Source: a virus. Taken from it: a stretch of DNA of 37,168 nucleotides. The stretch lies in the IMG/VR virus record IMGVR_UViG_3300017971_000154, positions 1-37,168 of that record. One strand, written 5' to 3'. Position numbers and translations under genes: made by a program. Shown one piece after another: positions 1 to 37,168 of this stretch. Position 1 is the stretch's first letter, and each line of letters opens with the position of its first letter. The notes beneath the pieces were generated by a model. It saw nothing but the letters and a program-made list of their open reading frames with translations, was not told the origin of the DNA and searched no databases.

Positions 1-123
1 AAATGAATAGGATACTCCAGAACTAAATTGACAATCTCATTTATAAATTTACCTTGCTCTTCAAATATATTGTTAGTATCCAGACTTATTCTCTTGAGGC
101 TGTCTAAAATAATAGTATCTATA
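1..123. repeat. Terminal direct repeat, left copy
   Basis: These 123 bases are identical to 37046-37168. The repeat lies inside the primase-helicase gene, and the reading frame is continuous only when one copy is removed. This is what an assembler leaves at the ends of a circular or circularly permuted molecule. A genuine short terminal repeat on virion DNA is less likely because it would split a gene. Confidence 0.97.
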
Positions 124-1385
124 CCATATTTACGACAAGCGAAATTTAATATATCAAACAAAGTTTCTTTGTCAAGGTGTCCAACCTTGTCAACTAAAAA
201 AAGACTCTCGCCCATATATGATAGTGATAATTCTATATCCTGCCTTGTCATGTCCGGCTTGTCTAAATGTTGCAAAGATAGCCAGTGTAATAATTGAGGT
301 GGTGGCATTTCGAGAGAGCAAACAAGTACTTTTTTACCGTTAGCGATTTCGTTTATTGTAACTTCATTTAAAATACTAGTTTTACCACTATGATTTGATC
401 CCGACCACACGGTCAACTCATTCTGCCTCCAGCCCCTCATTATTTCCTGTAAATTTTCCCATGGCATAGAACTACCATAAAGTTTCTCTTTATTAAAAAC
501 TCGCTCTATTACATCACTGGTGAAGGAATCGGCTTTTTTGATGTTTTCATTGTCGAATTCGTAAGCGTCAGCTACGAAGGGCTTGACATCTATATTATTG
601 ATAAGACAGTCATTAGGATCTTTGCATGGCAATACTACATTTTTAACTCTCCATTTGCCCAGACGATTGGCAATAGTAGCAATATTACTTTGCCCGGCTT
701 TATCGCTATCAAGCACTAAATAGATCGTTTTAAAGCGCTGTAGCCATTCCCATTCGTGTTCTATCCATTGGAGGCCGCTAGTGCCGTCAGGTACGCTCAC
801 AGAGGCTTTAAAGCCCATTTCGTAGAGGCTCATACAATCCTCACTCCCCTCACATATGTATAATTCGTGAGAATCGCCAACCAGATCACGTCCAAATAAA
901 GTTGGCTGGCTACCTTCCTCCTTCCAAAACTTTTTGTCTGCCAATTTGCGATATTTAACACCCACTAATTTACCGTCTCTGATAAAAGGATACATAATAG
1001 ATTTACTATCAGCCTTATATCCCACCTTGAAGTGTTTTACCGTTTCTTCTGATATTCCACGCTTTTCGAAATAATTATACAACTCGTTAACGGGCTTATC
1101 AGAGCTAACTTTGATTTCTTTATAGACTTTTTCTTTTTTCTGAAAGTACGAATCATCTATTGCCCGTCTTGGAGTGTCTCCAAAATGTTTTTGCAGAGTA
1201 ATAAAATTACCTGTAAATCCACAGTTATTTTTCCGCAAACATTGAAACATCCCGGAATCCAGATTCATCGAAAAATCTTCTTCTTTACCACACTGAGGAC
1301 ATGGAAATTTAAGTTCTATCCCGGTACTGGTAGATTTCTCTTTCCAATTTATATTCCTACTTACAAGATATTCGCGTATCTCCAA
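1..1385 (-). CDS. Bifunctional primase-helicase (T7 gp4-like), N-terminal 461 codons
   Basis: This gene makes RNA primers and unwinds DNA at the phage fork. It starts at TTG 1385, with AGGAGG seven bases upstream, runs off the left edge and continues at 37045-36778, giving 550 residues in all. An N-terminal zinc-binding domain is visible (CPQC at about residues 29-32, with further cysteines near 49 and 55). A Toprim domain follows, with ICEGSEDC near 175 and LVLDSDKAG near 222. The RecA-like helicase domain has Walker A GSNHSGKT near 330, SLEMPP near 355 and Walker B IILDS near 425. The length matches phage primase-helicases. No other start is as well supported as the TTG. No polymerase gene is nearby or elsewhere in the genome, so it presumably works with host polymerase. 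Confidence 0.93.
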   Translation of the reverse strand, partial: MEIREYLVSRNINWKEKSTSTGIELKFPCPQCGKEEDFSMNLDSGMFQCLRKNNCGFTGNFITLQKHFGDTPRRAIDDSYFQKKEKVYKEIKVSSDKPVNELYNYFEKRGISEETVKHFKVGYKADSKSIMYPFIRDGKLVGVKYRKLADKKFWKEEGSQPTLFGRDLVGDSHELYICEGSEDCMSLYEMGFKASVSVPDGTSGLQWIEHEWEWLQRFKTIYLVLDSDKAGQSNIATIANRLGKWRVKNVVLPCKDPNDCLINNIDVKPFVADAYEFDNENIKKADSFTSDVIERVFNKEKLYGSSMPWENLQEIMRGWRQNELTVWSGSNHSGKTSILNEVTINEIANGKKVLVCSLEMPPPQLLHWLSLQHLDKPDMTRQDIELSLSYMGESLFLVDKVGHLDKETLFDILNFACRKYGIDTIILDSLKRISLDTNNIFEEQGKFINEIVNLVLEYPIH

Positions 1386-1467
1386 TCTGACACCTCCTTT
1401 TCCTTCCACAACGATCTTTATTGTAAAAAATACAAATAGAACAATCATATATATAACTTACGTACAT
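1357..1467 (-). CDS. Small Cys-rich protein, 36 aa
   Basis: This short ORF starts at an ATG two bases after the stop of the upstream gene (1469) and overlaps the start of the primase-helicase gene by 29 nt. It contains six cysteines, including DCSIC and RCGRKRRC, and resembles the other small Cys-rich proteins of this phage. The primase ribosome-binding site lies inside it, so translation may be coupled. It has no clear ribosome-binding site of its own and its function is unknown. It may be spurious. Confidence 0.4.
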   Translation of the reverse strand: MYVSYIYDCSICIFYNKDRCGRKRRCQIGDTRISCK

Positions 1468-1468
1468 T

Positions 1469-1768
1469 TTAAATTTCTTGCAATACATCACTTATTTTCC
1501 AACCATAATTCATCACAAAAAAATTAACAAATCTCTCTATATACTTTTTATCTTTGCCCGAATATTCCATCATTTCCTTACGTGCTATCTTGCTATTATA
1601 TAAATATTTTACAAGCCATTTTCTATAATAGTCTTCCTGCTTTTGTGTCCAGCTATAGCCCCAATACCAATCATTTTTCATAAAATCTACATTATCATAT
1701 TCAGCACCGACAATGTTGCACATTTTTGTTAATACTATCTTTAAATGTTTAGAAAATTCTTTATTCAT
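1469..1768 (-). CDS. Hypothetical phage protein, 99 aa
   Basis: The preferred start is ATG 1768, preceded by GGAGG with good spacing and one base after the stop of the upstream gene. A longer in-frame reading back to 1930 has no such signal and overlaps that gene. The protein is charged and aromatic, with a Trp-rich centre (NDWYWGYSWTQKQEDYYRKW) and NYGW near the C-terminus. Similar small proteins occur in many phages of low-GC hosts, from general recognition. No function is known to me. It is co-transcribed with the primase-helicase. Confidence 0.75.
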   Translation of the reverse strand: MNKEFSKHLKIVLTKMCNIVGAEYDNVDFMKNDWYWGYSWTQKQEDYYRKWLVKYLYNSKIARKEMMEYSGKDKKYIERFVNFFVMNYGWKISDVLQEI

Positions 1769-1769
1769 T

Positions 1770-2048
1770 TTAGTCCTCCAGTTTAAAATAATATTCATTA
1801 TCGCCAGTAGTGCACTCGACACCAATCTTGAAACAGTTTTTTTTATAGAAATAACAATCTTTGCAACTAGTGTATTCACTATCCCATAATACTTTTTTCG
1901 GCTTAATCTCTTTAAAAATAACTTTGGCATCGTTACACTCTACGTGCTTATTAAACTTGGCTGTGCAGCCATCATCTACGCTGTAAGAATCACAGCCGAA
2001 GCAAGTACCGTTAATTTGAGCTTTTGTTTTTTTATAAAATCTTTGCAT
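1770..2048 (-). CDS. Cys-rich putative metal-binding protein, 92 aa
   Basis: The start is ATG 2048, which follows GAGAGGG at a suitable distance. An ATG 18 nt further upstream lacks a site. Nine cysteines fall in pairs: CFGC, a CTAKFNKHVEC stretch, SCKDCYF and NCFKIGVEC. This suggests one or two zinc-binding knuckles. No enzyme motif is visible. The gene ends one base before the next gene. Its role is unknown. Confidence 0.65.
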   Translation of the reverse strand: MQRFYKKTKAQINGTCFGCDSYSVDDGCTAKFNKHVECNDAKVIFKEIKPKKVLWDSEYTSCKDCYFYKKNCFKIGVECTTGDNEYYFKLED

Positions 2049-2058
2049 GCTACCCTCT

Positions 2059-2369
2059 CTAACCATTATCTTTAATATATTCTAAAACTTTCTCTGCTGC
2101 GATGACCAATTCTCACCATGTTTCGGAAGTATCCATATTAAACCATAATCCACTACAACAATTTTGTACATCATCACCAATAACAAGTGGACATTCTTCA
2201 CATGAATCTATATATTTTTGGCAATATGAGCAATTGCTACCTTGCCAATTTTCATTCAATTCAAGAGCAATTTCAGAGGCCAATACAGTCTTATCTTTAC
2301 CTTTTTTCTCGCCCACTCTATTATCCTTTCGTAATGTTCAATTGATAATTGTTTTGTTGTCTTTTCCAT
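2059..2369 (-). pseudogene. Cys-rich protein gene interrupted by a -1 shift and an in-frame TGA
   Basis: ATG 2369 has a GAGGA site and encodes 23 residues ending IIEWARKK, reaching the heptamer A AAA AAG at 2307-2301. In the zero frame the product ends at 2256. A -1 slip continues in a coherent protein with CSYCQKY, SCEECPL, NCCSGLW and SETW, to a TGA at 2115-2113. Seventeen more sensible codons, ending VLEYIKDNG, follow to TAG 2059. That end gives the tight spacing to the next gene (2048) seen elsewhere here. Alternatively a GTG at 2316 with AAGGA upstream could start the -1 frame alone (67 aa). It is either a decayed gene, a double recoding, or a homopolymer error. Confidence 0.55.
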
Positions 2370-2415
2370 GCTATCCTCTATTTTTATTGTTATAACCTGA
2401 TGTTTTAAATTATTT

Positions 2416-2961
2416 TTAAGGCTTTACCATTACACTATTGTATTTCTTAATTATCTTATTAACATACTTCCAATTTCTATATTTCCAACGCTTGGAATAT
2501 AAACCAGCATTATACATTCTTGCTGCTTCTCTCATGTTGCCCTTCGACTTCTTCATACACTCAGATAAATACCAGCAACCTTTATTTATGTTTCCTTTGA
2601 GTGTTTCGGCTTCTTTAATTACTTTAAAATGTAAAGGCATCACTTGCATGACTCCTATAGCTCCTGCATGGCTTCTAACAGTTAACATTTTACTTAAATC
2701 GTTATTACAGTAATCACCGCTCTCGTATTGAATCACTGAACAGACGAAAACCGGGTCAATACTATATTTTCTAGAACAATCCATAATTATTATATAAGCC
2801 CGGGGTGACATCCAATCATAATGATCTGACAAATTATTATAGTGTGTCATTACCTGTACTTCTGACTTGCTCTGAGTCACCTGTACTGGCATTACCACAC
2901 AAGATACAAGTGTAGCGATGTAAGCAGATATTAGAGCCGATATTATTTTTTGTTCTTTCAT
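2416..2961 (-). CDS. SLT-type lytic transglycosylase, lipoprotein-like
   Basis: This protein probably cleaves the glycan strand of peptidoglycan during lysis or DNA entry. The SLT-fold motifs are in order: the catalytic Glu in VIQYESGDYC near residue 80, AIGVMQVMP near 102-110, and AARMYNAG near 145-152. The N-terminus is a signal-like hydrophobic segment with LVSC (residues 18-21), which fits a lipobox. The start at 2961 has AGGAGG eight bases upstream. The gene sits among replication genes, away from the amidase. A secreted or membrane-tethered form is unusual for a phage and would suit a Gram-negative envelope. Confidence 0.8.
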   Translation of the reverse strand: MKEQKIISALISAYIATLVSCVVMPVQVTQSKSEVQVMTHYNNLSDHYDWMSPRAYIIIMDCSRKYSIDPVFVCSVIQYESGDYCNNDLSKMLTVRSHAGAIGVMQVMPLHFKVIKEAETLKGNINKGCWYLSECMKKSKGNMREAARMYNAGLYSKRWKYRNWKYVNKIIKKYNSVMVKP

Positions 2962-2970
2962 AGTGTCCTC

Positions 2971-3717
2971 CTAGTAGTATTTCATCCAATCTAGATTGCT
3001 GGATGGTTTAGTTTTATTTTCTGACTTATATTTAACTTCTAACTTATCAATTTGTTTTCGTAGTGTGCTGGTACATTGTATATTTTTACGCCAAAATTGG
3101 TCTTTAAATGTCCAGTCTATTATTTTTCTAATATAGTCATAATCAAATCCGTCTTTATTTAACTTCTGTATATGTACAGCGTATTTTTCTACACTTGGCT
3201 TATTTGTATTCCATCTAGTGGGTTTAATATCTACAGGGTAATTTTCAATAAAATACTCTGATAAATCAAGAGCTTCTTTCTCTATCTCTTTCTCTTTCTC
3301 TTTCTCTGGTGGACATTTGTCCTCTATTTGTCCCACCTGTTCTATTTCTATTCTTTTCCTATATTTTGCTTTTCTCTCTGCTTCAGAACTACTTTTGCCC
3401 ACTAAATCTTGTATATCATCTATAAATATTGCACCATTATCTAGAATTTTTAACATTTCCAGCTCTTTAAATATCGGGATTGCTGCCCTGATAGTGTCTA
3501 TATTATGACCTGTTATGGTAGATAGCATTTCCGGGCTATATGGGATTCTATTTTTGTAAAGAAGTCTTCCTTCGTCTTTTAAAGATAATAGACATAACTT
3601 TAAATATAAAGAGCTATATTCATACCCATTAGGCATTGATTCTAATATTTTTATATCTTCTGTATCATAAAATCTATCTTTTAATTTTAGATAGTAATAT
3701 TTTTTATTATCGCTCAT
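2971..3717 (-). CDS. Phage replisome organizer (DnaD-like), 248 aa
   Basis: This is an origin-binding or helicase-loading replication protein. The N-terminal 115 residues match the phage replisome organizer domain, with the typical pattern YYYLKLKDRFYDTEDIKI, then YLKLCLLSLKDEGRL, then a winged-helix segment. A charged linker rich in EKEKEKE follows. The C-terminal part (about 160-240) resembles a DnaB-loader interaction region. The start has GGAGG seven bases upstream. It lies upstream of the primase-helicase in the same transcription direction and probably recruits that or a host helicase. Confidence 0.82.
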   Translation of the reverse strand: MSDNKKYYYLKLKDRFYDTEDIKILESMPNGYEYSSLYLKLCLLSLKDEGRLLYKNRIPYSPEMLSTITGHNIDTIRAAIPIFKELEMLKILDNGAIFIDDIQDLVGKSSSEAERKAKYRKRIEIEQVGQIEDKCPPEKEKEKEIEKEALDLSEYFIENYPVDIKPTRWNTNKPSVEKYAVHIQKLNKDGFDYDYIRKIIDWTFKDQFWRKNIQCTSTLRKQIDKLEVKYKSENKTKPSSNLDWMKYY

Positions 3718-3796
3718 TGATAACCTCCATTATTTCAAAACCTCGTCTAAATATTTCTAAAATCTACTAGAAAACATACAGAAACAATATCCTTTT

Positions 3797-4390
3797 TTAA
3801 GTTTTATTTGTCCCCCATAATTGAATTGCATAATCTATATGAGATTTATATTCTTTAATTTGCTTTTTTGTATATTCATTTTCTGATCCAATTTTTTTGT
3901 AATTTTGAAGCCAGTGATTAACAGTGTGTATTTTACATCCAATTTGTATTTGATTACAAGAAGGAATATATATTAGTCTGTGCCGCGATCCTTTTATCAT
4001 GTAAATATCACCATGTATAAACGATAATTTGGCGACACGTAAATCAGCGTTACTAAAATCAGCGCCACTTAAATCAGCGCCACTTAAATCAGCGCCACTA
4101 AAATTAGCGTTACTTAAATCAGCGTTACGTAAATTAGCGTAACGTATATTAGCGTTACTAAAATCAGCGCCACTAAAATTAGCGTTACTTAAATCAGCGT
4201 TACGTAAATTAGCGTAACGCAAATTAGCGTTACTTAAATCAGCGCCACTAAAATCAGCGCCACTAAAATCAGCGTTACTTAAATCAGCGTTACGTAATTT
4301 AGCGCCACTAAAATCAGCGTTACGTAAATCTGTTTTAATGTTGTCTACTTCTATTATTAACTCTTTAGTGTATTTATTGTATATTTTCAT
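3797..4390 (-). CDS. Pentapeptide-repeat protein, 197 aa
   Basis: The start is ATG 4390 after GGGGGA; an in-frame ATG at 4444 has no site. About 22 pentapeptides of the A(D/N)(L/F)S(N/G) type occupy roughly residues 20-130 and should form a right-handed beta-helix. A non-repeat C-terminal tail of 65 residues contains GDIYMIKGSRHRLIYIPS and a helical end. Proteins of this fold can mimic DNA and bind gyrase, but many have no known role, and the tail is typical of phage versions. A terminator lies upstream, so it needs its own promoter; only a TATAAT box near 4421 is apparent. Confidence 0.85.
   Translation of the reverse strand: MKIYNKYTKELIIEVDNIKTDLRNADFSGAKLRNADLSNADFSGADFSGADLSNANLRYANLRNADLSNANFSGADFSNANIRYANLRNADLSNANFSGADLSGADLSGADFSNADLRVAKLSFIHGDIYMIKGSRHRLIYIPSCNQIQIGCKIHTVNHWLQNYKKIGSENEYTKKQIKEYKSHIDYAIQLWGTNKT
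4037..4330. repeat. 15-bp tandem repeats encoding pentapeptides
   Basis: Around twenty imperfect copies of a 15-bp unit (variants of AAATCAGCGYYACTT) run head to tail. They encode the pentapeptide repeats and are nearly identical in DNA as well as protein, which suggests recent expansion by slippage or unequal recombination. They have no spacers, so this is not a CRISPR array. Confidence 0.9.
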
Positions 4391-4556
4391 TCTGTCCCCC
4401 ATAATTATCATCAAGTTCATTATAATATATCTTAGACTCGCCACGATTAGAATTGCTGTTCGATGCCTTAATTCTTCCCTTATACTCGTCTCGCAAGCTA
4501 TTTATGACAAGCTGTGAGTGGGTAACATAATTCTTCTTCGTCTCTGTAATGTGTTC
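4374..4556 (-). pseudogene. Remnant ORF of 60 codons without a start
   Basis: A frame open from 4556 to TAA 4374 reads as a plausible charged protein (for example KNYVTHSQLVINSLRDEYKG and SNRGESKIYYNELDDNYGG). It overlaps the pentapeptide gene start by 17 nt. No ATG, GTG or supported TTG begins it. In frame upstream lie a TGA and then ATG 4577, which has no ribosome-binding site and abuts the terminator U-run. It looks like the 3' end of a broken gene left between the terminator and the pentapeptide gene. Confidence 0.4.
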
Positions 4557-4577
4557 TCATAATTCCACCAAAAACAT

Positions 4578-4619
4578 AAAAAAAATAGAGGGCGAGCAAG
4601 CAATCACACCCACCCTCTA
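4578..4619 (-). terminator. Rho-independent terminator of the early operon
   Basis: On the minus strand an 11-bp stem (TAGAGGGTGGG with its partner CTCGCCCTCTA, two G-U pairs) closes a 12-nt loop and is followed by eight Ts. It ends the operon that begins at the promoter near 7.8 kb. Confidence 0.88.
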
Positions 4620-4696
4620 AGTTTATTCACATACGAAATTCAAGAAATTTCATTTCTGTAATTAACGGCTTTCCTATTACGTTCATATACACCGCT

Positions 4697-4846
4697 TTAA
4701 GCCAATTCTTTTTTAATCTCTTCTACTATACTGCCATAGTCTTTCGGTACGTATATTGTAGCGCTACAAATTGAACACCACAAAACATATACTTCTTTAT
4801 ATTCTCTAATTGACATTTTGCCATCTGTACAAATTTTGCAATTCAT
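4697..4846 (-). CDS. Zinc-ribbon small protein, 49 aa
   Basis: ATG 4846 overlaps the SSB stop codon (TAATG) and uses the GGAGG embedded in the SSB tail, so the two are translationally coupled. The protein has two knuckles, CKIC near residue 3 and CSIC near 25, as in a zinc ribbon. It is the last well-supported gene before the terminator. Its function is unknown; a role with SSB is only suggested by position. Confidence 0.7.
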   Translation of the reverse strand: MNCKICTDGKMSIREYKEVYVLWCSICSATIYVPKDYGSIVEEIKKELA

Positions 4847-5211
4847 TAGAATATATCCTCCACTTTACTGCTAAAGCTATCTGAGCTCTTAGATTTTTCA
4901 TTAAAAATAAAATTGTCAACTATAAAGACAACTTTAGATCTCTTCTGGCCTTCCTTATTTTCCCATTGATCAACATCAGGTGAGCCCGAAAAGATAAATC
5001 TATCACCTTTTTTAAAATATTTTCCAATATTCTCTGCTGTTTTCCCAAAAGCTTTAATATTATAAAATTTTCCAATTTCCTTGTCATCCTTCTTACTCCA
5101 CTTGTTTACAGCGACACTAAATTCTACAATAGTCATACCTGAATTAGTATTGACTGTTTTGATATCGCTTGAAATTCTGCTTGTTGCAGCTACATTAAAA
5201 ATATCTGACAT
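4846..5211 (-). CDS. ssb: Single-stranded DNA-binding protein
   Basis: This protein coats single-stranded DNA during phage replication and recombination. The OB-fold pattern is clear: an N-terminal strand, VEFSVAVNKW, FYNIKAFGKTAENIGKYFKKG, and GSPDVDQWENKEG. A short acidic tail ends VEDIF, resembling the C-terminal peptide by which SSBs recruit partners. At 121 aa it is a typical phage size. It lies directly downstream of a nuclease and an annealing-protein candidate and overlaps both neighbouring genes by a base or a few. Confidence 0.93.
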   Translation of the reverse strand: MSDIFNVAATSRISSDIKTVNTNSGMTIVEFSVAVNKWSKKDDKEIGKFYNIKAFGKTAENIGKYFKKGDRFIFSGSPDVDQWENKEGQKRSKVVFIVDNFIFNEKSKSSDSFSSKVEDIF

Positions 5212-5378
5212 TAGTTGTCCTCCATTATTTTGTTAATTTTCGCTAAAACTTTTTTAAAGTCTGTAGCTTTTAAATTTATATAGTTTTCACCATATGAAAT
5301 CTCAATAGTATCATATTCAAAATCAAATTCCAAGAGACACCCTCTACTTAAACTAAACGTTTCTCTGACTGGTTTAAT
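5211..5378 (-). CDS. Hypothetical protein with probable ATT start, 55 aa
   Basis: The frame runs to a stop touching SSB. A perfect GGAGG (5390-5386) sits just past the upstream gene's stop, and exactly seven bases later the frame offers ATT at 5378. This is the same spacing used by the TTG start of the primase. The alternative is TTG 5453, which has no good site and overlaps the nuclease gene by 62 nt. The protein has strand-rich sequence (CLLEFDFEYDTIEISYGENY) and no recognisable motif. Confidence 0.6.
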   Translation of the reverse strand: MKPVRETFSLSRGCLLEFDFEYDTIEISYGENYINLKATDFKKVLAKINKIMEDN

Positions 5379-5391
5379 TAGATAGCCTCCA

Positions 5392-6201
5392 TTATTTTTT
5401 AATTTCAGTTCCTTTAAGAGTTTCTGAATTATCAGAGTTTTTGTAAGTTTCAAGATCTTCTTTCCAACAATGATTAGCGTAACTGCAATAACGACATTGC
5501 CATGGACTACTATACATTATATTGTTTTTTTGAAACTTATCTTTTATTTCTCCATTTTTAATGGCGACTTTGAACTCTCTCTCTGGTAACTTGTTATTAT
5601 CTACATAATACTCAATAAGATTTAATTTGTCAAGAAGTTGGTCAAAAGTTATTACACTTTTTTTATTATTATAATAAATACCATCTGCTTTCCTGATAAA
5701 TTCAAACTGTGTTCTATAAGCATTATCTCTACCAAAATAAAACAAATAAAACCTGTCAAAATGCTCAAGCTCCATATACATTATTACTTGCGCAATATCG
5801 CTTTGTTTTGGTTCCTGTTTCTTTTGGATTTCTTTAATACCACGACCGAAACTTGTCTTAATTTCTAGCCCACAAATATCATCATTTGAGGGGTCAATAA
5901 AAATACCGTCCATTCTATATGATATTTCGTATTGCAATATGCGATATTTTTGACGTCCGGCTGTCTCTTGAATTATCTCATACCCCATATGGTCGATAAA
6001 CTCCATTATCATTTCATGGAGAGCATCACCAGCTCTCATTTTCCACATAGCCCCGGCTTCGATTGGATTGGATGGCTTAGTGCTAGTCCACTTATAAAAT
6101 AGCTGTCTCGTGCACTTGGTGACGTCTGAGGGGTAATGACGCTCTCTCTTGCGCCCCTCACCCTCCAAGAGCCACTTGTCTATCTTGTTAATTAGATTCA
6201 T
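5392..6201 (-). CDS. PD-(D/E)XK nuclease, Cas4/RecB-like with four cysteines
   Basis: This is a likely DNA exonuclease. SDVTKCTRQLFYKW near residue 30 supplies the first cysteine. DALHEMIMEF (about 60) provides the upstream His/Glu helix. RMDGIF and then CGLEIKTSFG (about 95-120) give the D...ExK active site. QSDIAQVIMYM (about 135) is the QxxxY-like helix. WQCRYCSYANHCW (about 237-249) carries three more cysteines for an iron-sulfur cluster, as in Cas4 and AddB. At 269 aa it is full length. It lies between an annealing-protein candidate and SSB, suggesting end resection for phage recombination. No CRISPR or Cas1/2 is present, so a CRISPR role is unsupported. Confidence 0.85.
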   Translation of the reverse strand: MNLINKIDKWLLEGEGRKRERHYPSDVTKCTRQLFYKWTSTKPSNPIEAGAMWKMRAGDALHEMIMEFIDHMGYEIIQETAGRQKYRILQYEISYRMDGIFIDPSNDDICGLEIKTSFGRGIKEIQKKQEPKQSDIAQVIMYMELEHFDRFYLFYFGRDNAYRTQFEFIRKADGIYYNNKKSVITFDQLLDKLNLIEYYVDNNKLPEREFKVAIKNGEIKDKFQKNNIMYSSPWQCRYCSYANHCWKEDLETYKNSDNSETLKGTEIKK

Positions 6202-6727
6202 TTTCTATTCCATTAAAAAGATTTTTAACTTTTGCGGCCATATCGGGTTCCCATTTATAGTTCTCTTTTAAGGTAGCTCTTGCCTTATTAGTGCCATTAC
6301 TTTCAGCAATAACTTTTTTTGCTATTTCAAGCGTGCCCTGTTCTTTTTCTGGCGGTGCTTCGTTAATTTCCGAATCGGAATAAAAACCTTGATGATAAAG
6401 CCCCGTGAGTCTTAAAATAACACGGTCGATACATCTCTTATACGCCATAGTATAAATATAGCCAACCATGCTTTTATTTTTAAGCGTAGTTGCTGAAGCC
6501 TCACCTATTACAGGATAAGTTAAATCTCCGCCACTTGCAAACACTGCTACATGATCAACACCACCGATATTAACAAGCTGATTCACGAAATCAATAGATC
6601 CCATATTAAGCTTAAAATGTTCGGCAATCTTTAAACATGTTGTATGTTTTAAAATTTTACTACCGTGTAATTCCCACATTTCATCTTTTTTAATTTCAAA
6701 CGTTTCATCTTTGTATTTTACTATCAT
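6188..6727 (-). CDS. Single-strand annealing protein candidate (Rad52/Erf-like)
   Basis: The start is ATG 6727 after GGAGA; the upstream TTG 6739 is part of that site. The protein has an early GGDLTYPVIGEAS segment, then KSMVGYIYTMAYKRCIDRVI and LRLTGLYHQGFYSDSE. This layout recalls phage Rad52-like/Sak and Erf annealing proteins, in which a conserved helix of the type TMAxKRAxxDxxL precedes the end of the core domain. The C-terminal 50 residues are charged and variable. It is followed immediately by a Cas4-like nuclease and SSB, the usual recombination set. Fold assignment is by pattern only. Confidence 0.5.
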   Translation of the reverse strand: MIVKYKDETFEIKKDEMWELHGSKILKHTTCLKIAEHFKLNMGSIDFVNQLVNIGGVDHVAVFASGGDLTYPVIGEASATTLKNKSMVGYIYTMAYKRCIDRVILRLTGLYHQGFYSDSEINEAPPEKEQGTLEIAKKVIAESNGTNKARATLKENYKWEPDMAAKVKNLFNGIENESN

Positions 6728-6728
6728 G

Positions 6729-6866
6729 TTATTCTCCAATTAGTTTTTTGCATTCTGGACATACGCCGATCATAAACGAGCCGTCACTTGCTACAACTAT
6801 AAGTTTCTGACAATGTGGGCAATAAAATCTTAATGACCACTTTTTATTTTCTCTAATTCTCATCAT
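6729..6866 (-). CDS. Zinc-ribbon small protein, 45 aa
   Basis: The ATG overlaps the stop of the upstream gene (ATGA). Two knuckles, CPHC near residue 16 and CPEC near 36, make a classic zinc ribbon. It ends one base before the start of the annealing-protein candidate. It may bind nucleic acid or a protein partner, but nothing more specific can be said. Confidence 0.7.
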   Translation of the reverse strand: MMRIRENKKWSLRFYCPHCQKLIVVASDGSFMIGVCPECKKLIGE

Positions 6867-7012
6867 AATTTTTCACCTGTCATTTTTTCCCATGCATCGG
6901 GATTATAGTTTTCCATCATTTTAATAATTTGTTTTTCTTCTTCTGTTAATTCTATCTTGATTTTATGCTGCTCTTCAGTATAGATATGCTCAAGTTTTTT
7001 TAGTCCCTCCAT
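6863..7012 (-). CDS. Hypothetical helical protein, 49 aa
   Basis: ATG 7012 has GGAGGG five bases upstream and overlaps the end of the previous gene by 23 nt. A later TTGA start overlapping that gene's stop is possible. The product is strongly helical and charged (ELTEEEKQIIKMMENYNPDAW) with no known motif. It belongs to the early operon. Confidence 0.6.
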   Translation of the reverse strand: MEGLKKLEHIYTEEQHKIKIELTEEEKQIIKMMENYNPDAWEKMTGEKL

Positions 7013-7175
7013 GATTGCCCTCCAATAATCTCTTATGTTCAGCTAAAATTTTTAACAGTACTAAATCGCTTCTACTAATGTGTTTATACTGTCGTTTAAG
7101 ATCTTCAAACAAATCATAAATTAAATCCTTGGTTTCTTCGTCCGGTGTATTAACACCAAATAGATGATATTTCAT
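6990..7175 (-). CDS. Hypothetical protein, 61 aa
   Basis: The gene starts at ATG 7175, which overlaps the upstream gene's stop; AGGAGA lies upstream. It encodes a helical, Leu-rich protein (DLIYDLFEDLKRQYKHI, LVLLKILAEHKRLLEG). No motif is recognised. It is a member of the early operon. Confidence 0.65.
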   Translation of the reverse strand: MKYHLFGVNTPDEETKDLIYDLFEDLKRQYKHISRSDLVLLKILAEHKRLLEGNHGGTKKT

Positions 7176-7363
7176 TGTACTAATTCTCCTTTTACTTTGC
7201 CTACTTTTAGATAATATTCACAATTTCTAGCGCAATATTCTTCAAGAGTGCAAGATTCTTCAGAGTATTCAAACTCTTCAAAAAGTAATTCATATTTGTC
7301 AGATTTAATTTTCCCACAAATCCCGAATACTTCTACCCACCAACAATCAAAACATGTTTTCAT
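7172..7363 (-). CDS. Cys-rich small protein, 63 aa
   Basis: It starts four bases inside the end of the STAS-like gene. Six cysteines are arranged as CFDC, GICGK, SCTLEEYC and NCEYYLK, suggesting one metal site. It resembles other small phage proteins beginning MK-C-x2-C in this genome. Function unknown. Confidence 0.65.
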   Translation of the reverse strand: MKTCFDCWWVEVFGICGKIKSDKYELLFEEFEYSEESCTLEEYCARNCEYYLKVGKVKGELVQ

Positions 7364-7605
7364 TGCCAGACCTCCAAGATGTCAGTTAAGCCAACACGAT
7401 CTAATAACTTATACACGTAGGTAGACGCATATACTTTAATGTTGGCTCTCTTTGAGCAATAAATCATAAGTCCAATGAAAGAACTTGCCATATATTGACA
7501 CTCAGAACAATCAAAAAGTATGTCTTGATTTGCTAAGTATTCTTGCAACTGTAAAGAAGTTGCAAACTCAAAACTACAGTCTACTGGTACGTGTATAGTT
7601 TTCAT
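7360..7605 (-). CDS. STAS-domain-like protein, 81 aa
   Basis: The start is ATG 7605 after GGAG. The second half follows the anti-sigma-factor-antagonist (STAS) pattern: ILFDCSECQYMASSFIGLMI corresponds to the strand and the DSSGLG phosphorylation loop, followed by KRANIKVYASTYVYKLLDRV and GLTDILEVW, matching the SPAVxRLFDxSGLxxI region of SpoIIAA-type proteins. The loop reads ASSFIG, so the serine is kept but the usual Asp and Gly are lost. The length matches a single STAS domain, slightly shortened. It is the second gene of the early operon. It could bind a host anti-sigma switch protein; this is inference. Confidence 0.5.
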   Translation of the reverse strand: MKTIHVPVDCSFEFATSLQLQEYLANQDILFDCSECQYMASSFIGLMIYCSKRANIKVYASTYVYKLLDRVGLTDILEVWQ

Positions 7606-7606
7606 A

Positions 7607-7756
7607 TTAAACTCCAAATTCTATTCTAATTATTTCTCTCATAATTACAGTTCTAATATCTTTAGTATAAGTTTCATTACCATACTTTAGATATTCCTGT
7701 TCTAGTTCTTCTCGTGAAAGTGAATTCAAATACATTACTTTTTCTTCTAGTCTCAT
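7607..7756 (-). CDS. First gene of early operon, hypothetical 49 aa
   Basis: ATG 7756 has a strong GGAGG five bases upstream and is the first ORF after the 7.8-kb promoter. The product is helical and highly charged (LEEKVMYLN, SREELEQEYLKYGN, IMREIIRIEFGV). No motif is recognised. Being promoter-proximal with an excellent ribosome-binding site, it is probably well expressed early in infection. Confidence 0.7.
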   Translation of the reverse strand: MRLEEKVMYLNSLSREELEQEYLKYGNETYTKDIRTVIMREIIRIEFGV

Positions 7757-7789
7757 GCTGTCCTCCATGTTTAATCTTAATCTATTATA

Positions 7790-7818
7790 TATATAATAAA
7801 TATTATAGTACGTGTCAA
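7790..7818 (-). promoter_or_regulatory. Strong sigma70-type promoter, early operon
   Basis: On the minus strand TTGACA (7818-7813), 17 bases, then TATATA (7795-7790), within an AT-rich stretch that also offers TATAAT at longer spacing. It lies between the terminator at 7829-7849 and ATG 7756 and should drive the operon down to the terminator at 4578. Confidence 0.85.
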
Positions 7819-7828
7819 GCGTTTTTGC

Positions 7829-7849
7829 AAAAAAAAAGGCCCGAAGGCC
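7829..7849 (-). terminator. Terminator with UUCG tetraloop
   Basis: On the minus strand GGCC-TTCG-GGCC is followed by nine Ts. The 4-bp stem is short, but C(UUCG)G is an exceptionally stable tetraloop. A-runs and T-runs flank both sides, so it may work in either direction. It follows the 7874 gene. Confidence 0.78.
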
Positions 7850-7873
7850 AAAAAAAAGGAGTATTTTAAATAA

Positions 7874-8365
7874 TTACTTTTTCGGTATGGTTACACCCAA
7901 AACGATACCCAAAACAGCGCCTACACTCGAACCTATTGCTATGCCCATTATAGCATATTTGGCACGCTCGCTCATCTTCTTTCTGTTGATCTGCTTAATA
8001 ACTTCACGACTTACTATAAGTTGATGATTCATTTCTTCCAGTTGTTTTGTGGATTCTTTAAGGTTATCGTAACATTCGGCACATTCCTGAGGTGACATTT
8101 TATATCTGACAGATTGAGTCGATGAGCACGAAAAAGAAAACAGTATAAGTAAAACCATTCCTTTCCCGGATATTCTGGTTAAAAATTTCTTGTTTTTCTT
8201 AATCCGCTCTTCGCTGTCATTAATAGCATTTTTGCTGTCTTTTAATACTTTTTTATCGTCCACTAGTTTTCTATTAAAAGTTAAACTGAAAAACCCTACT
8301 ATGGAAGCTATTACCAGCGCACATAATGCAACAATCCACTTCCAATATTTTTTAATCTTTTCCAT
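7874..8365 (-). CDS. Membrane protein with internal lipobox-like segment (spanin-like?), 163 aa
   Basis: The start is ATG 8365 with GGAGG upstream. A TM segment at about residues 8-28 is followed by a charged helix. A second hydrophobic run, MVLLILFSFSC near 70-80, ends in a lipobox-like cysteine. A polar helical region comes next (QECAECYDNLKESTKQLEEM) and then a Gly-rich TM helix near the C-terminus. TM plus coiled coil followed by a lipoprotein-like part recalls inner and outer spanins fused in one frame. No ribosome-binding site suits the internal ATG. It has its own promoter and terminator, beside a holin candidate, so a lysis role is likely but unproven. Confidence 0.6.
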   Translation of the reverse strand: MEKIKKYWKWIVALCALVIASIVGFFSLTFNRKLVDDKKVLKDSKNAINDSEERIKKNKKFLTRISGKGMVLLILFSFSCSSTQSVRYKMSPQECAECYDNLKESTKQLEEMNHQLIVSREVIKQINRKKMSERAKYAIMGIAIGSSVGAVLGIVLGVTIPKK

Positions 8366-8393
8366 GATATCCTCCAAAAATTTTAGTAATTAT

Positions 8394-8422
8394 AATATAT
8401 AGGGTTAATTCGGATATGTCAA
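8394..8422 (-). promoter_or_regulatory. Sigma70-type promoter upstream of the spanin-like gene
   Basis: On the minus strand TTGACA (8422-8417), 17 bases, then TATATT (8399-8394), with TATAAT three bases further on. It overlaps the 3' end of the holin-candidate gene and lies about 30 bases before ATG 8365, so it should make a short transcript ending at 7829. Confidence 0.75.
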
Positions 8423-8649
8423 TTTTTTTTATCATTTTTTTTGCCCATTATATTACGAGTTATGTATTTTGCAATAGCTGCTATATTACCAGCGCCTACC
8501 ATCGTAAATATTTCAGTTTGAAGGCTAACCCCGTTCCAATTCGCAACGATAGCTACTATAAACAGTATAACTGTGAGTATCGCAAACAATATTACTGTTA
8601 ATTTCGTTAGTGATTTTTCTTCATTATAGGTGTTTAAAATATTCTTCAT
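8419..8649 (-). CDS. Holin candidate with two TM helices, 76 aa
   Basis: This small membrane protein has a TM segment at about residues 14-38 (LTVILFAILTVILFIVAIVA) and a second weaker one at about 45-68 containing GAGNIAAIAKYI. It has a polar N-terminus and a basic tail (GKKNDKKN). Size, topology and tail fit a phage holin. It lies between the metallophosphoesterase and the spanin-like gene. Identity rests on topology and position. Confidence 0.6.
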   Translation of the reverse strand: MKNILNTYNEEKSLTKLTVILFAILTVILFIVAIVANWNGVSLQTEIFTMVGAGNIAAIAKYITRNIMGKKNDKKN

Positions 8650-8662
8650 TTCAACCCGTCCT

Positions 8663-9631
8663 TTACATGTAAAATGGATACCACGTTGTCGTCATAGATC
8701 CCACTCCGCCACTTTTTTTAATAGTAAAATCGATAATCCAAAAACCAGTATGGTTGGGCAGCTTTTTAGCTCTCATCCAACTTGACTGGGTAGACAAGGC
8801 CCCGGCTTCTATAGCGTGGATATTGCGATTGAACATATATAGTTGTTTGTGTGTATGTCCTGATATGAGTATGTGTGGTTTTTCACCACCCGTAAACATC
8901 TCAGTCAACTTTTGGGGCCTGTAACTTGTTGCGTAACTAGCTCCGTCTTCACCATGGAAAAGTTTAATAACCACTTTGCCATCAAGACTTATATCGCCTT
9001 CATTGTGTCCAATAAAACTAACATTGTTAAGCTTTTCAGCTATATCTTTTACTATTTTAACACCACCATTTTTAATATACCATCTGTCGTGGTTTCCGTC
9101 TATACAGTAAATCTTCTTGTTAGTACTGCCTAATAAATCAACAGCATATTCTTTTTGCTGATCTGCTCCAATATGAGTTAATTGATAAACTTGATCCGGT
9201 CTGTTGCTCATTCCTTCTGTAATGTCGCCGGAATGAACAATAAAATCTACATTTTGGTCGTGGAACTCTTTTACTGCAGCATCGTAAAGCTCTTCTTTGA
9301 AATAAATGCTACCGAAGTGTGTATCTGACATTATACCCACACGGCAACGGGACTCGCCAAAATCTATAATTGGAGTCTTGTCGCTACCGGGCATTAACCG
9401 CCCACCACGAGCAATTGCCCGAAGTTCTGACGGCGTATATAATTCAGATATTTTTTTTAGATCGGTTTTAATTTCGAAGTCTCCAAAATACTCTTTGTAC
9501 CATCTCTTATAACGATTTAATGATTCTGAAGTTATGCTATAAGTTTCTAGTGTAGTTTGTTCTCCGTATTCAGTCAGAAACTCAACTACTTCCTTTATTC
9601 TCTTTTTGGGAACACGCTTTTTTGATGTCAT
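8663..9631 (-). CDS. Calcineurin-like metallophosphoesterase, 322 aa
   Basis: This is a two-metal phosphoesterase. All family motifs are in order: GIMSDTHFGS near residue 100 (DxH), HSGDITEGM near 136 (GDxxE), IDGNHDRWY near 178 (GNHD), FHGEDGA near 225 and ISGHTHKQ near 258 (GHTH). The first 75 residues are a basic helical region (TSKKRVPKKRIKEVVEF) resembling a small helix-turn-helix or tether. The substrate could be DNA ends, protein phosphate or a nucleotide; the sequence does not decide. It overlaps the NrdD-like gene upstream by 50 nt and lies in a lysis/accessory transcript. Confidence 0.88.
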   Translation of the reverse strand: MTSKKRVPKKRIKEVVEFLTEYGEQTTLETYSITSESLNRYKRWYKEYFGDFEIKTDLKKISELYTPSELRAIARGGRLMPGSDKTPIIDFGESRCRVGIMSDTHFGSIYFKEELYDAAVKEFHDQNVDFIVHSGDITEGMSNRPDQVYQLTHIGADQQKEYAVDLLGSTNKKIYCIDGNHDRWYIKNGGVKIVKDIAEKLNNVSFIGHNEGDISLDGKVVIKLFHGEDGASYATSYRPQKLTEMFTGGEKPHILISGHTHKQLYMFNRNIHAIEAGALSTQSSWMRAKKLPNHTGFWIIDFTIKKSGGVGSMTTTWYPFYM

Positions 9632-9746
9632 GAACCCTCCGATCTTTAAATTCTGCCTGCTTGCCAGTATTCCATTGATTTACTGGTCTCATGTAGCCAA
9701 CTACACGACTGTAAACCTCAGTAGGAATCTTAAGCTCTTTGCTCAT
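9582..9746 (-). CDS. Peptide resembling the C-terminus of anaerobic ribonucleotide reductase
   Basis: It starts at ATG 9746, overlapping the previous stop (ATGA). The 54-aa product contains PTEVYSRVVGYMRPVNQWNT followed by GKQAEFKDRR. This is the signature found near the C-terminus of class III reductases (NrdD), around the zinc and glycyl-radical region, of the form EVYSRxxGYxRPVxxWNxGK. The catalytic domain and the glycyl-radical motif itself are absent. Short proteins of this kind are seen in other phages; whether they act as a reductase subunit or an unrelated regulator is unclear. It overlaps the phosphoesterase gene by 50 nt. Confidence 0.7.
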   Translation of the reverse strand: MSKELKIPTEVYSRVVGYMRPVNQWNTGKQAEFKDRRVHDIKKACSQKENKGSS

Positions 9747-9871
9747 ATAGCAACCGCAATAATTAAAGACAGAATCAAACTAACCACAAAACCACAAATC
9801 CCGGCTGATTTTATGGGGTTCTCTTTTACCCATGCTTTAACTTTGCTGAAAAATTCTTTTACTTTTTCCAT
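9743..9871 (-). CDS. Single-TM small membrane protein, 42 aa
   Basis: ATG 9871 has GGAGA upstream. A charged amphipathic N-terminus (EKVKEFFSKVKAWVKENP) precedes one TM helix (GFVVSLILSLIIAVAI) that ends the protein. It is the first gene after the 9.9-kb promoter and follows the amidase. It could be a small holin or pinholin-like protein; there is no direct evidence. Confidence 0.65.
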   Translation of the reverse strand: MEKVKEFFSKVKAWVKENPIKSAGICGFVVSLILSLIIAVAI

Positions 9872-9895
9872 AGTATCTCCTTTTTGATTTGATGA

Positions 9896-10399
9896 TTATA
9901 TATTAACTATATATCTATCTTTAGTCAAGTATTTTTTGAGTAATTCAGTGTCAAATTTATTCCCCGGACAATTTTTAGGTTTGAAATATTTTTTACTATT
10001 ATAGTAGTGTGACACTATCCTATCTAAAGGGTATATATCCTCTAAGTGTTCGATGAGATTCAATAGTGATTCATATTGACGTTTAGTGTAACCCAGTGAG
10101 TTACTGTGAGACAGATTTAAAAGCTCTATTCCTATTGTCTTTTGGTCATGTTTTCCGCTGCTAGAATGATATACATAATTATCAGGGTTAATTATTTCTA
10201 TTACTCGACCGTCTCTTTCTATTAAATAATGAAACAATGCGATACCACGCTTGTATAGTTCTTTTCTACCACCATTTCTAACATAATTAAGAGTTCCACC
10301 ACCACCAGTTCCATGTATTACTATTTCGCTTGGCGGTTCAGGTCGAGTAAAACCAGCGTGAAATTTTTCTCTTACTACTTCGTCTTTGATGATTTCCAT
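9896..10399 (-). CDS. N-acetylmuramoyl-L-alanine amidase (Amidase_2 endolysin)
   Basis: It cuts the amide bond between MurNAc and the stem peptide during lysis. Zinc-ligand patterns are visible: EIVIHGTGG near residue 23 (first His), VYHSSSGKHDQKTIGIELLN near 80-100, and SHYYNSKKYFKPKNCPGN near 135-152, the usual final His/Lys-rich and CPG segment. The start chosen is ATG 10399 after GGAGG; an in-frame ATG at 10453 with a weak AGGA would add a basic N-terminal extension but overlaps the neighbour by 79 nt. At 167 aa it is a catalytic domain alone, without a wall-binding module. Confidence 0.88.
   Translation of the reverse strand: MEIIKDEVVREKFHAGFTRPEPPSEIVIHGTGGGGTLNYVRNGGRKELYKRGIALFHYLIERDGRVIEIINPDNYVYHSSSGKHDQKTIGIELLNLSHSNSLGYTKRQYESLLNLIEHLEDIYPLDRIVSHYYNSKKYFKPKNCPGNKFDTELLKKYLTKDRYIVNI
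9900..9928 (-). promoter_or_regulatory. Sigma70-type promoter within the amidase 3' end
   Basis: On the minus strand TTGACT (9928-9923), 17 bases, then TAATAT (9905-9900), overlapping the last codons of the amidase and upstream of ATG 9871. It matches the form of the other promoters here, with a one-base deviation in the -35 box. Confidence 0.6.
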
Positions 10400-10569
10400 T
10401 TTTTGACGACCTCCAAAGATTTTTTTGATAAGATTAGCCATGAAATATAACATTCTATATTCCTACCCTCACACTCTTTACGGAATTCTGGACAATGACA
10501 ATCACACCAGAAGTGCTTTAAGTTCGATGCATAACGAGCGTGAAAAATAATTTCATTTAGATTTTCCAT
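10375..10569 (-). CDS. Cys-rich small protein, 64 aa
   Basis: It starts at ATG 10569 with GAGGGG upstream and overlaps its neighbours by 17 and 25 nt. Five cysteines cluster in FWCDCHCPEFRKECEG and IECYISW, probably one metal site. It is inserted between the holin-like gene and the amidase. Function unknown. Confidence 0.6.
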   Translation of the reverse strand: MENLNEIIFHARYASNLKHFWCDCHCPEFRKECEGRNIECYISWLILSKKSLEVVKKWKSSKTK

Positions 10570-10765
10570 TTGTTAAGCCCCTCAAGTATCCGATTTCACC
10601 TTCGTGATTCTTAACGTCTTCTTCGATGCTATCTATTTTATCTGATATATCCTTTATTCTATTAAAAATAATATTCAAAATAAATGCTATCCCAAGCTGA
10701 AGAATACCAGCGAGCCCAGCAATAATACCTGTAAAAACATTAAAGACATTAAAATCACTTTCCAT
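10553..10765 (-). CDS. Membrane protein with TM helix and coiled coil (holin-like), 70 aa
   Basis: ATG 10765 has GGAG eight bases upstream. One long hydrophobic segment (about residues 8-35, FTGIIAGLAGILQLGIAFIL) is followed by a heptad-like charged helix (RIKDISDKIDSIEEDVKNHE). TM-plus-coil proteins of this size (XhlA-type haemolysin or holin partners) commonly precede amidases. A second membrane ORF, 10687-10788, overlaps its first half in another frame. Confidence 0.65.
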   Translation of the reverse strand: MESDFNVFNVFTGIIAGLAGILQLGIAFILNIIFNRIKDISDKIDSIEEDVKNHEGEIGYLRGLTNGKSK

Positions 10766-10788
10766 TTTCTAATCTCCGTATTACTCAT
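10687..10788 (-). CDS. Overlapping single-TM mini-protein, 33 aa
   Basis: ATG 10788 is preceded by GGAGA at six bases, directly after the stop of the 10803 gene. The product is MSNTEIRKWKVILM followed by a strong TM helix (SLMFLQVLLLGSLVFF). Most of it overlaps the 10553-10765 gene in another frame. Two membrane proteins from one stretch, each with its own ribosome-binding site, would suit a holin/antiholin pair. The frame could still be chance, since it mirrors hydrophobic coding. Confidence 0.45.
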   Translation of the reverse strand: MSNTEIRKWKVILMSLMFLQVLLLGSLVFFSLG

Positions 10789-10802
10789 TATAAGTCTCCA
10801 CT

Positions 10803-11240
10803 TTATAATATATCGTCTATATTAAGCCAGTCTATAAATGTGTCAAATGCTGTGTCAACTTCGCTTCTGGTTTGCCACGACTCATGCTGGCTTTTTAAAT
10901 TTGCAATTTGGTTTTTTATTTGATCGATAGATTTATCACTAAAAACTAGATTATCTTTAATTAAAGCTTTTAAGTCTCTATATCTTTGTTTTTTATATTT
11001 ATTTACAAACAATGTCTCAGTGCTGACTTCTATAATATTGCTATTAGAATACCAAAAAATGTAATTTCCCATTTCGTCAGAAATAGATTTTAGTTCGTCG
11101 GGTGTTCTGTAATCTGCTAATTTATGCTTTTTGTCGGTATCACTAATGAGAATTTCGGTGCCATCAAATTTATCTTTTTGATACTTAAAAAAAACGTCGC
11201 ATATTTCACCATTGACATTTACTTTTATATATTTTTTCAT
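10803..11240 (-). CDS. Hypothetical tail-region protein, 145 aa
   Basis: The start is ATG 11240 after GGAG. The N-terminal half is strand-rich (KYIKVNVNGEICDVFFKY); the C-terminal half is helical and ends in Trp/Asp-rich sequence (SWQTRSEVDTAFDTFIDWLN). Directly downstream of the fibre gene, it may be a tail-fibre assembly protein or minor virion component. No family is recognised. Confidence 0.6.
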   Translation of the reverse strand: MKKYIKVNVNGEICDVFFKYQKDKFDGTEILISDTDKKHKLADYRTPDELKSISDEMGNYIFWYSNSNIIEVSTETLFVNKYKKQRYRDLKALIKDNLVFSDKSIDQIKNQIANLKSQHESWQTRSEVDTAFDTFIDWLNIDDIL

Positions 11241-11241
11241 A

Positions 11242-12330
11242 TTATACTCCAATATAAGTTGCTGTAAAATATGTGGAATCGCTTGTGGATGATGCGCCCC
11301 TTGTGTGTGGCCTAACTACGTCGCCAACATCTAAATAACCAGTCCACGAACAACCAGTATCAATACCACCAGCGGCCATGAATATAGAATTGAGCTTATC
11401 GGCTACATTTATGGCGTAGAAATCAGTTGTTAATTGTGAACTATTTAAAGATATACCATTATCACTTCCAACCGTAAACGTTGTGAATGTAAACGAATAT
11501 TTACCAGCTTTTTCTATAGTTATTTCCAAGCCTTCTGCACCGCTATTGTATCCCGTTGTATGATTCTCACTGAAAACATTCCCTGTATTTTCTAATACAG
11601 AAGCAAACTGTATTATTTTAATATCAGTAGAACCGTATCCCACATAATTTGTCAATCTCAACTGGCATGTGATATTTTCGTCAAGTATTTTCCAGCCGTC
11701 ACTTGTCGCAATTATCTTCATTCTATTATATAATTTAGGTAACTCGATACTGTTTAGTCCGTCTATGGTTTCGGCTCCTTCTGCCGTTACTATCACTTCG
11801 TTTGATCCATCTTCACTGTGTAAAATTGTTAATTCTCTGTTTTGATTGTCTGCCAGTGTTGGGAGTGTAACAGTAATTACATTAGAAATTGTATCGCAAT
11901 ATATATAATTGTAATTATCGTCATCTAATATAGTGTAAGAGTCGGTCAAGACTAAAGAATTGACGCCCAATAAAGATATTTCTGTCAGTATGTCATTTTG
12001 TGTTGTTGCATCGGTGTAACTACCAATTGTATTATAAGTGATAAGTAAATCTGTTGATTGATAAGCGACGTTTAATATTTTCACTCCAGTCCAGACATCA
12101 TACCCGGCTTCTGTGGTGTAAAATGTATCTTTTTCTGTCAATTCGTAATCTACGTCTTTAATCAACACAGCGCCGCTAGTATCGTCTTCTTGTATTTCAA
12201 AATCAGTTTCGCTAAATGCCCTTTTTACATCACCCAATTGAAAAGCTTCGTTACCAACATTACTATATAATTCATCTTCTATAAGTGTTGGTGACAAAGG
12301 ATCATAATTATATAAAGTAGTTTTACTCAT
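11242..12330 (-). CDS. Tail fibre / receptor-binding protein, 362 aa
   Basis: Residues 1-110 are a particle-attachment-like region with structural repeats (DTSGAVLIKDVDYEL). Residues 115-215 resemble a beta-rich module found in many phage fibres (ITVTLPTLADNQNRELTILH, then VIVTAEGAETIDG). The last 140 residues look like a C1q/TNF-type jelly roll, with strands GKYSFTFTTFTVG, DFYAINVAD and a final YFTATYIGV. It lies at the end of the tail module, where host-recognition proteins are encoded. It could bind a surface glycan. Confidence 0.75.
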   Translation of the reverse strand: MSKTTLYNYDPLSPTLIEDELYSNVGNEAFQLGDVKRAFSETDFEIQEDDTSGAVLIKDVDYELTEKDTFYTTEAGYDVWTGVKILNVAYQSTDLLITYNTIGSYTDATTQNDILTEISLLGVNSLVLTDSYTILDDDNYNYIYCDTISNVITVTLPTLADNQNRELTILHSEDGSNEVIVTAEGAETIDGLNSIELPKLYNRMKIIATSDGWKILDENITCQLRLTNYVGYGSTDIKIIQFASVLENTGNVFSENHTTGYNSGAEGLEITIEKAGKYSFTFTTFTVGSDNGISLNSSQLTTDFYAINVADKLNSIFMAAGGIDTGCSWTGYLDVGDVVRPHTRGASSTSDSTYFTATYIGV

Positions 12331-14180
12331 GTTTCCGTACTCCTGTACTCAGTTGCAGAGTGTAATCTATGCCCGTACAGTCTTGGATAATAGATAATAC
12401 CCTGCATATATTGCGTAATAGTTTCTCTAAATTCGGCAACCTTTTGCATGCTAAGTGTAACAGTAAAATTCTGCACGTCAAGAACTTTTCCTATAACCTC
12501 GTACGTGTCAAAATCTTCTTCCCCGGACACTCTCTTATCAGGATCGGCGACAATAAAATCACCTATCTCTATATTATAATTCTGAGTTTTCGTGGTTCTC
12601 GTTACAACGTCCTTAACGTCGCTTGAAAATGTCATTATCAGTTCTGATTTTTGTAAAGCGTCAGTTTCACTTTGTAATATAGTTTCAATCGTTTTTTGCT
12701 GGTAGGATTTATATTTTCTCAGTGCCGCATCTTCATAATCCTTATTTAAATAATACATATAATCATTTTCTTTATGGTCTTTGCTATAGCCTATCTTAAC
12801 AGAGGATAAAAATTCCTTGTCTCTAGATTTAAAAGTGGGCTCACTAATCCACTCGTATTCTCTCAATGTTTTAACCGGGGTTCTGTCAGGGTCGTATAAT
12901 CTAAGTGTCAATCTACCATCAACTTTATCAAAAAAGGTTCCATCGATAGCGTTTAATATTTCTTCAATAGCATCTATTATTTTCTTTTCCCTATTCAGGC
13001 AAAGCCCCACAAATCTCGAATTAACCTTGGCGATATTCCATTCTAATGTGTCGTAATTTGTGCTATTGAAACTAACACTTGCGTATTTTTCCAATAAATC
13101 CTGTATTATAGACACGCCGTTGGTGACAGGAGCCCCTATAAAATCAACCGTTACTTTAGTCAACTCGTTATCGGCTATTTCCGACGAATCTATTTTTAGT
13201 AATCCATTTGAAGCATCTAGAGTGTAATTGACACTATCTATTTCAACACCGTCTTTATATGCAGCGCTAACACTTGTCACGTCATAATATTCGGTATCCA
13301 TCAATAAAAAGTCGTAAGTTGCTGGCGTTGGCTCTTCTGTGTTCACACAAATTACTTTTGAATTTCTTACCTGACCATAAGCAATTGGTTTTACTTTATT
13401 TAGATCGCTGTCTTTGATATAGGGATATACGGTATTTAATGTGTAATTGGTCGGTATAGTTCGGGTGAATCTTTTCCTTACATCTTGCAATGTTAACTGT
13501 AAATCATTTTGACTGTAAGAATAACCTTCAATAAACCCTTCAAATATTTGGTTAAACTCACTATAGTCGTCACCCTCAAATCCAAGTTTTATTCTGGCGC
13601 CCTGCCTGAAAAGATTTAAATCTTTAAAATCATCGAATTTACCATCTTCATTTATCAATGTAACTGTAGTGCTCGAAAAGCTTAATTTTCCAAAGAATAA
13701 AGGATCCTTTTCCTTCATTAAAGTTCCTATCGATTTAATACGTGGATCATACAATTTCCCATCGTATATTAAAGACGAATCTCCAGAATTGAATGCAGTA
13801 AATCCTTCTAAAACACCCACATTTATTATTTGTGTAGTAGGCCAGTTAAATTGATCAAAGTGGAAAAACAATTCAGTCGTATCTTGATTATAATAAAACG
13901 ATTCGTTAGTTGCTCTTAACTCACTCAAAGAAGACGTTTTTTCGTATAAAACATCATCTGCTCTAACTGTACCAACGTCTCTGTAATCACGTGTATTTTG
14001 ATTTTCGTAATACCCGGTAGATCCATCGGAGCTTGAAACTTCCACGACGCCCGGGGTCAGTTTAGTAAACCATATCCCAGCTTCATAGTTTATTAAAGTT
14101 GATAATTCTATCGGTAGATCGTACTCAAAAAGTACTATTTTATGTGATATTGCTTTGTTTATATTTTCGGCAAAAGTCAT
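12327..14180 (-). CDS. Tail tip / baseplate hub protein, 617 aa
   Basis: This large virion protein is encoded after the distal-tail and collar genes. The segment TVTLINEDGKFDDF (near 170) and the following LKLGFEG/FEGFIEGYSYSQNDLQL region resemble phage hub-type domains in which two barrel modules surround a tail opening. The C-terminal third carries NYNIEIGDFIVADPD and VIGKVLDVQNFTVTLSMQKV. No lysozyme or peptidase motif is evident. Its order in the tail module supports a tail-tip role; the exact family is uncertain. Confidence 0.7.
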   Translation of the reverse strand: MTFAENINKAISHKIVLFEYDLPIELSTLINYEAGIWFTKLTPGVVEVSSSDGSTGYYENQNTRDYRDVGTVRADDVLYEKTSSLSELRATNESFYYNQDTTELFFHFDQFNWPTTQIINVGVLEGFTAFNSGDSSLIYDGKLYDPRIKSIGTLMKEKDPLFFGKLSFSSTTVTLINEDGKFDDFKDLNLFRQGARIKLGFEGDDYSEFNQIFEGFIEGYSYSQNDLQLTLQDVRKRFTRTIPTNYTLNTVYPYIKDSDLNKVKPIAYGQVRNSKVICVNTEEPTPATYDFLLMDTEYYDVTSVSAAYKDGVEIDSVNYTLDASNGLLKIDSSEIADNELTKVTVDFIGAPVTNGVSIIQDLLEKYASVSFNSTNYDTLEWNIAKVNSRFVGLCLNREKKIIDAIEEILNAIDGTFFDKVDGRLTLRLYDPDRTPVKTLREYEWISEPTFKSRDKEFLSSVKIGYSKDHKENDYMYYLNKDYEDAALRKYKSYQQKTIETILQSETDALQKSELIMTFSSDVKDVVTRTTKTQNYNIEIGDFIVADPDKRVSGEEDFDTYEVIGKVLDVQNFTVTLSMQKVAEFRETITQYMQGIIYYPRLYGHRLHSATEYRSTET

Positions 14181-14182
14181 TA

Positions 14183-15049
14183 TTAGAACCTTATAATAAA
14201 ATTTAAAGCAAGATAAGGCTGTAAGTTTTGCGAATTACCAGCTCCAGAGGATGTCGTGTTAAATTCAAAATTTGGTGAATTTGTTGCAGAGGCTCGTGAT
14301 GGCCCGTCGTTAATTAGTGCCTGAGCTTGATAATAGGTATGTATGTGTGCTTGCAAATATTGATCTCCTCCAGTTGTACCAACGCTTGTCGGCGTTTCAA
14401 CTGTTGTAACACTAGTTGCGCCCTCAGCTGTCCCCATATCGGTTAAACCCATTGCGACACGGCCTCTCATGTCAGGTAAATTAAAAGTGCTGGCCCCATC
14501 ACCGACCCCAAAAGTAGTTCCTATCAGATGAAAAAGTCTTGCGTAAGTTGTTCTTGATACTGCGGCCCCATCACATAATAAAAACCCGGCTGGAGCATTT
14601 GCAGTTAGCCACATTCTCATTTCGCCTGTTAAATCGAATTGGTCTGTGTAATTTTTTTCTGTATAATCAGAACCGGACTTAATTAAAGTCATAGACAGAT
14701 ATCTATTATTGGCATTACCACCAGCACCATACCAGCCCTGCTTGGAAGCCGAAAAAGTAGGGGCTATGTTTGTGAATTCAGCGGTGATTGTATCACCTGA
14801 AGGAACTAGCATTATATAGACTGTACCGTCCGAAGGAGTGCCTCCTATAGTTTCATTGGAATCAAAGCTGTATAAAGCACCATTATTTTCTACGACACTG
14901 CCAGCGGCAATCTGTGGTATACTGTCATTGTCAAAATTAGTTAATGAATACGAATTGTCTTTTGATTTTCTTTGTTTATCAGTGGTCTCCATTAGAGACT
15001 CGATATTTTGGTCGCCTATTCCATAATCATTTATTTTACTGCCTGCCAT
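14183..15049 (-). CDS. Tail-collar domain fibre protein, 288 aa
   Basis: The region after residue 140 carries the phage tail-collar signature: GEMRMWLTANAPAGFLLCDG, YARLFHLIGTTFGVGDGAST, FNLPDMRGRVAMG. A His-containing segment (LQAHIHTYYQAQAL) and a C-terminus ending LNFIIRF follow, typical of short-fibre proteins in which the His pair binds metal along the trimer. The N-terminal half probably attaches to the tail. It is likely a second adhesin or side fibre alongside the 11242 product. Confidence 0.88.
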   Translation of the reverse strand: MAGSKINDYGIGDQNIESLMETTDKQRKSKDNSYSLTNFDNDSIPQIAAGSVVENNGALYSFDSNETIGGTPSDGTVYIMLVPSGDTITAEFTNIAPTFSASKQGWYGAGGNANNRYLSMTLIKSGSDYTEKNYTDQFDLTGEMRMWLTANAPAGFLLCDGAAVSRTTYARLFHLIGTTFGVGDGASTFNLPDMRGRVAMGLTDMGTAEGATSVTTVETPTSVGTTGGDQYLQAHIHTYYQAQALINDGPSRASATNSPNFEFNTTSSGAGNSQNLQPYLALNFIIRF

Positions 15050-15790
15050 TTAAAACACCTCTCTGAATTGCAAACTTGTTTTATAAGGTACGTTTTTATT
15101 TTGTGATTTAGTAAAAGAAACACTGTCTTGATCTATTACGCTATATATTAACGGTTCTATATCCAATCTGTTAGCCCATATTAACACAATTACGGGGCCT
15201 GTATTTTCGTTGTTTTCCCACATTTCTTTAATTTCTGTTCTTTGTAATTCTGTTATATATGGAAAATCAATTTTAGGATTTCTATAAATAATCTTTTTGT
15301 CGCCGTAAACCTGACCATTAGAACTATATTGTTTTGTGCTTGTTGACACTTGTGGAATTTCTTGGCCTATTTCCATACCGGGCATTTGTAGATAAGTACC
15401 TAAATATAAAGATCCAATTTCAATATATCCATCGGCCCCGGTGTCGTCATCAACTATAATAAGTCTCCAATAATTATATGTGGACTCTGAAAAGTTAACT
15501 ATCATACTTGTTTCTAACCAGTCTACAGACTGACTAAAAGAAGGAGCACCCCACGAATCTGTATTATTTCCCTCAAGTGTCACAGTTGCCGACTCAGTAA
15601 GATTATGGTTTAATATTGAAAAATACGAAGCCGTTATAGGCCCGGTTATAGTTATATTTGTTGATTCTTCTACGGATCTGTAAACAACTGCCAATCTTGT
15701 ATCCTGTACATTATCTATAGTAAAATCCGGGTTTTCACTGCTCGCCGTTAAATCAGAGCTTAATATTTTATTTTCCCATAATATTCTCAT
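15050..15790 (-). CDS. Distal tail-like protein, 246 aa
   Basis: It overlaps the tape-measure stop by four bases (ATGA). The N-terminal half resembles a discoidin/galactose-binding sandwich (SSENPDFTIDNVQD, then ITASYFSILNHNLTESATVT, then YNYWRLIIVDDDTG and IEIGSLYLG). The C-terminal half has a beta-rich tail-protein look (RNPKIDFPYITELQRTEI). Position right after the tape measure suggests a distal-tail adaptor; a carbohydrate-binding role is possible from the sandwich fold. Confidence 0.65.
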   Translation of the reverse strand: MRILWENKILSSDLTASSENPDFTIDNVQDTRLAVVYRSVEESTNITITGPITASYFSILNHNLTESATVTLEGNNTDSWGAPSFSQSVDWLETSMIVNFSESTYNYWRLIIVDDDTGADGYIEIGSLYLGTYLQMPGMEIGQEIPQVSTSTKQYSSNGQVYGDKKIIYRNPKIDFPYITELQRTEIKEMWENNENTGPVIVLIWANRLDIEPLIYSVIDQDSVSFTKSQNKNVPYKTSLQFREVF

Positions 15791-18039
15791 AGTTCTGTCA
15801 CTGCTCCTTGATCTATTAGTATAGTTCTGTTTCTGGTACCGTCTGTAACTATACTTCCTATTGTGTCGTTACCTATCATAATTGTGATTTCCTGTGAGCT
15901 CTGGATGGGCTGGCCTATTGTTGGTGCTGCTGCATTTCCCGCAACACTGTCAATTTTATTTTCTTGAGCGTTAACGAGAGAATCTGTAAAAGTGTCTATT
16001 GCTTTACGGCCCTGTACACCCTGCAATGGTAACACGGCTTCTTGCCCTGCTTCACCTATTAACGCTGTAGTTGGCCCGGTTGTTATACCACCACTCGCAA
16101 GAGCCGGATATTTTTGTCTCGATATCTGCGAAACACGAGCGGCTGTAATTGCTGCAATAGTGGCACCAAAAGCAATACCTAATATTGGCCCAACGATCGG
16201 AATCACTGAAAAGCTTTTTACCGCATTAACTGCAGCAGTAGCACCACTAATAATTGATTCTGCGATCTGTGTCTTTTTATTTCTCTCAAAAGCTTTGCGC
16301 TCTATTTTTCTTTTCTGTAAATCGTTTCTAACTCGTAATGCTTGCTCTGTTCTATTCTTTTCTTGGTCAAGTGCCTCAAGAGCTGCATTTCTTTTTTCTT
16401 CATCTGTTATGGTTTCTTCAATTTCGGCTTTTCTTTGCTCAAATACTAGCTGTATTGCTTCTGTCTGCTTTGCTTGCCTGTTGTCTATTTCAGCCAGTCT
16501 GTTTTGAGTGTCTGCTTGAAACAAGTTATTTAACTGGCCGATTATATTTTGAGTCTGCCCGGCCACAGTTTGAAAAGTCTGTATTCTATTTGCTTCAATT
16601 TTCTTTTCAGCATCTGCATTTATTTTAATTCGGGCTTGAACATATTGCTCTTCTGATATTAGAGCTTTATTTCTATATTCATCAAGTTTAGTTATTCTTT
16701 CTTTACGTTCATTATCTATTTGTTCTTGCGCCGATAAATTCAATTTTGCAATAGTCTCTATGAATTGCTTAGCCTGCGATAGTTGTTTATCACGCTCTTT
16801 ACTTATTTTCTTTTCTTGTGTTATCTGCTTTGATGTTGCTGCTGCTCTGCTTTTCTGATATTTTGCCCTGAATGAAAAAGTTGATTTTAATTTCTTTAAC
16901 GATTTTTCTTCAACTATTCCTAATGACACTAGTTTTGATGTTAAAAAATCAATAGCTTCAATAGTTTTTCCAATAACGAAAGCTATAGGTCTCAGGACAA
17001 ATTTTAATATCTTAGCAACTATACTACCAAAAACTTTAAAAGCTTCTAATAATAAGCCCAATGCTTGTTGAAATTTCTCTAAGGTGAAAGTTGATTCACC
17101 AAAAATATCCCGGAAAGGTTCCAGAGCTTCAGAAAGCGTGTTTTTTACTACTTTAAAAAGCTCAAAGAAAAATTTAACTACTGATGATATTCCACGAGCA
17201 AAACCCAAAATAGCTTCTCTGTTTACCTTTATTTCTCCGCCAGCTTCTTTAAGTGATTGGAGAAATTCACTACCTATTAGCGTGGCAGCATCCTTTAAAG
17301 CAGCTTTTAATATTTTTTGCTGGTTTGCTACTGAATTTTGACTTCTTTCAAAATCTCCAATTGCGTTTTGACTTTGTCTATATGCTATTTCTAATGTCGC
17401 TTGGGCCTTTGCCTGATTTAAAGCGGCTCCAGTTAAGTTTTTCTGCCCCTTTTCAGCAAGTCTGGCTTGAATATCCGCTTCTCTTATTACTATTCCTAGG
17501 GCCTTGGCCTGCTCCCTCTCTCCTAACAATGCAGCAGTTAAGGCCTTGCTCGCTCGCTCCGCCCCTCCTTCTAAATTGGTAAATGACGCTAAATCGGCCG
17601 CTAAAACCTGTACTGAGTCGGACAATTCGAGTGCTTTGTCTTGAGTAAATCCAAAGCCAGTTAATAAATCGCCAGTACCAGACAAAAGCTCTCTTGCTTC
17701 GCTCTGTGCAAGACCATATGAATTTACAAGCTTTTCAATTGATTCCTCTGCTTGCTCGCCTACTTTTGAAAATGTAACAGCTAATTTGTTGTTTGTTTCT
17801 TCGAAATCTATGGCTGGCTTAATTACATTTTCGTAAGCTAGTTGAACTCCTTTAACGGCAATAGCTAAACCTATAGCACTTTTAGCGGTTGCTGCAAAGT
17901 TTGACTGTGATTGTTTAGCTGTTGCGGTGCTCGTTTGCTTAAATTTGTTTAATTCTTTTTGAGAATCTTTTAATCCTTTTTCAAGCTTTTGAGTCCTAGC
18001 AACAACGTCTATATAAGCCTCGCCTATTTTTTCAGCCAT
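15787..18039 (-). CDS. Tail tape measure protein, 750 aa
   Basis: This protein sets tail length and helps eject DNA. The N-terminal 60 residues are a charged coiled coil (KLEKGLKDSQKELNKFKQ). Residues 60-250 resemble the tape-measure/minor-tail core, with GTGDLLTGFGFTQDKALELS, AADLASFTNLEGGAERASKA and ALLGEREQAKALGIVIREAD. Hydrophobic stretches follow near 300-365, a long helical region runs from 400 to 585, and a Gly/Ala TM-like segment (PIVGPILGIAFGATIAA) lies near 600. About 750 residues predicts a tail near 110 nm by the usual 0.15 nm per residue rule. It is preceded by frameshifted chaperones. Confidence 0.93.
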   Translation of the reverse strand: MAEKIGEAYIDVVARTQKLEKGLKDSQKELNKFKQTSTATAKQSQSNFAATAKSAIGLAIAVKGVQLAYENVIKPAIDFEETNNKLAVTFSKVGEQAEESIEKLVNSYGLAQSEARELLSGTGDLLTGFGFTQDKALELSDSVQVLAADLASFTNLEGGAERASKALTAALLGEREQAKALGIVIREADIQARLAEKGQKNLTGAALNQAKAQATLEIAYRQSQNAIGDFERSQNSVANQQKILKAALKDAATLIGSEFLQSLKEAGGEIKVNREAILGFARGISSVVKFFFELFKVVKNTLSEALEPFRDIFGESTFTLEKFQQALGLLLEAFKVFGSIVAKILKFVLRPIAFVIGKTIEAIDFLTSKLVSLGIVEEKSLKKLKSTFSFRAKYQKSRAAATSKQITQEKKISKERDKQLSQAKQFIETIAKLNLSAQEQIDNERKERITKLDEYRNKALISEEQYVQARIKINADAEKKIEANRIQTFQTVAGQTQNIIGQLNNLFQADTQNRLAEIDNRQAKQTEAIQLVFEQRKAEIEETITDEEKRNAALEALDQEKNRTEQALRVRNDLQKRKIERKAFERNKKTQIAESIISGATAAVNAVKSFSVIPIVGPILGIAFGATIAAITAARVSQISRQKYPALASGGITTGPTTALIGEAGQEAVLPLQGVQGRKAIDTFTDSLVNAQENKIDSVAGNAAAPTIGQPIQSSQEITIMIGNDTIGSIVTDGTRNRTILIDQGAVTEL

Positions 18040-18042
18040 GAT

Positions 18043-18264
18043 TTACACCCATCTGTTTTTCTTTTCGTCCCATTCAAACTTATTGTTAATTTCTTCTGCT
18101 TTTTTGTTCGATCTCGTCCCTTTAATAGGTATATTATATTTGTGTTTCATTGACAAAGAGTGTAGTGCAAAAAATTGTTTGATTGTCAATTCCCACATTA
18201 TTTCTTTTAAAGTAAATTGAGTGAAAGATGACATTATATTGCCAGCCATTTCACTCATTGTTAC
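18043..18264 (-). CDS. Tail assembly chaperone, frameshift extension (gpT-like)
   Basis: This frame is entered from the 18599 ORF by a -1 slip; re-reading starts at 18264 and yields 73 residues to the stop just upstream of the tape measure. The fused product would be 185 aa. An ATG at 18258 begins the same frame, but TGAGTG-type upstream sequence lacks a good ribosome-binding site. The sequence is helical and Trp-rich (LKEIMWELTIKQFFALHS, NKFEWDEKKNRWV), as in gpT-like extensions, which contact the tape measure while the short form binds the tail-tube protein. Confidence 0.82.
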   Translation of the reverse strand, partial: VTMSEMAGNIMSSFTQFTLKEIMWELTIKQFFALHSLSMKHKYNIPIKGTRSNKKAEEINNKFEWDEKKNRWV

Positions 18265-18599
18265 TTTTTTTTTGACGTTCCCTGAGATTTTTTATAGTCA
18301 GAATATGTCGTGGTTTCGTTCATGGTTGCCAATAAAACCTCAGTGATAAATCTTATCTGTGGTATATCTATATTAGCTCTAACCCATTCTACTGAAGCGT
18401 AGTCATATTTTTGACTTAAAAAAACCGATACTAATTCTAAATTCATGTCAAACTCTTTGCCCTCTGTCACTTCCTTCTGAACAACTATAGCAAGAGCCGG
18501 GGAAAGGAATAACTCAATGTCAATTTTTTTTCCGTCTCTCGAAGTAAAAGATAAGTTGTCCTTTTCTGGAAAAATTAAATCAAGGTCAATATTAGCCAT
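18261..18599 (-). CDS. Tail assembly chaperone, short form (gpG-like)
   Basis: This 112-aa protein between the major tail protein and the tape measure ends GTSKKK on a nine-A run. The position, size and slippery ending match the lambda gpG/gpGT arrangement conserved in long-tailed phages. The body alternates strands and helices (FTSRDGKKIDIELFLSPALA, FITEVLLATMNETT). It should be the abundant non-shifted product. Confidence 0.85.
   Translation of the reverse strand: MANIDLDLIFPEKDNLSFTSRDGKKIDIELFLSPALAIVVQKEVTEGKEFDMNLELVSVFLSQKYDYASVEWVRANIDIPQIRFITEVLLATMNETTTYSDYKKSQGTSKKK
18264..18270 (-). promoter_or_regulatory. Slippery heptamer A AAA AAG, -1 frameshift site
   Basis: On the minus strand the last codons of the 18599 ORF read TCA AAA AAA AAG TAA. 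The final A AAA AAG is the strongest known bacterial -1 slippery heptamer, with a stop codon directly after it. Slipping one base gives GTA ACA ATG AGT and enters the 18043 frame. Length of the A-run could also allow transcriptional slippage. Confidence 0.85.
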
Positions 18600-18613
18600 G
18601 TGTTACTCTCCTT

Positions 18614-19159
18614 TTATCCTACAAAAAAATCTGATTCAATTTCCCAAACGTAACCGTTACGATTTGAGTCTGTTCTACCTAAAAATTCTAATGGGTTTTT
18701 GATACGTCTGTCGTCTGCGTCATCTGCTTGATATTCAAATGTAAAACCTTTCTGAGGTTGACACTTGTAAGCAGTAAAATAAACAGGTCGCCCATCGTTT
18801 TTGGTTGTTATTCTCAACATGAGCTGTGGAAGTTCTGTTTGATTTCCTGAAAAAATCTTAGTCTCTGTAGAGTCCATAACTATAGTATCAAGTCCGTTTC
18901 TTATTGTTTCCCAAACGTCCAAATTTAAAAGCTCTATCTGGGTAAAAGATATAGATACTTCCTGCTTAGATACTCTGTCAACATTGTCTGCATTGTCGTT
19001 TTCTTCCGTGCCTACTGTCAATTGCTCTTCTATCGATAAGTCAGTTACTGCGCCGACGTCAAGCCAGCTTGCTTCACCAGCCGTATAGAGAGCCACTTCT
19101 ACTTTACCGTTGCCACGAATCATGTATATGTCGTTGGCGGTGGTTTGATATTCTGGCAT
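18614..19159 (-). CDS. Major tail (tube) protein, 181 aa
   Basis: It lies upstream of the chaperone pair, the invariant place of the tail-tube gene. The protein is strand-rich with a tail-tube-like N-terminus (IRGNGKVEVALYTAGEASWL then VGAVTDLSIEEQLTV) and a C-terminal domain with PQKGFTFEYQADDAD. AAGGAG lies seven bases before its ATG, implying strong translation. No Ig-like decoration domain is present. Confidence 0.8.
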   Translation of the reverse strand: MPEYQTTANDIYMIRGNGKVEVALYTAGEASWLDVGAVTDLSIEEQLTVGTEENDNADNVDRVSKQEVSISFTQIELLNLDVWETIRNGLDTIVMDSTETKIFSGNQTELPQLMLRITTKNDGRPVYFTAYKCQPQKGFTFEYQADDADDRRIKNPLEFLGRTDSNRNGYVWEIESDFFVG

Positions 19160-19170
19160 AATCTTTCTCC

Positions 19171-19560
19171 TTAATGATAAATTATTCTAAAATCTAAAAA
19201 CTTTGTATAAAGCTTTGTATCGCTATCATACAATATTTCGTTTTCGTCTATCTTTTCTATAAAATCGACCTTAAACCCGGTTGTAGGGTCAAGTTCGCCT
19301 ATTGCATAATTTAAGTTGTCTTCAAGTATTTTTTTAATGTCGTAAAGCTCATTTTTATTATCGCCCACGATATAAAATCTCCAGCGCTGCCATTGGTCAG
19401 AGGTGAGGTGTAATGATGGTGCTGAAATAACCCTATACGTTACAGCTGGATAAAGCAAGACAGCATTTTGCTGGTTGCCGTCAATCCAATTTATATCCTG
19501 TACAAGGTCAGTTAGATCTGTAATTGAGTTTAAGAAGTTATACATTGCTTCTTGAATCAT
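19171..19560 (-). CDS. Tail completion / terminator protein, 129 aa
   Basis: This small protein lies between the HK97-gp10-like protein and the tail-tube gene. It has the usual opening helix (EAMYNFLNSITDLTDLV), then PAVTYRVISAPS and WRFYIVGDNKNELYDIKKIL, matching phage tail-terminator proteins of the DUF3168 type. It would cap the tail end and mediate joining to the head. It overlaps its upstream neighbour by 4 nt. Confidence 0.72.
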   Translation of the reverse strand: MIQEAMYNFLNSITDLTDLVQDINWIDGNQQNAVLLYPAVTYRVISAPSLHLTSDQWQRWRFYIVGDNKNELYDIKKILEDNLNYAIGELDPTTGFKVDFIEKIDENEILYDSDTKLYTKFLDFRIIYH

Positions 19561-19952
19561 ATTCTCAAAACCTCTTTTGCCAGTCTTTTATACCGTGATG
19601 TTACAAAATCTATAGTTGCAGCTAAAAAGCCACTGGCAGTTTTATTAAATTTCTCCTGTCTTGCTGTGTATATTAAAGCGCTGCCTATTCTTATTACTCT
19701 ATTAAATTTTCTCGCTGGTGGTTTTGACACTCTGGCGTCATTTGGCGGCTGAACCCCACTATTACCAAACTCTCCACGTTCCCCGGTATCGAGTGCATAT
19801 ATAATAGAATTACTTAATTGTCCTGAATCTTTGGGAGCCAAAGCTCTGGCATTTTGCACAGCTATATTACCTAAAGATCGTAAAAATTGCTCTTCCTTAT
19901 AAGCCATTATCTTACGTAGTTTTCTATCATCAAATTCAACCTTAACTGTCAT
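19557..19952 (-). CDS. HK97 gp10-like head-tail/tail protein, 131 aa
   Basis: The start is ATG 19952 after GAGG. The family pattern is clear: an N-terminal helix, ALAPKDSGQLSNSIIYAL (the APxxTGxLxxSI motif), a basic middle, and ALIYTARQEKF (the YAxxxEFG position), ending in a long helix. In siphoviruses this protein acts in tail completion. Its place between head closure and tail terminator agrees. Confidence 0.85.
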   Translation of the reverse strand: MTVKVEFDDRKLRKIMAYKEEQFLRSLGNIAVQNARALAPKDSGQLSNSIIYALDTGERGEFGNSGVQPPNDARVSKPPARKFNRVIRIGSALIYTARQEKFNKTASGFLAATIDFVTSRYKRLAKEVLRI

Positions 19953-20280
19953 TTTCAACAACCTCTTGAGGGGCGTTTAGGAGCAATACTTCTAAATGAC
20001 GATCCATGTAATTAGGATTATGCACGCTGTAAATAGTGTATTCATGACCGTTGATCAATACTCTATATGTTTTATTTATGTCCACAACATCACAATATAA
20101 ACGAGCGTCAAATCTTATTGTTTCGCCCTCACTTCTTACATGATTTCGTGTATTTTCCATGTCGAGTAGGCCGTCAACTTCATAGTCTAATATCCAATCG
20201 TATTGAGGTTTAAAGTCGGTTCCAACATTAACTGGTCGGTAAAAGCTGGCTATTATATTGTAATTTGCGCTTATACTCAT
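19942..20280 (-). CDS. Head closure / head-tail joining protein, 112 aa
   Basis: It has the head-tail adaptor pattern of the SPP1 gp16/HK97 gp9 kind: an N-terminal strand (NIIASFYRPV), TIRFDARLYCDVVDINKTYR and ending LEVLLLNAPQEVVEND. It overlaps the upstream HAD gene by 53 nt, an unusually long overlap that marks the downstream edge of the sugar cassette. It would plug the portal channel after packaging. Confidence 0.8.
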   Translation of the reverse strand: MSISANYNIIASFYRPVNVGTDFKPQYDWILDYEVDGLLDMENTRNHVRSEGETIRFDARLYCDVVDINKTYRVLINGHEYTIYSVHNPNYMDRHLEVLLLNAPQEVVENDS

Positions 20281-20563
20281 TTTCGAAGTCCTCTGGCGTT
20301 AATCCCTTATCATCTATGTAATAATCCGCTGTTGGCTTACCACATACAACACTATGATACATAACCCCGTGTTTGTCAAGCTGTTTTTTAGTCAAGACTA
20401 ACAAGTTCCAATGGCGCCCCGTGTGTATAATTATTGTGTTTCCTTCCTTATGGAGGGTATTTATAATAGATATAAGCTCTTTATTGGCCCCTTTTAATAT
20501 ATAATCACCGTCTATAAGGTCGGAGTATAAAATAGTGTCGTCTACATCAAAACAATATCTCAT
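20228..20563 (-). CDS. HAD-family phosphatase of the sugar cassette, 111 aa
   Basis: The HAD motifs are complete for a small capless enzyme: FDVDDTI (nucleophile and acid Asp, residues 5-11), IIIHTGR near 45-51, the Lys of CGKPTADYYIDD near 75-85 with its terminal Asp pair. The closest recognisable relatives are HAD proteins in capsule and lipooligosaccharide loci. It directly follows the NeuB-like gene, so it might remove phosphate from a sialic-acid 9-phosphate or another sugar phosphate. Its 3' end overlaps the head-closure gene by 53 nt, a likely trace of the insertion. Confidence 0.8.
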   Translation of the reverse strand: MRYCFDVDDTILYSDLIDGDYILKGANKELISIINTLHKEGNTIIIHTGRHWNLLVLTKKQLDKHGVMYHSVVCGKPTADYYIDDKGLTPEDFENEYKRKLQYNSQLLPTS

Positions 20564-21381
20564 TTACGTAAATCCTTTAATTTTGACATTTCACTTAGCA
20601 ATATCTCACGTTCACCATAGCCGCCACGCGCTTGCTCTATATCTCTTAAGCCCCTGACTAACTTAATACAGCCTACCGGGTCGACACTACTCTTCTGATC
20701 AGAACCCCATAATTCATGATCTAAAGTAATATGTCTCTCTATCCATTCGGCACCCATTGCAGCGGCTGCAAAAGTGGTTGTTAAGCCGTATTCATGGCCA
20801 GAGTAACCTATTTCTATATTGTAATCTTCACTGTATTTATGCACTAACCATGTAATATAATCTAGATTTAATTCATCAATTGGTGATGGATAAGTGCTAT
20901 TAGTGTGCATTATTACGTCTGGAGCTAAAACCTGTACAGCGTGGAATATTTCAGCTTCATTACTCATTCCAGTGGACATAATTTTAAATTCGAAGAGCTC
21001 CTCGCAGAGTTCTAGTAGACTAATATTTGTAATCAATGCAGACGGTATCTTTACATATTCTGTGAACCTTGACATGAAATAAGCACTCTCAGAATCCCAA
21101 ACCGAGGCAAAACATTCTATTTCTCTTTTCCTACAATATTCAAACAACTCTTCATATTGCTCTTCGTTAAACTCTATTTTACGCTTATAGTCTAAATAGG
21201 TCATTCCACCCCACGGTGTCTCTTTTAGCTCATCCTTTTTATGTTCTGGAGTGCTTAATTCGGGTGTTCTTTTCTGAAACTTAACGAAATCAAACCCGGC
21301 TATTACTGCCAGATCAATAAGTCTTTTTGCTTGTTCAATATCACCATTGTGGTTAATCCCTATTTCAGCTATAATGTTCAT
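20560..21381 (-). CDS. NeuB-like nonulosonate (sialic acid) synthase lacking the SAF domain
   Basis: NeuB-family enzymes condense phosphoenolpyruvate with ManNAc or a related hexosamine to make nonulosonic acids. The TIM-barrel motifs are all present: AEIGINHNGD (residues 5-14), FVKFQKRTPE near 32-41, IPSALITN near 112-119, KIMSTGMS near 132-139, HTNSTYPSP near 159-167, IGYSGHEYG near 192-200 and ERHITLDHELWGSDQKSS near 215-232. At 273 aa it stops after the barrel; typical bacterial NeuB is about 340-350 aa with a C-terminal SAF (antifreeze-like) domain that completes the active site across the dimer. It overlaps both neighbours by 4 nt. Confidence 0.9.
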   Translation of the reverse strand: MNIIAEIGINHNGDIEQAKRLIDLAVIAGFDFVKFQKRTPELSTPEHKKDELKETPWGGMTYLDYKRKIEFNEEQYEELFEYCRKREIECFASVWDSESAYFMSRFTEYVKIPSALITNISLLELCEELFEFKIMSTGMSNEAEIFHAVQVLAPDVIMHTNSTYPSPIDELNLDYITWLVHKYSEDYNIEIGYSGHEYGLTTTFAAAAMGAEWIERHITLDHELWGSDQKSSVDPVGCIKLVRGLRDIEQARGGYGEREILLSEMSKLKDLRK

Positions 21382-22070
21382 CGTTGCTTAACCTCTCCCT
21401 TGATTATTCCCTCTAATATTTCTAGAGTAAAATCATGCATTTTAAAATTATCGTACTTCTGATATAAGTCATAAATATATTTTGCATTACCTATAAAATT
21501 ATGTGAGTCTTCTGTTTTCCCGATGTTTATCCTATTGCCCTGTATACGTATTTTAGGCGGTAGATAACCGGGATAGTATTCTTTATATACATCATGCTGG
21601 AATACAGCTTTTCTGGTTGAAAAAAAGTCTACGCCTGTAATCCATAGTTCCTTAGGGTTGTGATCTAAGATGTCCTGATAAATATAAAGTCCCATATTAG
21701 CTGTAGGCTCAACTGCTGACACTTTTCTGATTACTTTATCGAGAGTGTCAACTTCCATATACTGTGAATATATCTTCTTGTCTTTGTCTCTTATGCCCTT
21801 TAAGCGCATAAACTTGACGCCACGTTGTTTGTATTTTTGTATTGGTAAGGGTCTCATTTCCCGGTAAAATTGCCTATTACAATATAACACATCAATTTTG
21901 CTACCGTAATGTCGTTGGAAGTTAGTCGTATCTAATAAGTCAGCGGATCCATTGGAGCGACACACGACACCAAAGGAGTTTATCCATTTAGATAAACCCT
22001 TTTCTTTGAGGATCGGTGAGGCCCCAACAAATACTACGTATTTCCCTTCTATGAATTTTCCGAAATCCAC
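21378..22070 (-). CDS. Sialyltransferase-like glycosyltransferase (GT29/GT42 fold), 230 aa
   Basis: It starts at GTG 22070. The N-terminal nucleotide-binding pattern VVFVGASPILKEKGLSKWIN then VVCRSNG resembles sialyltransferases, where a glycine loop is followed by D/NxxxRxN. A helix-strand unit LDHNPKELWITGVDFFST matches the ALGYKEIYLSGIDFY unit of Campylobacter Cst enzymes, and DSHNFIGNAKYIYDL matches their SHYIGHSK segment that supplies the catalytic His. With NeuB- and NeuA-like genes alongside, a CMP-nonulosonate donor is the natural substrate. Family is by motif pattern, not by search. Confidence 0.6.
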   Translation of the reverse strand: MDFGKFIEGKYVVFVGASPILKEKGLSKWINSFGVVCRSNGSADLLDTTNFQRHYGSKIDVLYCNRQFYREMRPLPIQKYKQRGVKFMRLKGIRDKDKKIYSQYMEVDTLDKVIRKVSAVEPTANMGLYIYQDILDHNPKELWITGVDFFSTRKAVFQHDVYKEYYPGYLPPKIRIQGNRINIGKTEDSHNFIGNAKYIYDLYQKYDNFKMHDFTLEILEGIIKGEVKQR

Positions 22071-22633
22071 TTCTTCGTGTCCTTTTTCTTGATTGCAAAA
22101 GATGTATCTCGGAAACGTGCTTTTGGCTCTCCCAACAATTCGTCAATAGCCTGTTTTACACCCGGTACTAATTTATGTCCGTAATCATGACCGCATATCC
22201 AACCGTCGTCTTTAACTTTGTCAAACCATGCGTTGATATCGTCGATTACACCGTCGTAAGTGTGTAGACCGTCAATATAGACCATATCGAAGTATTGATC
22301 ATCGAAGTTTTTAGCACCATCTACACTATAGGCTTTATGCTTTACTATATTGTAGTATTCATCTGCCAGAGCGTCAAATTGAGCCTCTATTATTGACATG
22401 TCAAACTTGTAGCTTGATGGATCGTTTTCGTCGTACCCATTCTCCCATGGATCCACACAATGCACCTGTAAGGCACTCTGAGCAAATATCCCGGTGCTAT
22501 CACCTACATAACTGCCTATTTCAGCCATAACAAACTTACTAAAATGTTTGTCGCTGTTACGCTGAACATGCATAATCATGTCCTGTAACCCTATCTTTGC
22601 AAACTTCGCATTTCTAATACTTATTTTAGCCAT
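22049..22633 (-). CDS. SAM-dependent methyltransferase, 194 aa
   Basis: This is a class I methyltransferase of the Methyltransf_24 type. Motif I is MAEIGSYVGDSTGIFA near residues 36-51, an acidic ribose-binding segment is HCVDPWENG near 58-66, and the post-I/II region is YFDMVYIDGLHTYDGVIDDI near 110-130 with GWICGHDYG following. AAGGA precedes the ATG. Such enzymes in surface-sugar loci O-methylate glycans, which fits the neighbours; the acceptor is not visible. Confidence 0.8.
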   Translation of the reverse strand: MAKISIRNAKFAKIGLQDMIMHVQRNSDKHFSKFVMAEIGSYVGDSTGIFAQSALQVHCVDPWENGYDENDPSSYKFDMSIIEAQFDALADEYYNIVKHKAYSVDGAKNFDDQYFDMVYIDGLHTYDGVIDDINAWFDKVKDDGWICGHDYGHKLVPGVKQAIDELLGEPKARFRDTSFAIKKKDTKKWISENS

Positions 22634-22794
22634 AACTTTTTCCTTAATTTATATTTATAATAATTGCATTCCATTGTATCAAAGTCAAGCCTTATTGTAT
22701 CACCTGATATGAGACATTTGAACTTATCAATGTTCTTTCCCCGGTCGTCTTCCAACCGCTGAAAAAATAAATTTTTACATGTATAGCATTTCAT
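22621..22794 (-). CDS. Small Cys protein, 57 aa
   Basis: ATG 22794 follows GGAGA. It opens MKCYTCKN and carries two more cysteines (KFKCLISGD, MECNYYKY), probably a zinc site. It ends 13 nt inside the methyltransferase gene. It resembles the neighbouring 22807-22950 product in its MKC-x2-C opening. Function unknown. Confidence 0.6.
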   Translation of the reverse strand: MKCYTCKNLFFQRLEDDRGKNIDKFKCLISGDTIRLDFDTMECNYYKYKLRKKLWLK

Positions 22795-22806
22795 TTTTTT
22801 ATCTCC

Positions 22807-22950
22807 TTAGCTCTTTTCCTTCTGAAACATTAACCTCATTCTTTCCTTTGTGAAATTACACCCATCAAAAAAATTAACATACTCGTCTATAATTGGGCAA
22901 ACATTATTATGTAGATGATAACTATAAATGTAGCAATTGAAGCATTTCAT
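22807..22950 (-). CDS. Small Cys protein, 47 aa
   Basis: Its ATG overlaps the stop of the upstream membrane ORF (TAATG). It opens MKCFNCYIY and has two later cysteines (NNVCPIID, DGCNFTKER), so four cysteines may bind one metal. It is probably a distant relative of the next small gene. Function unknown. Confidence 0.55.
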   Translation of the reverse strand: MKCFNCYIYSYHLHNNVCPIIDEYVNFFDGCNFTKERMRLMFQKEKS

Positions 22951-23129
22951 TATACACTAGCCCCTATTAGCAACATAATCATAACAACTATTATGATTGT
23001 TGCACCCGTCGGAGCCATAAATATTCTGGGCTCAACCAGAATGCAGGCTCCTATCGTCGACATTATCCAGCATATAGATATCGTTATCGTCATGCATATT
23101 ATAATTGTTCTAATTATCTTACTTTCCAT
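22950..23129 (-). CDS. Two-TM small membrane protein, 59 aa
   Basis: ATG 23129 has AGGAGG five bases upstream. Two hydrophobic stretches (about residues 5-30 and 40-58) are separated by a short VEPRIFMAPTG turn. It sits in the middle of the sugar cassette, after the GT8 gene. It could anchor the glycosylation enzymes or act on lipid-linked sugar, but no motif supports either. Confidence 0.6.
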   Translation of the reverse strand: MESKIIRTIIICMTITISICWIMSTIGACILVEPRIFMAPTGATIIIVVMIMLLIGASV

Positions 23130-23138
23130 AATATCCTC

Positions 23139-23876
23139 CTAGCATTCGTTGTAGTGTTTCCACCACATATCTTCTAATTCACCATACCTTTGCTCTGGTA
23201 AGGGCTTATCGTTGTCCCAAGGCTTAGAAGCTACAAAGTGTATTATCTTAGCTTCTTTCAGTATATTCTTAAACTTCATAGTTGTCAACATTCTTTTTTC
23301 AACATTATACCTTTTATCTAAAATATGTATCTTTCCTTTAAAATAAATATTGATTGCCTTCTGGTCTGGCATTGAGTAGCCTTTTTTTATCACCTGTAAA
23401 ATTCCCTCATATGTCCTATTGTTTATATACTTCTTATTAAGCACAAATACACCGCTGTTTATATCAGCTCGCATTTTATCATGTTTTGAGTCGTACCCAT
23501 GACAAGCAGCGATATCGTATTCGCAGTCAAATAAAGGTTTAAGGCTGCCTAAAACGACTATATCCATATCTAGAAATACAATCCTGTCCAAGTCTACCTG
23601 ATTAAAAACATCAAGTGTGTAAAATGTATTCTGTAGTGAGGATGCTGCTTTACTGAAATCAACACCTCTATACTTATCCTTGTCAACTTCCCTGAATTCT
23701 ACCTTGTCATATAGGGCTCGCATTTTGTCTTTGGTTTCTTCGCTAATCCCTAAATCAAGTACAATAAACGGTAGATTAAACCACTCATTGTAGTACAAAA
23801 AAGACTTAATAAACCCCTCATACCCTATAAAAAACCTCTCATCCATTAACGTTACTAGTGCTTTTTTTAAATGCAT
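23139..23876 (-). CDS. Family 8 glycosyltransferase, 245 aa
   Basis: The start is ATG 23876 after GGAGG. The GT8 pattern is present: an N-terminal strand with FFIGYEGFIKSFLYY, the metal-binding DxD in IVFLDMDIVVLG near residues 92-103, INSGVFVLNK near 137-146, and a late IIHFVASKPWDND segment (the usual HxxGxxKPW). GT8 enzymes transfer glucose or galactose from UDP-sugars, as in lipooligosaccharide cores. It may build the acceptor sugar for the sialyltransferase-like proteins. Confidence 0.88.
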   Translation of the reverse strand: MHLKKALVTLMDERFFIGYEGFIKSFLYYNEWFNLPFIVLDLGISEETKDKMRALYDKVEFREVDKDKYRGVDFSKAASSLQNTFYTLDVFNQVDLDRIVFLDMDIVVLGSLKPLFDCEYDIAACHGYDSKHDKMRADINSGVFVLNKKYINNRTYEGILQVIKKGYSMPDQKAINIYFKGKIHILDKRYNVEKRMLTTMKFKNILKEAKIIHFVASKPWDNDKPLPEQRYGELEDMWWKHYNEC

Positions 23877-24471
23877 CGTAATCCTCCTGTGAATCAATAT
23901 CAAACCTATCATCTATTAGTATATAATTGGTTTCGTCATTATATAGATTGTTATTTAAGAACGGTATCTCAGCTACATCACACATATACATGTAATGGGA
24001 TATTTCAAACACTTCAGGGTAGTCCTGACGTCTACATAGATTATGCTTGATAATCTGTTTGCCTGATTTATCTATACATAGATAAGGGTGATTCTTAACA
24101 CCTTTTTTGCATAGCTGGCTTTTAGCGCCGGACGTCTTAAAATGTCTTATGAAGTTTAATATTTCTTTCCATGTCCTTTGTGGGTAGGTAGTATATAGCA
24201 TAAAGATCTTATCTTCTGGATTCATCTGATATTTAATAGATATATCCTGTAAGACGTGTTTCATTGACGCTATGTCACTGGCTAATTCTTTTGGCCTGTG
24301 GTGTATGTTATAACTTCCATGCTTAAGCGAGATATAGTCATCGTCAGTACTTATTATAATATTGCCCTTCATTTCTTCTGGTATTTGGGATAAAACATAT
24401 TTAATTAGATATCTATTTTTAAGGGGGAATCCTTTTGAACCTTTTCTGCAAGGGATCACAAAATATACCAT
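23839..24471 (-). CDS. NeuA-like CMP-sugar (acylneuraminate) cytidylyltransferase
   Basis: This enzyme class activates sialic-acid-type sugars with CTP. VIPCRKGSKGFPLKN (residues 5-19) is the nucleotide-binding loop (ARxGSKxxPxKN). NIIISTDDDYI near 38-48, HHRPKELASD near 57-66 (the usual RPxxLAxD) and DDRFDIDSQEDYDAF near 187-201 (the IDIDxPEDF signature) follow. At 210 aa it is a complete synthetase domain without the extra phosphatase domain some have. GGAGG lies ahead of its ATG. It overlaps the GT8 gene by 38 nt. Confidence 0.87.
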   Translation of the reverse strand: MVYFVIPCRKGSKGFPLKNRYLIKYVLSQIPEEMKGNIIISTDDDYISLKHGSYNIHHRPKELASDIASMKHVLQDISIKYQMNPEDKIFMLYTTYPQRTWKEILNFIRHFKTSGAKSQLCKKGVKNHPYLCIDKSGKQIIKHNLCRRQDYPEVFEISHYMYMCDVAEIPFLNNNLYNDETNYILIDDRFDIDSQEDYDAFKKSTSNVNG

Positions 24472-25094
24472 TCTGCCGTCCTCCAGTCTCTTTTGATGAA
24501 GCGTGTCACTAAACTATATATAGAGTAATTTATAATTCTGTCACTTACTTTTCGGTATTCCCTAAATTTAATTGCTTTTCTGCTATATTTTTCTTTTGTC
24601 AATTGTTTGTGGTGATCTTTATCAGGGTAGAAATGTACGCCTAGGCTTGTTATAAAATAATCAAACCCTAACAAATGAATTTGACGGGCACCCATTATTA
24701 AGGCAAGATTAACAGCTTGAATCCCGGTTGAAGTGGGGTGATATAATCCGTCTCTTATATCGCTTGTCGCCTTGTGTCTCTCATCGTTGTATATTGCTAC
24801 ATTATCTTGCTCGATTAAGCCGGGCATAGGGGGAGTGTTTATTGTTTTTTTGCTGGTGAAGATAGTACCCTTGAATTTAGTGATATCAAACGACGTTTTC
24901 TGCAAAAATATCCTGTCACTAAACATTAAAGCATCTACTTTGTCATGTGCTTCTATTGTGTGGTTAATTGCCATCTGGTAGGCGTCTTTAGGTATTCTAT
25001 TGAAGTCGAAGTCTTTTAAGGACGTACCACCACCGATCAAGAATACATCCTTTTTTCTATCTAACATATTGTTGATTGTTCTTAGATCAATCAT
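24456..25094 (-). CDS. Second sialyltransferase-like protein (GT42-like), 212 aa
   Basis: It overlaps the connector gene by four bases (ATGA). The N-terminus DVFLIGGGTSLKDFDFNRIP closely follows the Cst pattern of GNGPSLKEIDYSRLP. HPTSTGIQAVNLALIMGARQ then IHLLGFDYFI parallels RITSGVYMCAVAIALGYKEIYLSGIDFY, and the following HFYPDKDHHKQL could supply the catalytic His. DUF115/MptE-like proteins share part of this pattern and are an alternative. It is the first gene of the inserted cassette in transcription order. Confidence 0.6.
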   Translation of the reverse strand: MIDLRTINNMLDRKKDVFLIGGGTSLKDFDFNRIPKDAYQMAINHTIEAHDKVDALMFSDRIFLQKTSFDITKFKGTIFTSKKTINTPPMPGLIEQDNVAIYNDERHKATSDIRDGLYHPTSTGIQAVNLALIMGARQIHLLGFDYFITSLGVHFYPDKDHHKQLTKEKYSRKAIKFREYRKVSDRIINYSIYSLVTRFIKRDWRTAEWYIL

Positions 25095-25441
25095 TTGTGC
25101 TGTGAGTGATACCTTTCTATTCGGTCAGTTATAGCTTTAGGATAACCTAAAACACCTGATTCAGAGTCTCTGGTGTAAGAATAGCTACCTATACTCTCAG
25201 ACTTTTTAGAACCACCAGTTTTCATGGATGAATCCATATGATAACCGACCATTTGAGATGCTATAAGCTCTGATCCGTCAGGGTATTCTATATCGTCGTT
25301 GCTGTCTTCATCAAAAGCTTTGTTTCTAATCTTTAAAAAATCAGCTTCAACCTGTGGAATTAAAGCCTCAATTAAAACGTCTTTATTAGTGCCTGATATC
25401 TGCAAAAAAAGCTTAACTGTGTCTAAATCTACAATAGCCAT
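25091..25441 (-). CDS. HK97 gp6-like head-tail connector, 116 aa
   Basis: Connector proteins of this type form the ring below the portal. The opening VDLDTVKLFLQISGTNKDVL and the helix LIPQVEADFLKIRNKAF match the gp6-like DNA-packaging/connector family. GGAGG precedes the ATG. The next connector gene in the usual order (head closure, 20280) lies 4.8 kb away, the gap being filled by the sugar cassette. Confidence 0.82.
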   Translation of the reverse strand: MAIVDLDTVKLFLQISGTNKDVLIEALIPQVEADFLKIRNKAFDEDSNDDIEYPDGSELIASQMVGYHMDSSMKTGGSKKSESIGSYSYTRDSESGVLGYPKAITDRIERYHSQHK

Positions 25442-25449
25442 ATATCCTC

Positions 25450-26244
25450 CTAAAGTCCATACATTTCATTGTCAAATAATATAACCTCAAAACCGCCTGA
25501 TATACCCGTATTGTTTGCGCTAATAGTTTCGCAAGTGATAATTATGTCTGTTTTTTCTGGTAATGCAACGGCCGGGACATAGCGATATTGCCAGCTGCTC
25601 GAAGAGCTCGAATCAATAGATATCCTGCTTTTAACTTGAAATACACTCCCAAATGGTCTCGCTTTCCATGACATTCTGGCCACTGACGTTTGTGGTCGTG
25701 CCATTGCCACGTAGCCCTGAGTAAATAAGCCAGTTTTCCCGGCTGGTACAGTATAGATACACATTAAAGTTTGGTTATTTCCGTTATCGATTATAGCTCT
25801 CACATCGGCGCCTGCATCAGGTACTCCATCGGTAATATCACCATCTACATAACAGTATACAATCCCCTCAAGGTCAGAAGTTCCAATATTAACCATTCTG
25901 TACACTCTGATTAAAGGAGTGCCAAGTGTCACTTTAGTTTGTCCGGTTAATACAATAGTTTGTTGAACCTCATTCCAATTTTCATCAAGACCAATTACTA
26001 ATATAGGTTCAGTATCGTTCGCACTTGAACTACTCATTGTATCGATATCGTCAGTAGTTGAAAATATATATTCCCCACCGAATTCCCATATATCCTCTGG
26101 TACTGTATCTGTGTCTATATCTGGATTCTCGCCAAACTTAGCAACATAGCTAACTCCCGGTATAAGTCCAAGTGATATTTGGTTATAGTAGTCTTTGTTT
26201 TGTCCGTCTAATATTTGTAATAGCTTTTCGGTGGTTTGTATCAT
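25450..26244 (-). CDS. Virion structural protein (head decoration/fibre candidate), 264 aa
   Basis: This beta-rich protein lies between the major capsid region and the connector. It has a helical start (EKLLQILDGQNKDYYNQISL), a region rich in Gly/Asp strands, a repeated-serine stretch (ISIDSSSSSSWQYRY) and a C-terminus with EVILFDNEMYGL. The centre contains YTVPAGKTGLFTQGYVAM, a pattern I associate with phage head-attached structural proteins. Exact function unknown. Confidence 0.6.
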   Translation of the reverse strand: MIQTTEKLLQILDGQNKDYYNQISLGLIPGVSYVAKFGENPDIDTDTVPEDIWEFGGEYIFSTTDDIDTMSSSSANDTEPILVIGLDENWNEVQQTIVLTGQTKVTLGTPLIRVYRMVNIGTSDLEGIVYCYVDGDITDGVPDAGADVRAIIDNGNNQTLMCIYTVPAGKTGLFTQGYVAMARPQTSVARMSWKARPFGSVFQVKSRISIDSSSSSSWQYRYVPAVALPEKTDIIITCETISANNTGISGGFEVILFDNEMYGL

Positions 26245-26245
26245 C

Positions 26246-26464
26246 TTAAACTCTCCATTGTGCTAAAAAATCTTTATCCTCTGGAGTACTTTCAATTTTT
26301 GGGTTTTCTTTCAGTTCCTTAAGTTCCTTCTTTATCTTGTTGAATTCCTTAATCAGTCTATTCAGTTCTTTTCTTAAGGTAGTTACTTCATTCAATTTGT
26401 CAGTTAACTCTGACATGTTTACTTTACTGTGTTTTTTTCGATATATGTTAGGGTCTAATTCCAT
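26246..26464 (-). CDS. Coiled-coil protein, 72 aa
   Basis: ATG 26464 has GAGGA upstream. Heptad-rich helix (LTDKLNEVTTLRKELNRLIK, then KIKKELKELKENP) spans the middle, ending DKDFLAQWRV. It lies directly after the major capsid gene. Possible roles are trimerisation of the downstream structural protein or head accessory; not determined. Confidence 0.65.
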   Translation of the reverse strand: MELDPNIYRKKHSKVNMSELTDKLNEVTTLRKELNRLIKEFNKIKKELKELKENPKIESTPEDKDFLAQWRV

Positions 26465-26481
26465 TCTATCCTCACTTTGTT

Positions 26482-26507
26482 TGGGGAGGCAAAAGCCCCC
26501 CTTTTTT
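26482..26507 (+). terminator. GC hairpin whose U-tract points along the plus strand
   Basis: The plus strand reads GGGGAGGC-AAAA-GCCCCCC followed by seven Ts. The stem has 3 and 4 bp around a bulged A. It lies between the capsid stop and the next gene. For the minus-strand transcript the hairpin is followed by AAACAAAG, not U, so it is not a standard terminator in the coding direction. It could stop antisense transcription or protect the 3' end of capsid mRNA. Confidence 0.6.
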
Positions 26508-26510
26508 TAA

Positions 26511-27503
26511 TTATATACCATGAATATAAGCAACAATACCTATATTTTCTTTCTCGAATACTCGATCCCAATTTGCAGCTGCTTCAAGTTCTGTATTAGT
26601 TGGTGATTCACCAGCCACAGAAGATGATTGAAATGCAAATCCGGTTGGATGTATTGTGTAAACTCTACGTGTATAAAGCTTGTCAATACCCATACCTTTT
26701 GATTCATCACGATCTGTTGAAGTAGCTTCATACCCTCTACTTGTCTGGCCAAATTGTAAAGCTCCGGCTTTATACATATAAGATGTATATTCAGTACCAT
26801 TAGAGTTAGTAGAAGTTGGCATTCTACGGTCAACGATAACTTCCATGCCCATATAGAATGGAATAGGTCTTGTTTGACCAGAAATAGGTATAAAATCAAT
26901 AACGTCAAGTTTACGCATTTTAGCATAAGTATTAGGGTGTACTGCAATACCTACATACTCAGTACTGTCACCACGACCAACTACACCATTCTCGCCCAGA
27001 AGCGCCTGAGCGTCAATTACACCGTCACTTGAAAATACAGTAAGCCCACTATCGTTTACAAGGTCGCTTGAATCATTAGCGATATTGTCAGCAAATACAC
27101 CGTTACAAATAGAAACTAGAGTTTTGTTATAATCACGCTCCCAATAACCACCTACAAAAGATTCTATTGCTCCCATTGGGTCATCGCCTGAAAGTATAGC
27201 TGACATGGCATTTGCTCCCCATGCTCTATTACGCTGTAGTCTTACTGCAATTTGCTTTTCCGCAGTGATATTGCCAACGGTTAAAGCTACAGTTTCGGAC
27301 GGTACACTTGAGTTGGTGTCATCCAGATCTTGCCAGAATGGTAGATTAAAAGTCTTTCCACCACCAGCTAAAAGACTATCTATTGTATTGTTAGCCGCTA
27401 ATACACCCGACTTCAAAAATCTATTTCTATAAATTGATGGTTCCAATACATATTTTGTAAATACCTCAGGAACTACTACATTGGTAATTTTAGTTTCAGC
27501 CAT
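26511..27503 (-). CDS. Major capsid protein, HK97-fold type, 330 aa
   Basis: It follows the scaffold gene and has the expected size. An N-arm-like start (VVPEVFTKYVLEPSIYRNRF) precedes GKTFNLPFWQDLDDTNSSVP, then the spine-helix/P-domain region with GAIESFVGGYWERDYNKTLV and a conserved late segment IAVHPNTYAKMRKLDVIDFI. GMEVIVDRRMP is typical of the final strand region. GGAG precedes the ATG. It is expected to be the most abundant virion protein. Confidence 0.9.
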   Translation of the reverse strand: MAETKITNVVVPEVFTKYVLEPSIYRNRFLKSGVLAANNTIDSLLAGGGKTFNLPFWQDLDDTNSSVPSETVALTVGNITAEKQIAVRLQRNRAWGANAMSAILSGDDPMGAIESFVGGYWERDYNKTLVSICNGVFADNIANDSSDLVNDSGLTVFSSDGVIDAQALLGENGVVGRGDSTEYVGIAVHPNTYAKMRKLDVIDFIPISGQTRPIPFYMGMEVIVDRRMPTSTNSNGTEYTSYMYKAGALQFGQTSRGYEATSTDRDESKGMGIDKLYTRRVYTIHPTGFAFQSSSVAGESPTNTELEAAANWDRVFEKENIGIVAYIHGI

Positions 27504-27515
27504 TGTTTATCTCCG

Positions 27516-28085
27516 TTAAATTAGTTTTTCGTATTTTTCGGGGCTCTTCTTGTAGGCTTCCATCTTTTCTGAGAGATTCATTTTATCCCACGCTTCTTGG
27601 TAATTATCGTGAGTATCCCCCTTTAATGGCACCTTAGAGTTAACCCGTTCTTCTACTCTCGCCTGAGTAGTTGTATTTATTATATCTAATAGCTCTGACG
27701 CTTGCTTGTCTAGTTCTTCAATAGTGTCAGCATTTAGATACTTCTTTAATTTAGGGTCAATCTTCTTTTCAATTATGTATTGATTAACTAAGCTATCTTT
27801 TCTAAGCTTCTCATTTTCTAGCTTAATAGCGTCGTGCTCTTCTTTTATCCGCTGTAGCTCATAGCTTACTTTCTCATTTTCACCCATATCCTGAGTTTTG
27901 ATAGATTCAAGCTTCTCTTTAAGCTCGTTATTCTCCGCTACCAGTTCAGTGTTTTTGCGATCCACGCCCTGTTGAGCTTTTTTAATCAGTTCTAATTGTT
28001 TCGATAATTGATCCACTTGTTCTTGTGTTACAGTATCAACACTAACTTCTTGTTCTTGCTCATCCTGTTTTATTTCTTCTGACAT
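27516..28085 (-). CDS. Capsid scaffolding protein, 189 aa
   Basis: This acidic, largely helical protein lies directly upstream of the capsid gene. An acidic start (EEIKQDEQEQEVS) precedes a long coiled coil (about residues 20-95) and a C-terminal basic helix region (NLSEKMEAYKKSPEKYEKL) that would bind capsid protein. Layout matches DUF4355-type scaffolds. It is the first gene after the 28.1-kb promoter. Confidence 0.85.
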   Translation of the reverse strand: MSEEIKQDEQEQEVSVDTVTQEQVDQLSKQLELIKKAQQGVDRKNTELVAENNELKEKLESIKTQDMGENEKVSYELQRIKEEHDAIKLENEKLRKDSLVNQYIIEKKIDPKLKKYLNADTIEELDKQASELLDIINTTTQARVEERVNSKVPLKGDTHDNYQEAWDKMNLSEKMEAYKKSPEKYEKLI

Positions 28086-28113
28086 TGATTATTCCTCTCT
28101 ATTATTTTAGTAT

Positions 28114-28142
28114 ATATTAGCCTAAGCTAACTTATTTGTCAA
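28114..28142 (-). promoter_or_regulatory. Sigma70-type promoter for scaffold and capsid genes
   Basis: On the minus strand an exact TTGACA (28142-28137) directly follows the minor-head stop codon. Seventeen bases later is TAATAT (28119-28114), followed by a TATACT. ATG 28085 is about 30 bases further on. It would give extra capsid transcription within the late region. Confidence 0.7.
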
Positions 28143-29117
28143 CTATATTTTTATGTCATATTCTCGTTTTGCCCATTTCTTTGCGCTAACGTTTTTGTTA
28201 ACTTTTTCCCATGTACCGTCTTTTCGTCGGGCAACTCTCTTTGTGGGCTGGAAACCTTTTATTACGTTTTCCTTCCTGCAACGACAATTAACCACTTCAC
28301 CAGCAGTTTTCTCTTTTTTGTTATGACTTGATACCAGCCGGGGCGCTATAAATAATACACCACCCACATTAAAAACATAGTCACCATTAACTTTTTTGGC
28401 TTTTTTCTGGTCTGCTCTGGCGTGAGTAGGTCTAACTCTCGAATCAAGTGTGGCGTCCCATATAGGGGCTGAAAATTTAACACCACTCTTTTCATCCTCT
28501 ATAACTGCTAATTCATTACCTATAGAGTGGGCCCTTAGTAATTCAGTTCTGGCGGTTGCTTGTGTCTTTGCGTAGGATTTTTCAAATACATCATCAAGTC
28601 CCTTTAATCGCTTTTCAAACTCTTTTATGGTCTGGCCTTCAATGAATACCTGACTTAATGTCTGCCTGATATCAAATTGCAACCTTGTACGCTCGAATGC
28701 GTTTCTCTCTAATAGTGTGCTTCCTGCTATTCTTCCACTATATGCTGCTGTGATTGCTGCAGTATTTAGAGGAGCTGCATTCAATTGGTAGTCGTAATCT
28801 AGTCCCATCTCAGTATTTACGGACTTTTCTACTGCGAAGAGTGTCTCATAGTATACTCTTATAGTTTGTCCCTTAATAGCTCCCTTCATCCTTATGTATC
28901 TTCTACGCATTAAGCTACTTATCTCGCTTTCTATGTCCTTAATCAAGTTTTCAAGCCTAGCAACTTCAGGTATATTCTTTCCCTTGTATAAAGAGAGCTT
29001 TTCCTTGAGTCTTTTTAGAGCAATCTGGTAGTCTGCAAGTGTTTCTTTGCTGTATCTCTCTACAGTCCTGATTGACTCATTATATATGGCTTTTTGATCC
29101 TGCTTAAACGTTGTCAT
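28143..29117 (-). CDS. Minor head protein, Mu gpF / SPP1 gp7-like, 324 aa
   Basis: The N-terminal half is helical. The family core is at residues 195-290: TARTELLRAHSIGNELA, then WDATLDSRVRPTHARADQKK, ending VNCRCRKENVI with the paired cysteines of the Mu F-like domain. It follows the portal in the late transcript, as in SPP1-like phages, where it is packaged in the head with the portal. Its start overlaps a 48-aa ORF. Confidence 0.9.
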   Translation of the reverse strand: MTTFKQDQKAIYNESIRTVERYSKETLADYQIALKRLKEKLSLYKGKNIPEVARLENLIKDIESEISSLMRRRYIRMKGAIKGQTIRVYYETLFAVEKSVNTEMGLDYDYQLNAAPLNTAAITAAYSGRIAGSTLLERNAFERTRLQFDIRQTLSQVFIEGQTIKEFEKRLKGLDDVFEKSYAKTQATARTELLRAHSIGNELAVIEDEKSGVKFSAPIWDATLDSRVRPTHARADQKKAKKVNGDYVFNVGGVLFIAPRLVSSHNKKEKTAGEVVNCRCRKENVIKGFQPTKRVARRKDGTWEKVNKNVSAKKWAKREYDIKI

Positions 29118-29250
29118 TTTTTCTAAGCCCTCTCAATATGTCCACCACTTTTTCCGATTTCATTAATTGCCACTCTAAATCTATTAAATAGTCCACTAAA
29201 GCTTCTTTATCTGATACCATAAGCATTTCTTTTATTTCTTCTCTATTCAT
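29104..29250 (-). CDS. Small helical protein, 48 aa
   Basis: ATG 29250 has GGAGGG ten bases upstream and overlaps its neighbours by 8 and 14 nt. The protein is helical and acidic (DKEALVDYLIDLEWQLMKSE). No motif is recognised. Tight packing on both sides supports that it is real. Confidence 0.6.
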   Translation of the reverse strand: MNREEIKEMLMVSDKEALVDYLIDLEWQLMKSEKVVDILRGLRKNDNV

Positions 29251-29512
29251 TTATCCAGAACCCTCCTGAAAATAGAGCAACTTCTATAACACATAAAGTT
29301 TCGTGTGGTAGGTCTATCTCGTATATGAATTTAATAGCTTCTAAGGCTTCATGTATTAAAGTAGTCTGCTTCTGCTGCTCTGACAGTGTTTCTAATATAG
29401 TTATAGTGTTGTTTCTGTGATTATAGAGACCAAAACATGTCAAATCCTCATCGTATTGTACTTTAATCTCTAAACCACCTATAGTTATACTCTCTGGTAT
29501 TTTTCTTTTCAT
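29243..29512 (-). CDS. HExxE metallopeptidase-like protein, 89 aa
   Basis: This protein carries TTLIHEALEAIKFIYEIDLP near residues 50-69. The HEALEA motif and the surroundings (GLYNHRNNTITILETLSEQQ before it) match a family of small phage proteins in which H-E-x-x-E resembles a zinc-peptidase helix (SprT/ImmA-like). A third ligand is not obvious, so it may bind metal without being a protease. It lies between portal and minor-head genes. Confidence 0.65.
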   Translation of the reverse strand: MKRKIPESITIGGLEIKVQYDEDLTCFGLYNHRNNTITILETLSEQQKQTTLIHEALEAIKFIYEIDLPHETLCVIEVALFSGGFWINE

Positions 29513-29521
29513 TGGTCGTCC

Positions 29522-29602
29522 TTAACAGTGTGTTATTAGATATATCAATATCCATAAAGCTATCATTGCAATTGCCATAATTTTAGTCGTTTTGTCGATC
29601 AT
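29522..29602 (-). CDS. Single-TM mini-protein, 26 aa
   Basis: ATG 29602 follows AGAGG and overlaps the end of the 29583 gene. The product MIDKTTKI plus one TM helix (MAIAMIALWILIYLI) fills the only space between two genes. Frame, ribosome-binding site and spacing support it; function unknown. Confidence 0.5.
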   Translation of the reverse strand: MIDKTTKIMAIAMIALWILIYLITHC

Positions 29603-29822
29603 CTTCATCCTCTCTCATGAGACCTTCTATTTCTTCTTTTCTGCATAGTCTTACTGTGTAGAATAATATTTCCTTTATAGATATAGTGGAATGTCTGTCA
29701 TTTATTCCGCACAATATTAAAAAATCATTTTCTGAGCTTAAATGGTGCTCTATTATGCCACAGAATTCATACACTTCACCATTTAAAAATGACACCTGAT
29801 ATGTGTATAGTTTATTATTCAC
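29583..29822 (-). CDS. Hypothetical protein, 79 aa
   Basis: It overlaps the portal stop by one base. The first 60 residues are strand-rich (YTYQVSFLNGEVYEFCGIIE, FLILCGINDRHS) and the C-terminus is strongly acidic (MREDEDDRQND). It occurs between portal and minor head genes. No family is recognised. Confidence 0.6.
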   Translation of the reverse strand: MNNKLYTYQVSFLNGEVYEFCGIIEHHLSSENDFLILCGINDRHSTISIKEILFYTVRLCRKEEIEGLMREDEDDRQND

Positions 29823-31225
29823 TATTCTCCGCTCTCCTCCAGTTTAGGCTCATCGATTCTGGTTTGCTGAAATCTCTCGAAGCTCTTTATTTGCTGCTCT
29901 TCTATCTTTTCTATCTCTTTTTCGGTGTCGTTTACAACCGAATCAGGGAATAAATTTAACAAAGTCTCATCTGACACTATACCTATTTGTTTTAAGGCTC
30001 CTACACTTTCAGCCAATCCGGTCAAATCTAATGGTAAATTTCGATCCCATTTAACTTCTACTTTCACTGGCGCCATTCCGTATAGTATACCAGCTATATT
30101 ATTTAGTAGCTGCACCCTATATTTTAAGCCGCTGGTGAAATACATTTCATATTGGGACACCTGATTTTCGAATGGAATTAAACTATACAGAATAGCTATT
30201 CCTGACTTGTTGTTAAATTTGTCGTCGCTCCAGTTCGGTACTCCAGTCAATTCATAGTAAACTCTTTCAAATAATTCAAATCCTTCAACACTAGAAGTAA
30301 TGTCCATTTTACTGTTAAGATAGTCTACAAAACCGCCCTCATCCTTGCGGCCAAGATCATCAAATATTTTATATTCTTTAATCTTTGCAGCTACGTCTTC
30401 ATCTAGTTGGTCGGAAAACAACATTATCGTATCGTTAAACCTATCTAAAGAGTTAGCTATTGAATCAGATCCGAAGTTATCAAGTGTGTCGATAATCTCC
30501 AGTGAAGGCTGGAAAACACCTAATTTATCTGAGTTAATTCTATACGGATAAAGCGGTACAGCACCATAAAAATGCTCTTCTACGTCTGTCAATATATATG
30601 TTACATTTGACCCTGTAGTTATATTCTGGTGCTCTTTTTGCGGATCTACTGATGTTTGCTTATCTATACTTCTTGACTCGTAATGCTCTATTATATCTAC
30701 ATAGTAAACGTCCGCTCTTTTTATTTCTACGACATCACCGTTCGCATCGACTCTGGTTGTTGTATAATATCTAATGCTATAGTCAAGCTCTTCTTTAATT
30801 TGGTCTTTATATATAAAAATAACCTGTTCACGTGGTATTTGTACAAAATATGGTACACCGTCACTTACATACTGTAGCTCGGCTCCCTCACCATTGACTA
30901 GAGCGTCCTGAAATATCTCTCCAGAAGTGATTGGCTCATTGTTAATTTCCATAAATTCTTTCATTCTTTCTATGGAATTTTCGTTGTTAGTGGAGTCATA
31001 TATATATCTTACATTACCTCTTTTGTATGCGTACCCGGCTATATCATTGACAGTTCTACGTCCATAAGGCAGCGGGATTCTATTATCAGGATCGCCGTCA
31101 AAGTCTTTTTTTATAATTGTGACATTTTCGCCTTTGTAATATTCTTTATTTGTTAAAAATTGCGAATTGTCATTGGTATCTATGATTTTACTTAGTTGAT
31201 TAGAAGTCAATCTCTGTTCAGTCAT
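29822..31225 (-). CDS. Portal protein, SPP1 gp6-type, 467 aa
   Basis: Twelve copies would form the packaging channel. The sequence follows the SPP1-type portal layout: NKEYYKGENVTI near residue 25, PLPYGRRTVNDIAGYAYKRG near 52-71, EAxxxALVNGEG-like GEIFQDALVNGEGAELQYV near 100, and the stem/clip region with SLEIIDTLDNFGSDSIANSL near 240-260. The C-terminal 60 residues are acidic. It lies between large terminase and minor head protein, the canonical order. GGAG precedes the ATG. Confidence 0.92.
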   Translation of the reverse strand: MTEQRLTSNQLSKIIDTNDNSQFLTNKEYYKGENVTIIKKDFDGDPDNRIPLPYGRRTVNDIAGYAYKRGNVRYIYDSTNNENSIERMKEFMEINNEPITSGEIFQDALVNGEGAELQYVSDGVPYFVQIPREQVIFIYKDQIKEELDYSIRYYTTTRVDANGDVVEIKRADVYYVDIIEHYESRSIDKQTSVDPQKEHQNITTGSNVTYILTDVEEHFYGAVPLYPYRINSDKLGVFQPSLEIIDTLDNFGSDSIANSLDRFNDTIMLFSDQLDEDVAAKIKEYKIFDDLGRKDEGGFVDYLNSKMDITSSVEGFELFERVYYELTGVPNWSDDKFNNKSGIAILYSLIPFENQVSQYEMYFTSGLKYRVQLLNNIAGILYGMAPVKVEVKWDRNLPLDLTGLAESVGALKQIGIVSDETLLNLFPDSVVNDTEKEIEKIEEQQIKSFERFQQTRIDEPKLEESGE

Positions 31226-31228
31226 AAT

Positions 31229-32437
31229 TTATCTCCTTGACATCAATTGAGACGGTTTTAATTTCCGAGCACTCACTTTTCGCTCACCATGCCATAAATG
31301 CTCTGTAGCGTATCTCATGCCAGCAATGCAATCGTCGTCACGCTCTACAATTTGATCTAAAACAATACCATCTTTTAGTTGTCTATATTTCAAGTTTTTA
31401 ATTTCTCTAAATGTGTTAGGGCAATTTTTATTTATGTGTATTCTGTGTGATTTTAAAAAATCTATGCCATGCATTAAACTGCCCTGACCTTTTTTAGCCG
31501 CCTTGATATTAAATCCTAATAAACTAAAATCCTTAATTCTGTCAGGTTCAGCACTTTCAGCAGTTATTAAATTTCTTTTGTTAAATCCCATCTCGATTAT
31601 ATTTGTCATAAATTCTTGATTTGTCAAGCCTTTTTCGTATATCTCGTTAAAGACATATATTTCACCGTCATGAAAACCCAATGATATCAAAGTTGACGCG
31701 TGGTTAAATCCAAAGTCCATACCGTGGACAATATTTTTTAAATCATCTGTTTGTATAGTTAGATCCTCAAATATATAATTATTAAATACGTTGGTATTGT
31801 TTATATTTCCCCACTTGCCTAAACAATAAACTTCGTAGTAGTAATGATCAACTTCCTTTAATCTCTCTAATTCTTCAATATAATCGTCATCTAGAAAGGC
31901 GTTATCTTTATATGTAGAATGTAGTGTTATAACTCTGTCGTCAGAAACATCTATAAACCTTGACTTAATCCAGTGCTCTTCGTCCACGGGGTTGAATGTC
32001 AAATAAAACTGTCTTTTTTCACCCTGACCACGTAATCTTAATATAATTTGGTTAAAATCTGTCTCTAAAAGCTCTGTTGATTCTTCAATCCATACCTTGT
32101 CGACACCATGGATCGATTTAAGCTTCTCCGGGTCGTCTACACCAGACATAATTACAACAGATCCGTTCGGGAATGTGATTGATTTCTCTGACTTGTTTAT
32201 TTTTACAGCTCTGGATAAGTCAGAGTCCTCAATTATTTCTTTCAGAATAGCAAAAACTGAATCTTTTAGAGTTACAGCATATTTACGTAATATTAACCAT
32301 TTGACTTTTTTTTGTGTACAGCCTAAAACTATCAATTGAGCCATGGAATAACTCTTGGAACTACCAGCGCCACCGTAACTAATATTAAATCTTTTATCCG
32401 ACTCATATAATGTTTTAAAAACCTTATTAACAATCAT
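31229..32437 (-). CDS. Terminase large subunit (PBSX-type), 402 aa
   Basis: This is the DNA-packaging motor ATPase and nuclease. Walker A is GGAGSSKS at residues 22-29, after the typical DKRFNISY. Walker B is VDKVWIEES near 113-121, and FYLTFNPVDEEHWI supplies the coupling motif. The nuclease domain begins VHGMDFGFNHAST near 230, with ITAESAEPDRI near 288 and RDDDCIAGMRYA near 375. ATG 32437 has no ribosome-binding site: a promoter -10 box ends only five bases upstream, so the mRNA is probably leaderless. PBSX-type terminases usually package by headful, agreeing with circular permutation. Confidence 0.95.
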   Translation of the reverse strand: MIVNKVFKTLYESDKRFNISYGGAGSSKSYSMAQLIVLGCTQKKVKWLILRKYAVTLKDSVFAILKEIIEDSDLSRAVKINKSEKSITFPNGSVVIMSGVDDPEKLKSIHGVDKVWIEESTELLETDFNQIILRLRGQGEKRQFYLTFNPVDEEHWIKSRFIDVSDDRVITLHSTYKDNAFLDDDYIEELERLKEVDHYYYEVYCLGKWGNINNTNVFNNYIFEDLTIQTDDLKNIVHGMDFGFNHASTLISLGFHDGEIYVFNEIYEKGLTNQEFMTNIIEMGFNKRNLITAESAEPDRIKDFSLLGFNIKAAKKGQGSLMHGIDFLKSHRIHINKNCPNTFREIKNLKYRQLKDGIVLDQIVERDDDCIAGMRYATEHLWHGERKVSARKLKPSQLMSRR

Positions 32438-32442
32438 ACCGT

Positions 32443-32471
32443 TTTATATACTAATATCGGTTTTTTGTCAA
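32443..32471 (-). promoter_or_regulatory. Promoter for a leaderless terminase mRNA
   Basis: On the minus strand TTGACA (32471-32466), 17 bases, then TATAAA (32448-32443). Only ACGGT separates it from the terminase ATG, so transcription should start at or within the initiator codon. The -35 box touches the tail of the preceding terminator. Confidence 0.82.
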
Positions 32472-32504
32472 GAAGAAAAGGGCAGCCCGTTGGATGGGCC
32501 GCCC
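32471..32504 (-). terminator. Rho-independent terminator ahead of terminase
   Basis: On the minus strand GGGCGGCCC pairs with GGGCTGCCC (nine pairs, one G-U) around a seven-base loop and is followed by TTTTCTTCTT. It separates transcription of the accessory region from the terminase promoter. Confidence 0.85.
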
Positions 32505-32524
32505 GGAAGGTAAAAATTGGAGGA
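32471..32524 (-). ncRNA. Putative ~54-nt RNA from a promoter-terminator unit
   Basis: A promoter (32558-32531) would start near 32524, and the terminator at 32504-32471 stops it. No ORF fits in the transcript. Its single-stranded 5' part contains AUCCUCCAAU, complementary to the GGAGGAU ribosome-binding sites of several genes here, followed by the GC terminator hairpin. It may be a small antisense regulator or simply a short aborted read-through; expression is unproven. Confidence 0.4.
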
Positions 32525-32530
32525 TTATTA

Positions 32531-32558
32531 ACTATAATTTATATCACGTAATTGTCAA
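32531..32558 (-). promoter_or_regulatory. Sigma70-type promoter before the putative small RNA
   Basis: On the minus strand TTGACA (32558-32553), 16 bases, then TATAGT (32536-32531), five of six matches in the -10 box. It overlaps the stop codon of the 37-aa membrane ORF. Confidence 0.65.
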
Positions 32559-32672
32559 TTACATTTTCCAATTGATTATTTTTTTATATAACCAATATAG
32601 CCCTAGAGCTACCACAATAACACCCGAAAAAAACGCCACCACTATAACGCCTATTATTCCTAATATATCCAC
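32559..32672 (-). CDS. Single-TM mini-protein, 37 aa
   Basis: GTG 32672 lies seven bases after GGAGG. One long TM helix (GIIGVIVVAFFSGVIVVALG) ends in a basic, aromatic tail (YWLYKKIINWKM). It is the last gene before the terminator upstream of terminase. Function unknown; similar mini-proteins occur in this genome at 29522 and 9743. Confidence 0.6.
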   Translation of the reverse strand: MDILGIIGVIVVAFFSGVIVVALGLYWLYKKIINWKM

Positions 32673-32698
32673 AAAAAGACCTCCTGCCCGGTTAACTA

Positions 32699-32953
32699 TC
32701 ATTTGAATTCCACTTCTATTTTTATATCTTCTGGTAATTCAATATTCTTCTGATCTGGCACAACCTTGTCAATCAACTTCGATGCTGCCTGAAATTTTTC
32801 TCTGTTTGACCCGGTTTTCATTATCTCAATTAAAGTCTCTATAGCTGTAATTATATTATCATCGATTAAACTTAATGCTTTAGAGTAATTTTTTACATTT
32901 TCATGTATTTTCTTTCTTCCAGATCCCTCTCTTGCTCCACCATGTCCACTCAA
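32699..32953 (-). CDS. Terminase small subunit candidate, 84 aa
   Basis: TTG 32953 overlaps the upstream stop (TTGA) and has AGGGG at eight bases. The opening SGHGGAREGSGRKK is a well-known phage N-terminus (GGARxGAGRKK) and confirms this start. The rest is helical (SLIDDNIITAIETLIEIMK) with SKLIDKVVPDQKNIE. Such proteins often precede the large terminase and may recognise packaging DNA. A 37-aa gene, a terminator and a promoter separate it from the large subunit. Confidence 0.6.
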   Translation of the reverse strand: MSGHGGAREGSGRKKIHENVKNYSKALSLIDDNIITAIETLIEIMKTGSNREKFQAASKLIDKVVPDQKNIELPEDIKIEVEFK

Positions 32954-33225
32954 TTTACTAACCCCTTATTTATTATAGTTTTAATTTCACCACTTTCAAG
33001 CCTTTCATCTATCAATTTTTTGACTTCTTCTAAAAGGCTTTCGTAGTTTGTAAGTATATACTCACTCATTTTTTCCACTTTGTCAAGTTTTTTTTCACCT
33101 GACTCTTCAAGTATATACAATAAACTATACAACATTACTCTTGATACTAACTTGTAATTTTCATTATCTATTGACATTAGTCTTTCTGTTAATATTATTT
33201 CTTTAAGTTTTTCGCGATCTACCAT
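32950..33225 (-). CDS. Hypothetical helical protein, 91 aa
   Basis: GGTGGGG lies before ATG 33225. The protein is charged and helical (DREKLKEIILTERLMS, DKVEKMSEYILTNYESLLEE). No motif recognised. It overlaps both neighbours by a few to 23 bases, so it is part of a compact operon. Confidence 0.65.
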   Translation of the reverse strand: MVDREKLKEIILTERLMSIDNENYKLVSRVMLYSLLYILEESGEKKLDKVEKMSEYILTNYESLLEEVKKLIDERLESGEIKTIINKGLVN

Positions 33226-33445
33226 ATTTTATCACCCCACCTTGCATCATTATTGCATCCTTTTTTTTAATATGATCTCTGGAAGATTGCTTACGCACAG
33301 CCTTAATGAAGCCTTTAATTTTAGTTTTAGGGGTAGCATAAGCACATTCTACGCAAATATATTGCTCTTCTACACATCTATCATCTGAGTACATTTGTAC
33401 CATTTTCCCACCACATTTTTCACAAACTTTTACTGCATTTTTCAT
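33203..33445 (-). CDS. Zinc-ribbon protein, 80 aa
   Basis: The start is ATG 33445, five bases after GGAGG. KVCEKCGGKMVQM and QYICVECAYATPK give two knuckles near residues 8-11 and 31-34, a zinc ribbon. A basic C-terminal tail (KGFIKAVRKQSSRDHIKKK) suggests nucleic-acid contact. Function unknown. Confidence 0.7.
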   Translation of the reverse strand: MKNAVKVCEKCGGKMVQMYSDDRCVEEQYICVECAYATPKTKIKGFIKAVRKQSSRDHIKKKDAIMMQGGVIKYGRSRKT

Positions 33446-33517
33446 TTTGTCCTCCATTTTTAATCTTTTAATATTCTACATATGATATAAGTGGTATTGA
33501 ATCTATTGCTACTGTAG

Positions 33518-33709
33518 CTATAAATTACTTTTATTCATAAAAATATCTTTGTCTATTTTTTCTCTCTTTAATTTTGCATTCTCAAATTCTATTTTCTCAA
33601 CATATTTTAACATATTGTCAAGGGCACCCACTAATATTATATGCTCTGGATTATCTCTATTAACTATCACCACAGATTGAAGCATTATTTTTGTTTCGTT
33701 TATATCCAT
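33518..33709 (-). CDS. Hypothetical protein, 63 aa
   Basis: AAAGGTGG lies before ATG 33709, two bases after the HNH gene stop. A hydrophobic strand-helix start (MLQSVVIVNRDNPEHIILVG) precedes a charged helix (VEKIEFENAKLKREKIDK). No motif recognised. Confidence 0.6.
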   Translation of the reverse strand: MDINETKIMLQSVVIVNRDNPEHIILVGALDNMLKYVEKIEFENAKLKREKIDKDIFMNKSNL

Positions 33710-33711
33710 AA

Positions 33712-34086
33712 TTAACCACCTTTAATTCTAAGTTTTAATTCATCCCTTCTTAACTGTAGAAACTCTTTTTCAATAATCCCGTTATCCATTAAATACTGCT
33801 TGAAAGGTTTATTTTCGTTCTCTTTAAGTAACTCATAGTAACCATGAATACTCTTAATGAACTCAATACCCTCTAAGCTATCGTAGAATCTATGGCATTC
33901 TTTACAACCTGTTATCCCATTACGCCAGTCATGTCTAAATATTTTATTACGTCTCTTAATTATATGGTGACATTCTAGATTTTCAGCACCAGCCAAGCCA
34001 CAATTAGCGCACATATAATTATACTCTTTTAATACTGCTTGACGCCAGAGCTTCTGAAGATAGCCGTCTGAATATTTTTTAGACAT
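33712..34086 (-). CDS. HNH endonuclease, 124 aa
   Basis: It has a complete HNH motif with structural zinc: YMCANCG near residues 24-30, ENLECHHIIKR near 37-46, and NGITGCKECHRFYDSL near 58-73. HNH nucleases encoded near terminase genes often assist packaging cleavage in headful and cos phages, so this one may cooperate with the large terminase 1.3 kb downstream. A homing-type role is the alternative. AAGGA precedes the ATG. Confidence 0.85.
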   Translation of the reverse strand: MSKKYSDGYLQKLWRQAVLKEYNYMCANCGLAGAENLECHHIIKRRNKIFRHDWRNGITGCKECHRFYDSLEGIEFIKSIHGYYELLKENENKPFKQYLMDNGIIEKEFLQLRRDELKLRIKGG

Positions 34087-34291
34087 GTTTCAAAATCCTT
34101 ATTGCTCTTGCACCGGGATAACGTCTAATGTAGCCCTTGCGTTCAATCGCTTCAATATGATCAAAAGCACCCTTGACACTAATTTTAAACCTGTCGCCCA
34201 CTTCTCGTATAGTGGGTGGAAACTCTTTTTCCTTTATAAAATCTCTAATAAAGTCATACACCATTTTTTGTCTCTCTGTTAATTCTATCAC
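34079..34291 (-). CDS. LexA-type winged-helix DNA-binding protein, 70 aa
   Basis: GTG 34291 follows AAAGGAG. The sequence LTERQKMVYDFIRDFIKEKE, FPPTIREVGDRF and GAFDHIEAIERKGYIRRYPG, RAIRIL is the LexA N-terminal DNA-binding domain in full. The C-terminal protease/dimerisation domain is absent (whole LexA is about 200 aa), so it cannot self-cleave. It may regulate phage promoters or compete for host SOS operators. Confidence 0.85.
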   Translation of the reverse strand: MIELTERQKMVYDFIRDFIKEKEFPPTIREVGDRFKISVKGAFDHIEAIERKGYIRRYPGARAIRILKHV

Positions 34292-34734
34292 ATAAATTCT
34301 CCTTTATTTTGTAATATTTCTTCTATGCTGCAATCTAATATTTTAGCCGCTTCTTTTAAAATACAATCAAATAGTTCTTTAAATCTCTTTTGAGACATAT
34401 TAGTAAAAGATATTGACACCGGGTAAAACTCTATTTTACCATCTAGTCTTTGTACTGGCTCAACAAATCCGTGCTCTAATTCTACAGCTTTAATAAATAA
34501 ATACGGATCTTTATTATTCCACATTGAACTCTCTGGAGCAGAATATACTAATAATTGCGCAACTGCAAAAACTAATCTGTGAAATTCGGCACTTCTATTA
34601 TTGCTTATGTTTATAGACATTTTTTTATTATTGTGCTTATTGATAAATTCATGCCCGGAGTTATAAAGACAAAATATTGCTTTTTTTCCTATATCGTTAG
34701 GAGTAATTTCTTTTATTTGTGATGCTATTTTCAT
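34288..34734 (-). CDS. DUF1367-like protein, 148 aa
   Basis: The core RSAEFHRLVFAVAQLLVYSA, FIKAVELEHGFVEPVQRLDG and YPVSISFTNMSQKRFKELFD follows the DUF1367 pattern of phage accessory proteins, in which NRxFHRKxFALL and PxSISFAxMxxxEF are conserved. These proteins often lie near recombination or nuclease genes, but their activity is unknown. It overlaps neighbours by 4 nt on both sides. Confidence 0.65.
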   Translation of the reverse strand: MKIASQIKEITPNDIGKKAIFCLYNSGHEFINKHNNKKMSINISNNRSAEFHRLVFAVAQLLVYSAPESSMWNNKDPYLFIKAVELEHGFVEPVQRLDGKIEFYPVSISFTNMSQKRFKELFDCILKEAAKILDCSIEEILQNKGEFM

Positions 34735-35318
34735 AGTTCGTTCATTATTAGGAAATTTCTAAATTTATTTGAGATTACATTATTATCTTTATATGATATG
34801 CTTTTAATAACATTATTGAAAACACTACCTTCATTATCGCAAAAACCTTTTTTTTGTCCGTAATCACAATTATTGCAATAACCAATTCCATTTTTATCTT
34901 CATAGTAGTATACTTTGCAAAAAATACAGCCATTACTATATATAAGGCCACCTAAAGGAAGATTATTATTTAAACAAAAATATAAATCCTCTATAAACTC
35001 TTTACAGTCTTCAATATCAAGGTTATCTAACAATAAAACGTCTTCTTCGCTCCAGTAATCTATATAATTAAAACTGCCAGCGTTGTAGATATTATGTTTT
35101 AATTTCATCCATTTATCGATAAATACTTTTTCAATTTCCATAATTACCACCTTTAATTTTGGTCGATTTTTAGAACCGAATAAAATACAGTCTAAAAAAT
35201 TTACATGTTCTTCACCGACCCAGATATTATTCGCTATTCCTACTTTAACGAATTTTTCTTTAACTTCAGGATCTCTGGTCAACCTCCCCGAAACAGTTAC
35301 TACGTTAACATCTGACAT
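34731..35318 (-). CDS. Truncated SSB N-terminus fused to an unrelated protein, 195 aa
   Basis: Residues 2-50 read as the start of an SSB OB-fold: NVVTVSGRLTRDPEVKEK, VGIANNIWVGEEHVNFLDCI. At LFGSKNRPKL the OB-fold stops halfway and the frame runs without a stop into a different protein. That part has its own AGGTGG and ATG at 35141 (136 aa), an acidic helical region and a CIFCKVYYYEDKNGIGYCNN Cys cluster. The SSB piece is therefore probably a decayed second ssb joined by deletion, and the real product may begin at 35141. A complete SSB is encoded at 4846-5211. Confidence 0.7.
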   Translation of the reverse strand: MSDVNVVTVSGRLTRDPEVKEKFVKVGIANNIWVGEEHVNFLDCILFGSKNRPKLKVVIMEIEKVFIDKWMKLKHNIYNAGSFNYIDYWSEEDVLLLDNLDIEDCKEFIEDLYFCLNNNLPLGGLIYSNGCIFCKVYYYEDKNGIGYCNNCDYGQKKGFCDNEGSVFNNVIKSISYKDNNVISNKFRNFLIMNEL

Positions 35319-35339
35319 AACTACCTCTATTTTATATAA

Positions 35340-35730
35340 ATCGGATTACTATTCCATCCGTAAAGTCAACTCCGCTACGGCCTAATAACGAAGATTTTAA
35401 AGACTCCTGATTGTTGCGCTTAAAACAGAGGCGTCAAGAGTATCTTCTGGAGTTACTATTCCACTCGTTAAGTCAATTCCTAATTACTATTACAGTAGTT
35501 GTTTTATATCAATACTGTTTCGATATTTACTCTGTTACCCTGAGTACGGGGGTGCTTCTTGGACACCAGCGCCCGCCTAAATTATCCCATCTTATTAAGG
35601 CGTAATGCATATTTAACAGGGTGCATTTACGTGGGTAAAGATTTGCACTTTACATGCCTTCTGTGAAACACAACCTCATTCCGGCTTACTACTATCAATG
35701 TGTTTACCTATTCCACCACCACACATTATT
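35340..35730 (-). other. Gene-free structured region with paired hairpins
   Basis: No credible ORF occupies this 0.4-kb block, the longest gene-free stretch. Two related 27-bp elements (35347-35373 and 35454-35480, 23 of 27 identical) each provide the loop of a hairpin: 35342-35360 (stem CGGAT/ATCCG) and 35450-35466 (stem GAGT/ACTC). The 9-nt loop TACTATTCC is identical while the stems differ yet still pair. Further pairs are AACAGAG/CTCTGTT (35424-35430 with 35530-35536), GTAAAG/CTTTAC (35635-35653) and GTAATGCA/TGCATTTAC (35602-35630). It could be a structured leader RNA, a regulatory site or an origin. Confidence 0.5.
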
Positions 35731-35889
35731 TTATTTTCCATCTTCTTTGATCGTATTCTCACAAATACTCTTTACTGCTGATAAAGCCATTATTAAAATA
35801 TTAACCTGGTCTTTATACTTTTTTGTACTGGATGCCATATTTATCCCATGTTCTATAATTTCACATAATATTTTAGATTGATTTTCCAT
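35731..35889 (-). CDS. Small helical protein, 52 aa
   Basis: Its ATG overlaps the upstream stop (TGATG), and GAGGTGG is upstream. The protein is helical with two cysteines (KILCEIIEHGINMAS, VKSICENTIKEDGK). It is the last gene before the structured gap. Function unknown. Confidence 0.6.
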   Translation of the reverse strand: MENQSKILCEIIEHGINMASSTKKYKDQVNILIMALSAVKSICENTIKEDGK

Positions 35890-36353
35890 CACACCACCTC
35901 GTTAATATTCCATAAATCGGGGATATCTTCATTAGTTTCCCGGTATTCCTCATTACCTTTATATCTAGCAATATGACAATAATCCCCATAAGCTCTAAAA
36001 CCAAAATCACTCAAGTTAGAATATCTGTTTAATAACCACATCTCGTCTTTATGGTCTCTCACTAAAACCAATTCATCCGGCTCAATGTCGAACACTCTAT
36101 CTTCTTTTAAGTCTTCTGGAGTAAGTCGCATGAACTCTTCTGGAGTTAATTCTATGGCTTCGTATTCTCTGAAGTATTTAAAAGTATCTATACTACTATA
36201 AACCATTTTCCCTTCTTCAAGATACAAAAATAATGCGCTCGTGTTAATAGGTACTCCAGTACCATTAGACCATCTAAACCCGTTAGCCAAAACACCCTTT
36301 TGAACTTTTATATTTGTCTCTTCGTCTTTCACGTATACTTTGTAATATTTCAT
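35889..36353 (-). CDS. Hypothetical phage protein, 154 aa
   Basis: The start is ATG 36353 after GAGG. The sequence FRWSNGTGVPINTSALFLYL is typical of a widespread family of small phage proteins of unknown function in which this W-S/N-G motif is kept. A central ELTPEEFMRLTPEDL repeat and DIEPDELVLVRDHKDEMWLL follow. No enzymatic motif. Confidence 0.65.
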   Translation of the reverse strand: MKYYKVYVKDEETNIKVQKGVLANGFRWSNGTGVPINTSALFLYLEEGKMVYSSIDTFKYFREYEAIELTPEEFMRLTPEDLKEDRVFDIEPDELVLVRDHKDEMWLLNRYSNLSDFGFRAYGDYCHIARYKGNEEYRETNEDIPDLWNINEVV

Positions 36354-36354
36354 G

Positions 36355-36513
36355 TTATTTATCCTCAATTATTATCTCATAAGTATTTTCTTTAAAACAT
36401 TTATTTCTAATATCTCTTATCTCATAACCTTTAATAGTTATTTGTGCTTCTGTTTTATTTCTGAAACTATCTATTATTGCACCAGTAATTTTATTTTTAA
36501 TTATATATTTCAT
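36355..36513 (-). CDS. Hypothetical protein, 52 aa
   Basis: GGAGGG lies four bases before ATG 36513, and the stop is one base before the next gene. Basic, Ile-rich sequence (KYIIKNKITGAIIDSF, EIRDIRNKCFKENTYEIIIE) suggests a small alpha/beta fold. No motif recognised. Confidence 0.65.
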   Translation of the reverse strand: MKYIIKNKITGAIIDSFRNKTEAQITIKGYEIRDIRNKCFKENTYEIIIEDK

Positions 36514-36525
36514 ACCACCCTCCAG

Positions 36526-36711
36526 TTATTTAAAATTCTTTTCGATAAACCCGGTTGTTAATATATTCCAGCTTTCAGGATCGTGGTGGAAAATATCAAT
36601 TTCCATTAGATTGACCCACTCAACAAAACTGTCATTGTGAGTTTTCTTACTCATTAGCATGGCTACAATAAGTTTTTCCATCAACTGTTCTTTAAGTTCT
36701 TTCTCGTTCAT
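36526..36711 (-). CDS. Promoter-proximal hypothetical protein, 61 aa
   Basis: The start is ATG 36711, five bases after GGAGG. It is the first gene after the 36.75-kb promoter. An acidic helical opening (NEKELKEQLMEKLIVAMLMS) is followed by SFVEWVNLMEIDIFHHDPES. Function unknown; its position suggests early expression. Confidence 0.7.
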   Translation of the reverse strand: MNEKELKEQLMEKLIVAMLMSKKTHNDSFVEWVNLMEIDIFHHDPESWNILTTGFIEKNFK

Positions 36712-36732
36712 GATATCCTCCATTTATACTTA

Positions 36733-36761
36733 AATATAATATAGTGCTTAATAAAAGTCAA
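36733..36761 (-). promoter_or_regulatory. Sigma70-type promoter for the accessory operon
   Basis: On the minus strand TTGACT (36761-36756), 17 bases, then TATATT (36738-36733), just after the primase-helicase stop and before ATG 36711. One mismatch in each box. It should drive genes from 36.7 to 32.6 kb. Confidence 0.75.
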
Positions 36762-36777
36762 GTGTTTTTGAGCTTTT

Positions 36778-37168
36778 TTAATTTTCTTGTATAAATTTTT
36801 TACTTGATGCCTTATAAAGTAACCCTACCATTCCAAGCTCTCCAAACTCACGACATTTTTTTACAATCAGGTAATTATCGGCGTATTTTCCCTCCTTAGA
36901 TAATTCCTGCTTAGTAACAACGTCGGGTCTCCAGACTATTATGACGTTATGGGCTAAATCTGTTATGCTTGAACTTCCTGAGACATCACTCTTATCAGGT
37001 GTCTCTCTATCACTCGCTTTTTTACGAGAGTGTGAAACTAAATGAAAATGAATAGGATACTCCAGAACTAAATTGACAATCTCATTTATAAATTTACCTT
37101 GCTCTTCAAATATATTGTTAGTATCCAGACTTATTCTCTTGAGGCTGTCTAAAATAATAGTATCTATA
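36778..37168 (-). CDS. Primase-helicase, C-terminal part (continuation of 1-1385)
   Basis: The frame enters from the right edge and ends at TAA 36778. It encodes the end of the helicase domain: HFHLVSHSRKKASDRETPDK, SGSSSITDLAHNVIIVWRPD, and NYLIVKKCREFGELG. These correspond to the late motifs of DnaB-like helicases, including the HxRK sensor and the arginine-containing end. The part unique to this side is 36778-37045 (268 nt); the rest duplicates 1-123. Joining the two sides gives exactly 551 codons with the stop. Confidence 0.93.
   Translation of the reverse strand, partial: IDTIILDSLKRISLDTNNIFEEQGKFINEIVNLVLEYPIHFHLVSHSRKKASDRETPDKSDVSGSSSITDLAHNVIIVWRPDVVTKQELSKEGKYADNYLIVKKCREFGELGMVGLLYKASSKKFIQEN
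37046..37168. repeat. Terminal direct repeat, right copy
   Basis: This is the exact second copy of bases 1-123. Only the first copy should be counted, which sets the unique length at 37,045 bp. Confidence 0.97.

What the first reader, a model, noticed from the sequence alone, without database searches (positions are those of the whole stretch)
35340..35730. Gene-free block with two hairpins that share a loop but differ in stem
The loop (TACTATTCC on the plus strand, GGAATAGTA on the minus) is identical in both hairpins, while stem bases changed on both sides and still pair (GGAT/ATCC versus GAGT/ACTC). This is covariation inside one genome. Neighbouring long-range pairs and local hairpins, and higher GC than the surroundings, suggest a folded RNA or a duplicated protein-binding site. 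I know no family matching it.
Basis: seen in the sequence. Interest (0 to 1): 0.72.

Follow-up and report, generated by a model that had tools for sequence, protein, structure and literature searches.

The report
Phage tRNA-like RNA without anticodon
The gene-free stretch contains a piece of RNA folded like a transfer RNA whose codon-reading arm has been replaced by an unrelated, fast-changing segment; the same RNA, apparently never described, occurs in hundreds of viruses of bacteria, including classic ones such as SPP1 and phi3T, so it points to a common but unknown use of tRNA look-alikes by phages.

Summary
In detail: the block is gene-free and holds two hairpins (35342-35360, 35450-35466) with identical 9-nt loops and compensated stems. 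They are a diverged 28-nt repeat with no homologue found, and remain unexplained.

The important thing in the block is elsewhere: minus strand 35628-35725 is a tRNA-like element. Homologues lie in at least 155 IMG/VR contigs, in Firmicutes prophages, and in Bacillus phages SPP1, phi3T and Goe24 and Lactobacillus phages LP65, phiJL-1 and Sha1. A covariance model built without the window finds it at 73.9 bits (E 4.6e-21).

The fold is strongly supported: a 7-bp acceptor-like stem, a D-arm, an unusual 6-bp T-arm with loop UGNAAAU, and a covarying D-loop/T-loop pair (G-C, A-U, C-G, U-A). The anticodon arm is replaced by a hypervariable 30-90-nt insert; no CCA or conserved discriminator. Rfam 15 and ARAGORN do not call it; I found no description.

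Function is inferred: a non-decoding tRNA mimic, cotranscribed with phage genes and probably trimmed by host tRNA-processing enzymes, acting in trans (about 0.4), or a cis processing/stability signal (about 0.3). Phages also encode a second, distinct kind of anticodon-armless tRNA-like gene.

The parts
35628..35725 (-). tRNA-like element (whole)
   Evidence: model R2, built without the window: 73.9 bits, E 4.6e-21 over 35625-35729; R1 77.1 bits
35719..35725 (-). 5' strand of the 7-bp acceptor-like stem P1 (UGUGUGG)
   Evidence: pairs with 35628-35634 (two G-U); P1 pairs covary in relatives, 93-98% paired
35628..35634 (-). 3' strand of P1 (CCACGUA); no CCA follows
35717..35718 (-). UG linker, equivalent of tRNA positions 8-9
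   Evidence: position in the alignment; conservation partly imposed by the search pattern
35700..35716 (-). D-arm: GUG / loop GAAUAGGUAAA / CAC; loop base G35708 pairs with T-loop C35645
   Evidence: middle D-stem pair U-A 33, C-G 24, no mismatch; loop-loop pair G-C 47, A-U 6, C-G 1, U-A 1, G-U 1, 1 mismatch
35655..35699 (-). hypervariable insert in place of the anticodon arm (44 nt plus the A before U48); only a weak GCC/GGC helix here
   Evidence: family-wide helix H1 next to the T-arm is significant (Fisher P 1.5e-23) but weak in this copy (p 0.34)
35654..35654 (-). invariant U, equivalent of U48 (Levitt pair with A15)
   Evidence: 57 of 57 sequences; this base was not in the search pattern
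35635..35653 (-). T-arm: 6-bp stem GUAAAG/CUUUAC, loop UGCAAAU
   Evidence: 99.4% of stem cells paired, 5 of 6 pairs changed on both sides in relatives
35731..35892 (-). upstream ORF, 53 aa (weak PHROG 4038); stop codon 5 nt before P1
   Evidence: direct reading
   Evidence: direct reading
34731..35318 (-). downstream ORF, starts like a single-strand DNA-binding protein and then departs from it
   Evidence: PHROG 44 on residues 1-21 only, E 0.003

Best explanation
The block encodes, on the minus strand at 35628-35725, a member of a widespread phage RNA family derived from a tRNA (the D-arm is that of tRNA-Leu). SHOWN: 7-bp acceptor-like stem, D-arm, 6-bp T-arm, D-loop/T-loop base pair as in a tRNA elbow, no anticodon arm, no CCA, hypervariable insert; sense orientation with the neighbouring phage genes, often filling the gap between a stop codon and the next ribosome-binding site, sometimes in tandem, sometimes inside tRNA clusters. 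INFERRED (about 0.4): it is transcribed with its neighbours, trimmed at the acceptor-like stem by host tRNA-processing enzymes (RNase P at the 5' side, RNase Z or exonucleases at the 3' side), and the stable L-shaped RNA acts in trans as a non-decoding tRNA mimic that occupies a host or defence enzyme that handles tRNA bodies; the variable insert would be the lineage-specific contact surface. The confidence given is for the identity (a conserved tRNA-like RNA, not a tRNA), not for the inferred mechanism.
For: Homologues first found by blastn in unannotated stretches of Bacillus phages and Dulem virus 33, then by patterns in IMG/VR (35 loci; at least 120 more) and in genomes (32 loci, 2 of them true tRNA-Leu). 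Pair counts on 57 sequences without the window: 98.5% of cells paired against 73.4% shuffled, covariation 0.720 against 0.198, 0 of 500 shuffles as high. Independent set of 84 matches in 79 further contigs shows the same pairs. The loop-loop pair was left free (N and N) in all patterns and still covaries through all four Watson-Crick types. P1 ends sharply at 7 bp: 93% or more inside, 42-56% outside against 39-46% expected. True tRNA-Leu genes score 30-41 bits, elements mostly 58-92. Prevalence: Lactobacillaceae 15 of 151 genomes, Bacilli 5 of 200, Pseudomonadota 0 of 150. Position varies (portal/scaffold, late activator to terminase, SSB/polymerase, tRNA clusters), which fits a trans-acting RNA better than control of one gene. 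Members with the same P1 and T-stem can have unrelated inserts.
Against: No expression, processing or phenotype data. Nothing identifies a target. Discriminator base 73 and CCA are not conserved, so aminoacylation is unlikely. The T-stem has 6 bp, one more than tRNA, so processing by RNase P is not assured. This copy's insert has only a weak helix, and minimum-energy folding prefers another pairing (-19.9 against -16.2 kcal/mol without tertiary terms). Strict conservation of D-arm and T-loop letters is partly imposed by the search patterns.
Confidence: 0.8

Rival explanations
1. A cis-acting tRNA-like signal: the element sits in polycistronic phage mRNAs and is cut by RNase P (as tRNAs punctuate mitochondrial transcripts), or blocks exonucleases, so separating or stabilising the flanking messages; the RNA itself has no target.
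For: Sense orientation with both neighbours in 30 of 61 cases where both were assigned, against 3 with both opposed; often 2-30 nt from the stop and start codons; acceptor stem of exactly 7 bp; a terminator-like site within 150 nt downstream in 21 of 141, against 2 of 141 one kilobase further.
Against: Also found in tRNA clusters and next to other structured RNAs, where no punctuation is needed; neighbours differ from phage to phage; a processing signal alone does not explain an insert of 30-90 nt with a selected helix.
Confidence: 0.3
2. Decaying phage tRNA-Leu genes without function.
For: Clear descent from tRNA-Leu-type sequence; LP65's copy overlaps a stretch annotated as pseudogene 'tRNA-OTHER'.
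Against: Compensated changes in every variable stem and in the loop-loop pair, an invariant U48, and a shared non-tRNA T-loop UGNAAAU across very different phages show selection for this altered fold.
Confidence: 0.03
3. A translated tRNA variant (for instance an intron-bearing or frameshifting tRNA) whose anticodon arm lies in the insert.
For: The window's insert can form a 4-bp stem with a 7-nt loop (AGCC-GGAAUGA-GGUU).
Against: No common 7-nt loop in the inserts; no CCA, no conserved discriminator; ARAGORN and Rfam do not call it a tRNA.
Confidence: 0.05
4. The two hairpins reported by the first reader are a duplicated binding site or operator-like element for a phage protein, independent of the tRNA-like RNA.
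For: Repeat and compensation beyond chance; the copy at 35342-35360 lies just upstream of the SSB-like start codon.
Against: No homologue in IMG/VR or annotated phages, only two copies, no candidate protein. The shared TGGAATAG string with the D-arm is suggestive but model R2 gives the region only 3.6 bits.
Confidence: 0.3
5. Part of the block is a remnant of a coding sequence (the repeat reads G-V/I-D-F/L-T-D/S-G-I-V in one frame).
For: Open stretches of 27-28 codons.
Against: No protein match in phages at E up to 10, none in the rest of the window, frames end within 30 codons.
Confidence: 0.05

Closest known systems
tRNA-Leu (type II tRNA; Rfam RF00005)
   Same: 7-bp acceptor stem, U8, D-arm sequence GYGGAAUNGGUARAC, A15 with U48, elbow pair between D- and T-loops, a helix just before U48 where type II tRNAs have the long variable arm.
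   Different: No anticodon arm, 6-bp T-stem, T-loop UGNAAAU instead of UUCRANU, freely covarying elbow pair (nearly always G19-C56 in tRNAs), no CCA, no fixed discriminator.
tmRNA tRNA-like domain (RF00023)
   Same: tRNA-like acceptor and T-arm with a large insert instead of an anticodon arm.
   Different: Full D-stem here; far shorter insert without tag reading frame or the tmRNA pseudoknots; no tmRNA call by ARAGORN or Rfam; CCA absent.
Plant-virus tRNA-like structures and vertebrate mascRNA
   Same: tRNA mimics embedded in longer viral or noncoding transcripts.
   Different: Different sequence, position and, for the plant elements, a 3'-terminal CCA that is charged; recalled from general knowledge, not compared here.
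ROOL (RF03087) and GOLLD RNAs
   Same: Phage-encoded structured RNAs of unknown function, common in Lactobacillales and rumen phages and near tRNA islands (PMC12286853); ROOL lies about 0.5-0.6 kb upstream of the weak matches in phage ATCC 8014-B2.
   Different: Much larger, unrelated sequence and fold.
skipping-rope RNA (RF02924)
   Same: Phage RNA near tRNA genes; occurs in four of the same loci.
   Different: Separate RNA; no match in the window.

Membership tests
tRNA (canonical) | 7-bp acceptor stem | tested here: met
   cols 5-11 with 132-138 paired 93-100%, chance level beyond
tRNA (canonical) | D-arm stacked with T-loop through 19-56 and 15-48 contacts | tested here: met
   col 22 with col 121 covaries; U48 invariant in 57 of 57; geometry itself not tested
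tRNA (canonical) | anticodon stem with 7-nt loop | tested here: not met
   replaced by insert without common hairpin of this kind
tRNA (canonical) | 5-bp T-stem and UUCRANU T-loop | tested here: not met
   6 bp and UGNAAAU; T-loop letters other than N were in the pattern, so variants would be missed
tRNA (canonical) | discriminator identity and CCA end | tested here: not met
   pos 73 U24 A20 C8 G5; CCA 2 of 57; enzymatic CCA addition not testable
tRNA (canonical) | recognised by tRNA models | tested here: not met
   ARAGORN none, Rfam none
tmRNA | tmRNA covariance model and tag reading frame | tested here: not met
any of 4227 Rfam 15 families | gathering score | tested here: not met
   window 0 matches; elements in L009, L010, L025, L028-L033, L097-L104 unmatched
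new tRNA-like family described here | score well above true tRNA-Leu with a model that excludes the window | tested here: met
   73.9 bits against 30-41 for tRNA-Leu
cis-regulatory leader of one gene (riboswitch-like) | constant downstream gene | tested here: not met
   terminase, scaffold, polymerase, primase, helicase loader and unknowns follow it
RNase P substrate | cleavage at P1 position 1 | not testable with these tools
   needs in vitro cleavage or 5'-end mapping

The most novel reading that the evidence does not exclude
Phages commonly encode a class of anticodon-free tRNA bodies that never decode: this tRNA-Leu-derived family with a swappable insert, plus a separate group of 54-63-nt tRNA-like genes with acceptor, D- and T-arms but only an 8-14-nt linker where the anticodon arm should be. 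They would act as trans-acting tRNA mimics against host or defence enzymes that handle tRNA.
Probability: 0.35. Interest if true: 0.9.

Novelty: new variant of a known kind. Interest (0 to 1): 0.78.

Why it matters
A structured RNA present in roughly one in ten Lactobacillaceae species genomes sampled and in model phages such as SPP1 and phi3T has apparently escaped annotation because tRNA finders need an anticodon arm and Rfam has no model. It makes a question testable in laboratory phages: what does a phage gain from a tRNA that cannot decode? Several public records carry spurious or doubtful gene calls over it (Dulem virus 33, phi3T, LP65).

Tried and rejected
Thermodynamic folding of the whole block: no signal. 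Flanking 159-aa protein as bait: no relatives; terminase as bait: one distant locus. Hairpin patterns: six chance-level hits, then none. Coding-remnant reading of the repeat: no matches. An H-type pseudoknot between the 5' part of the insert and the H1 loop looked convincing by eye (CTAGG/CCTAG in Goe24 and phi3T, a 9-bp pairing in L082) but is not significant over the family (Fisher P 0.25), so I do not claim it. Sigma-70 reading of TTGACT in the repeat: no -10 at the right spacing. Aminoacylation as tRNA-Leu mimic: no conserved discriminator or CCA. Literature: nine completed searches gave no description and one more on truncated tRNAs found none in phages; large surveys such as PMC8040213 could contain it as an unnamed candidate, which I could not check.

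Full report
WHAT WAS REPORTED. The two hairpins are exactly where stated. On the + strand they read CGGAT-TACTATTCC-ATCCG (35342-35360) and GAGT-TACTATTCC-ACTC (35450-35466). They belong to a 28-nt repeat at 107-nt spacing that shuffled sequence does not produce. Seven of 33 aligned bases differ, and four of these form two compensated pairs; simulated divergence gives that rarely (0.1% or less). The block 35319-35730 has no convincing ORF and GC 0.399 against 0.281 and 0.321 beside it. The folding energy of the block is ordinary on both strands. I found no relative of these hairpins, so their role stays open.

WHAT ELSE IS IN THE BLOCK. A sensitive blastn of the minus strand against annotated phages gave one recurrent short match, 26 of 27 bases, to unannotated stretches of Bacillus phages of the Goe3/SBSphiJ group, and a second to Dulem virus 33. 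Reading these stretches showed a shared layout: an acceptor-like stem, a D-arm like that of tRNA-Leu, a long variable segment, and a T-arm with loop UGCAAAU. ARAGORN and Rfam call nothing there.

THE FAMILY. A pattern that fixed only D-arm and T-loop letters, and left free the two loop bases suspected to pair, found 35 IMG/VR loci. All had an acceptor-like stem and T-stem with changed but complementary sequences. Named carriers include SPP1 (between gene 9 and scaffold gene 11), phi3T, Goe24 and phiNIT1-like phages, and Lactobacillus phages phiJL-1, LpeD, Sha1 and Lenus; LP65, Lb and ATCC 8014-B2 have diverged or long-insert versions.

STRUCTURE. On 57 sequences without the window, 98.5% of pair cells are standard pairs (shuffled 73.4%) and the covariation score is 0.720 (shuffled 0.198; sliding the partner by 1-3 columns gives at most 0.192). 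Thirteen of 17 pairs show changes on both sides. The D-loop/T-loop pair reads G-C 47, A-U 6, C-G 1, U-A 1, G-U 1, one mismatch; in 84 further matches there are A-U and U-A cases again, two G-U and one mismatch. In tRNAs the corresponding G19-C56 is nearly fixed (established knowledge). U at the place of U48, not in any pattern, is invariant in 57 of 57. P1 has 7 bp and stops there; the T-stem has 6 bp. The insert is 30-90 nt in most, over 150 in some, and shows one significant general feature, a helix H1 whose 3' strand abuts the AU before the T-stem, where type II tRNAs carry the long variable arm. A pseudoknot is not supported family-wide. There is no CCA (2 of 57) and no fixed base 73.

THE WINDOW'S COPY. 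A covariance model built without it finds it as the only significant match in the window: 35625-35729, minus strand, 73.9 bits, E 4.6e-21, far above true tRNA-Leu genes (30-41 bits). It starts 5 nt after the stop codon of a 53-aa ORF. Its P1 has two G-U pairs, its elbow pair is G-C, its H1 is weak. With the energy model alone, an alternative pairing is favoured by 3.7 kcal/mol, not counting tertiary contacts. It has the family's core, but this copy could be less stable than most.

DISTRIBUTION AND CONTEXT. Model matches: 15 of 151 Lactobacillaceae genomes, 5 of 200 in the class of G010 (Bacilli), 1 of 291 in the class of G003 (Clostridia; the known one), 1 of 148 Bacteroidota (the known one), 0 of 150 Pseudomonadota. 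Neighbours are phage genes: portal, scaffold, terminase, late transcription activators, SSB, polymerase, primase, tail fibre. The element is usually in the sense of its neighbours, sometimes tandem (L015, L082, L128), sometimes in tRNA clusters. Twenty-one of 141 have a terminator-like site within 150 nt downstream against 2 of 141 in the control stretch. In one group of 25 with identical P1 and T-stem, inserts range from identical to unrelated.

HOW IT PROBABLY WORKS. Shown: fold, conservation, phage context, sense transcription unit by position. Inferred: cotranscription; trimming by host tRNA enzymes at the 7-bp stem; action in trans as a tRNA body that cannot decode. I favour trans action (about 0.4) over a cis processing or stability signal (about 0.3) because locations and neighbours vary and because the insert is replaced while the core stays. 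A second observation points the same way: phages also carry 54-63-nt tRNA-like genes with acceptor, D-arm and ordinary T-arm but only an 8-14-nt linker instead of an anticodon arm. I saw them in phages Lb and phiJL-1 next to the element, then in at least 120 IMG/VR contigs. Their acceptor strands covary (88% paired against 45% shuffled), and the pattern is absent from 301 bacterial genomes.

LIMITS. IMG/VR and phage collections may leave out near relatives of the window. Letters fixed in the search patterns cannot be counted as conserved. Covariance E-values are rough. There is no expression or functional evidence. The literature search covered open-licence full texts only.

Noticed in passing
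L102:2376-2433 (-), L097:1458-1517 (+), L224-L320 and others: Anticodon-armless tRNA-like genes of 54-63 nt in phages: full acceptor, D-arm and canonical T-arm, joined by an 8-14-nt linker; at least 120 IMG/VR contigs, acceptor strands covary, none in 301 sampled bacterial genomes.
   Followed up: partly
window 34731-35318 (-): ORF begins like a single-strand DNA-binding protein (to about residue 50) and continues into unrelated sequence with its own Met; looks like a recombination joint next to the block.
   Followed up: no
L049:957-1003: SPP1: directly after the tRNA-like element lies a mini tRNA-like sequence of about 46 nt (acceptor strands ACGGAC/GTCCGT, T-arm CGGGTTCAATTCCCG) with no room for an anticodon arm.
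   Followed up: no
L099:1156-1483: LP65: pseudogene 'tRNA-OTHER' and hypothetical orf80 are annotated over a long-insert version of the element.
   Followed up: no
L011:3011-3322: Dulem virus 33: hypothetical protein XCD07596.1 is called over the tRNA-like element and the skipping-rope RNA; probably not a protein.
   Followed up: no
L102:1967-2110 (-): Phage Lb: the element's T-loop reads UUCGACU (tRNA-like) and its insert contains a second T-arm-like hairpin GCCGGTTCGACACCGGC.
   Followed up: no
L029:1155-1219, L050:399-464: DUF3800-VIII RNA (RF03075) lies near the element in two loci.
   Followed up: no
window 35342-35466 and 35705-35714: The string TGGAATAG occurs in both reported hairpins and in the D-arm of the tRNA-like element; could be chance or partial duplication.
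   Followed up: partly
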